Of a stretch of DNA of 38,282 nucleotides, positions 1 to 38,282 are shown piece by piece (the stretch's first letter is position 1; every line of letters begins with the position of its first letter). A program made the translations under genes and the position numbers. Below the pieces are notes generated by a model. The model did not search any database. It was not told where the DNA came from and saw only the letters and a program-made list of their open reading frames with translations. This stretch comes from a virus: positions 1 to 38,282 of the IMG/VR virus record IMGVR_UViG_3300032308_000692; one strand, 5' to 3'.

Positions 1-293
1 GCAGAAATAGTTAGTCTATCATCAAGTGGTTCAGGAACAATGATGATATTATCACCTTGAGCAATGGTAAAAATATCACCTGGTACATCTGCTATAAGTA
101 ATGTGCCAGCAGCATTAATAGTAGAAAATGTATTACCACCACCGGAGATTTGTTGAACTATACCTGCTGAATCTTTATAGAAGAGTTTACCGTCAGCATA
201 GTTAATAGCAAGTTCGCCATTAGCAAGGTCCCCTGGACTTGGCTGTGCTGCTACTATCGCAGATTTTTTTAACTGGATTGTTGTGTTGGCCAT
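1..293 (-). CDS. Tail fibre/structural protein, N-terminal part (3' end outside window)
   Basis: The visible ~97 residues begin MANTTIQLKKSAIVAAQPSP and continue with GDLANGELAINYADGKLFYK and a GGG linker. There is no stop before the window edge, so the C-terminus lies to the left. The N-terminal pattern (NTTIQ-K-S ... LA-GELA-- Y---LF) matches that of the fibre at 862-2301, so I infer a paralogous attachment or stalk domain. The start ATG shares one base with the stop of the upstream coiled-coil gene (TAATG), implying translational coupling. A TATAAATA box lies 67 nt upstream inside that gene; whether it is used is unknown. Function is inferred from paralogy and location only. Confidence 0.7.
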   Translation of the reverse strand, partial: MANTTIQLKKSAIVAAQPSPGDLANGELAINYADGKLFYKDSAGIVQQISGGGNTFSTINAAGTLLIADVPGDIFTIAQGDNIIIVPEPLDDRLTIS

Positions 294-835
294 TAAAAGT
301 CGTCAGTCTCTTCTTTGATTTCTTCAACCACAACCGGTGTTACAGTTTTGGTCTTTTCTTTATTTATAGTTTTTTTAGGAGACTGTTGAGGTTCAAACTT
401 ACTTAATTTTTTAGTTGCGGTACTTAGTTGTTTATTGATTTCAACTAGTTCCGCTTCTTTGCTGGTAAGTTGTTCTTTAACTTCATTTAATTCATTTGAT
501 AATAGGACCGCTTCTTGGTTCTTTTGAATTAGGTTTTTCTTAATTTCATTATACTGATTGGTAAGAGTATCCATATGAGATACTTTGGTTTTGATAGCAT
601 TATATTGTTCTTCCCAACCTTTGGCATTTTGTGCTGAAGCAGACAGTTCATTTGCGTTAGATTTAAAATCTTCTAACTCTTTTTGTATTGTGGCAATGAT
701 CTGATCTTTTTCGTTAACCAGATCATTGCTGAGTTTCAGTTGTGTTTTAAGTTGTAGAATATTATTTAAATCTTCATGTAATAATGCTACTGCGTTTTCA
801 ATATAAACATTAACATACTTATTTGCGTCACTCAT
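293..835 (-). CDS. Coiled-coil protein of the tail-fibre operon, unknown function
   Basis: This is a 180-residue protein, strongly charged, with long helical stretches rich in Leu/Glu/Lys/Gln between about residues 20 and 145. Heptad-like spacing suggests a continuous coiled coil. A Lys/Thr/Pro-rich stretch and an acidic tail (EEIKEETDDF) follow. There is no signal peptide, membrane segment or enzyme motif. The start is preceded by GGAG about 8 nt upstream. It lies between two fibre genes in the same operon, so a structural or assembly role (a fibre trimerisation rod or chaperone) is an inference. I do not recognise a named family. Confidence 0.75.
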   Translation of the reverse strand: MSDANKYVNVYIENAVALLHEDLNNILQLKTQLKLSNDLVNEKDQIIATIQKELEDFKSNANELSASAQNAKGWEEQYNAIKTKVSHMDTLTNQYNEIKKNLIQKNQEAVLLSNELNEVKEQLTSKEAELVEINKQLSTATKKLSKFEPQQSPKKTINKEKTKTVTPVVVEEIKEETDDF

Positions 836-861
836 TATAAAGTCTCCATTAGAATATTATT

Positions 862-2301
862 TTAGAAAACGCCCCCATCTAGCATAGCAAACACAGGAAC
901 ACCTTGATTAGACTGTAATACCTGACCGTCTGTGCCGGCACCGGTAACTTTTAGTGAGTTTGAACCATCACCATAAATGATACCGTTGGCAGTGAATGAT
1001 GTGACGCCTGTACCACCGACTGTAACTTTAACAATACCTGTGCTGATATAAGAACCGTTAGCAGCATTTGTATTAGCAGCACCACCAACAATGTCAGCAT
1101 AGGCATTAGCAGAAGTACCAACTGCCGCGGCATATACATTGGCAGAAGTACCAACAACAGAAGCATAAGCATTACCGGATGTTCCAACTGAAACTGTGTA
1201 AGCATTACCGGCTGCTCCGACGGCAGTAGCATAAGCATTTGCTGATGTGGCAAGTGTATTAACTTGTCCGTAAGAAGCATTAGCAACACCAAAGGAAGCA
1301 TTAATAACACCAAAGGCGGAATTAACTGCTGCGTATGTTGTATTAGAGTGTCCGAATGCCGCATTACCAATACCAAAAGCAGCATTTGAATTATCGTATG
1401 AACTACTGATCCAAACGATGGCGTTAGCACCACCAAGAGTTAGATTGCTTGTAACAAAGTCAGCAACCAAGGTAGCATTAACCATATTATTGGAATATGG
1501 TGTAAGATCATTATTCAACTCTGGATCAGCATCAAATCCTTGAAACAAGTAATATTGCTTACTAGAATGATCTCTGAAAAGACCGGTATGGACGTGTGCT
1601 GATGTGCCATTAACATAACTACCAATAAATCCGATATCAACAATGTCCGAAGGATTACCGTTTGCCAAGTAAATTAATGGATCGTTAACAACCAAGTTAT
1701 TGGCTGAAACAGAAGTGGTATTGCCACCAATAAACAGATTACCGGTAATACTAAAATCACCGGTGATTGTTTGTGAACCTGCTACTAATTTAACAAATGT
1801 AGCATTAGAATAGTTATTGGCATTTGTACCAACTACGGATGCGTAAGCATTACCTGATGTACCAACTGTATTGGCCCAGGCATTAGATGCCGCACCTACT
1901 ACATCAGCATAGGCATTACCTGATGTACCAACCAAAGTAGCATAGGCATTACCTGATGTACCAACCAAAGTAGCATAGGCATTGGCACCAATACCGGTGT
2001 TATAAGCAAGAACATTAGCAGCATTGGCTTTACCAAATGCGGCATTGGCCACATCGTAGGCAGCATTAGCAACTGTTGAACTATTAGCAACACCATAGGC
2101 GGCATTGGCAGTATTAAATGCTATATTAACGAGGTCATAGATGGATTTACCACCAATGGCAATCGTACCTAGACCATCATTTGTACCGATGAATAGTGTA
2201 TTAGAGGAATAGGAATATGCGAGTTCTGCGGCGGATAGTGTACCACCGGCAGGAGTCGCCGTAGTGGCCGACCTTTTAATTTGAATTGTTGTATTGCTCA
2301 C
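862..2301 (-). CDS. Tail fibre protein with 11-residue NAY..VGTSG repeats
   Basis: This is a 479-residue fibre-like protein. The N-terminus (SNTTIQIKRSATTATP...AELAYSYSSNTLFIG) matches the start of the gene at 1-293. Residues ~55-95 carry 7-residue ANAAYGV-type units. Residues ~100-165 and ~350-405 carry 11-residue units of the form NAYATLVGTSG. Between them is a non-repetitive beta-rich part (~165-290) with GDFSITGNLFIGGNTTS and NDPLIYLANGNPSDIVDIGF, typical of phage fibre domains. The C-terminus ends TGAGTDGQVLQSNQGVPVFA-GGVF, a common fibre ending. The start codon is GTG, with GGAG about 9 nt upstream. Likely a trimeric receptor-binding fibre or its stalk. Confidence 0.85.
   Translation of the reverse strand: MSNTTIQIKRSATTATPAGGTLSAAELAYSYSSNTLFIGTNDGLGTIAIGGKSIYDLVNIAFNTANAAYGVANSSTVANAAYDVANAAFGKANAANVLAYNTGIGANAYATLVGTSGNAYATLVGTSGNAYADVVGAASNAWANTVGTSGNAYASVVGTNANNYSNATFVKLVAGSQTITGDFSITGNLFIGGNTTSVSANNLVVNDPLIYLANGNPSDIVDIGFIGSYVNGTSAHVHTGLFRDHSSKQYYLFQGFDADPELNNDLTPYSNNMVNATLVADFVTSNLTLGGANAIVWISSSYDNSNAAFGIGNAAFGHSNTTYAAVNSAFGVINASFGVANASYGQVNTLATSANAYATAVGAAGNAYTVSVGTSGNAYASVVGTSANVYAAAVGTSANAYADIVGGAANTNAANGSYISTGIVKVTVGGTGVTSFTANGIIYGDGSNSLKVTGAGTDGQVLQSNQGVPVFAMLDGGVF
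1908..1973. repeat. Two exact tandem copies of a 33-bp unit in the fibre gene
   Basis: Positions 1908-1940 and 1941-1973 are identical, and a partial third copy follows. Each unit encodes one 11-residue NAYATLVGTSG repeat of the fibre at 862-2301. Exact identity points to recent duplication by recombination or slippage and a way to change fibre length. Confidence 0.9.
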
Positions 2302-2325
2302 TGAGGTTTTCTCCGTTTATTTGTT

Positions 2326-2577
2326 CTAAAATGTTCCGCCATTAATAATTGGTAATTCTTTAATAACGAACTTTCCACTTACCTCATCATATACAACAGT
2401 TTCGTTGTTACTTAAGCTGGAAGCATCAACATCTCTAAGTTCTTCAAGAGTGTCAACGGCACCTATTACTCCACTTCCACCGCCTCCGCCCGCTCTTACA
2501 ATCTTTACATGGCCTCTTTGTTGACTATTTATAGAAATACGGTTCTTTGGTGTTGTTGTTACTGTGATCTTAGACAT
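2326..2577 (-). CDS. Small fibre/structural protein with Gly linker
   Basis: This is an 83-residue protein. A Lys/Arg-containing N-terminus (MSKITVTTTPKNRISINSQQ) leads to a GGGGGSG linker, then a segment of the type DTLEELRDVDASSLSNNETVVYDEVSGKFVIKEL. That last pattern (L-DVD-S-L---ETV-YD---GKFV) is common in stalk segments of marine phage fibres and baseplate-attached proteins. It ends INGGTF, like the GGVF ending of the neighbouring fibre. A purine-rich ribosome-binding site precedes the ATG. Probably an accessory fibre or connector; the exact role is unknown. Confidence 0.7.
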   Translation of the reverse strand: MSKITVTTTPKNRISINSQQRGHVKIVRAGGGGGSGVIGAVDTLEELRDVDASSLSNNETVVYDEVSGKFVIKELPIINGGTF

Positions 2578-2581
2578 TTCT

Positions 2582-2920
2582 CTACTTTGTTATTGATGGA
2601 GTAACATAAATCATTCCTTCAATCAATCTAGACTTGGCATTTGATAAATCTATAATAGTAACATCAAAAAAATAGTTTCCGGCCTTGACATTGGCAGTAT
2701 TAGCAGCAGTCATAAAAATTGTAAACTCGCCATTGGCAGGATCACTAATAGAACATTGAAAAGATGCTGTAGCATTAACGGATAGTAATGACTTTCTTAA
2801 CTGACTTGTGACAATAAATCCACCAGTATTTATAGCTGTATTATTGTCGTCATTATTAATGGCAATCGTGGTGCTGAAATCAACACCTTGGTCCATATAG
2901 AGTTCTACATACTCGGCCAT
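2582..2920 (-). CDS. Small beta-rich virion protein, unknown function
   Basis: This is a 112-residue protein beginning MAEYVELYMDQGVDFSTTI and ending RLIEGMIYVTPSITK. The alternation of hydrophobic and polar residues and the lack of helices suggest an immunoglobulin-like or beta-sandwich fold. The layout (an early D-G-DF-T-I strand, a middle GEFTIFMTA, a final EG-I-VTPS) resembles small upper-baseplate or fibre-adaptor proteins of marine T4-like phages. It lies 4 nt downstream-adjacent to the 83-residue gene. No catalytic motif is visible. A virion role is inferred from context. Confidence 0.7.
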   Translation of the reverse strand: MAEYVELYMDQGVDFSTTIAINNDDNNTAINTGGFIVTSQLRKSLLSVNATASFQCSISDPANGEFTIFMTAANTANVKAGNYFFDVTIIDLSNAKSRLIEGMIYVTPSITK

Positions 2921-2929
2921 TATGGTTCC

Positions 2930-3277
2930 TTAGAGTGCTAAAATCTTTGTTGCACTATTTTGTGAAATAACATTCGCAGAAACAAGATAAGAAGTGAGTT
3001 CTTGAACATAAGGAAGTTCTTGTGGTAAATCAATCTTAGCGGTCACAATCGCTGGGTCACCATTATTGTCCCATGTAATCTTCTCTGCAAAAGTTAGATT
3101 GTTTCTAATGTCATTAGAATTCCATAATTTTGGACCAGTATTAACTGGAATTTCCTGTGGTTGAGTAATAACTTCTTCAATAGAATCAAATTCATCTGAA
3201 ATCAAATCAATAAAATTTTGATCAGCAAGAATGGCATTAACTTCTTTACCATCTTTAATAAGTCTGAAATGAGGCAT
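2930..3277 (-). CDS. Conserved small protein of the fibre operon, unknown function
   Basis: The open frame extends upstream to 3403, but I place the start at 3277 (MPHFRLIKDGKEVNAILAD, 115 residues). AAGGAAA lies just upstream of this ATG and the earlier codons overlap the oxygenase gene. The upstream gene's TAA stop (3288-3290) runs directly into this ribosome-binding site, implying coupling. The protein has a basic, beta-like N-terminus, an acidic middle (LISDEFDSIEEV) and a C-terminus ending SATKILAL. No family is recognised. Confidence 0.7.
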   Translation of the reverse strand: MPHFRLIKDGKEVNAILADQNFIDLISDEFDSIEEVITQPQEIPVNTGPKLWNSNDIRNNLTFAEKITWDNNGDPAIVTAKIDLPQELPYVQELTSYLVSANVISQNSATKILAL

Positions 3278-3287
3278 TTTTATTTCC

Positions 3288-3866
3288 TTAAAGTTGATTT
3301 TTTTTAATTCCCAAACAACGTCTTCCATCGAACAAAGTATGAGCATATGGTCCTTTAGAGTCAACATAATGCAAAAATGTTTGTAAATACCAAGACTGTT
3401 CAAAAGGCTTTCTCCAATGAAACATATCGTTTCCTTTATAAAAACATAGATCGCCTTCTTGTAATTTCAGTTCAACACTATTTATGCCTTCAGAATCCTT
3501 AGAAAAATATATTGGACTTATATTTTCTTCTTTAGGTCGACCTAAACAAACAGTAGCAGAGTATTGACATTCTGGTCTATCGACATGTATCTTCAATTCA
3601 TCATTTTTTGCATATATTCTAGTGTAAGAATATGTAGGAATAAGATTAATCTCTAAAACCTCAGACAATTTTTTACAAGCAGTTAATAAAATAGTCTCGC
3701 AAAAAGGATCCGCATAAAAACTTTTAGATTTTGGACATTGTGGATCAATATCATATTCTAATGTATCTTGTTGTATTTTGAAATAGACCTTCGCAAAATC
3801 GCACAACTCTTGTGATAAAAAATTTTTTATTATATAAAATCCATTGTCATCAAACTTTTTATTCAT
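3288..3866 (-). CDS. 2OG-Fe(II) oxygenase superfamily protein
   Basis: This is a 192-residue putative Fe(II)/2-oxoglutarate-dependent dioxygenase. The metal-binding HxD is H94/D96 in KIHVDRPECQYSATVCL. The distal histidine is H150 in GNDMFHWRKPF, and the closing strand reads YLQTFLHYVD. In this family the enzyme uses Fe(II), O2 and 2-oxoglutarate to hydroxylate a protein or small molecule. The usual distal Arg that binds 2OG is not at its common place; R152 or Q162 may substitute. It lies in the fibre operon next to a second oxygenase, so virion-protein modification is one possibility and host-directed chemistry another. The substrate is unknown. Confidence 0.8.
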   Translation of the reverse strand: MNKKFDDNGFYIIKNFLSQELCDFAKVYFKIQQDTLEYDIDPQCPKSKSFYADPFCETILLTACKKLSEVLEINLIPTYSYTRIYAKNDELKIHVDRPECQYSATVCLGRPKEENISPIYFSKDSEGINSVELKLQEGDLCFYKGNDMFHWRKPFEQSWYLQTFLHYVDSKGPYAHTLFDGRRCLGIKKNQL

Positions 3867-3873
3867 AACATCC

Positions 3874-4521
3874 TCATCTCAATTTTGGCCCACCAACCCA
3901 TCCTACTAAACTATATCTTAAACCTTTTGTAACAGGTCTAACTTCATGCAAATAAAAAGAAGGAAAAAAATTTATACAACCCATTTTTTTATTTGCAATA
4001 ATAGGATTTTCTCCACTATATATAGCTAGTTCACCACCCTCATATTTGCATGGATCTGACAATTGAATTGAAAAAGATAATTTTCTATGGTTATTAGGTT
4101 GATTCGGATTAGGAAATATGTCTAAATGTTTTTTATAGAATCCTTTATAATTCTCATCATATTCAGTAAACTGAAAAGGTTCAGTATAAACTAAATCAAA
4201 ATTGAAAAAATTTTGATTTACATAATTTATTTTTTCGGTAACTCTTTGATAAATCCATCTATTTAATTCACAAATAGTTAACCAAGAATTTTTACTTTTT
4301 CTAGTTACGGAAAAAGCTCTTCCATCTCCGGTAACAGATTCGTCTATTTTAAAATGTTTACTTATTTTTATAATTTCTAAACATTCTTTTTTATCAAAAC
4401 AATCTTCTATGTAAATATAGTTGTTATTTGTATCGTTATTTAATAACCAATAACTACTACTCTGAATATTGAATTCCGAAGGTTCATTATAATCTATTTC
4501 AGGTAAAAACAAATTGCTCAT
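3874..4521 (-). CDS. 2OG-Fe(II) oxygenase (prolyl-hydroxylase-like)
   Basis: I place the start at 4521 (MSNLFLPEIDYNEPS, 215 residues) because GGAG sits just upstream; the frame itself is open to 4557. All expected residues are present: H132 and D134 in KHLDIF, distal H192 in PSFYLHEVRPV, and the 2OG-binding R202 in KGLRYSLVGWVGGP. The order and spacing match the P4H/PKHD-type double-stranded beta-helix oxygenases common in marine T4-like phages. The catalytic set is more complete than in the oxygenase just downstream, and the two differ clearly in sequence, so they are not a recent duplication. The substrate is unknown; the fibre-locus location suggests a virion or cell-surface target. Confidence 0.88.
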   Translation of the reverse strand: MSNLFLPEIDYNEPSEFNIQSSSYWLLNNDTNNNYIYIEDCFDKKECLEIIKISKHFKIDESVTGDGRAFSVTRKSKNSWLTICELNRWIYQRVTEKINYVNQNFFNFDLVYTEPFQFTEYDENYKGFYKKHLDIFPNPNQPNNHRKLSFSIQLSDPCKYEGGELAIYSGENPIIANKKMGCINFFPSFYLHEVRPVTKGLRYSLVGWVGGPKLR

Positions 4522-4534
4522 ATTATCTCCATTA

Positions 4535-4990
4535 TTAACAGACAACCCAACCTTCAATTGAACCCATAAAACACAATCTTAAAGACATGAAAGCCATATC
4601 ACAAAGCAAGGGTTCGTCTAAACCCATAATACGATTACCATTACCATTTAATTTTATTTTAGTGATTTTTTCTCCAGAAACTTTTGTTATTATTGTTGTT
4701 TGTTCGTAATATAAAACAACCCAATCCATTAATTTAGGATATTTAGGTAATAACAAATCAGTATTTAAGGGGACGTGCTCTAAACAATATATCTGATTTA
4801 CCCTTTTAATCTCATAAGAACCATCGCTAAAAAAGAATAAACCTATACGTCCAGCTGCGTCCCCTATTTTTTCCAAAAATACTTTTTTTTGATCATAATT
4901 TAAAACTTTTGAAGCATGTTGATTCACATTCAATCTAGAGAAAGTTTTAGAATTTTCATCTTCATTTTCTAAAAATACTGTATTAAACAC
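4535..4990 (-). CDS. Hypothetical protein of the fibre locus
   Basis: This is a 151-residue protein with a mixed beta-rich composition. Segments include GDAAGRIGLFFFSDGSYEI and LMDWVVLYYEQTTIITKV, and Cys residues fall near the C-terminus (YCLEH, LLCD, LRLCF, WVVC). There is no signal peptide, transmembrane helix or recognised motif. It sits between the Gly/Cys-rich adhesin and the oxygenases on the same strand, with short gaps. A guess would be an adhesin partner or chaperone, but nothing in the sequence proves it. Confidence 0.65.
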   Translation of the reverse strand: MFNTVFLENEDENSKTFSRLNVNQHASKVLNYDQKKVFLEKIGDAAGRIGLFFFSDGSYEIKRVNQIYCLEHVPLNTDLLLPKYPKLMDWVVLYYEQTTIITKVSGEKITKIKLNGNGNRIMGLDEPLLCDMAFMSLRLCFMGSIEGWVVC

Positions 4991-5004
4991 TTATCAATCC
5001 TTTA

Positions 5005-6162
5005 TTATTCCCACCATTCTACTACAGCAAAACCATTACCAGCGAAACCATTACTGCAACATGTCGATATTCCAGCACCACCACCAATTCCAGCAGATGA
5101 AGTACAATTTAGTACAGATATTCCAGCACCACCACCGCCAAATCCAGCGGGACCTACGCCACAAGTAGCAGGATGTAGAAATCCTCCTGCTCCACCTCCA
5201 GCACCAGCACCTACGAAAGAATGAGACATAGAGCAGCCACCACCAGCAGCGCCACCACCAGCTGCACCTAAAAATGTTTTTGCCTGTGAAAGTCGGCTGT
5301 TATCAGTATAACCCATAATATTTCCAGGCTCTCCAGGTTGTCCCTGTCCAGCAAAAACTACGCCAGAGGGATATCCTGAACCCACTATGCCATATTGCGC
5401 TCCTCTTCCCATAAGACCAGCTCCGCCAGCAGCGGCATAACTAGAGGTACTACCTGGACTAGCACCTCCTCCTCCTTTACCTTCAGCGCCGAAGCACCCG
5501 ATCTGCGCGCCTCCACTGCCACCTCCTCCACCACTTCCAAAACCACCACCACCAACGCCGTGCTGCGCGCCTCCAGTGCCACTATTAGTCATAGTACCAC
5601 CAGCACCGCCATTACCAATAAGACCACCAGCACCGCCCCCACCAGCTGAGCTAATCCAGCTGTTTGGCGGATCTCCATAAGCACAGCAGCCAAGACCTCC
5701 ACATGTATTAATTGTACCTCCAACTCCACACCCAAAAGAGGCAGGGACTGGGCAGCAATAAGAGGTCCCATGATCACCACCAGTAGCAAAAATTGCATTT
5801 GCAACCCCTGTTATACAAGAAGTTCCGCCTTTTGCCGCCGTAGATGGAACAGAATAGATGGGTCCCGCTGTTTGCAAACATCCAGACTGGGCGCCAACTG
5901 TAGCACAAACAGAAAATGGTGTACCACAGGTTACTGGACCATTCCAGAAAGAAAATCCACCGCCACCGCCAGCTGCAGATTCTCTACAGTTTACAGGAAA
6001 TTCTGACCTATATGAATTTCCTCCAGCACCAATTACACCGTATGCCATATAAGTCACAGTTGAAGGAACAGTAACAGATCCAGAACTACTAAAAAATCTT
6101 ACTTTTCCTGAACCAACAGCTAATGTTCCAGGTGACTGAAAAAATTGTGATAATGAGCTCAT
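5005..6162 (-). CDS. Gly/Cys-rich adhesin-like tail fibre tip protein
   Basis: This 385-residue protein has a short N-terminus (MSSLSQFFQSPGTLAVGSGK) and a beta strand (GSVTVPSTVTYMAYGVIGAGG). The remaining ~330 residues are dominated by glycine tracts of 3-6 residues (GGGGGFSFW, GAGGGGAGG, GGGFGSGGGGGSGGAQ). About 17 cysteines are spread through the Gly-rich part, some as CC pairs. The V-vP--V----YG--GaGG entry resembles phage glycine-rich fibre domains. By analogy with T-even-type gp38 adhesins, whose glycine-rich motifs pack as polyglycine-II helices, this may be the receptor-binding tip. The high cysteine content is unusual for a cytoplasmically made protein. The G+C-rich coding of the Gly runs stands out from neighbouring genes. 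Confidence 0.75.
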   Translation of the reverse strand: MSSLSQFFQSPGTLAVGSGKVRFFSSSGSVTVPSTVTYMAYGVIGAGGNSYRSEFPVNCRESAAGGGGGFSFWNGPVTCGTPFSVCATVGAQSGCLQTAGPIYSVPSTAAKGGTSCITGVANAIFATGGDHGTSYCCPVPASFGCGVGGTINTCGGLGCCAYGDPPNSWISSAGGGGAGGLIGNGGAGGTMTNSGTGGAQHGVGGGGFGSGGGGGSGGAQIGCFGAEGKGGGGASPGSTSSYAAAGGAGLMGRGAQYGIVGSGYPSGVVFAGQGQPGEPGNIMGYTDNSRLSQAKTFLGAAGGGAAGGGCSMSHSFVGAGAGGGAGGFLHPATCGVGPAGFGGGGAGISVLNCTSSAGIGGGAGISTCCSNGFAGNGFAVVEWWE

Positions 6163-6193
6163 TTAATTATTCCTTATTTCGTTATTAATTTTA

Positions 6194-6811
6194 TCAGGTG
6201 AAAACCCATCCTCTTGTTGCATCAGCATATACAAGAGTTAAAGAGGTATTTATGATGTCTACTTGTAAATTTCCAGATACACTCATAATCTTTTCTGATC
6301 CGGGTGCAATGTTACAAGTTGTAGTGGCCGACATATTGGTAAATCCTATTTCATCTCCTGCTGTAGGAGAACTAGGTAATGTTAATACCAGTGATGCGGT
6401 TGCAACATATTGATAATTTTTTACTGCATTGGTATTTGTTGAAATGATGCTAACAGTCTTACTACCTGTTAATATTGATCCGTTTACTAGTATAGATGCA
6501 GCATTGACGGAACCTGTAAAAGAAACATTTCCACTGAATACAACATTAGTTGTGTTGGCCAAAGCATTGTTGGCTTTAACAAAGGCAGCATTAGCGGTGG
6601 TATAACCAGCATTAGCGGTGGTATAACCAGCATTAGCAACTGTATAACCAGCATTAGCCCTACCAAAAGCACCATTAGCAACACCAAACACATCCGCAAC
6701 AGGAATAGGACTTACTTTCCATACACTGTATGTTGAATCATAAGTGTATGTTATACCATTTTGTGTATATATTTGACCGTCTGTTGCTGGACTTGGAAAA
6801 TTAAGTGCCAT
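6194..6811 (-). CDS. Tail fibre protein with 7-residue repeats
   Basis: This is a 205-residue fibre-like protein. The N-terminal module (MALNFPSPATDGQIYTQNG-TYTYD----W) is paralogous to that of the fibre at 7219-8331. Residues ~40-85 carry 7-residue units such as ANAGYTT, ANAGYTV and ANAAFVK, encoded partly by identical 21-bp units near 6590-6650. The C-terminal half (FSGNVSFTGSVNAASILVNG then VATASLVLTLPSSPTAGDEIGF) is a beta domain of a type often seen in phage and virion fibres, ending GWVFT. A ribosome-binding AGAGGA precedes the ATG. Probably a short fibre or a subunit associated with the following Gly-rich protein. Confidence 0.8.
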   Translation of the reverse strand: MALNFPSPATDGQIYTQNGITYTYDSTYSVWKVSPIPVADVFGVANGAFGRANAGYTVANAGYTTANAGYTTANAAFVKANNALANTTNVVFSGNVSFTGSVNAASILVNGSILTGSKTVSIISTNTNAVKNYQYVATASLVLTLPSSPTAGDEIGFTNMSATTTCNIAPGSEKIMSVSGNLQVDIINTSLTLVYADATRGWVFT

Positions 6812-6839
6812 ATTTGGTTATCCTCTGATTCCTTATTAG

Positions 6840-6847
6840 TATTTATT
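6840..6847 (-). promoter_or_regulatory. Candidate late promoter AATAAATA upstream of the 6194-6811 fibre
   Basis: AATAAATA on the minus strand lies 28 nt upstream of the ATG at 6811. It differs by one base from the T4 late box TATAAATA, and the spacing resembles the clearer boxes before gp8 and gp25. No sigma70 -35 is visible. This is a weak call. Confidence 0.4.
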
Positions 6848-6850
6848 AGT

Positions 6851-7207
6851 TTATTCTGGTCTTGCTGGCCAAACAACATCATCTGGATTGGTAAATGTTT
6901 GTGGTATATCTCTTAGAGTCTGACGATATGTGGCCCATTCTTGTTGTTTTTCAGGAGTCATTGTGGTCCATCTATCAGGAAGGACATAGGTATCAGATTC
7001 AATTAGTGATCGATTTCTTCTAAAAATAATATCATTCCAAGTCGGAGGAATGCTTATTATTGTTTTAATAAATTGTCCGTTTTCATATTTGTCACCTATA
7101 CCAAAACCTTCTTCAACAGGTATTAAGTTATCATTGTTTGCTATGTCATCATCAACAACAATAACATTTTTAATCGTGTTATTTTCTAGTAATATGTAAT
7201 TACCCAT
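6851..7207 (-). CDS. Phage tail assembly chaperone-like protein
   Basis: The frame is open to 7450, but I place the start at 7207 (MGNYILLENNTIKNVIVVDD, 118 residues) because upstream codons overlap the preceding fibre gene and AGAGGATCAG lies just before this ATG. The C-terminal ~55 residues read R-RSLIESDTYVLPDRWT, then EWATYRQTLRDIP, then NPDDVVWPARPE. This is the hallmark of the phage tail assembly chaperone family (PF16778 type: R--LL--sDw---D--------W--YRq-LRdip---------WP--P). Such small proteins help fold or assemble tail fibres, which fits its place among fibre genes. The N-terminal half is a beta domain typical of these proteins. Confidence 0.8.
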   Translation of the reverse strand: MGNYILLENNTIKNVIVVDDDIANNDNLIPVEEGFGIGDKYENGQFIKTIISIPPTWNDIIFRRNRSLIESDTYVLPDRWTTMTPEKQQEWATYRQTLRDIPQTFTNPDDVVWPARPE

Positions 7208-7218
7208 CTGATCCTCTT

Positions 7219-8331
7219 TTAGTATTCTATTACAATAAAACCTGGTGATCCGGATGTTCCTCCACATACCCCAGTTCCTCCGGATCCAATAGTTGCACAT
7301 AAGGTAGATCCGGGTACTAATCCTGTATAATATTTTATAGCCGTGCCGCCGGCGCCGGCGCCGCCGGAGGACTGTCCTCCGGCTAGGGGAACACCAAATC
7401 CTCCCCTTCCATAATATCCTCCAAGTGCAGTATACCCACCTGGCGCGCATAGGCCGCCGCTAAAACTAGGGGTACCGTCCTCTCCTGTTAAATTAATATC
7501 TCCTTGAGAACCACTACCACCCGGCCAACCTGCTACGCAGCAACCAAACGACTGTGTACCTCCTCCACCAGATATTGTTGTTATACTTTGTGTTCCGGAA
7601 GATAAACATGTTGTTCCTCCAGTACCACCAGAACAAGTGTTGTTAAAATAACCGGCTCCGCCACCTCCGCCTCCTACCACAATTGCTCTAATCGTTGTTA
7701 CACTAGCAGGAATTGTCCATGTGCCAGTTGTGGTAATCGTATTTGCACATTTAAAACCTCCGGACAATCCTGTAAGGCAAGCACCACTACCATAAAATGT
7801 TGTAGCACAAACATTTCCTGTAGCAGTTAATGTACCGGCAAATACACCGGTGGTGTTTTGTAATGCGGAGTTTGCCCTACCAAAAGCGGCATTAGCAACT
7901 GTATAACCACCATTGGCCCTACCAAAAGCAGCATTAGCAATACCATAGGCAGCATTAGCAACACCAAAAGCAGCATTGGCAATCGTGTAACCACCATTTG
8001 CTGTATCAAAGGCAGAGTTAGCAATTAAAAATGCTGTGTTAACCTGTGCCTGATTTGGAAACACCGCGGCGTATGATGGCTCAACCCATTGACTGGAATC
8101 ACCATCGTTGTAGTAAACGAACAACTTACTTAGTGATGTATTAAACCAGATATCGCCTACATTTGCCATAGCAGGTGTTGTTGCTGAAACACTTGCAACT
8201 GATGTTAGGATAGGATTACCAACAACACTAGTTAGCCATGCTCCAACTGTAGCATCAAAATAATAATTGACCCCGTTGAATGTATATTGTTGACCATTGG
8301 ATGGTCCTGGTGGAAAGTCTAAGGCTGCCAT
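7219..8331 (-). CDS. Tail fibre with 7-residue repeats and Gly/Cys-rich C-terminal adhesin domain
   Basis: This is a 370-residue modular fibre. Residues 1-40 (FPPGPSNGQQYTFNGVNYYFD----W) match the N-terminus of the 6194-6811 fibre. Residues ~50-90 (GDIWFNTSLSKLFVYYNDGD-SQWV) are shared with the 8339-9427 fibre. Residues ~100-165 are 7-residue ANAAFGV/ANAAYGI/ANGGYTV repeats. From ~200 a strand TTTGTWTIPASVTTIRAIVV opens into a glycine-rich domain with about ten cysteines (GGGGGGAGYF, TCSGGTGG, FGCCVAG), ending GSPGFIVIEY. The W-iP--V------vvGGGGGG entry is typical of phage glycine-rich tip domains. It is likely receptor-binding, and resembles the protein at 5005-6162 in its C-terminal part. 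Confidence 0.85.
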   Translation of the reverse strand: MAALDFPPGPSNGQQYTFNGVNYYFDATVGAWLTSVVGNPILTSVASVSATTPAMANVGDIWFNTSLSKLFVYYNDGDSSQWVEPSYAAVFPNQAQVNTAFLIANSAFDTANGGYTIANAAFGVANAAYGIANAAFGRANGGYTVANAAFGRANSALQNTTGVFAGTLTATGNVCATTFYGSGACLTGLSGGFKCANTITTTGTWTIPASVTTIRAIVVGGGGGGAGYFNNTCSGGTGGTTCLSSGTQSITTISGGGGTQSFGCCVAGWPGGSGSQGDINLTGEDGTPSFSGGLCAPGGYTALGGYYGRGGFGVPLAGGQSSGGAGAGGTAIKYYTGLVPGSTLCATIGSGGTGVCGGTSGSPGFIVIEY

Positions 8332-8338
8332 TTACAGT

Positions 8339-9427
8339 TTATTCCTTGTTCTCTAGTTTATTATTTAATTCTTTGATTGCTTCAATGAGAAAGGCTATGA
8401 TGCCATCATAATTGACGGTTTTCATATTATTTATGTTTCCTACAAGATCCGGAATAACTTTCTCCATATTCTGTGCGATAACACCATAAGAATGTTGGCC
8501 TGATTCTTTCCAATCAAATCCGACACCAGATAGTTTATTGATAACATCTAATGCGTTTGAAATTGGTTCTACATTTTCTTTCAGTGTGACATCAGAAAGT
8601 GAGTTAAAGTTTGTTGAGGAAAGTGTTCCTGTGGATGGTTGATATGTTAGTTTAGTTGATGAAACATTAAGTGTTAAAAGATTTCCTGATGAAGTATTAG
8701 CAAGTGTTACATAGAATGTTGAACTTGATGATGTTTGATCACCGATTAGTATTCCTGTATTTGCCTTATCAAAAGCGGCATTGGCAACCGTATAACCAGC
8801 ATTGGCCCTACCAAAAGCGGCGTTGGTGACACCAAAGGCAGTATTAGTAACAGCAAAACCGGCATTAGCAACACCAAAGGCAGTATTAGTAACAGCAAAA
8901 CCGGCATTAGCAGTATTAGCAGTATTGTAAATTATGGTAGGTATACTTGCTGGACTAGCATCAACCCATTGACTAGTATCACCATCATTATAGTAAATAA
9001 GAAGTCGGCCAATTTCGTTATCCCACCAAAAATCACCTGGTACTGGAGAAACGGGTGGTGAAGTATTAATATAAACGGAAACAGTAGCATTAGCAGCATC
9101 ATAGGCAGCATTTGCCATATCATAAATAGTGCCTACTGTTAAGGAAGTATTGTAGGCCAAGACATTGGCAGCATTAGCTTTATTAAATGCTCCTATACTT
9201 GTAACCGATGCCTGAAGATTAGATATAAGACCACCATCACCTTTAATCATACCACTAGAAACATTTAATGACACATTACTATTAAATCTAGAAGGGTTTG
9301 TAATGGTAATACTGCCAGTTAAAGCAGCATTTGCTTCATTAATGGTGTTTAAAGAAGTGATAACCTGATTAGTTCTAATTCTCCAAGAATCAAAAGTATC
9401 GGTGAGATTGACTGTTGAAATTGGCAT
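8339..9427 (-). CDS. Tail fibre with C-terminal self-cleaving S74 chaperone domain
   Basis: This is a 362-residue fibre. The N-terminus (MPISTVNLTDTFDSWRIRTN) is typical of short marine phage fibres. A module GDFWWDNEIGRLLIYYNDGD-SQWV at ~130-155 is shared with the neighbouring fibre. Residues ~170-225 are 7-residue repeats such as ANAGFAV/TNTAFGV. Residues ~277-362 are a peptidase S74 intramolecular chaperone: LSDVTLKENV supplies the Ser-Lys pair (S278, K283), followed by FDWKESGQHSYGVIAQ and a helical end (IEAIKELNNKLENKE). In this family the domain trimerises the fibre and then cuts itself off at the serine, so the mature fibre should end near residue 277. Confidence 0.9.
   Translation of the reverse strand: MPISTVNLTDTFDSWRIRTNQVITSLNTINEANAALTGSITITNPSRFNSNVSLNVSSGMIKGDGGLISNLQASVTSIGAFNKANAANVLAYNTSLTVGTIYDMANAAYDAANATVSVYINTSPPVSPVPGDFWWDNEIGRLLIYYNDGDTSQWVDASPASIPTIIYNTANTANAGFAVTNTAFGVANAGFAVTNTAFGVTNAAFGRANAGYTVANAAFDKANTGILIGDQTSSSSTFYVTLANTSSGNLLTLNVSSTKLTYQPSTGTLSSTNFNSLSDVTLKENVEPISNALDVINKLSGVGFDWKESGQHSYGVIAQNMEKVIPDLVGNINNMKTVNYDGIIAFLIEAIKELNNKLENKE
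8829..8912. repeat. Two exact tandem copies of a 42-bp unit in the S74 fibre gene
   Basis: 8829-8870 and 8871-8912 are identical. Each encodes two 7-residue repeats (the FGVANAGFAVTNTA pattern). This is recent expansion of the fibre shaft. Confidence 0.88.
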
Positions 9428-9431
9428 CTAT

Positions 9432-9674
9432 CTACTGTCCTTTATTGATTAGTTCTTTGAGAAGAGATTTAATTTCAGTCATGTCTTCCTTGAGCGAATC
9501 AATCGCGCCAATCTTGTCTTTCAATTTCAAAACATCTTCCTGCATTTTTCTATTACTATTTAGTAGATTTTTTTGCCTAAGGTATTCATCAGCCGCCGTT
9601 TTATCTACTGAAAGAACGGCGCCTGTTACTGTATCTTTTATTAATCCTGGATGATCTTTCACTTTAACTAACAT
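9432..9674 (-). CDS. Small conserved phage protein with C-terminal coiled coil
   Basis: This 80-residue protein begins MLVKVKDHPGLIKDTVTGAV, with an N-terminal beta hairpin-like HPGLIKD--TGAVLSVD. A helical, charged part follows (KTAADEYLRQKNLLNSNRKM then DVLKLKDKIGAIDSLKEDM), a probable coiled coil. The HPGL-KD--TGAV pattern is familiar from small proteins beside baseplate and fibre genes in marine T4-like phages, but I know no assigned function. The start overlaps the stop of the 979-residue gene (TAATG). Confidence 0.75.
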   Translation of the reverse strand: MLVKVKDHPGLIKDTVTGAVLSVDKTAADEYLRQKNLLNSNRKMQEDVLKLKDKIGAIDSLKEDMTEIKSLLKELINKGQ

Positions 9675-12613
9675 TAGTATTCATCCGGTGGTAGTGCCAC
9701 AGCTCTCATATCATAGACATATGGAATCTGTGTTAGTGAAGTTCCGGAAGATGCCATTACAATTTTAATCTTAAACTGATTAAATGATGTAAATGTGGCG
9801 GTTGATGTTGAGTAGACAATCGCATTAGCAGATAGAGAAGGTCTATACTCATATTCAATTGGAGCAAACGCATCTGAATACTCTGTAGTACCTGTTACTC
9901 TTTCCATTCTTATCCAATTTTTATTAGCAATATTATCTTCATCATATGGATTCTTAACTTTATAATAAACCTCAATATTTGCTTCTTGAGGTCTAACAGC
10001 AGTTAGATAAACTCTAAGATCACCGGCCTCAAAATTAGGAGACAAAGTAATTGTTTTAGAGATATACTTAGCAATACCAGGACCACCAGATGGATCAGTT
10101 TCGGATGATACAGCAAGAACCGCACCACTACCATCTGTTGATGTAAGTGATACACTGATATTATCATAGTATCCAGAACCTTGTTCATCCAAATAGATAC
10201 CAGCAACTTTACCTGTGGTATAATCTTCATATTGAACTGCAATCGTACCATTGGCACCTGAACCTGATGTTCCGCTAAAGGCCACACTGGTGTTTGTATA
10301 TGTGTATCCTGTACCTGTATTGGCAACGGAAATCAAACTTGGCCTTACACCCATATTGTTAATAAGTGTTGCCATTGTATAAAGTTGCTGTTGTTCCTTA
10401 AATACAATTGGTGAAACATCTCTGTTTGATGTAGAAAGATCAACACGCATCATAAATGACCTATTACCAATAACAGGAGCATATACAGTTTTTCTATTAA
10501 GGACAAGGATTCTGCTATCAGGTTTAATTACATTATATTCAGCATCCATAGTGTTTGTTGCTAATGTAGTTGCCTTATAATTATAGGTTACATCTGTTGC
10601 CGGTAATTTAATAATATTTGTCTGTACCTGGAAGGCATCAAATGCTGTATTACCATCATAGTAATAGTTGAATAGTCCGTTTTGACGATCCAATCTCTTT
10701 TCTTCGTTAAACTCAATATACCCATCAGAAACAAACTGGCACTTATGAATAACAAACATAAGGTCTTGTGACTGAATGGCATCATAAGTTGAAGAGTTCT
10801 GTGATCTAAACAAACTGCCAGAATATGGTTGCTGTGAAACTTTTCTATTTGATCCAATGGTGTTTTCACCTAGTTCAGCAATGTAAATATCATAATCATA
10901 ATCATTTGTAGAAATACACATAGCATATTCTTGGCCTGGTAGAACATAGACAGGTGATTTAAATGCGAATCTGGTATATGTGTTTGCGTCACTGAAAGAA
11001 GGTGAGTCGGAAACATTAACATCTTCTGCTTCCATAAATGCTATAGCATTTGGAAGAATATTCTTACTATCTGGATAACCATTTACAATCGGTCTAATCT
11101 GTAATTCTATACCAAGTGTTCCTTTGTTAGCAAAGAACAAATCAATATATGGAATAAAGAAACCTTTTGGATATTCTGATTCAGATATCAAAAATGATTG
11201 TGCTAAGAATGTTGTTCTAATTGATTTTGTAAGATCGTTTGAACCACTATCAATTTCTGGAAGAATAATAGGATCACCAACATTAGTGGGTGGTGCTATT
11301 GGTGTAAGTGATGGTTGTATAGAAGTTACTGAATCAGTTCCTTGACCTGTTACAGCATTTGTAAAATAGTCAATGGTTAACTGACCTTTAGCAATACTTA
11401 AACCAAATGTATTATATACATATTCAGCAATAGTTGTAGCATCTTGTGATTGATTAAGTGGATTATCAGTGATCTTGAATAGTTTTTCACCAACCTTCCA
11501 AGTATAGTTACCTGGTTTCCAAGGTGATGGAATATAAAGTGAACCACCAAAGAAACCTTTGGTTGATGTGAATAGTGAATTATTTGATGAAGTTCCTTCT
11601 CTAGTATCACCAATGGTATAGATATAAGTTTCATCACCACCATATAATCCTTTAAATGCCGGTTCAACAACCGCCACTTTAGAAGAACCATTATATGAAA
11701 CAATATTGGCAGTTTCACCTGGTATAACGCTATTAACAATGGTGATGGTATTACCAACATAGTAATCATTCACACTAGAAGCGTCTCTTGCTAATGTAAC
11801 AACTTTCTTATCAAATAATGTATTAGATGTTCCATATGTATTAGCAGAAACACTATAAAACACATTAGATGAACTGCTGTAAGCAGGAATTTCTGTATTA
11901 TATCTTAGAATACCACTGTTATGCTGATATGAAACTACATTCGAACGAACAGAAGGAAAAATTGATAGGCCCGATTTACTAGGAACACTACGAACTTTAG
12001 TTCCTGTTGTTATTGAAGGTACTGAATTATCAGTGATAATTTCTGAGACATATAGTCTGGTATTACCGGTAGATGTTCTTTCTGTAAAATAAACATAAGC
12101 AAATACACTAGCGTTATTACCAAGATAAACTATTTCTCTAGAAGTATCTATTTGTTTATTAATAACAGGGTCATTAGTATTAATAACATCCAAGTTCTTC
12201 AAAGCAAGCGGATGAATACCAATGTAAGAGGCACTATTATCAAGTTCGATGATATTTGGTTTCTGAATTAAATTAACAACACTCTTACCATCAAAGAAAG
12301 GATAAACTCTTCTATTCGGCCGCATATTGTAGCTAACAAAGTCGATTTTTTGTTTTCTAACATACGCTTGAATATTAACATCACCAACATAACTTATTGA
12401 TGTTGATTGAGGTATAGATGTAGTCTGAGAAATATAATGATTCACTACTTCTGATGTAGAGGTAGAAGTATCCGATATGATCTGCATAGCCTGTTCATTC
12501 GTTACTTCCTCGGTAGGATGAGTAACTATATTTCTATTAGGATCAACATTGATTTCGCTACCGGTTATTGAAGTTAAATCAGTTGACGAAGAAGTGGTTG
12601 TAGTAGAAGGCAT
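9674..12613 (-). CDS. Large virion structural protein (baseplate-fibre connector type)
   Basis: This is a 979-residue protein. A Ser/Thr-rich N-terminus leads into SYVGDVNIQAYVRKQKIDFV and MRPNRRVYPFFDGKSV, a signature of large structural proteins that follow DUF4815 proteins in marine myophages. Residues ~760-860 hold two copies of a Gly-rich beta module (NTGTGYTYTNTSVAFSGTSG and DEQGSGYYDNISVSLTSTDG). The C-terminus is beta-rich (SPNFEAGDLRVYLTAVRPQE, then TFTSFNQFKIKIVMAS, PYVYDMRAVALPPDEY). In T4 this position is held by gp9-gp12, so a peripheral baseplate protein that anchors fibres is plausible. No enzymatic motif is seen. Confidence 0.8.
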   Translation of the reverse strand: MPSTTTTSSSTDLTSITGSEINVDPNRNIVTHPTEEVTNEQAMQIISDTSTSTSEVVNHYISQTTSIPQSTSISYVGDVNIQAYVRKQKIDFVSYNMRPNRRVYPFFDGKSVVNLIQKPNIIELDNSASYIGIHPLALKNLDVINTNDPVINKQIDTSREIVYLGNNASVFAYVYFTERTSTGNTRLYVSEIITDNSVPSITTGTKVRSVPSKSGLSIFPSVRSNVVSYQHNSGILRYNTEIPAYSSSSNVFYSVSANTYGTSNTLFDKKVVTLARDASSVNDYYVGNTITIVNSVIPGETANIVSYNGSSKVAVVEPAFKGLYGGDETYIYTIGDTREGTSSNNSLFTSTKGFFGGSLYIPSPWKPGNYTWKVGEKLFKITDNPLNQSQDATTIAEYVYNTFGLSIAKGQLTIDYFTNAVTGQGTDSVTSIQPSLTPIAPPTNVGDPIILPEIDSGSNDLTKSIRTTFLAQSFLISESEYPKGFFIPYIDLFFANKGTLGIELQIRPIVNGYPDSKNILPNAIAFMEAEDVNVSDSPSFSDANTYTRFAFKSPVYVLPGQEYAMCISTNDYDYDIYIAELGENTIGSNRKVSQQPYSGSLFRSQNSSTYDAIQSQDLMFVIHKCQFVSDGYIEFNEEKRLDRQNGLFNYYYDGNTAFDAFQVQTNIIKLPATDVTYNYKATTLATNTMDAEYNVIKPDSRILVLNRKTVYAPVIGNRSFMMRVDLSTSNRDVSPIVFKEQQQLYTMATLINNMGVRPSLISVANTGTGYTYTNTSVAFSGTSGSGANGTIAVQYEDYTTGKVAGIYLDEQGSGYYDNISVSLTSTDGSGAVLAVSSETDPSGGPGIAKYISKTITLSPNFEAGDLRVYLTAVRPQEANIEVYYKVKNPYDEDNIANKNWIRMERVTGTTEYSDAFAPIEYEYRPSLSANAIVYSTSTATFTSFNQFKIKIVMASSGTSLTQIPYVYDMRAVALPPDEY

Positions 12614-12631
12614 TAATATTTCCTTTAATTA

Positions 12632-15600
12632 TTATTCATAGTATGTGCTAACCCAGTTTGCTGGATGTGATTTGTATTCTGATGAATTTTTGAAATTCTG
12701 TTCTAAAAGGTTAACAGCAAATAATCTACCTGCTTCACCGCCGCCGCCTTCCATATACCATTGATTATACTGATTCATCCAGTATTGTAGACCGCCAGCA
12801 TCAGAGGCCCTTCCAAGATATGTTTCATAAGCCGCTTCAACTGCCGATGTAGCATCACGGGTTGCTAGAACATCTCTACCTTCTGGTGTTTTAACAGATT
12901 CATAATTCTTAATATCATTTGAAAAAGATAACTTTTTGTCTCCGGTAAGAGCGGCATTTAAATTATCATCAAGTAGATATTTCGGAGTTAGATTAACTGT
13001 TGGATTAGTCATCATTCCAGCGGTCAATTCGGCATTCTGATTTGCTCCCTTATACATAGATTCTCTGAGTGTTGATTCATCCCAAGCATTAATACAACCG
13101 AACATACACCAATAAACATGGCCAGGAAAATCTGGTGGTCTATTTAGAATAGCATTATACATATTATGAACGAATTTTATGCGCTGATCGGAAAGTCCTA
13201 TTGTTCCATATAATGCGGGATAACCAACTACGCCAATAGATTTTTTAGTAATAGCATAAAGTTGATCGTAACTCATTCCTGTTGTATTAACATTACCACC
13301 TTCATCCAAATCATCCCCTGTACCATAATCACTATACCATTCTCCATCTTCAAGATATTTTGCGACAGGCGAAATCCTTGTAGGATCATTATAAGATAGA
13401 CCTAGTCTATTGAATATGCGCCATTTTAATTGTCCAAGATTAGCGAAAGTATTAGGAGCAATTCTAGTCAACATCAGAGCATCAACACCAGTAGGAGGTT
13501 TATATTCTGGGTTGATAGTATTATTAGTAGTGTTGGTAATATTTGTAGTGATATCAAACTGAATAACAGGTCTAGGAATAGATGCTACCTGTGGTGGTAA
13601 TGTAGTTGTATCTTTCCACATATCGAGTTCAGGAGTTGTAATAATGTTACCTCTGAAATCAGCAAATAGATAATCGGCAACAGGAACAGCCTTTGTTGCC
13701 GATGCCTGTGTAATAGCAGGTGCTGTTGTATATGCCAACATAACCTTATCATCATATATGGATAGACCGACAGATGAACTATTATTTGATTCTAGTTTAA
13801 TATTATTCGTCATAACTCGTGGCATTAGAATACCACCAGTTGGAGAGAATGTACCATTAATATCAACAGCACAACTATAATCTGGATTATCACTATCACC
13901 TAGTAGGTGACTAGTAAAATCTTCCGCCAGAATACCATATTTTGATCTATCAAGTCCGTTAACATCTTTAATAACAAGGCCTTGCGCGTTTTTCTCAAGG
14001 AAGTTTAGTGCTACATTATATTCCATATTTCTCAAACGGCGATCAATACCACCAATATCAGCCATTGTATATCTTCTATAATCAAGTGTCTGTATAGAGA
14101 TATCATTTTTTGATATTGTATATGGAAGAACTCTTACTCTATGAAGCAATAGACTCTTAGAAGGTGTTTCAGGATAATATCTACCTGTCTCATCACCTTG
14201 GATAAGTTTTAACTCATCATTAACCGTCATTACAACGATATCTTTTCTCTCTAAGAAATAAGAATAATCACTGTTAAAGTCGGTTGTGGCAATAGGTGCT
14301 CTGGCAGTACCGTAAGTGAATGTTGCTGTGTTAGAAGCATTTCCACGAACTGGTCTAAAGTCAATAGCATCAGCCATTCTAACGCCGTTAACCATAGGAA
14401 TTAATGAATAACCTGTACCAATATTATTACCTTCTTCAAATACTGTATTGGCGAGGTTTGGATATGAGTCTACGGTGAAATGGCCTGTATCGCTTGTATG
14501 AGTGAATACTCTACAACAAACAATATAATAACCTTGATCAATTTTTACACCACCTTTTGCCTTGATAGTGGCATGATCATAAAACTCTGCTGTTTGTCCT
14601 CTATCTAATGTAAATCTATTAGTAACATCTGTTAAGTTACCAATAGTTTGTCCTAAAACAGGTGCTGATGGTGAATAGTATATTCTTGGAACAGCAATAA
14701 CATCAGAGATAAATAGACTTTCACTAGATGTTGTTGAAGGATTCCGAATAACAACCTGCATCTTATCCAAGTAAACATTTGTTGTTGATCCAGTTGGATT
14801 AACAAAAGTTGCTGATGGTGATGAAGATGATAGAGTATTTGTATTAGCCGCCCTAAATGTTTTAACTCTAGGAGAAGCATCTCTAATAAACATCTTTGAA
14901 TAGACGGTGGCCGTAAAGGACTCTGATGTATTACCTGTCTGTAGAATAGCGGTTTCTGGTAATGTATTGTTTACGGTTGCTATAATCTTTACCTGGTCGC
15001 CGAGTGATCTTCCACTACCAGTAGGGTTGGTAACAATAACCAAGAAGTTGTCCATAATAGACAATGAAGTGTTTGATGTGGTTGTTTCACCCTCAAATTG
15101 TTCATTGGTAGCAGAGGTAATTGTAGCATTACCAGAACTAAAGTTTACAGTACCATAAACTCTGCGATAGATATATGATGTATTAGAAATACCACCAGGA
15201 GAAATATAACCTTGTGGTAACAAATAGTAACCTTCTGTAAATGAAGGTTCTGAAATATAAGTATTACCGTTAAATGTACCATCATCCTTATTTAATAGAC
15301 TGATTGTGGCGGCCGCATTTGTTGTAGCACCACCAGTGTAATTTTTCCATTGAACGAAACCATCAACGTCTGTGATATCAAATCTTAGTTCATATTTTGA
15401 TGTGGTATTTGTGGCCTGAGAAAATGGTAGATTAACGGTAGCGGTTTTAGTTGTTCCGTTATAGTCGGTAATAAGTCTTAGATCACCAGCAGCACTACCA
15501 GCAAGAACCTTAATATAAGCACCGGTATAAGCATCATTAACTGCCGATGTATTGGCAGTATTCATTATGATATTTGATTGATTTGCTGAACTGGCAGAGG

Positions 15601-16933
15601 CATTAGCAGTAATAGTATTGAAATTATTATAATAAAAATAAAGTTCAAACTGTCTTGTTGCTACATCTGTTGAACCACCATAAAAGTTTAGGTCTCTAAT
15701 TCTGGCAGTACCAATCTTTGTTGAGTTATAAACTAAAGTATTGGCAACATTAACATTGGCAGCATCAACACAGTGTAGGTCTATTGTTCCTTGTTCTGCT
15801 AAGTTAAAATTTCCTTGAACATTATCAACAATCACATAGTTACCGTAGTTAATTCTGGTATTATAATCATAAATTGCTTTTTTATTTCTTGCTCTTGGAA
15901 TCTCAATAGTTGTGGTAGACTGGTTTTCAGCCTCATAACCAAAAACATAAGCCTTACCAGGACTAATAGCGAGTGAAAAGTTATTAGCAGTATCAACTTG
16001 TGAATCTTGTACCGTAACTCTGAATGGTTTAACGATATAGTTACCATTTGTTTCATAAGTTCTACGAGCAAGGACATCTTCAATTTCTGAATACATTGGA
16101 GTATTCTGAATATTGGTAATAATACCATTTTTTAATGTTGCAACTTGAATCCACTTTTCATCATCAACACTATTCAACTCTCTTGTAGCAAGATTAAGCA
16201 TGACCTGATATCGGCCGGCACCAGGTGCCTGATAGTTTGAAGATTCTTGTGCTGGATCAAGTAATGAGGTATCATCATATTCTGTAATAATCTCATCCGA
16301 TAATTCTAATCCAACCTTTGTATTGGCTTGACGATTATGTTTAGATAAAACAACTGCCTGCCTAGGAACTTTGATGAAGAATCCTTGCATAAAGTAAATG
16401 GAATCATAGATAAATGCTACGGCACCATTAGATGAAGCATTTGCAAATGTTACTAGATTGGCATACAACTGTGTATTGGCTGCCTGAATTGTCGCACCTG
16501 GTCCAAATTCGGTACCGGTGATATACTTAACATGAAGGCAGGCTGGTGCTCCATTTATAGAAGGAGAGGTCTGGATGACTCTGGCGATAACTGAGTTATT
16601 ACCTGAGCTATATGAAATAGTTCTGTCTTTAAATGCTGTAATATCAATATCGTTATTAATATATTGTGTCTGAACATTTAGTGTGATAATGTCGGAAGTA
16701 TCAAGTTTACCACCAATTACGGAAGAACCATTAACGAAAATGTGACGACCAAATCTTTCAACTTGGTTCTGAAGAATTGTCTGAAGTTGTGTTAATTCTC
16801 TGGCCTGAACAGCATAACCAGGACGGAACATAATACGATGAAAGTTTTTGTCCTCGTTGAAATCATCATAATAAGGAGATACCTTTGATGATGCTGGAAC
16901 GATTAGAGTATTTGCAACATTAACACTTGCCAT
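12632..16933 (-). CDS. DUF4815 virion structural protein with C-terminal DUF4214-like region
   Basis: This 1433-residue protein is the longest in the window. Near the N-terminus, NFHRIMFRPGYAVQARELTQ with LQTILQNQVERFGRHIFVNG is the DUF4815 signature of large baseplate or tail structural proteins. The middle is long and beta-rich (Thr/Asn-rich, with repeated NTSNTS-type stretches). From about residue 1225 a helical segment IKFVHNMYNAILNRPPDFPG appears, then AAYETYLGRASDAGGLQYWM and LLEQNFKNSSEYKS near the end. These match the repeat pattern of DUF4214 (Y---LGR--D-GGL-YW), found in S-layer and adhesive proteins. I infer a large peripheral baseplate protein with a possible surface-adhesion end. 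Confidence 0.85.
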   Translation of the reverse strand: MASVNVANTLIVPASSKVSPYYDDFNEDKNFHRIMFRPGYAVQARELTQLQTILQNQVERFGRHIFVNGSSVIGGKLDTSDIITLNVQTQYINNDIDITAFKDRTISYSSGNNSVIARVIQTSPSINGAPACLHVKYITGTEFGPGATIQAANTQLYANLVTFANASSNGAVAFIYDSIYFMQGFFIKVPRQAVVLSKHNRQANTKVGLELSDEIITEYDDTSLLDPAQESSNYQAPGAGRYQVMLNLATRELNSVDDEKWIQVATLKNGIITNIQNTPMYSEIEDVLARRTYETNGNYIVKPFRVTVQDSQVDTANNFSLAISPGKAYVFGYEAENQSTTTIEIPRARNKKAIYDYNTRINYGNYVIVDNVQGNFNLAEQGTIDLHCVDAANVNVANTLVYNSTKIGTARIRDLNFYGGSTDVATRQFELYFYYNNFNTITANASASSANQSNIIMNTANTSAVNDAYTGAYIKVLAGSAAGDLRLITDYNGTTKTATVNLPFSQATNTTSKYELRFDITDVDGFVQWKNYTGGATTNAAATISLLNKDDGTFNGNTYISEPSFTEGYYLLPQGYISPGGISNTSYIYRRVYGTVNFSSGNATITSATNEQFEGETTTSNTSLSIMDNFLVIVTNPTGSGRSLGDQVKIIATVNNTLPETAILQTGNTSESFTATVYSKMFIRDASPRVKTFRAANTNTLSSSSPSATFVNPTGSTTNVYLDKMQVVIRNPSTTSSESLFISDVIAVPRIYYSPSAPVLGQTIGNLTDVTNRFTLDRGQTAEFYDHATIKAKGGVKIDQGYYIVCCRVFTHTSDTGHFTVDSYPNLANTVFEEGNNIGTGYSLIPMVNGVRMADAIDFRPVRGNASNTATFTYGTARAPIATTDFNSDYSYFLERKDIVVMTVNDELKLIQGDETGRYYPETPSKSLLLHRVRVLPYTISKNDISIQTLDYRRYTMADIGGIDRRLRNMEYNVALNFLEKNAQGLVIKDVNGLDRSKYGILAEDFTSHLLGDSDNPDYSCAVDINGTFSPTGGILMPRVMTNNIKLESNNSSSVGLSIYDDKVMLAYTTAPAITQASATKAVPVADYLFADFRGNIITTPELDMWKDTTTLPPQVASIPRPVIQFDITTNITNTTNNTINPEYKPPTGVDALMLTRIAPNTFANLGQLKWRIFNRLGLSYNDPTRISPVAKYLEDGEWYSDYGTGDDLDEGGNVNTTGMSYDQLYAITKKSIGVVGYPALYGTIGLSDQRIKFVHNMYNAILNRPPDFPGHVYWCMFGCINAWDESTLRESMYKGANQNAELTAGMMTNPTVNLTPKYLLDDNLNAALTGDKKLSFSNDIKNYESVKTPEGRDVLATRDATSAVEAAYETYLGRASDAGGLQYWMNQYNQWYMEGGGGEAGRLFAVNLLEQNFKNSSEYKSHPANWVSTYYE

Positions 16934-16944
16934 TAATTTCTTCC

Positions 16945-18270
16945 TTAAAACTTAATAATTATTTTGAAGTCTTCCGTTTGACCTATATTTCGGGTAATTG
17001 GTGTTATGTTATTAATATATAGTATTTTTCCTGAGTTCTGTTCCAGTTCCGGATAAACGATAGATGTTACGAACCTTGATGAAATACTATTAGCACCAAT
17101 CAAACTTTGTGTGGATGGTGATCCATCTGTTTGTGATAGTCTAATTAACCCTGTTGTGTTATTCCAACTAACAACTTTACCTTTAAAGTATGCGCTTTCA
17201 AAACTAGCACCTTGATAAACCCATTCATCATCAATATAATCCGCACTTGATCCGGATAAAGTTAAATCAGTGGTTTGTGAAAAAGCCGAATTAGAAGATA
17301 TATTAGATGATTGTCTTAACAAAGGATTAAGTATCATACCAACTTGTCTAAAGTTATTAACAGCCGGAAGAATACCGCCTTCAATGTTTTGCAATTTTGG
17401 ATTAAACATAAGATACTTACCACCTAATTCGTATAGCGGATCTTTTCCATGTCCTCCTGCTGGAGCAATGATTGCTCTGGCGTTAGCATAAAATCCTCCA
17501 CCACCCGTAATAGTAACATTGGCCTTTGTATATCCTGTTCCAATACTAGTCATGTATATTGCATTAACAGAATTGGTATATGTATTGATTGTAGCGGTTG
17601 CGGTAGCATCTGCACCATCACCTGTAATAGTAACAACTAGATTAGAAGCATTTGTATAACCAACGCCTGCATCTTTAATTACAATAGAATGAATAGCACC
17701 ATTAGCAGTACCAGTTTGAACATCCCATTGTAAAGAACCATTATCAGTCGTTAGTGTTTGAACTGGCATATATCTTGATGTGGTAAATCTTTGCTTTTCC
17801 GATTCTGTTAATCCATACATAAACTTCCAAACATAACCATCTGCGGTCTGAATTGTATTGTTTGTTGCTGTTGATGTTGGTTGATTAACAGAAACTTTGC
17901 CATTGTTATTTGATAGACACTTATAAACATTACCACTACTATTAACTACATAAAACTTTACACCTTCATTGAATAAATTAGGTGATAAGTTATCATAAGC
18001 AGTATAAGATGTATTAGAAGTCCATTCATACTTTGGAACAACATGTCGGACATCACCTTCTACAATTCGTTTACCACCAACCATATATTCCCAAAGTTCA
18101 TATCCTGCTGAAATAGAATTGTTAGCAACATCAGGAACAGGCTCATTAGTCCATCCATCAACTTTACCATAAGTAAAATAGATAGTGGTATTTGAGTTGG
18201 TAAATGAAATTGATTCTTTTAATCTTTCTGCTGCGAGGATTTTAAAATCAATAGTTGTAGTTGAATACAT
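16945..18270 (-). CDS. 8: Baseplate wedge protein gp8
   Basis: This is a 441-residue homologue of T4 gp8 (334 aa), a wedge protein of the baseplate. Evidence: an N-terminus with TTTIDFKILAAERLKESISF; VDGWTNEPVPDVANNSISA, then ELWEYMVGGKRI and VRHVVPKYEWTSNTSYTAYD; and GYVWKFMYGLTESEKQRFTT, all characteristic of gp8 in T4-like phages. An insertion around residues 205-275 carries two Gly-rich beta units (GVGYTNASNLVVTITGDGAD and GTGYTKANVTITGGGGFYAN) that T4 gp8 lacks and that recur in gp6 and other wedge proteins here. A perfect TATAAATA lies 24 nt upstream and AAAGGAAA precedes the ATG. Confidence 0.92.
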   Translation of the reverse strand: MYSTTTIDFKILAAERLKESISFTNSNTTIYFTYGKVDGWTNEPVPDVANNSISAGYELWEYMVGGKRIVEGDVRHVVPKYEWTSNTSYTAYDNLSPNLFNEGVKFYVVNSSGNVYKCLSNNNGKVSVNQPTSTATNNTIQTADGYVWKFMYGLTESEKQRFTTSRYMPVQTLTTDNGSLQWDVQTGTANGAIHSIVIKDAGVGYTNASNLVVTITGDGADATATATINTYTNSVNAIYMTSIGTGYTKANVTITGGGGFYANARAIIAPAGGHGKDPLYELGGKYLMFNPKLQNIEGGILPAVNNFRQVGMILNPLLRQSSNISSNSAFSQTTDLTLSGSSADYIDDEWVYQGASFESAYFKGKVVSWNNTTGLIRLSQTDGSPSTQSLIGANSISSRFVTSIVYPELEQNSGKILYINNITPITRNIGQTEDFKIIIKF

Positions 18271-18294
18271 TTTTTTCCTTTAACATTTCTTCAT

Positions 18295-18302
18295 TATTTA
18301 TA
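18295..18302 (-). promoter_or_regulatory. Late promoter TATAAATA upstream of gp8
   Basis: This is a perfect T4-type late box on the minus strand in the 60-nt gap between the gp7-position gene and gp8. It ends 24 nt before the gp8 ATG at 18270. In T4 this box is read by gp55 with gp33 and the sliding clamp; a gp33 gene is present in this window. Confidence 0.75.
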
Positions 18303-18330
18303 TTACTTTTTTACAGATATTTATTATTTA

Positions 18331-20652
18331 CTAAACGACAGTAATAACTGTATTGACAACTTCTGTATCGGATGTTCCGATTTCAGACATGTCCTCATAC
18401 ATCAATTCACCAAATACTTTAAGTCCAGAAGGATGGACAGAGTTTTTAAGTGAATTGATATAATTACCAAAAGAATCTTTAGCCTTAACAACATAAGAAT
18501 AGTTTTGGTAATAATCTTTGTTTTGTAGATAATTTTGCGAACTAACAATACCATCATCATTAAGGTATCTACCAGGATATGTATAGATACCATTTATAAT
18601 AGTAGATACTGCCTGTGCGGTACCATCACCAATAGATTTAAGATTAAGTGTTGGCTCAGTTAAGTATCCTGAACCACGATCAAAAATTGTTAATTCTTCA
18701 ACACCACCAATACTGGAATTGGCTACAGACATAAGTTCACCATCACCAAGTGTTGAGGTTACCCTCAGAGAAGCACCATATCCATATGTTGACACCACAT
18801 AAGGAATTGGTAAATGTTCCATATCATACCCAGCGCCACCGGCTATTTCACCATTTAATGGTTCAATTCTAATTTTGACGATAGCACCATTGGCAGCAAC
18901 ATTGACTACATTAGCAATTGCACCGTAACCGAAACCACCTGGTGAATTATTAAAATAGATTTTATCATTTGAACTATACAATAGACCTGCGTTATCAATC
19001 TCAATTCTACCTATTGTTCCTCGTTGTCTTAAAGCAGTATTAGAAGAAATGTCAATACCGATAGGTGGACTATAATTAGCACCGGGATCAATAATCAAAA
19101 CTGTTTGAACCGGCCCAACATTAGTAATTGTATAGGTTGACATAAGATTCTTAATAAACGCATTTGCTGGATCTGTAATAGAAACAGAAAGGTTTGAATA
19201 CTTTGTATTATTTACAGCGGTGTTTGCCTCTAGATTGATTGTAGAAGAAACTAGATTATAACTATTTGGATGAACATTTCCACTAGTATCAACAAGTCCA
19301 ACATTAGCAGTAGCACCAAATCCAAAGGTACTAGAAATCAATACAGGATCATTTACTCTAAAACCTGCACCACCATAAGTGACCACAATGGAACTAATAT
19401 TACTTTTAGTAACTCTGCTTACTCTAATAACAGCACCAGAACCACTATCACTTTCAACAACAACTGTATCACCGATGTTATAACTAGCACCAGCCTTTGT
19501 TACTTTAACAGTGTTAACAGCGCCATTAAAAATGTCGGCACTGATAAAATATGTTTCATCACCGCGTTGTGAGAGTGCGGTGATTGTTTCACCATTTGTA
19601 AACTCTCCTTCAATATTTGATATAATTAATTCGTCTACTAGTTCAGCATTTTCATAAAAACGGTTAACTTTTTCAATAATGGCAGTAGTATTAGAAATAG
19701 ATCCTTTTATTAATGAACCTGTAAATAGTTCTAATGTGCTATAACTTGTATTAGCAACATTAGCAAAGGCCATATTTGTAACTCTAAGAGTTCTTTCAAT
19801 ATACCACTTACCATCAGATGCCCTTAGAATATCATTCTTAGGATAATAAACTTCCGGTTCTCTTAGTGTAGAATATGTTATAGTATTGGCAAATCGGTTA
19901 GGTAATACAGTAACACCTGTCACCGTAGTGTTTGTACCTACTAATTCATAATCACCGAATAAGGTTGATTCTAGTCTATTGTTAGCATTACTTTCGGTAA
20001 AATTAACAAATACATTTTCACCATAATCAAAACTACCATCAACATCTACAACAACTATCTCACTAACTAGATTTCCAGTATCATAGTATTGATTAACACT
20101 TTCAACTTTACCTGTGGTAAATGAGTTGGTACCCATTATGGTTTTACCTCGATACTTTGAAATAGTAGTCAAGGCAGTTGTTGAAACATTGTTATAAAGG
20201 TTTTTCTTTAATCTTAGAATACTTACGGATTGTGTTACTGGTTGAATAACTTTAGGTGAAATAATATTTAATAGGAATTTAATAGACTTTTCTGTACCTC
20301 TGGCACGATAAAAGTCCTTGGCATTCTTTAGAATGATGGACCTATCAGCAATAGTAGCATCTGGAACAAGTTTTAGATAATTATCATATAACTTTTGAAG
20401 AAAAATATGATATGATTTATCTTCTCTTTCAATATGAACATAAGTATTTGCTTCATCTCTACGAATATCAGCATCAATAACATCAACATCCAAATATCTT
20501 AAAAAGTTTTTGGCAACATATGACTGGCCGCCATCTTGTTCCATAAATTTATAATATGCTTCCAAGAACTTGACGAATTGAGGATGATCACCTCTAACAA
20601 ATTCGGGTACCTGAGAAGATACTAGATAGGATGTTTTATTATTTGCTGTCAT
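18331..20652 (-). CDS. Baseplate wedge structural protein (gp7 position)
   Basis: This 773-residue protein sits directly after gp6, where T4 has gp7 (1032 aa). The N-terminus (VPEFVRGDHPQFVKFLEAYY, then KFMEQDGGQSY) and the segment SIILKNAKDFYRARGTEKSI form a helical domain widespread in the baseplate proteins of marine myophages. The rest is beta-rich. It carries several Gly-rich units (KAGASYNIGDTVVVESDSGS, YGGAGFRVNDPVLISSTFGF, DRGSGYLTEPTLNLKSIGDG) of the kind also inserted in gp6 and gp8. The start overlaps the gp6 stop (TAATG). I infer that it is the third core wedge component with gp6 and gp25, but homology to T4 gp7 is not visible by eye. Confidence 0.75.
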   Translation of the reverse strand: MTANNKTSYLVSSQVPEFVRGDHPQFVKFLEAYYKFMEQDGGQSYVAKNFLRYLDVDVIDADIRRDEANTYVHIEREDKSYHIFLQKLYDNYLKLVPDATIADRSIILKNAKDFYRARGTEKSIKFLLNIISPKVIQPVTQSVSILRLKKNLYNNVSTTALTTISKYRGKTIMGTNSFTTGKVESVNQYYDTGNLVSEIVVVDVDGSFDYGENVFVNFTESNANNRLESTLFGDYELVGTNTTVTGVTVLPNRFANTITYSTLREPEVYYPKNDILRASDGKWYIERTLRVTNMAFANVANTSYSTLELFTGSLIKGSISNTTAIIEKVNRFYENAELVDELIISNIEGEFTNGETITALSQRGDETYFISADIFNGAVNTVKVTKAGASYNIGDTVVVESDSGSGAVIRVSRVTKSNISSIVVTYGGAGFRVNDPVLISSTFGFGATANVGLVDTSGNVHPNSYNLVSSTINLEANTAVNNTKYSNLSVSITDPANAFIKNLMSTYTITNVGPVQTVLIIDPGANYSPPIGIDISSNTALRQRGTIGRIEIDNAGLLYSSNDKIYFNNSPGGFGYGAIANVVNVAANGAIVKIRIEPLNGEIAGGAGYDMEHLPIPYVVSTYGYGASLRVTSTLGDGELMSVANSSIGGVEELTIFDRGSGYLTEPTLNLKSIGDGTAQAVSTIINGIYTYPGRYLNDDGIVSSQNYLQNKDYYQNYSYVVKAKDSFGNYINSLKNSVHPSGLKVFGELMYEDMSEIGTSDTEVVNTVITVV

Positions 20653-22730
20653 TAGGTTTCTTTGACTAGTTCTACAATAATACTTTTAGCATCTGTAGAA
20701 TCTATGGTTAAGATTCTATTTCTCAAAGGTTTAATAATTTCATTATCAGGCAATGCATTAAATGTTACGACATTTGTTGGATAATATTGATTTGGAACCA
20801 CATTTATTGCTGTGAATGAATTAAGTGTTACTTTACCATTTAGGTAATCTATAGTTCCTACATTATTGTTAACAATAATCTTTTCACCATTTGGTTTATA
20901 ATAGTATGATCTAAGATTGGCAAAGTTGTTATCAACCAACACTATACCGGCGGCACCTGTACCACCGCCTCCAGTAATTGCTACTGTGGCCTGAGTATAA
21001 TCATATCCTTTATTAACAATATCAATACCAACAACTTTACGGTTTATAACTCTAGCCGTTGCTGTGGCACTAGATCCATCGCCAGTAATTGTAACAGTTG
21101 GAATAGATGTATAGTCAACACCCTGACTAGTAAGTTGAATTGAATCTATACCATTAATTGATAGTGGTACTTCTTCAATAAATACTTTTCTTTCAATTCC
21201 TTGATTATCATAAACAGTGATTTCTGGGAATGAATAAAACTTTTCTGTGAAACTACCTTTTGTTAAAGGTGCATTAAAATTGACCTCATAGTTTCTATTT
21301 TCATTTGGATACATCTTAACTTGCTTTTGTAGATAAACTGTTATATCAGAACCAGTAATAGAAGGATCTGAAGTATCAATATAATTCTGTAATCTAGATT
21401 TTCTAAGAGTGGAATTAAAAGTATTTAACTGTTCGGTATTATAATTAATAATACCTTGTATAATACTAAGCTGAAGTTGATCTTGTGTTTTTGTTGTTAA
21501 ATTACTATTGTAATTAATTTGTCCTCTTACTAAGAGGAAACAGTAATCAGGATCTACAATCTCTGGAATAACAGTCAAAACATTTCTTGTTCTAATTAGT
21601 TCACTCTTAATGCGTTCTTTCTCTAGTTCCGTTAATTCATATACACCTTTAGTTTTAATAGAAATGAAAACTTTTCCATAGATAACAGGGTCATTATCTT
21701 CACCACCCCAAACAGAAACGGCTTCAACATTGTTAAAGTCTTTTGAAACGAGAACTTCATAGTCTGTTTTAGTAACACAACGATTCTGTGCAGTATAAGC
21801 ATAAGGTGCTCTAAATCTAATCTCTTCTTCGGTTTCTTTATCAGTACCGGCATAAGAAGATGTGGCAGTATTAACTCGGATATTACTAGAAAATAAACCA
21901 CCAAGAACTTCCGAAAATCTAAAATCTGTAATATTGTTAGCAGATTTACCTACTGTATCAAGGTATGTTAGAATAACAATATTACCATTAGCAGGTCTTT
22001 GTCCAATATAGTTATCACCAAATTTTACAGTATAATGTAGATTTTCATTTTCTTCTAGAAAGAATATCTTTGAGTTGGCTTTAACCTCTGTAAGGTCTTG
22101 TGCAAGGAAGTATTCATTTTTAGATGTATTTGAAGATGACTCTTGAACCACAACTGTTAATGTAGTTGTATCAACATTCTGAGAAGGAATCTGAAATGAT
22201 CTAGTGATATTATTGGGAAGCATTTCAAATGTTCTGGTGATAATTTCACCTTGTTTGATATACACATTTGAGAATGAAAATACACCATTACTTTTTGTTA
22301 CTGTGTTAGCACTAACTGTTACGAATGGATAGTTAATACCCGCAATATCACGACCAATTAATGTTGTGAACTTCTGAATTGTTAAAGTATTAGCAGATTG
22401 ATTTTCTGTTACTGCTGGTGTTACCTTAAAATCTAATCTAGCAAGGGCCCCTTGGGCACTCTTTGGCACATAGTTAATAATTTTAGCATGTGAAAGTAAG
22501 TTTTTACGGATCTGTGCTGTATCAAGGAAGGCCTCATTAGCGGCCATGTTTAGATAGAAACCATTATAGTATGTGTTATATGCTAATACATCAAGTAATA
22601 CACCCATACCAGAACCTTCAAAATCATAATCAGTAAATTCTGACTGCGACTTCAAAAAAGTTTTAAGGTTATTCTTAATAGAGGCAAAGTCTAATTCTGT
22701 GACTTTAAGTGCCGTATTTGAGGTGGCCAT
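20652..22730 (-). CDS. 6: Baseplate wedge protein gp6 (Baseplate_J-like)
   Basis: This 692-residue protein matches T4 gp6 (660 aa). Evidence: the N-terminal LKVTELDFASIKNNLKTFLK and the stretch FTDYDFEGSGMGVLLDVLAY followed by NTYYNGFYLNMAANEAFLDT, a hallmark of gp6. A typical core follows: FRAPYAYTAQNRCVTKTDYE, then V---FNNVEAVSVWGGEDND and VFISIKTKG. gp6 dimers form the iris-like ring of the baseplate inner wedge together with gp25 and gp7. An insertion at about residues 540-605 holds two Gly-rich beta units (GVDYTSIPTVTITGDGSSAT, KGYDYTQATVAITGGGGTGA). Starts 5 nt after gp25. Confidence 0.95.
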   Translation of the reverse strand: MATSNTALKVTELDFASIKNNLKTFLKSQSEFTDYDFEGSGMGVLLDVLAYNTYYNGFYLNMAANEAFLDTAQIRKNLLSHAKIINYVPKSAQGALARLDFKVTPAVTENQSANTLTIQKFTTLIGRDIAGINYPFVTVSANTVTKSNGVFSFSNVYIKQGEIITRTFEMLPNNITRSFQIPSQNVDTTTLTVVVQESSSNTSKNEYFLAQDLTEVKANSKIFFLEENENLHYTVKFGDNYIGQRPANGNIVILTYLDTVGKSANNITDFRFSEVLGGLFSSNIRVNTATSSYAGTDKETEEEIRFRAPYAYTAQNRCVTKTDYEVLVSKDFNNVEAVSVWGGEDNDPVIYGKVFISIKTKGVYELTELEKERIKSELIRTRNVLTVIPEIVDPDYCFLLVRGQINYNSNLTTKTQDQLQLSIIQGIINYNTEQLNTFNSTLRKSRLQNYIDTSDPSITGSDITVYLQKQVKMYPNENRNYEVNFNAPLTKGSFTEKFYSFPEITVYDNQGIERKVFIEEVPLSINGIDSIQLTSQGVDYTSIPTVTITGDGSSATATARVINRKVVGIDIVNKGYDYTQATVAITGGGGTGAAGIVLVDNNFANLRSYYYKPNGEKIIVNNNVGTIDYLNGKVTLNSFTAINVVPNQYYPTNVVTFNALPDNEIIKPLRNRILTIDSTDAKSIIVELVKET

Positions 22731-22734
22731 GTTA

Positions 22735-23175
22735 CTAACGAATCCTCTCTAGAAAAAGTGATGAGGTTACTTGTAATTCTCTGTTTCTGATAGTATAAAC
22801 TAGACTAACATTATAACCGTTGTTATCTAAATCTTCCTTAACGGTTACATCATTTAGTTTAATTCTTGGTTCAAAGTTTTCCAACAATTGAACTATCGCA
22901 TCTTTAAGATAGATAGTTGTTAGTGGTGTCGCATTTTCAAATAGAAGGTCACGGACATCTGAACCAATATAATTTCTAAAAGGTTTCTCATAAAAGTTTG
23001 TAAAGACCAGGTTTCTCACTGATCTTTTAATGGCCTCTGTGCCAACTTTTTTTATAACATCTTTTGTTGTTGGATCTGCGAAAAAGTCTAGATCAAGGTC
23101 TTTATAATCGGGTTGTCTATTAACATAAGGATCTTGAAGTCGTCTTTTAAAGTAGATATCGTCTTCCGTGGCCAT
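22735..23175 (-). CDS. 25: Baseplate wedge protein gp25
   Basis: This is a 146-residue GPW/gp25-family protein (T4 gp25 has 132 aa). Typical segments are DLDLDFFADPTTKDVIKKVG, AIKRSVRNLVFTNFYEKPFR with the following GSDVRDLLFEN, and LLENFEPRIKLNDVTVKED. In T4, gp25 binds the gp6-gp7 core bundle and starts sheath assembly. It begins a baseplate sub-operon: a CTAAATA box lies 25 nt upstream of the ATG and AGGAAC sits close to the start. Confidence 0.95.
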   Translation of the reverse strand: MATEDDIYFKRRLQDPYVNRQPDYKDLDLDFFADPTTKDVIKKVGTEAIKRSVRNLVFTNFYEKPFRNYIGSDVRDLLFENATPLTTIYLKDAIVQLLENFEPRIKLNDVTVKEDLDNNGYNVSLVYTIRNRELQVTSSLFLERIR

Positions 23176-23200
23176 CGTAGTTCCTGTAAATTACTTCCTT

Positions 23201-23207
23201 TATTTAG
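23201..23207 (-). promoter_or_regulatory. Late-type promoter CTAAATA upstream of gp25
   Basis: CTAAATAAAG on the minus strand begins at 23207 and the box ends 25 nt before the gp25 ATG. The same heptamer occurs 25 nt before gp48 on the plus strand and before the GIY-YIG gene. This constant spacing supports a phage-specific late box related to TATAAATA. Confidence 0.65.
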
Positions 23208-23208
23208 T

Positions 23209-24234
23209 CTAGACCCAATTCTTTATTTCCGGCTCATGATCTGCTTCTGTTTTAGGTTGATCCGCCTTGGCACCAGCAACTCTTTGGAATACCGCCTGTG
23301 CTATATCCAAAGCGGGCATAGGCATTGCCAAACCGCCAGCAAGGTTAACTTTTGATCCATCAACATTTGTAGCAGACTGGCCTTTAACATGAACTGTAGC
23401 GGCTGTAACATGGGCAGCAGATTGACCTACAAGTCCGGCAGTTTGTCCTTCTAACTTGGCCGATTGTTGTGCTTTAAGACCTACATTTTGTTTAGCATTA
23501 GCATTAATACTACCATTTAATGAACTAACTATGATAGATTCATCTCCACGGACTTGTATACCGCCTTGTTTAGCAGATGCAGTAATTTCACCACTTTCAT
23601 TTCTAAGAGTCAATTTACCTTTTTTTGTAACGGCCAGATTTAATCCATCCGAACCACCAAAACTAGCAGAACCACCTTGTGAAATAACAGAAACAGGACC
23701 TTTGGCAACTTGTGCAATACCACCACGAGCCAACTTGGCCGATGATCCTTCTAGTTTCTTTGTTTCATTCTTGGCCTGTGTATCCATATTACCACGAATA
23801 TGTCTGTTTAGGTTCTTAGCAGTAAAGTTATAATCACCCATAACAGTTAGATTATAGTTCTTATGAACGGTAACATTATAGTCACCATATACTCTAAGAG
23901 AAGCATCACCTTTAACTGTGATATCATTGGCACCAGTAACCGTCATACGGTTTTCACCGAATGTTACGGTATACATGGAGTTATGTGCGGTGATATGAAG
24001 AGAACCATCTGAACGCATTTGTACCGCAGAACCACCACGGTGCTGTAGTGTTACGCTTTCTTGGCCTTTGGTATCATCAAATATAAAGTTATGTCCACTA
24101 CGAGACTTATAACTCATATAATCTGGATATTTACCTGACTGTTCTCCTGCTCTGTTATCACCAGGTACATCAAATGTATCTTCGGTCTTATCACCACTAT
24201 TGTTGTTTGTGTTATTTCCACCACTACTCGCCAT
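23209..24234 (-). CDS. 5: Central spike/needle protein (gp5 C-terminal beta-helix type)
   Basis: This 341-residue protein looks like the C-terminal part of gp5/VgrG. After a disordered N-terminus (Asn/Asp-rich) it reads YKSRSGHNFIFDDTKGQESV, LQHRGGSAVQM-SDGSLHI, then a run of 8-10-residue repeats (MTVTGANDITVKGDASLRVY, GDYNVTVHKNYNLTVMGDYN). This VxVxGxxx pattern is the triple-stranded beta-helix of the T4 gp5 needle. No lysozyme domain is present. The C-terminal 100 residues (QSAKLEGQTAGLVGQSAAHV) continue the helix with Ala/Gln-rich units. It is the membrane-puncturing tip; in T4 this domain is fused to gp5 OB and lysozyme domains, whereas here it is a separate gene. Confidence 0.85.
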   Translation of the reverse strand: MASSGGNNTNNNSGDKTEDTFDVPGDNRAGEQSGKYPDYMSYKSRSGHNFIFDDTKGQESVTLQHRGGSAVQMRSDGSLHITAHNSMYTVTFGENRMTVTGANDITVKGDASLRVYGDYNVTVHKNYNLTVMGDYNFTAKNLNRHIRGNMDTQAKNETKKLEGSSAKLARGGIAQVAKGPVSVISQGGSASFGGSDGLNLAVTKKGKLTLRNESGEITASAKQGGIQVRGDESIIVSSLNGSINANAKQNVGLKAQQSAKLEGQTAGLVGQSAAHVTAATVHVKGQSATNVDGSKVNLAGGLAMPMPALDIAQAVFQRVAGAKADQPKTEADHEPEIKNWV

Positions 24235-24246
24235 TTTAATTTTCCT

Positions 24247-25893
24247 TTATGAGAACAAATCTTTAGATAGTGGATCACCACCATTAATAGTTTTCTTAGC
24301 AACTTCCATTAATTTTTGTGCTACTTGATCCTGATTAAGTTTCTGAGTCATTTGTCTACTCTCTTTTTCACCAGTTTGTGGCAATCGTTTCATAAGTTCC
24401 TGCATAACCTGTGAACTCTTACCAAACATCTGACCCATAATATTTTGGCCGGTTCCACCACCGCCGCCTGTGCCACTTCCTCCACCAGAACCACCACCGC
24501 CACCCGATCCGCCGGCACCACCTGTTCCTGTGTTTGATTTGGCAGGTGATGTTACTGTTACTGTAACAAAAGAATTGGCATTGGATATGAACTTAGCAAG
24601 TGAAACATTGGCATTTTTTTCTTCTGTAATCGGTATTTTAATTTTATCAGTAACCAAAACAGTATTTGCTGGAAGGCTATCAAAACTTCCGGCAAGACTT
24701 GTATTAGCAAATGATACAGCAAAGTCATTCATGGCATTCATAGCCACATCTGAATACTTTACAGTAACAGTACCATCAAGTTCTAATGTCTTAGTTGCCG
24801 GGCCCCATGCTGTGTCCATGAATATAGAGACATTTGATAATTTATCCAATCCATGATATTCTGTATTGGATTGTAACTGTCTCATAACAGTCATTAGATC
24901 GGAAACACTTGTTACCTGACCTATTAGTTCTTCGGCATTTTGTAATAATGTTTCAGGATGAACTATATTACCTGATAGTAATGCGGTGCCATCTAATGTA
25001 TCATATCCTTGAACAAGTCTGGAATAATTTAAAAGAGCCAACTTCATATTATTGTTAAGAGTATCGGCAAGTGGAGTTAGTTTATCTTCCGTAGTTCCCC
25101 ACCCTGCTGAACCTGCTCCATTAGCAGTTGTATTGGAGAAAAAGATTGCCGTTTGTCCTACACTAGCAGAATAACCTGCTACTTGGGCACCTTGATAGTT
25201 GCCCATTTGAGCAAGGCTACCCATATTACTGTTCTTACCACCACCGCCTTTACCAGCAAGTCCTTTAAGCATACCACCTATGGACTGAACCTGACCTAAT
25301 AGTTGGTTCATCATATCCTGACCCATCATCTGACTGCCTTTTTGTTTGGCGGTCGGAATCTTTTTAACCTCAGGTAAACGGAATCCTGCCATATCAAATA
25401 AAGCACCGTGGCCTGGCAAACCGTCTAATAGATCCAAACTGTGTTGTTCACCCTTTTCTTGGATCTTACGGATCTTGGCACCTCTTTCGGTAGCTTCTTG
25501 AATATCCGGCGGTGTATTAACATTAAGTTTAGAACTTCTTAAACTTTCTACTTTGCCAGTCATAAGACTTTGGCCGCCACCACCCGATTCACCATTACCT
25601 TGAAATGATGTGGTACTATGACCTAAAATGATGCCTTGATTTGTTCCCTCTTGAGCGATATAATAGATGATAGTGCCTGGATCCAACATACCAGGAAATG
25701 ATTGCTGGCCCCACTGTGACGATGCCGACATAAGAGAAGAGAATCCAATATCACCGAGATCAACGCCAAAATGTTTTGCTGGATTTAAAATCTTCTGATG
25801 ACTATCTTCACCTTCGGTTGTTTCACCGGCTTTGTTACCTACAACACCAATTTGAATACTTGATGATGATCCTGGATAATTACTTCCTGACAT
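24247..25893 (-). CDS. gp5-like OB-fold baseplate hub protein without lysozyme domain
   Basis: This 548-residue protein has an N-terminal OB-like domain (residues ~8-100: IQIGVVGNKAGETTEGEDSH, then GMLDPGTIIYYIAQEGTNQG and IILGHSTT). It resembles the gp5/VgrG oligonucleotide-binding domain that joins hub to needle. The middle contains DIQEATERGAKIRKIQEKGE and HSLDLLDGLPGHGALFDMAG, then a Gly/Met-rich linker. Near residues 455-487 is a long Gly/Ser tract. No glycosidase residues of a T4-type lysozyme are seen. It lies between the gp27-like hub and the needle gene, so together they replace T4 gp5. The C-terminal helix region (MQELMKRLPQTGEKESRQMT) is unassigned. Confidence 0.75.
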   Translation of the reverse strand: MSGSNYPGSSSSIQIGVVGNKAGETTEGEDSHQKILNPAKHFGVDLGDIGFSSLMSASSQWGQQSFPGMLDPGTIIYYIAQEGTNQGIILGHSTTSFQGNGESGGGGQSLMTGKVESLRSSKLNVNTPPDIQEATERGAKIRKIQEKGEQHSLDLLDGLPGHGALFDMAGFRLPEVKKIPTAKQKGSQMMGQDMMNQLLGQVQSIGGMLKGLAGKGGGGKNSNMGSLAQMGNYQGAQVAGYSASVGQTAIFFSNTTANGAGSAGWGTTEDKLTPLADTLNNNMKLALLNYSRLVQGYDTLDGTALLSGNIVHPETLLQNAEELIGQVTSVSDLMTVMRQLQSNTEYHGLDKLSNVSIFMDTAWGPATKTLELDGTVTVKYSDVAMNAMNDFAVSFANTSLAGSFDSLPANTVLVTDKIKIPITEEKNANVSLAKFISNANSFVTVTVTSPAKSNTGTGGAGGSGGGGGSGGGSGTGGGGGTGQNIMGQMFGKSSQVMQELMKRLPQTGEKESRQMTQKLNQDQVAQKLMEVAKKTINGGDPLSKDLFS

Positions 25894-25894
25894 T

Positions 25895-27154
25895 TTATAC
25901 TACACCTCCACCTGCTGTTACTGAAACACAATCAAGAGATGTGGTTGAAAAACCACCTAATTGTATATTGTGTGCTAATGCTGATACCAAATATGTGCCT
26001 GATCCATACAACCAGTCACCTGTATATTTGTTTACCCATTCAAAGTTAATAACATCACCAACATGTAAATCTGGATCCCAAGGACCAATAAGTCTTAATG
26101 CCACTTTGTCTTTTTCTAATAGAGTCATTCTACCTTGTCTTAATAATAGATGTGTTTCAACATCAGTTGGACAAGAGTTATGTTGTTCTGCTGTACCTTT
26201 ATTTGTTTTAGAAATCTTATAATTAAAACCACCTTTTCCACAGTTATCACCACCCATAGAACCACCTAAAAGACTCATAGCACCACTACTCTCATTAATA
26301 ACAACTAGAGTATTTCTATTTTGGCCGTTTTCATCTAGACCATTAAGAAGGTCTGATAGTAAATCAAAGTCACAAGGAAAACTAAAAGCAATGGCATAAT
26401 CACCTCTACCTGTTGGAAAACTTTGTGATCTAGAAATATTACTATTATAATCCTGTAAAGCATTAACACCTGCTTCATATGCTCTATATGTTTTAGAAAT
26501 AGGTTGTGAACATAAAGATTTTAAAGATTTGAAATGGTGTCGTCCAGGGCCGGCATAACTGTTGTAAGTCATATAGTGAAGAAAAGATGGATCATTACCA
26601 TCTACCGCCACATTAGCCTGTTGTGCTACAACTTGAAATGGATGAATGTTTTCGGCAATATAAGGTCTTCCTTGCTGATCACATTTCTGAATACCACTTA
26701 AATCTTGAGCACCTGCACAATTACCTAATACATACCTAACAACTTCATCAGGTTTGGCACATTTCCAAGACTTACTAACAAGAGACTTGGCGTCCTCTAA
26801 TAGTGTTTGATCACAGGCATGAACCGTAAACTCTTCTGTTGGTGACTGATTAATCGGCATATTAGAACGATTATCAAGTCTATAAATCTTTTGAACATAG
26901 GCAGCACTACGGCCGGCCTCATTACCTAAACTAATGCTAAGTTCTTTATTTTTATAATCATCAAAGTTTTTTCGTGATTTAGAATGAGAGAATGATTGTA
27001 ATGTTATTGATGTTTGTAGCCCAGGTGTTAATAAACTTTCACCAAATATAATCTCTTTGATTGTAATATCATCAAAAGTGACACCGCCAATTTCAACTTC
27101 CGCATTAACCTTATTCTTATCAGAATTAGACTGGGCCCGATCATCAATACTCAT
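25895..27154 (-). CDS. Baseplate hub protein, gp27-like
   Basis: This 419-residue protein is probably the hub ring subunit (T4 gp27 has 391 aa). Supporting features are an N-terminal tail-protein-like beta domain (EIGGVTFDDITIKEIIFGES, then LTPGLQTSITLQSF), a helical middle (KPDEVVRYVLGNCAGAQDLS) and the motif IHPFQVVAQQANVAVDGNDP with SFLHYMTYNS, typical of hub proteins that bind the spike. Its position before the OB-fold and needle genes fits. Its start overlaps the gp53 stop by 4 nt (ATGA). Assignment is by pattern and context. Confidence 0.75.
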   Translation of the reverse strand: MSIDDRAQSNSDKNKVNAEVEIGGVTFDDITIKEIIFGESLLTPGLQTSITLQSFSHSKSRKNFDDYKNKELSISLGNEAGRSAAYVQKIYRLDNRSNMPINQSPTEEFTVHACDQTLLEDAKSLVSKSWKCAKPDEVVRYVLGNCAGAQDLSGIQKCDQQGRPYIAENIHPFQVVAQQANVAVDGNDPSFLHYMTYNSYAGPGRHHFKSLKSLCSQPISKTYRAYEAGVNALQDYNSNISRSQSFPTGRGDYAIAFSFPCDFDLLSDLLNGLDENGQNRNTLVVINESSGAMSLLGGSMGGDNCGKGGFNYKISKTNKGTAEQHNSCPTDVETHLLLRQGRMTLLEKDKVALRLIGPWDPDLHVGDVINFEWVNKYTGDWLYGSGTYLVSALAHNIQLGGFSTTSLDCVSVTAGGGVV

Positions 27155-27972
27155 ATAGCCAACCTTCTAAGGAAACTAACCGAATTAAGTGAAGTATCAC
27201 CTTCATAAGATATAACTTTGAATTGTCTCATTATAAAACTATAATAATCTTTTCTGATAACCTTAATGGTTCTCTTAGATTCATTTATCTGATTTTCATA
27301 ATCATAATTGGATATGGCATATCGTGTAATATTTTGAGTAACAGTTGAATTATTAAAATATACATATGATGTATTCTCATAATCTGGAATTGCACCTTCT
27401 CTGAGACTATAATCAATACCAATATCTGCCGTAAGTGTTGATGAATCTGATGTTAATGAGGTATTATCAGCATAAAGAGCATCTATAACATAAGGATCAT
27501 AATAGTTATATGGAACACCTAGGGAACTACCAATAGTTCTTTCTTTATCAATAACAAATCTTGTTTCAGAAACAATATCATTCCTTGAATTTGTTCTTGT
27601 GACTACCTTTTCATAATGATGAATATTTAATTTGGCATTTTCAATAGAACCATACTTGCCTATGATATAGTTATTAAACTGATTATAATCTAGTGGCCAG
27701 TCCCATTGAGGATCCATAATATTATTGGCATAGATAATCATCCAACCAGCACCAACATCATCATAGAACTTATCAGCAAGAATCTCTGGTGTCTCACCAT
27801 CAGCAATCTCATAGACATAATAAGATGATATTTGCTGTAAAGTATCTTTAATCATACCAATACGAAAGAAAATATCCGTAGCAGTAACATTAATTGGATA
27901 TTTTCCATAGTTCACATCATATTGGATCTGTGGAAAGAAATCAAAGAAAGGAGAATTGGTTCTAGTAGCCAT
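27151..27972 (-). CDS. 53: Baseplate wedge protein gp53
   Basis: This 273-residue protein has the gp53 core: FFDFFPQIQYDVNYGKYPIN, DIFFRIGMIKDTLQQISSYY, then a LysM-like YEIADGETPEILADKFYDDV followed by GWMIIYANNIMDPQWDWPLD. T4 gp53 (196 aa) uses this domain to clamp neighbouring wedges together in the baseplate ring. The extra ~80 C-terminal residues (YVYFNNSTVTQNITRYAISN, then RTIKVIRKDYYSFIM) are usual in marine T4-like versions. Confidence 0.9.
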   Translation of the reverse strand: MATRTNSPFFDFFPQIQYDVNYGKYPINVTATDIFFRIGMIKDTLQQISSYYVYEIADGETPEILADKFYDDVGAGWMIIYANNIMDPQWDWPLDYNQFNNYIIGKYGSIENAKLNIHHYEKVVTRTNSRNDIVSETRFVIDKERTIGSSLGVPYNYYDPYVIDALYADNTSLTSDSSTLTADIGIDYSLREGAIPDYENTSYVYFNNSTVTQNITRYAISNYDYENQINESKRTIKVIRKDYYSFIMRQFKVISYEGDTSLNSVSFLRRLAI

Positions 27973-27976
27973 TTAT

Positions 27977-28486
27977 TTACCTTTTAAAAACCCATTCTTC
28001 CACCGGAAGTTGGATTGCTTTGTCGTATTCATCAGGAAATATCTCAATAAAATGTGATCTAACCTGGTTAAACAAATATCTTTTAACACATGGACGAGAA
28101 AGAGAGTTTAAACTCCTTGTAGAAGAAATCAACTGATATGATAGTTTCAGTTTGGTTCTTTCATCCATATATTTGTTGTTCTTATATTCTAATAATCTAG
28201 TGGTCAATGCTTGTCTAGCATCTTGATCTAGATAATGTAGGTTTAAACCTAGAAACCCGTCGTTATATCTTTCAATTGGAAAGCACATAGGAAACTTATC
28301 ATATTTGGCAAGTTTGGCCTTTGTCTTTGGATCATACTTAAAGAAATACATCTTACCTACTATGGTAGTATCTCTACCACGCTGGTCATTGGATATCATC
28401 ACCTTACGAGCCTGTGCTGAGGAAGATGTTGATGCCTTTTCAATTAACCACTTTTGTAGGTCTACGGATGTATATTTTTGTGCCAT
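27977..28486 (-). CDS. Conserved T4-like phage protein, unknown function
   Basis: This is a 169-residue basic protein. The middle KYDKFPMCFPIERYNDGFLG followed by LNLHYLDQDARQALTTRLL, and the end VKRYLFNQVRSHFIEIFPDE, form a pattern I associate with proteins located between gp4 and gp53 in marine T4-like phages. No function is known to me. Neighbours suggest a head-completion, neck or baseplate role. A TATAAATA lies only 5 nt upstream of the ATG and no good ribosome-binding site is visible, which is odd for this compact, well-ordered operon. Confidence 0.75.
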   Translation of the reverse strand: MAQKYTSVDLQKWLIEKASTSSSAQARKVMISNDQRGRDTTIVGKMYFFKYDPKTKAKLAKYDKFPMCFPIERYNDGFLGLNLHYLDQDARQALTTRLLEYKNNKYMDERTKLKLSYQLISSTRSLNSLSRPCVKRYLFNQVRSHFIEIFPDEYDKAIQLPVEEWVFKR

Positions 28487-28499
28487 ATCGGTATTTATA

Positions 28500-28949
28500 T
28501 CACTTTTTGTTAAATAGTTCCGCTTCGGTGATTAGTTTAAACTCCCATCCTTTTTTACGGCAATATTCTTCGGCAGCCTTCCATTTTGCTTGATTAACTC
28601 CGTAAGTCATAACCTCGGTAATATACCTTTTAGTGTTCCTTTTAGGTTTTTTAGGTTCTTGGGTCTGAGCCTTTGGTTTGACCTCAAGTAACATAATCTT
28701 CGTCTCTCCGTCTCTCCCAACCGCCTCCACATAAAAGTCCGTGAAGTATCGGTGTGGTTTATTATCTATTGGTGATATATACGGAATAACAACCTCTTCC
28801 GATCCCCAACGGATAATATTAAGGTTATTATCTAAGGACTGCATCACTCGGAGTTCCCATCCGGACCTATAGATAATATTAGTAGGATCACCGATATATT
28901 TCTTTGGATTCTTAGGTTTAAAAAATCCTTGTTTAAAGTTTGGCGCCAT
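28500..28949 (-). CDS. 4: Head completion protein gp4
   Basis: This 149-residue protein matches T4 gp4 (150 aa) in length and pattern: NFKQGFFKPKNPKKYIGDP, then IIYRSGWELRVMQSLDNN, WGSEEVVIPYISPIDNKPHR and YFTDFYVEA, and KIMLLEVKPK. The E (SGWELRVM), D (YFTDFY) and E-x-K (LEVKPK) resemble the nuclease-like fold noted for gp4, related to TnsA-type endonucleases. In T4 it acts late in head maturation, before tail joining. It is the first gene of the long minus-strand baseplate block and diverges from gp48. Confidence 0.92.
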   Translation of the reverse strand: MAPNFKQGFFKPKNPKKYIGDPTNIIYRSGWELRVMQSLDNNLNIIRWGSEEVVIPYISPIDNKPHRYFTDFYVEAVGRDGETKIMLLEVKPKAQTQEPKKPKRNTKRYITEVMTYGVNQAKWKAAEEYCRKKGWEFKLITEAELFNKK

Positions 28950-28961
28950 TATATACCTCTG

Positions 28962-28968
28962 CTAAATA
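28962..28968 (+). promoter_or_regulatory. Late-type promoter CTAAATA upstream of gp48
   Basis: GCTAAATAGTATG lies in the 44-nt divergent gap between gp4 and gp48, and the box ends 25 nt before the gp48 ATG. This is the same heptamer and spacing as before gp25. It should drive the plus-strand block from gp48 to the hydrolase. No equally good box is visible for gp4 on the other strand. Confidence 0.65.
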
Positions 28969-28993
28969 GTATGTAGCCTCTTTGGAGTAGGAT

Positions 28994-29707
28994 ATGGCAG
29001 ATCGTTTAACATTTCCGGAATATTTACAAGACGACCAAAACTCAAATTGGATGCATATTCGGGCATTTAAATCTGGTGAAACAAATCCAGATGTCACTGT
29101 AACATTATTCGTTCCTGGTGGACCAGAAAACGGTTCTTTATCCTGGAAAACTGTTAATGACTACACAGACCCTTCATTGACTAAGGTTACTGCTAACTTT
29201 CTTGGCGTAGGTCCGGCAGCGGCAGGTCTAAATTCTGTAGGCCAAATGTTAGGCGGCACAATCAATCCAAAAGTAGAAGTTCTTTATAGAACAACTCAGT
29301 TAAGACAATTTCAATTTAACTTTATGTTTGCTCCAACATCTCTTGGTGAATCAGAGGCTGTAGAAGAAATAGTTAAAAAGTTAAGATATCACGCGGCACC
29401 AGATTTGATAGGTGGTAATGATCCTGATGCTTCTTATATTGGACTAAGTAATCAAGCATCCTATCTTTCCTCTGGAGGTCTTATGAGATCGCCTTCGGAA
29501 TTTAAAATAGACTTTTATCATAAAGGTCAAGAGAATAAGCACTTGCCGAAAATAGGTAGAAGTATAATTGAACGCATTGATGTTGATTACACACCACAAG
29601 GACAATTTTCCACATTCTCTAATGGATATCCCGTTTCTTCTATGCTAACTGTAGTATTCAAAGAAATGAGATTTATCAGTAAACAAAACATTCTAGACGG
29701 ATTCTAA
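28994..29707 (+). CDS. 48: Baseplate tail-tube cap protein gp48
   Basis: This 237-residue protein begins MADRLTFPEYLQDDQNSNWM. Segments such as NPKVEVLYRTTQLRQFQFNF, MFAPTSLGESEAVEEIVKKL and RYHAAPDLIGG form the tube-protein fold shared by gp19, gp48 and gp54. The later part (MRSPSEFKIDFYHKGQENKH, then RSIIERIDVDYTPQGQFSTF) fits. T4 gp48 (364 aa) sits on the hub and caps the tube start; this one is shorter, as in marine relatives. GGAG precedes the ATG. The gp48/gp54 assignment rests on order (48 then 54) and could be swapped. Confidence 0.8.
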   Translation: MADRLTFPEYLQDDQNSNWMHIRAFKSGETNPDVTVTLFVPGGPENGSLSWKTVNDYTDPSLTKVTANFLGVGPAAAGLNSVGQMLGGTINPKVEVLYRTTQLRQFQFNFMFAPTSLGESEAVEEIVKKLRYHAAPDLIGGNDPDASYIGLSNQASYLSSGGLMRSPSEFKIDFYHKGQENKHLPKIGRSIIERIDVDYTPQGQFSTFSNGYPVSSMLTVVFKEMRFISKQNILDGF

Positions 29708-29710
29708 TAA

Positions 29711-30349
29711 ATGGCAACTCAACCACCAGTAAATCAAGGAAACTCTCCATCTAATCTAAGATTAACTAATTTTCTTAGTTCTTTGGATATGGGAAACCAA
29801 GTTGCTAAGGCTTGTCGTTTTGCCGTTCAGATTATTCCAACATCTTCTGTTAATAGTCGTTTACCTGATAATGATCTAATGTATATGTGTGATGCTGCTG
29901 AATTACCTGGCCGTGGATTTGATGTAACCGAGGTTCGTTATTATGGTCCATCACAGGCCTTTCCAAACAATACACAATACAATACTGCCAACTTTTCTTT
30001 TATCTGCCGTCAGAAAAGCAAAGAAAGATATTTCTTTGATCAGTGGATGGATGTTATAAATCCTGTTAGCAATTTTAATTTTGAATATGCCAATAACTAT
30101 TATTCAGAGATTAAGATATATCAGTTTGCGGAATATAGTTCAAGAGATCAACAACAAAATCCTAATAAAGGTCCTCTACCTCAAAACAATTCTGCTCCAG
30201 ATGTTATCTATGGATGGACTCTAAGAAAGGCCTGGCCTATTCTAGTTCAACCACAACAGGTCACATGGAATGATCAAGATATTTTAAGATTACAAGTCAC
30301 TTTTACTTACAAGTATTGGGATAGATTAGACTTTATGAATACACAATAA
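29711..30349 (+). CDS. 54: Baseplate tail-tube initiator protein gp54
   Basis: This 212-residue tube-fold protein contains RLTNFLSSLDMGNQVAKACR, FAVQIIPTSSVN and LMYMCDAAELPGRGFDVTEV, followed by RYYGPSQAFPN. The core FSFICRQKSKERYFFDQWMD resembles tail-tube gp19-like proteins, and the end (ILRLQVTFTYKYWDRLDFM) is the usual last strand. In T4, gp54 joins gp48 and starts tube polymerisation. Starts 3 nt after gp48. Confidence 0.82.
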   Translation: MATQPPVNQGNSPSNLRLTNFLSSLDMGNQVAKACRFAVQIIPTSSVNSRLPDNDLMYMCDAAELPGRGFDVTEVRYYGPSQAFPNNTQYNTANFSFICRQKSKERYFFDQWMDVINPVSNFNFEYANNYYSEIKIYQFAEYSSRDQQQNPNKGPLPQNNSAPDVIYGWTLRKAWPILVQPQQVTWNDQDILRLQVTFTYKYWDRLDFMNTQ

Positions 30350-30364
30350 TATGGAGATTAGATA

Positions 30365-31084
30365 ATGTTACCTAAGATTGATGTGCCGATTTATGAATTG
30401 ACTATACCTTCAAATAAGAAAGTTATTAAGGTTAGACCATTCTCGGTGAAAGAAGAAAAGTTATTGATGATCGCATTAGAGTCAAAAGAACCTGATGAAA
30501 TCATTAACACAATGAAACAGGTTGTTAATAATTGTATCCTAGATGGTGATGCTGATATTAATAAATTACCATTCTTTGATGTTGATTATATGTTTATCTT
30601 TCTAAGGGCCAAATCCGTTGGAGACCATGTAGAGGTAAGTCTAACTTGTAATAATGAAACTGAGAACGGTATTTGTGGTAATGTATTTTCTGCGGAGATG
30701 GATATTTCAAAGGTTGAGATTATCAGTGATGAAAGTGTCTCTAATGATATTAAACTTGATAAGGATAAAGGCGTCAAGATGAAATATCCAAACTATGCGG
30801 TAATGAAACGCATAGAGTTTTCTAATGAAGTAGATCAAAAGACTAATACTATTATTAATGCTATTGATCACATCTATGATAAAAAGGGAATATATTCATC
30901 TAAAGACTATTCAAAGGATGAATTAAAAGAGTTTGTTGAAGGTCTAACAGAAGCAAACTATAGAAAACTGGAAGAGTTCGTGGATAATATGCCAACATTT
31001 GCTGTGGTCTTGAAAAAAGAATGTAACAAATGTGGTTTTCATCATAGAGTGAGGTATACAGACTTTTATGATTTTTTTTTCTAA
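30365..31084 (+). CDS. 26: Baseplate hub assembly protein gp26
   Basis: This 239-residue protein matches T4 gp26 (208 aa): LPKIDVPIYELTIPSNKKVI, RPFSVKEEKLLMIALESKEP, then FFDVDYMFIFLRAKSVGDHV. Cys pairs in TCNNETENGICGNVF and KKECNKCGFHHRVRYTDFYD look like a zinc-binding site joining the two ends. In T4, gp26 acts in assembly of the hub. GGAGA lies a few bases upstream of the ATG. It is followed 2 nt later by a short gene in the gp51 position. Confidence 0.88.
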   Translation: MLPKIDVPIYELTIPSNKKVIKVRPFSVKEEKLLMIALESKEPDEIINTMKQVVNNCILDGDADINKLPFFDVDYMFIFLRAKSVGDHVEVSLTCNNETENGICGNVFSAEMDISKVEIISDESVSNDIKLDKDKGVKMKYPNYAVMKRIEFSNEVDQKTNTIINAIDHIYDKKGIYSSKDYSKDELKEFVEGLTEANYRKLEEFVDNMPTFAVVLKKECNKCGFHHRVRYTDFYDFFF

Positions 31085-31086
31085 TA

Positions 31087-31305
31087 ATGGGCCATGATAA
31101 GCTAGTAAATCATTATAAGTCAAACTTTGGTCTAATACAGCATCATAAGTGGAGTTTATCCGATATGGAGTCTATGATGCCCTGGGAAAGATATATCTAT
31201 ATTGAATTGCTACAGAATTATTTGATTGAAGAAGAAAAGAAGGCTAAGCAAATAGAACTTGAACAAAAGACGACAATGAATTACCTAAACAGAAGAAGAA
31301 TGTAA
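31087..31305 (+). CDS. Small hub-assembly protein in gp51 position
   Basis: This 72-residue protein reads MGHDKLVNHYKSNFGLIQHH, then DMESMMPWERYIYIELLQNY, then a charged coiled-coil-like tail (EEEKKAKQIELEQKT). Short proteins of this type with a M-W-E-----IELL core follow gp26 in many T4-like phages. T4 has gp51 (a hub assembly chaperone) directly after gp26. The length is much below T4 gp51 (249 aa), so the name is positional. Confidence 0.6.
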   Translation: MGHDKLVNHYKSNFGLIQHHKWSLSDMESMMPWERYIYIELLQNYLIEEEKKAKQIELEQKTTMNYLNRRRM

Positions 31306-34300
31306 ATGGCAAGAAAAGGTAAAATCCCTTTTAGCAAGGCATTAAAGAAACTATCACCTAAGAAGAGAGTAGAGGCGGCCAAATCTGAGAGTGGCCCAAT
31401 GCTTCTTAATATGCTGACACCTACACAGTTGGCAGAATTGTTTCCAAAGTATTATCAAAGAGGTTTACCTGATACAAGTGGTTTTCGTGCTGCCATTTCA
31501 CAAGCAACACAACAACAGCAGGATCGTTATGAACAAGCGGTTGCTGATAAGTTAGGTATTGATAGACAAACTGGCCGCACAAAAGGCGGTTGGATGGAAA
31601 AGATGGGTGAAAAGTATGGTGGCGGAGGTGGTGGAGTAACCAAATCAAGTGGAAGTCTTGCTGCAAATCAGAGAGAGGCATATCAAGCCGCATTAGCAGA
31701 AGGATTATCCCCCAGCGCAGCTAAGTTGTTAGTAGCAAATCTTTCAGGTGAAAATTTAAGAAATCCAAATGGAATACCTTATGGTGATCCATCATCGGCA
31801 CATCCAGATCAAAAAGCTCACGGTATGGCCGCTTGGGATAATCCTCGATCTGCTAGAATTGCTAAAGAATTTGGTGCTGAACCACAAAATTTACCTATCA
31901 AAATACAAATGAAGGCCCTCGTTCAAGAAATGAAACGAGATTATCCTAAAGCATGGGAAGCATTAAACAATGAGAATTTACCAGAAAAAGAAAGAATGTA
32001 TGGAGTTGTTCACCATTTTGAAAGACCAAAAGATGATGCTTCGGCTGTTAGTCAAAGATTAAGTATTCTTAGAGGTATGAATGTTGAAAGTGATACGAAA
32101 GAGGGTGGGACTAGTGAAAGCGAAACTGGTGTAACCGGCGGTAATATGGTTGGAAAATCATTCGTCAATTCAAAGGGTAAAACAGAATGTGTTACTTATG
32201 CTCAACAAGGTGGAGGTGTCGGTCATACAAGTGGATGGAGTCCAGGAAAATCAGCATCAACAGGTAATTTAAAACCAGGAGATTGGATAGCCACATTTGG
32301 ATCAGGTGGCAGATATACTAATACCTATGGTGAATCCCATGTGGCGAGATTTGAGAATTACATTTATGATGATTCTGGTAAAGTTGTAGGAATGAATGTA
32401 ACACACCAATATAATAAATCAGGTCAAGTTATTCCTGGTAAATTTATGTTTGGATCAGGTGGAGAATTTGATGCCAGTAGATATCATCAAATTGTGGATA
32501 ATGGTAATCCTGCCTCAATGGCCACTTCTGATGGAACGGATCAAAAAATTGCCGAAAGAAAGAAACATGCTTCGGAACATCCAGAACAAGATGATTCTAA
32601 TCAAACAACTAACCCCGAAACAAAAGCACAGGTAGAGGCAAGACAGCAAGAAACAACAGTCAATCCGCCTCCTCATCCGGCAGCATCTTCACCACAGCAA
32701 CAATTAGCAGATCAGACAAACAGAACCGCTACTGTAGAGAAACCAAAACCGGAACCTGTTAAGTATAAGTTCAATGAATCGGCCTTTATTAAAGAAGTTC
32801 GTGCCAAAGAAACAGGTGCTATGTTTGTCTCTGATGAATATATCATGGGAGAAACTGTTAAAGGATTTCAAACAACACCTGGTGTTAAGTATGACAGAAA
32901 AAGCGGCACTATAACTATTGAAGATCCTAATTCACCTGCTATTCAGACTATCATTAATGATATGAAAAGTCATGGATTTGATCAGAATAAATTTCTTCAT
33001 AAACAAGAAGGAAAGCAGGCTGCAGTAGAACCACAAACACAGACCGCAACAGTAGGACAAAAATTACAAAGAGAATTTGGTGTAGCATCTGCCGTTGCTG
33101 GTGAACTTGATATGAATGATCCGGAAGTTCGTCGTAAAATTATGGAACAACATCAAAAAGGAATGTCAACTGCGGCCGCAACAACCGCAACAGAACCAAT
33201 AACAAAACCACTAGGACATATCTCCGCCAAGTATGAAGGTGCCAAAGGTGGTGTAGAAACTATTTCTTCTGGTGTTAATGATCCAGGTGGTGTATCTTAT
33301 GGAAGACACCAACTTTCATCCAAAAAAGGAACGATGAAAGACTTTCTCAACTCTCCTGATGGCGCTGCATATAAAGATGCGTTTAAAGGACTAAGACCAG
33401 GTAGTAAAGCATTTAATAATGTTTATACTAAGATTGCTAGTAACGATCCTCAAGGATTTTCTAAAGCACAGGAAACTTTTATTAATAGAACACATTATGA
33501 TCCTTTCATCAAACATGCGGAAATGAGAGGATTAAATGTAAAAGATCCTGCTTTACGAGAAGCAATTTATAGTATGGGTGTTCAACATAGAAACCATTCT
33601 TTCAAATATATTGATAGAGCGGCAGCTGCCAGTTCTGGTAAAGACACTCCTACACAGGTCAATGCTTTATTTAATGAAAGAATGAAAGTTGTTCCTGAAC
33701 AAAGTAAAAGATATAGAAATGAAAAAGCAGATGTTCTAGCATATCACCAAGAACAACAACCAACGACAACACAAGTGGCCGCTGCACCACAGACTACAGC
33801 ACCTGGAGCGGTACCAGAACAACCTAAATCATTCACTGAAAAGGTACAAACTGCGGCCTCTGAGGTAACAGGACTCAAACCGGCAGCTGCCGAAACTAAA
33901 CCAGTTACACCAATACAGCAGGCACCTCAACCAGAGTTTCCAAAGACTCCTAAAACAGGAGAAGTTCCAACACCACCACAAAGGCCTATGGAAATTTCAC
34001 CTGTTACACAAGCACCAATAACACAACCAGAGTTTCCAAAGACTCCTAAAACAGGAGAAGTTCCAACACCACCACAAAGGCCTATGGAAATTTCACCTGT
34101 TAAACAGGCACAAGAACTTGGTAAACCAGATGAAAGTTCACAACAGAACTTCCTTAAATCACAAGGTGTTGGTGTTCCAACCAAGGCTGATGGTGGTCAA
34201 GTAACCACTAAAGGTCAAGTATCAGCATTTCCTATTGGAGGTCTTAGAGGTGATAATACTCTGGCTGTTGATACAAAGACACAACAACCATTATTCACAT

Positions 34301-34665
34301 TTAATCCGCAGACCGAGGTAGTTGTTCCTAATGGCCAGGACAATAGAGCAACTGTTGTGCCTACTAATAAAATAAATGGTGATGTTAGAGAATCTACAAA
34401 TGATACTACTAATCAAATGAATGATATAATACAAAGAATGAACACAATGATGGAAAATGTTGGTCAACCAACAAAGAAACCACCAAATGAGGAAAGACAA
34501 ACACCACCAAATAGTATGCCAGATTTTGTAGGAAATCTATTACAAAGAAACACCGTTCCTTTTCATAATCCTACCATGCATCGTGCTATGATGCGATCAG
34601 TGGCACAGACTGAAACGGATGAACTACACGGTCACTTTGGTGCTGGTACCAATAATATGAAATAA
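31306..34665 (+). CDS. Multi-domain virion peptidoglycan hydrolase
   Basis: This 1119-residue protein has three candidate cell-wall domains. (a) Residues ~130-258, AKLLVANLSGENLRNPNGIP then AHGMAAWDNPRSARIAKEFG, resemble phage tail lysozyme, with E149 a candidate catalytic residue. (b) Residues ~284-400, KTECVTYAQQGGGVGHTSGW, LKPGDWIATFGSGGRY and ESHVARF, resemble the BPSL0067 cysteine-peptidase/amidase group, with C295 and H345 as likely catalytic residues. (c) Residues ~635-830, HISAKYEGAKGGVETISSGV, DPGGVSYGRHQLSSKKGTM and TFINRTHYDPFI, match the lysozyme-like domain of VgrG3-type spikes, with E644 a candidate acid. A Pro/Thr/Gln-rich linker holds a 32-residue duplication. The C-terminus (FNPQTEVVVPNGQ, RAMMRSVAQTETDELHGHF) is unassigned. 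The gene follows gp51-like and gp26; the gp5-like genes lack a lysozyme, so this may supply cell-wall cutting. Confidence 0.8.
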   Translation: MARKGKIPFSKALKKLSPKKRVEAAKSESGPMLLNMLTPTQLAELFPKYYQRGLPDTSGFRAAISQATQQQQDRYEQAVADKLGIDRQTGRTKGGWMEKMGEKYGGGGGGVTKSSGSLAANQREAYQAALAEGLSPSAAKLLVANLSGENLRNPNGIPYGDPSSAHPDQKAHGMAAWDNPRSARIAKEFGAEPQNLPIKIQMKALVQEMKRDYPKAWEALNNENLPEKERMYGVVHHFERPKDDASAVSQRLSILRGMNVESDTKEGGTSESETGVTGGNMVGKSFVNSKGKTECVTYAQQGGGVGHTSGWSPGKSASTGNLKPGDWIATFGSGGRYTNTYGESHVARFENYIYDDSGKVVGMNVTHQYNKSGQVIPGKFMFGSGGEFDASRYHQIVDNGNPASMATSDGTDQKIAERKKHASEHPEQDDSNQTTNPETKAQVEARQQETTVNPPPHPAASSPQQQLADQTNRTATVEKPKPEPVKYKFNESAFIKEVRAKETGAMFVSDEYIMGETVKGFQTTPGVKYDRKSGTITIEDPNSPAIQTIINDMKSHGFDQNKFLHKQEGKQAAVEPQTQTATVGQKLQREFGVASAVAGELDMNDPEVRRKIMEQHQKGMSTAAATTATEPITKPLGHISAKYEGAKGGVETISSGVNDPGGVSYGRHQLSSKKGTMKDFLNSPDGAAYKDAFKGLRPGSKAFNNVYTKIASNDPQGFSKAQETFINRTHYDPFIKHAEMRGLNVKDPALREAIYSMGVQHRNHSFKYIDRAAAASSGKDTPTQVNALFNERMKVVPEQSKRYRNEKADVLAYHQEQQPTTTQVAAAPQTTAPGAVPEQPKSFTEKVQTAASEVTGLKPAAAETKPVTPIQQAPQPEFPKTPKTGEVPTPPQRPMEISPVTQAPITQPEFPKTPKTGEVPTPPQRPMEISPVKQAQELGKPDESSQQNFLKSQGVGVPTKADGGQVTTKGQVSAFPIGGLRGDNTLAVDTKTQQPLFTFNPQTEVVVPNGQDNRATVVPTNKINGDVRESTNDTTNQMNDIIQRMNTMMENVGQPTKKPPNEERQTPPNSMPDFVGNLLQRNTVPFHNPTMHRAMMRSVAQTETDELHGHFGAGTNNMK
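33928..34102 (+). repeat. 96-nt direct repeat in the hydrolase Pro-rich linker
   Basis: 33928-34006 and 34024-34102 are exact 79-nt copies offset by 96 nt, encoding the repeated PEFPKTPKTGEVPTPPQRPM pattern (32-residue period). This is recent duplication in the flexible linker. Confidence 0.9.
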
Positions 34666-34678
34666 AAAAGCAGGATTA

Positions 34679-34685
34679 CTAAATA
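34679..34685 (+). promoter_or_regulatory. Late-type box CTAAATA upstream of the GIY-YIG gene
   Basis: CTAAATAAG on the plus strand lies just after the hydrolase stop and 62 nt before the endonuclease ATG, farther than the ~25 nt seen elsewhere. A stem-loop fills the extra leader. Confidence 0.45.
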
Positions 34686-34690
34686 AGAAT

Positions 34691-34721
34691 GTCCGTCACG
34701 GTGTTGTGAGCACCTACGGAC
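34691..34721 (+). promoter_or_regulatory. Stem-loop in the leader of the GIY-YIG endonuclease gene
   Basis: GTCCGT (34691-34696) pairs with ACGGAC (34716-34721). An inner GGTG (34700-34703) pairs with CACC (34711-34714) across a 7-nt loop. There is no T-tract, so it is not a standard terminator. It would sit at the 5' end of a transcript from the CTAAATA box and could affect stability or translation. T4 homing endonuclease genes often have hairpins that delay expression; that comparison is an analogy only. Confidence 0.55.
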
Positions 34722-34747
34722 TCTAATACTGTATAGGAGTATCAGCT

Positions 34748-35362
34748 ATGTATTATATTTATGCCTACCTCAGGCAAGATGGGACACCTTACTATATTGG
34801 TAAAGGTAAGAGTAAAAGAGCATATAAAGGTCCACATATCGTCTCTATTCCCAAACAAAAAAATCATATTATTATTATGGAATCTAATCTAACAGAAATA
34901 GGGGCCTTAGCATTAGAAAGGTTTTATATCCGTTGGTATGGTCGTAAAGATATCGGAACAGGTTGCCTAAGAAATCTTACTGATGGAGGTGATGGTGCTT
35001 CGGGTCATATACACACAAAACAAACAATAAAACTTATGTCTAAAAACCGTAAAGGAAAAGGACAAAGAAAAGGTACAACCACTGTTAGAGATAAAGAAGG
35101 AAATTGTTTTATAGTTAGTGTAAATGATGATAGGTATATAAATGGTGAACTGGTTGCTGTAAATAGAGGATGTAAAAGAAAACCGCACTCCAACAAAACA
35201 AAAGAATTGTTAAGGAATGCGGCTAATAATAGAGAAGTTTTTTACTGTGAAGTATGTGATAGGGAAATAAAAGGTAAGATGAACTGGGACAGACATTTAT
35301 CTTCTCAAAAACATCTGTCCCAATATATGAAGATTAATCGTCCGCTAAACGGCGGAACATAG
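34748..35362 (+). CDS. GIY-YIG homing endonuclease with C-terminal C2H2 zinc finger
   Basis: This is a 204-residue free-standing homing endonuclease. The catalytic domain begins [20 protein letters not shown] (the GIY-YIG pair as YIY...YIG), with R/K-rich [10 protein letters not shown] and [16 protein letters not shown] carrying the usual Arg and Glu. [11 protein letters not shown] and a short [11 protein letters not shown] motif (NUMOD3-like) follow. The C-terminus has C167, C170, H183 and H189 (CEVCD-x-HLSSQKH), a zinc finger likely used in DNA binding. It sits between the hydrolase and gp32, points at gp32, and its last 29 nt overlap the gp32 3' end in the opposite direction. GGAG precedes the ATG. 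Probably a mobile element of the endonuclease type. Confidence 0.9.
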
Positions 35363-36281
35363 CGAGGTCCTCATCTTCTTCCTCTTCAACAACAGGCGCA
35401 GATGCCTTCTGCTTGGTAGTAACTGGCTTAGGTGTCTCTACCCAAGGTGCTTCCTCTTCAACTGGAGCCGATGCTCGTGGTGCTGGTGCTGAACCAGTGT
35501 AACCCATAACATCATCCAGACGACGCTTTAGTTCCTCATAGGACTTAAAGTTTTTAAGGTCAACAATCTCTTTAAGAGAATGTTCACGCTTCCAGATTGA
35601 CTCCAACTCACCATCATCCTGACTCAATGGGCCTGCCGTCAAGAATACCGACTCATCATAGTTAGGGAATGATACGTTACGACCACCCATATTAACGTTC
35701 TGACGGGTAACCTTCAACTTGAAATTGGCACCCTTCCAAAGATCAAAAGGATTAACCTTTGTTTCCGACTCAAGGTCAGGATTCATCATCTTTGTGATCT
35801 TATCAAAGATTTTCTTGCCATACTTGAACAAGAATACCTTACCCTCATTTTCAGGGTTCTTAGGATCACTCACCACATAGATGTTAGAAACATAGTGGAG
35901 ACGACGCTTCTGGTCACGGGCCTGCTTACGCTCAGGACCATTATCGTCTGTTGTAGAGTTCCACAACTGTGAATTAAGTTCTGAAACTGGATCTTTCTGA
36001 TCAAAGGTTGTTAGTGACTTCTCAATATACCACTTACCTGTAACCTTGTTCTGGAATCCATGGTCAAAGTAACGAACCCAAGGAAGGGCATCATCACCAT
36101 CAACCGCAGGACCAGGAAGGAAACGAATAACAGCAAGAGCATTACCTGTCTTGTCTGGCGTTGGCTTCCAATAGTTATCGGTGCTTTCGTCCTTTTCGTA
36201 GGTAGGGTTTGAGAGTTTTTCTACTTGCTTGAGTAGACCATCAAAGTTTGAGGAGTTTTTTTTAAGATTTGAAAAGTTCAT
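35334..36281 (-). CDS. 32: Single-stranded DNA-binding protein gp32
   Basis: This 315-residue protein matches T4 gp32 (301 aa). The basic N-terminus ([20 protein letters not shown]) is for cooperative self-binding. The core includes [69 protein letters not shown] and [11 protein letters not shown]. The C-terminus is acidic and disordered ([17 protein letters not shown]), for contacts with other replication proteins. It contains no cysteine at all, so the zinc site of T4 gp32 (Cys/His ligands) is absent; the corresponding loop is [11 protein letters not shown] sigma70 consensus promoter lies ~70 nt upstream. Confidence 0.95.
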
Positions 36282-36354
36282 AGTATGTTCCTTGTATTAG
36301 CGTTGTATAACAGTGTATGTTTATATTGTCCACGTTTCCATAACAATATGATAT

Positions 36355-36383
36355 ATTATAACAGGGGCCGAGGCCCCTGTCAA
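36355..36383 (-). promoter_or_regulatory. Consensus sigma70 promoter upstream of gp32
   Basis: On the minus strand TTGACA (36383-36378), exactly 17 nt, then TATAAT (36360-36355): a perfect match to the bacterial sigma70 consensus. Transcription would begin near 36348, giving a leader of about 65-70 nt before the gp32 ATG. The segment upstream of the -35 (AATAACACTTGACA) is shared with the tmRNA promoter. Confidence 0.88.
36361..36380. promoter_or_regulatory. Palindromic operator-like site within the gp32 promoter spacer
   Basis: ACAGGGGCC-TC-GGCCCCTGT on the minus strand is a 9+9-bp inverted repeat with a 2-bp centre. It fills the 17-bp spacer and overlaps the end of the -35. It is very GC-rich in an AT-rich genome. 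It could be an operator for a dimeric regulator. It could also form a hairpin in plus-strand RNA. Confidence 0.6.
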
Positions 36384-36390
36384 GTGTTAT

Positions 36391-36564
36391 TTATATTAAT
36401 AGGAGGAAAAGTTCAAGATAAAATTCTACTTCTTCCGTAACTGTTAGAATTTCTTGGGTTGCATTGTGTAATAAAACTAGTTTACCATTTTGATGTTGAA
36501 TATGATAGTGGCCTTCGGCAAAGTCTCTTAGGATATCTGATGCATTACCTTCTAGAAGTCTCAT
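36391..36564 (-). CDS. Small 57-residue protein between gp59 and gp32
   Basis: The gene begins MRLLEGNASDILRDFAEGHY and ends EEVEFYLELFLLLI. AAGGAG lies 6 nt upstream of the ATG at 36564 and the start overlaps the last 20 nt of gp59. The middle (HIQHQNGKLVLLHNATQEIL) suggests a beta hairpin, and the C-terminus is hydrophobic. No family is recognised. Good ribosome-binding site, overlap and in-frame length make it a likely real gene. It ends just before the gp32 promoter. Confidence 0.65.
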   Translation of the reverse strand: MRLLEGNASDILRDFAEGHYHIQHQNGKLVLLHNATQEILTVTEEVEFYLELFLLLI

Positions 36565-37150
36565 CTATTTTCTCCTTGAGTATATGTTTTATCTTATTCT
36601 TATCGTATTTTAGAAATGGTTTATATTTACGAAGTTTCAAGGATATTTTGGACCAAATGATATCATCACACAGGTATTTATTGAACTTATCGGAGTAGAG
36701 AATGAAATCATCTAATATTACCATAGTTTCAGGTGATATAATACGGCGAAGATAGAGATTAACAATATTAGGATATTCACCATCACTTATAACAAAAGAA
36801 CCTGTAGGATTATCTCCAAATACTTTTTCTAATTCACTGGTAAAATTATATGATAATGCCTGGCGCCGCCGCTGATACTCTATATAGTTTTTTTGGCATC
36901 CATCATCTATCATTTCTGTTACATAATGTTTATCTTCAAGCAGATTGGCAACATAAAAGTCCCTAAGTTCTTCTATGGTATATTCTCTAGCCAATTTCTC
37001 AAAGAAATACTTATCATGTCTTTTATTGTATGACTCCTTATTTGCACGGAGTTTACCATGCATTTGGAAAAAGTCATACTTGGTATTAGTGAAATGTGTT
37101 CTTAATGCCAAGAATAACAGATAAGCACCATAACCGGTGAAGTGTTTCAT
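36545..37150 (-). CDS. 59: Replicative helicase loader gp59
   Basis: This 201-residue protein matches T4 gp59 (217 aa), which loads the gp41 helicase onto gp32-coated forks. The N-terminal region GYGAYLLFLALRTHFTNTKY with DFFQMHGKLRANKES is typical, as is the helical FFEKLAREYTIEELRDFYVA. The C-terminal half (PNIVNLYLRRIISPETMVIL, then DKFNKYLCDDIIWSKISLKL) also fits. Start codon and gp33 stop overlap in ATGA. The order 33-59-32 is as in T4. Confidence 0.9.
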   Translation of the reverse strand: MKHFTGYGAYLLFLALRTHFTNTKYDFFQMHGKLRANKESYNKRHDKYFFEKLAREYTIEELRDFYVANLLEDKHYVTEMIDDGCQKNYIEYQRRRQALSYNFTSELEKVFGDNPTGSFVISDGEYPNIVNLYLRRIISPETMVILDDFILYSDKFNKYLCDDIIWSKISLKLRKYKPFLKYDKNKIKHILKEKIDETSRR

Positions 37151-37371
37151 AGGGGTAATTTGGCGGTGTTTGTCTTTGTGAGATAGTGAAGGTCTTCGGC
37201 TTCCAATTTTATTTTTGATTTAAGGACACCTGATACAAGCTTGGCAGCAATTTCTATTTCAATACCTGTTTCTTCACAATATTCAGTTATAGCATCAATG
37301 TAAGGTATATCTTTCGTGTATACCAGTTCCTCAATTGCCATAGAGAAACGGTTAATATCTTCGGCGTTCAT
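37147..37371 (-). CDS. 33: Late transcription co-activator gp33
   Basis: This 74-residue protein corresponds to T4 gp33 (112 aa), which bridges RNA polymerase and the sliding clamp for late transcription. The segment DIPYIDAITEYCEETGIEIE with IAAKLVSGVLKSKIKLEAED is characteristic of short gp33 homologues, and the protein sits before gp59 as in T4. It is the first protein gene downstream of the tmRNA; AGGA lies 7 nt before the ATG and may be partly paired with the tmRNA 3' region. Confidence 0.82.
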   Translation of the reverse strand: MNAEDINRFSMAIEELVYTKDIPYIDAITEYCEETGIEIEIAAKLVSGVLKSKIKLEAEDLHYLTKTNTAKLPL

Positions 37372-37399
37372 TTTATTTTCCTATGTTTCATAATATAAA

Positions 37400-37548
37400 G
37401 GTGCCGGATTCTGTTTCCAGGCTCCGGCGGGCCCATAGGATTATGCCGCTAGGCGGATATCCTGATATGCAAAATTATCGTTTGCATTTACGATTTGCTT
37501 TCGGTCTCCTTACGCCTTTACCACGTAGATCAATCCTATTTCGGGCCC
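37400..37548 (-). ncRNA. tmRNA coding piece with proteolysis tag frame 37485-37441
   Basis: It begins with the 5' acceptor strand GGGCCCG (37548-37542) and a tRNA-like region AAATAGGATTGATCTACGTG. The resume codon GCA is at 37485-37483; the tag codons run to 37444 and TAA occupies 37443-37441. Structures seen: CCGC-CTA-GCGG at the end of the tag (closed by GGAT/ATCC), and after the stop a hairpin GCCGGA/TCCGGC (37428-37403) with an inner GAAA tetraloop. The 3' end is estimated at about 37400. Confidence 0.82.
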
Positions 37549-37573
37549 AATTAAACATACCTTAATGTGCTTA

Positions 37574-37641
37574 TGGTGGACCCGCTCGGTACCGCCCCGA
37601 GGTCTCTTCCGCTTATTTTACGTCTCTCAACGACCTAAGCA
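37574..37641 (-). ncRNA. tmRNA acceptor piece (T-arm and encoded CCA)
   Basis: The 5' end is placed near the expected start of the promoter transcript. CTGCTTA (37642-37636 region) can pair with a downstream TAAGCGG. The T-stem CTCGG (37601-37597) pairs with CCGAG (37589-37585) around a 7-nt loop GGCGGTA. Then come the 3' acceptor strand CGGGTCC (37584-37578), the discriminator A (37577) and CCA (37576-37574). The loop keeps only part of the usual TTCRANN. Confidence 0.85.
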
Positions 37642-37645
37642 GGTA

Positions 37646-37676
37646 TATTTATAACATATATTGAAATTTTTGTCAA
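37646..37676 (-). promoter_or_regulatory. sigma70 promoter overlapping a late box, upstream of tmRNA
   Basis: TTGACA (37676-37671), 17 nt, then TATAAA (37653-37648) on the minus strand. The -10 extends to TATAAATA (37653-37646), a perfect T4-type late box. Early and late polymerase forms could therefore both start the tmRNA near 37641-37640. Upstream bases AATAACAC are the same as in the gp32 promoter. Confidence 0.8.
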
Positions 37677-37679
37677 GTG

Positions 37680-37823
37680 TTATTCTACTTGGTTCTCAAA
37701 CTCTTCCATCTGTGGTGCACCAACACCACGATGGTCACGGGAACCATTAGTTACAGGGGCGACTAGTGTTGTCCCGTATAAGGCAGTCTGCGATGGTGAT
37801 AGTGTTACAACTAGCCAACCCAA
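37680..37823 (-). CDS. Possible overlapping ORF in +1 frame to the lipoprotein gene
   Basis: An open frame (TTG start possible at 37823, stop TAA at 37682-37680) encodes LGWLVVTLSPSQTALYG, then APVTNGSRDHRGVGAPQM and EEFENQVE. It overlaps the lipoprotein ORF out of frame, and a +1 shift would join the lipoprotein's hydrophobic start to this end. There is no ATG. Its charged, ordinary-looking C-terminus is why I list it. Either frame could be the real one. Confidence 0.35.
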   Translation of the reverse strand: MGWLVVTLSPSQTALYGTTLVAPVTNGSRDHRGVGAPQMEEFENQVE

Positions 37824-37860
37824 GACTAAGAAACACCATTATTGGTAGGAAGTATTTCAT
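37747..37860 (-). CDS. Small putative lipoprotein (37 residues)
   Basis: The sequence begins MKYFLPIMVFLSLGLASC, a short signal peptide with a lipobox (L-A-S-C, C18). A 19-residue tail with two more cysteines follows. It overlaps the preceding gene by ATGA. Small lipoproteins in phages are often outer-membrane spanins, but nothing here proves that role. See the overlapping ORF at 37680-37823. Confidence 0.5.
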   Translation of the reverse strand: MKYFLPIMVFLSLGLASCNTITIADCLIRDNTSRPCN

Positions 37861-38036
37861 TCTTTATCCTTTCCAGATATAGATTTCATTAATGACATAG
37901 GATAATCCACTATTCTTGATAATGCTTCAACGGCATTTTCGTTGCTAACACCACCAGCAATCTTATCTTTTGACCACATAACATACTTAATCAGCATTTG
38001 TATGTCTTTAGCATGTTGGTCCCTTAACTCATTCAT
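37857..38036 (-). CDS. Small hypothetical protein (59 residues)
   Basis: It reads MNELRDQHAKDIQMLIKYVM, then KDKIAGGVSNENAVEALSRI, ending SISGKDKE; it is predicted helical and no family is known. The start overlaps the nuclease stop (ATGA) and the stop overlaps the start of the lipoprotein ORF (ATGA). GAGAGGA lies upstream of the ATG. The coupled junctions support that it is translated. Confidence 0.65.
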   Translation of the reverse strand: MNELRDQHAKDIQMLIKYVMWSKDKIAGGVSNENAVEALSRIVDYPMSLMKSISGKDKE

Positions 38037-38282
38037 AAATTAAATTCCTCTCTAAATTGAACTATCTTATCGTATAGTCCTTTCACATATTCACCACGTT
38101 TCTTAACAAAGACCTGTGGTTTTGGTTCATGGTCGACTGATATTAACACCACAATCTGTCTGGCCTGAATACCAGTCATGTCCTCATACATCAAAGAGTA
38201 TGCGGTACATTGTTCAAAGTAGGATAAAATCCATTCTTCTTTCTTTAACTTTAGAGATGTTTTAAAATCAATAATGGAAGGA
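38033..38282 (-). CDS. PD-(D/E)XK nuclease, C-terminal part (5' end outside window)
   Basis: The visible ~82 residues begin SIIDFKTSLKLKKEEWILSY, then FEQCTAYSLMYEDMTGIQAR and QIVVLISVDHEPKPQVFVKK. IIDFKTS supplies the D-x-K of the PD-(D/E)XK active site, and the following helix (W---YF-QCTAY) with V-LI-VDHE is typical of the RecB/Cas4-like exonucleases found in T4-like phages. The N-terminus is beyond the right edge. Confidence 0.7.
   Translation of the reverse strand, partial: PSIIDFKTSLKLKKEEWILSYFEQCTAYSLMYEDMTGIQARQIVVLISVDHEPKPQVFVKKRGEYVKGLYDKIVQFREEFNL

Follow-up and report, generated by a model that had tools for sequence, protein, structure and literature searches.

An alpha-type, two-piece tmRNA gene upstream of gp33 in a T4-like phage, with nested protein genes in some of its relatives

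Anatomy of the locus

The virus record is a 38-kb linear fragment (38,282 nt; "the window" below means this whole analyzed stretch). T4-type baseplate genes are among its other proteins, and its gp6 baseplate wedge protein is ~39% identical to that of the nearest listed isolates, HTVC008M, Mosig, and Melnitz. All window features described here lie on the minus strand. Three genes were assigned by PHROG matches: a gp32-like single-strand DNA binding protein (35334–36281; PHROG 224, E 1.7e-100), a gp59-like DNA helicase loader (36545–37150; PHROG 269, E 1.2e-53), and a gp33-like late transcription coactivator (37147–37371; PHROG 254, E 3e-20). The gap of ~308 nt upstream of gp33 (37372–37679) holds the tmRNA gene, so that gp33 follows directly downstream. 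Along the minus strand the order is TTGACA, TATAAATA, GGTCGTTGAGAG, T arm, 3' acceptor half with ACCA, intervening segment, 5' acceptor half, resume region, tag, 3' hairpin, and gp33.

The tRNA-like (acceptor) piece (37574–37635, from the RF04321 and RF01849 alignments and an architecture scan; 5' end approximate) opens with the conserved start GGTCGTTGAGAG from ~37635. It comprises the T arm CUCGG-GGCGGUA-CCGAG (37601–37585, 5/5 pairs), the 3' acceptor half CGGGUCC (37578–37584), and an encoded ACCA (37574–37577). The intervening segment found by the scan is 25 nt long (37549–37573) and hairpin-like as judged by eye, also in the close relatives L130 and L164. The coding (mRNA-like) piece (37400–37548, from RF01849 and acceptor pairing) begins with the 5' acceptor half GGGCCCG (37542–37548), which in the architecture scan forms 7/7 pairs with CGGGUCC, including G3·U70, the alanine identity pair (GGGCCCG/CGGGUCC-A). 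Direct translation of the tag frame (37485–37441) gives ANDNFAYQDIRLAA and a stop codon, with a resume alanine codon and a hydrophobic, degron-like end. Tags of relatives have a like form, with the -LAA type end kept and a variable middle. A hairpin, GCCGGA-GCCUGGAAACAGAA-UCCGGC (37403–37428), with a conserved AACAGAA loop and complementary stems that vary among relatives, lies 3' of the tag.

Identification as an alpha-type permuted tmRNA

Two Rfam models of permuted tmRNA recognized the locus on the minus strand: alpha_tmRNA (RF01849) at 37400–37680 with 109.4 bits (cut-off 50, E 3.6e-29) and tmRNA_permuted (RF04321) at 37441–37635 with 93 bits (cut-off 47, E 6.6e-17). These scores and E-values place the match far beyond chance. 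The beta tmRNA model reached only 42.5 bits on the window, under its cut-off of 84, and the cyanobacterial and one-piece (RF00023) models had no match there, showing that the gene is of the alpha type. Thus, the window carries a real, intact-looking alpha-type permuted tmRNA gene in a T4-like phage.

An earlier note, made from the DNA letters alone, had described a two-piece layout with the same coordinates and tag, an alpha-type permuted tmRNA, a T4-like phage with this gene upstream of gp33, an unusually long gap of ~310 nt at that place, and a promoter of the gene's own. Sequence reading and the architecture scan, the Rfam scores, the gp33, gp59, and gp32 matches, the measured gap, and the promoter-like element described below bear out these points in turn. 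The two model checks proposed there gave different outcomes: alpha_tmRNA was positive, but ARAGORN reported no tmRNA in the window. Of 48 phage tmRNA loci of this kind, 12 went unreported by ARAGORN, including L127 and L132, the closest relatives of the window, and all five gp32 relatives with an HNH-type gene inside the tmRNA (see below). Surveys based on this common search program, which misses a quarter of such genes, therefore likely undercount them.

A promoter with two possible readings

Upstream of the tmRNA, TTGACA (37671–37676), read in the sequence as a −35 box, is followed after a 17-nt spacer by TATAAATA (37646–37653), giving TTGACA-N17-TATAAATA at 37676–37646. TATAAATA is the T4-type late promoter box; as a sequence pattern, the pair also fits a sigma-70 promoter with TATAAATA as the putative −10 element. 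Among 131 distinct phage tmRNAs, TATAAATA was present upstream of the gene in 71 and the fuller pattern TTGAC-N16–18-TATAAATA in 49. The box was not enriched across the whole window (7 found versus 6.2 expected), and its information value thus lies solely in its recurrent placement ahead of the tmRNA in many relatives. Because the promoter combines sigma-70-like −35 and −10 elements with a late box, the tmRNA is probably made both early and late. In PMC9004378, TATAAAT was taken as the late promoter box.

Another promoter-like element lies upstream of gp32 (36355–36395). It is a perfect 12/12 sigma-70-like promoter, TTGACA-N17-TATAAT with an extended TG, and a TATAAATA box (36388–36395) is located a few bases further upstream.

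Compensatory changes in the tmRNA stems

The window RNA folded with a z-score of −3.0, and only 1 of 200 shuffled sequences was as stable. In 35 distinct phage copies, the acceptor pairs 4-69, 5-68, and 6-67 and the T-stem pairs 49-65, 50-64, and 51-63 each occurred as two to four pair types and were always paired, while G1-C72, G2-C71, G3·U70, and G7-C66 were constant. Since the architecture scan itself demanded at least 6/7 acceptor pairs and G3·U70, the loci found with the Rfam model (n = 30) serve as the fair test set; all 30 had 7/7 acceptor pairs and G3·U70. Around the constant AACAGAA, the 160 phage loci bearing this motif had 79 different complementary stems, and in 98% of them the stem was ≥6 bp long, versus 19% with shuffled flanks. 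Such compensatory changes are strong evidence that the tmRNA is used.

When the window copy is folded to minimum energy, GGGCCC pairs with a second GGGCCC located 3' of the tag and not with the CCA piece. We gave this alternative fold no weight because it is absent from the relatives L131 and L132.

Distribution in related phages

A gp32 search in IMG/VR returned 80 loci, the best of which (L127) was 100% identical over gp32; L132 lies on a 165-kb contig. The tmRNA was present in 43 of these 80 loci, and many of the others end before that point. Some loci (e.g., L174, L188, and L203) contain gp33 and enough upstream DNA yet seemingly have no tmRNA, indicating that this phage group can do without the gene. 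When 50 records were searched whole, 27 had a permuted tmRNA above the cut-off, including Melnitz, Mosig, HTVC008M, DSS3_MAL1, and MD18. At least 120 stretches matched a scan pattern for the resume region and tag; among those listed, 96 have the complete two-piece architecture. Among the same listed matches, gp32, gp59, or gp33 was found on 60 contigs, and the tmRNA was upstream on the same strand in 57. Melnitz, Mosig, HTVC008M, and dozens of contigs in IMG/VR share the gene order of the window; the distance between tmRNA and gp33 varied among relatives from <100 nt to several kb. In L132, the tRNA-like piece and the intervening segment are as in the window, and the tag region is close to that of L131. 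This mixture of pieces suggests a piecewise exchange of tmRNA parts within phages.

Comparison with known tmRNAs

The earlier note had regarded it as striking that a T4-like phage should carry an alpha-type gene. This view did not hold, since Buchholz et al. (PMC9004378) describe the ssrA of Melnitz-type T4-like phages with exactly such synteny, and the gene is common in T4-like contigs. In that work, 53 of 133 distinct structures of phage tmRNAs were of the two-piece kind, and 17 of 47 Melnitz-related contigs had a permuted tmRNA. The window gene is thus not new in kind, since Melnitz and other marine phages carry this gene at this position, and adds to the already known marine-phage ssrA genes upstream of gp33.

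Melnitz (MZ577097) and the pelagiphages Mosig and HTVC008M resemble the window in being T4-like and in carrying a tmRNA that both Rfam models place in the alpha-type permuted group, on the same strand upstream of gp33 (in Melnitz also upstream of gp59). Their tags are unlike that of the window (ANDNYVPVDYALAA in Melnitz, ANFNEYALAA in HTVC008M, and another in Mosig). In Melnitz, the intervening segment is 142 nt instead of 25 nt long, and a glutamine riboswitch (RF01739, 52.8 bits), which the window lacks, follows just after the tmRNA. The roseophages DSS3_MAL1 and MD18 (the latter with the host Phaeobacter) also carry an alpha-type permuted tmRNA; however, their ssrA sits in a tRNA cluster and not upstream of gp33, and its tag is ANTNAAPMEMAIAA. 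A DNA search of the window locus against phage records returned short chance-level matches and, in DSS3_MAL1 and MD18, one of 39 nt. In the tRNA cluster of DSS3_MAL1, a GOLLD RNA (RF02032, 160.5 bits; L208:925–1388) stands directly before the tmRNA, whereas the window tmRNA is located upstream of gp33. The tmRNAs of mycobacteriophages and other phages that consist of one piece are phage-borne as well but not permuted, and their model (RF00023) had no match in the window.

The alphaproteobacterial two-piece tmRNA (RF01849, e.g., Caulobacter ssrA) shares with the window the permutation, the T loop of the GGCGGUA kind, G3·U70, a tag start ANDN, and a -LAA type end. It differs from the phage copies by near-invariant T arms, by tags mostly of 12 amino acids (aa; 9 in SAR11) instead of 14, and by its almost entirely separate place in the tree.

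Phage and host copies

We compared phage and host copies. From one alphaproteobacterial class, 289 genomes were sampled, and 266 of them matched the alpha_tmRNA model. Tags were mostly of 12 aa (9 aa in SAR11) in 88 distinct host copies and mostly of 14 aa in 130 distinct phage copies. The search pattern made the phage set lean to ANDN tags, and the first host set leans to high model scores. The ends ALAA and RLAA are common to phage and host, RLAA being present in 10 of the 88 host tags. The exact tag start ANDNFAYQ(D/E), searched as an exact codon pattern, was absent from 84,980 species genomes, so that the tag did not point to a host. T arms were of 7 kinds in the 88 host copies (mainly the best-scoring hosts) versus 70 kinds in the 130 phage copies.

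In a first tree with the hosts of best model scores, the split between phage and host was complete. Once the tree also included SAR11 and hosts with low scores (132 copies from phages, 131 from hosts), it required three label changes versus 88 in shuffles; we therefore describe the separation as almost complete and claim no single origin. With sequences this short, we read the separation only as a sign that most phage genes were not recently acquired from hosts. Intervening segments had a median of 23.5 to 34 nt in hosts, depending on the sample, with 2 of 142 above 300 nt, and a median of 78 nt in phages, with 17 of 130 of at least 150 nt. These two host permuted tmRNAs from alphaproteobacterial genomes, L509 and L511, have segments of 575 and 333 nt; thus, segment length alone is not phage-specific. 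Nor does an alpha-type tmRNA prove an alphaproteobacterial host, as Melnitz infects a Methylophilales strain.

Function of the phage tmRNA

SmpB was found in none of 17 phage records, including five isolate genomes; host SmpB, alanyl-tRNA synthetase, RNase P, and proteases must therefore serve the phage tmRNA. Judged from its sequence, the locus very probably encodes a functional two-piece tmRNA that is matured and charged by the host, works with host SmpB, and rescues stalled ribosomes during infection. From the gene, its structure, its conservation, and its synteny, we infer the following course for the timing of transcription, processing, charging, tagging, and benefit. A single precursor would be transcribed, probably early and late, from the promoter with sigma-70-like −35 and −10 elements and the late box TATAAATA. 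Host RNase P and tRNA 3'-processing enzymes would excise the 25-nt intervening hairpin, and the acceptor stem would keep the two pieces paired. The CCA end would be charged by the host alanyl-tRNA synthetase via G3·U70, and host SmpB would bring the tmRNA to ribosomes that have stalled on broken mRNA. Such a ribosome would then move to the tag frame, add the charged alanine and ANDNFAYQDIRLAA, and terminate, and the tagged product would go to ClpXP-type proteases of the host. For the phage, the presumed benefit is that ribosomes stay in use while host RNA is destroyed.

The earlier note had suggested that the RNA may keep ribosomes turning over or redirect tagging, and both ideas are still inferences. 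According to the second, already proposed for Melnitz (PMC9004378), the phage tmRNA would mainly send host or early proteins to proteolysis by its own tag, for amino-acid recycling or removal of host factors. The tags do differ from those of the sampled hosts (modal length 14 versus 12 aa, and a start found in none of the species genomes). However, they end in ALAA and RLAA, the same degron-like ends as in hosts, and since a tmRNA acts on stalled ribosomes, the sequence offers no choice of target; we therefore consider redirection as the main role unlikely. A tmRNA without a reading frame, from mycobacteriophage DS6A, was reported to inhibit the endogenous tmRNA of Escherichia coli (PMC11915505), and the window RNA might likewise be a decoy that holds SmpB or ribosomes and blocks host trans-translation. 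Yet the window and related copies retain the tag frame, the resume region, the stop codon, and the alanine identity pair, features for which a decoy has no use; we consider this role very improbable.

The least probable explanation is that the locus is a mere structured leader of gp33 or a functionless, drifting relic of a captured host ssrA. In favor, it immediately precedes gp33 on its strand, and the two may be cotranscribed. Against it stand the compensatory changes in several stems, the constant G3·U70, the open tag frame, the variable distance to gp33 among relatives, and the phage copies, which lie apart from host copies, not nested among them, and are thus mostly no fresh captures. Returning to ribosome rescue, its importance in infection is argued for by the retention of the tmRNA upstream of gp33 over large protein divergence. 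The window thus adds a well-supported further case to the many T4-like phages that have their own ribosome-rescue RNA. The comparison also yields testable points: the hybrid sigma-70/late promoter, tags longer than those of sampled hosts, and the reliance on host SmpB.

Protein genes in the intervening segments of relatives

The 25-nt intervening segment of the window contains no nested protein gene, but those of several relatives do. An HNH-type, homing-endonuclease-like gene of 144–156 codons fills the segment in L142 (2897–3388) and L143 (2484–2975; both 492 nt), in L148 (2891–3372), L149, and L159 (482 nt), and in L016 (495 nt), with the tmRNA parts intact. The 144- to 156-aa proteins matched the homing endonuclease PHROG 655 (E 7e-13 to 7e-15), and Pfam HNH was just under its cut-off. 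Rfam scored the interrupted genes of L143 and L149 above the cut-off, and acceptor stems stayed at 7/7 pairs. Between L142 and L148, the nested gene showed a dS of ~2.0 and a dN of 0.27.

Small, partly conserved, and often membrane-protein-like frames were seen in the segments of L087, L111, L120, L026, L055, L104, L007, L010, L113, L051, L048, L063, and L066. The 44-aa frame of L087, L111, and L120 had a pS of 0.28–0.47 and a pN of 0.06–0.08, the 62-aa frame of L055 and L104 had a dS of 1.6 and a dN of 0.28, and that of L007 and L010 was also conserved. Frames of such length arose in 0 of 2000 shuffles for L142, L148, L016, L113, and L055 and in 20 of 2000 for L087. The nested open frames are usually preceded by a ribosome-binding site, and 11 distinct ones stop one base before GGG, in UGA-U-GGG. 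Since in many of them the UGA overlaps the junction UGAUGGG, the same precursor could be either translated or matured.

We somewhat favor the view that the window holds the "empty" form of an old, phage-specific permuted-tmRNA lineage, in which the excised segment would be an intron-like home for protein genes, among them small conserved ones under purifying selection, and the precursor would be translated or matured. Whereas the window tmRNA is of a known kind, protein genes nested in a tmRNA intervening segment are the newer observation; we found no description of them in the literature (open-licence texts). If shown to be expressed, they would represent a new kind of gene within an RNA gene.

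Small frames upstream of the tmRNA

Just upstream of the tmRNA promoter, at 37680–37860, two small frames overlap in different reading frames: a 37-aa lipoprotein-like frame (MKYFLPIMVFLSLGLASC...) and a 47-aa frame ending in ...MEEFENQVE, both conserved in relatives. This arrangement may reflect two overlapping genes or a product of frameshifting. Further upstream, a 53-aa frame (38033–38194) occurs in conserved form ahead of the tmRNA in dozens of contigs from T4-like phages and is thus a very stable gene.
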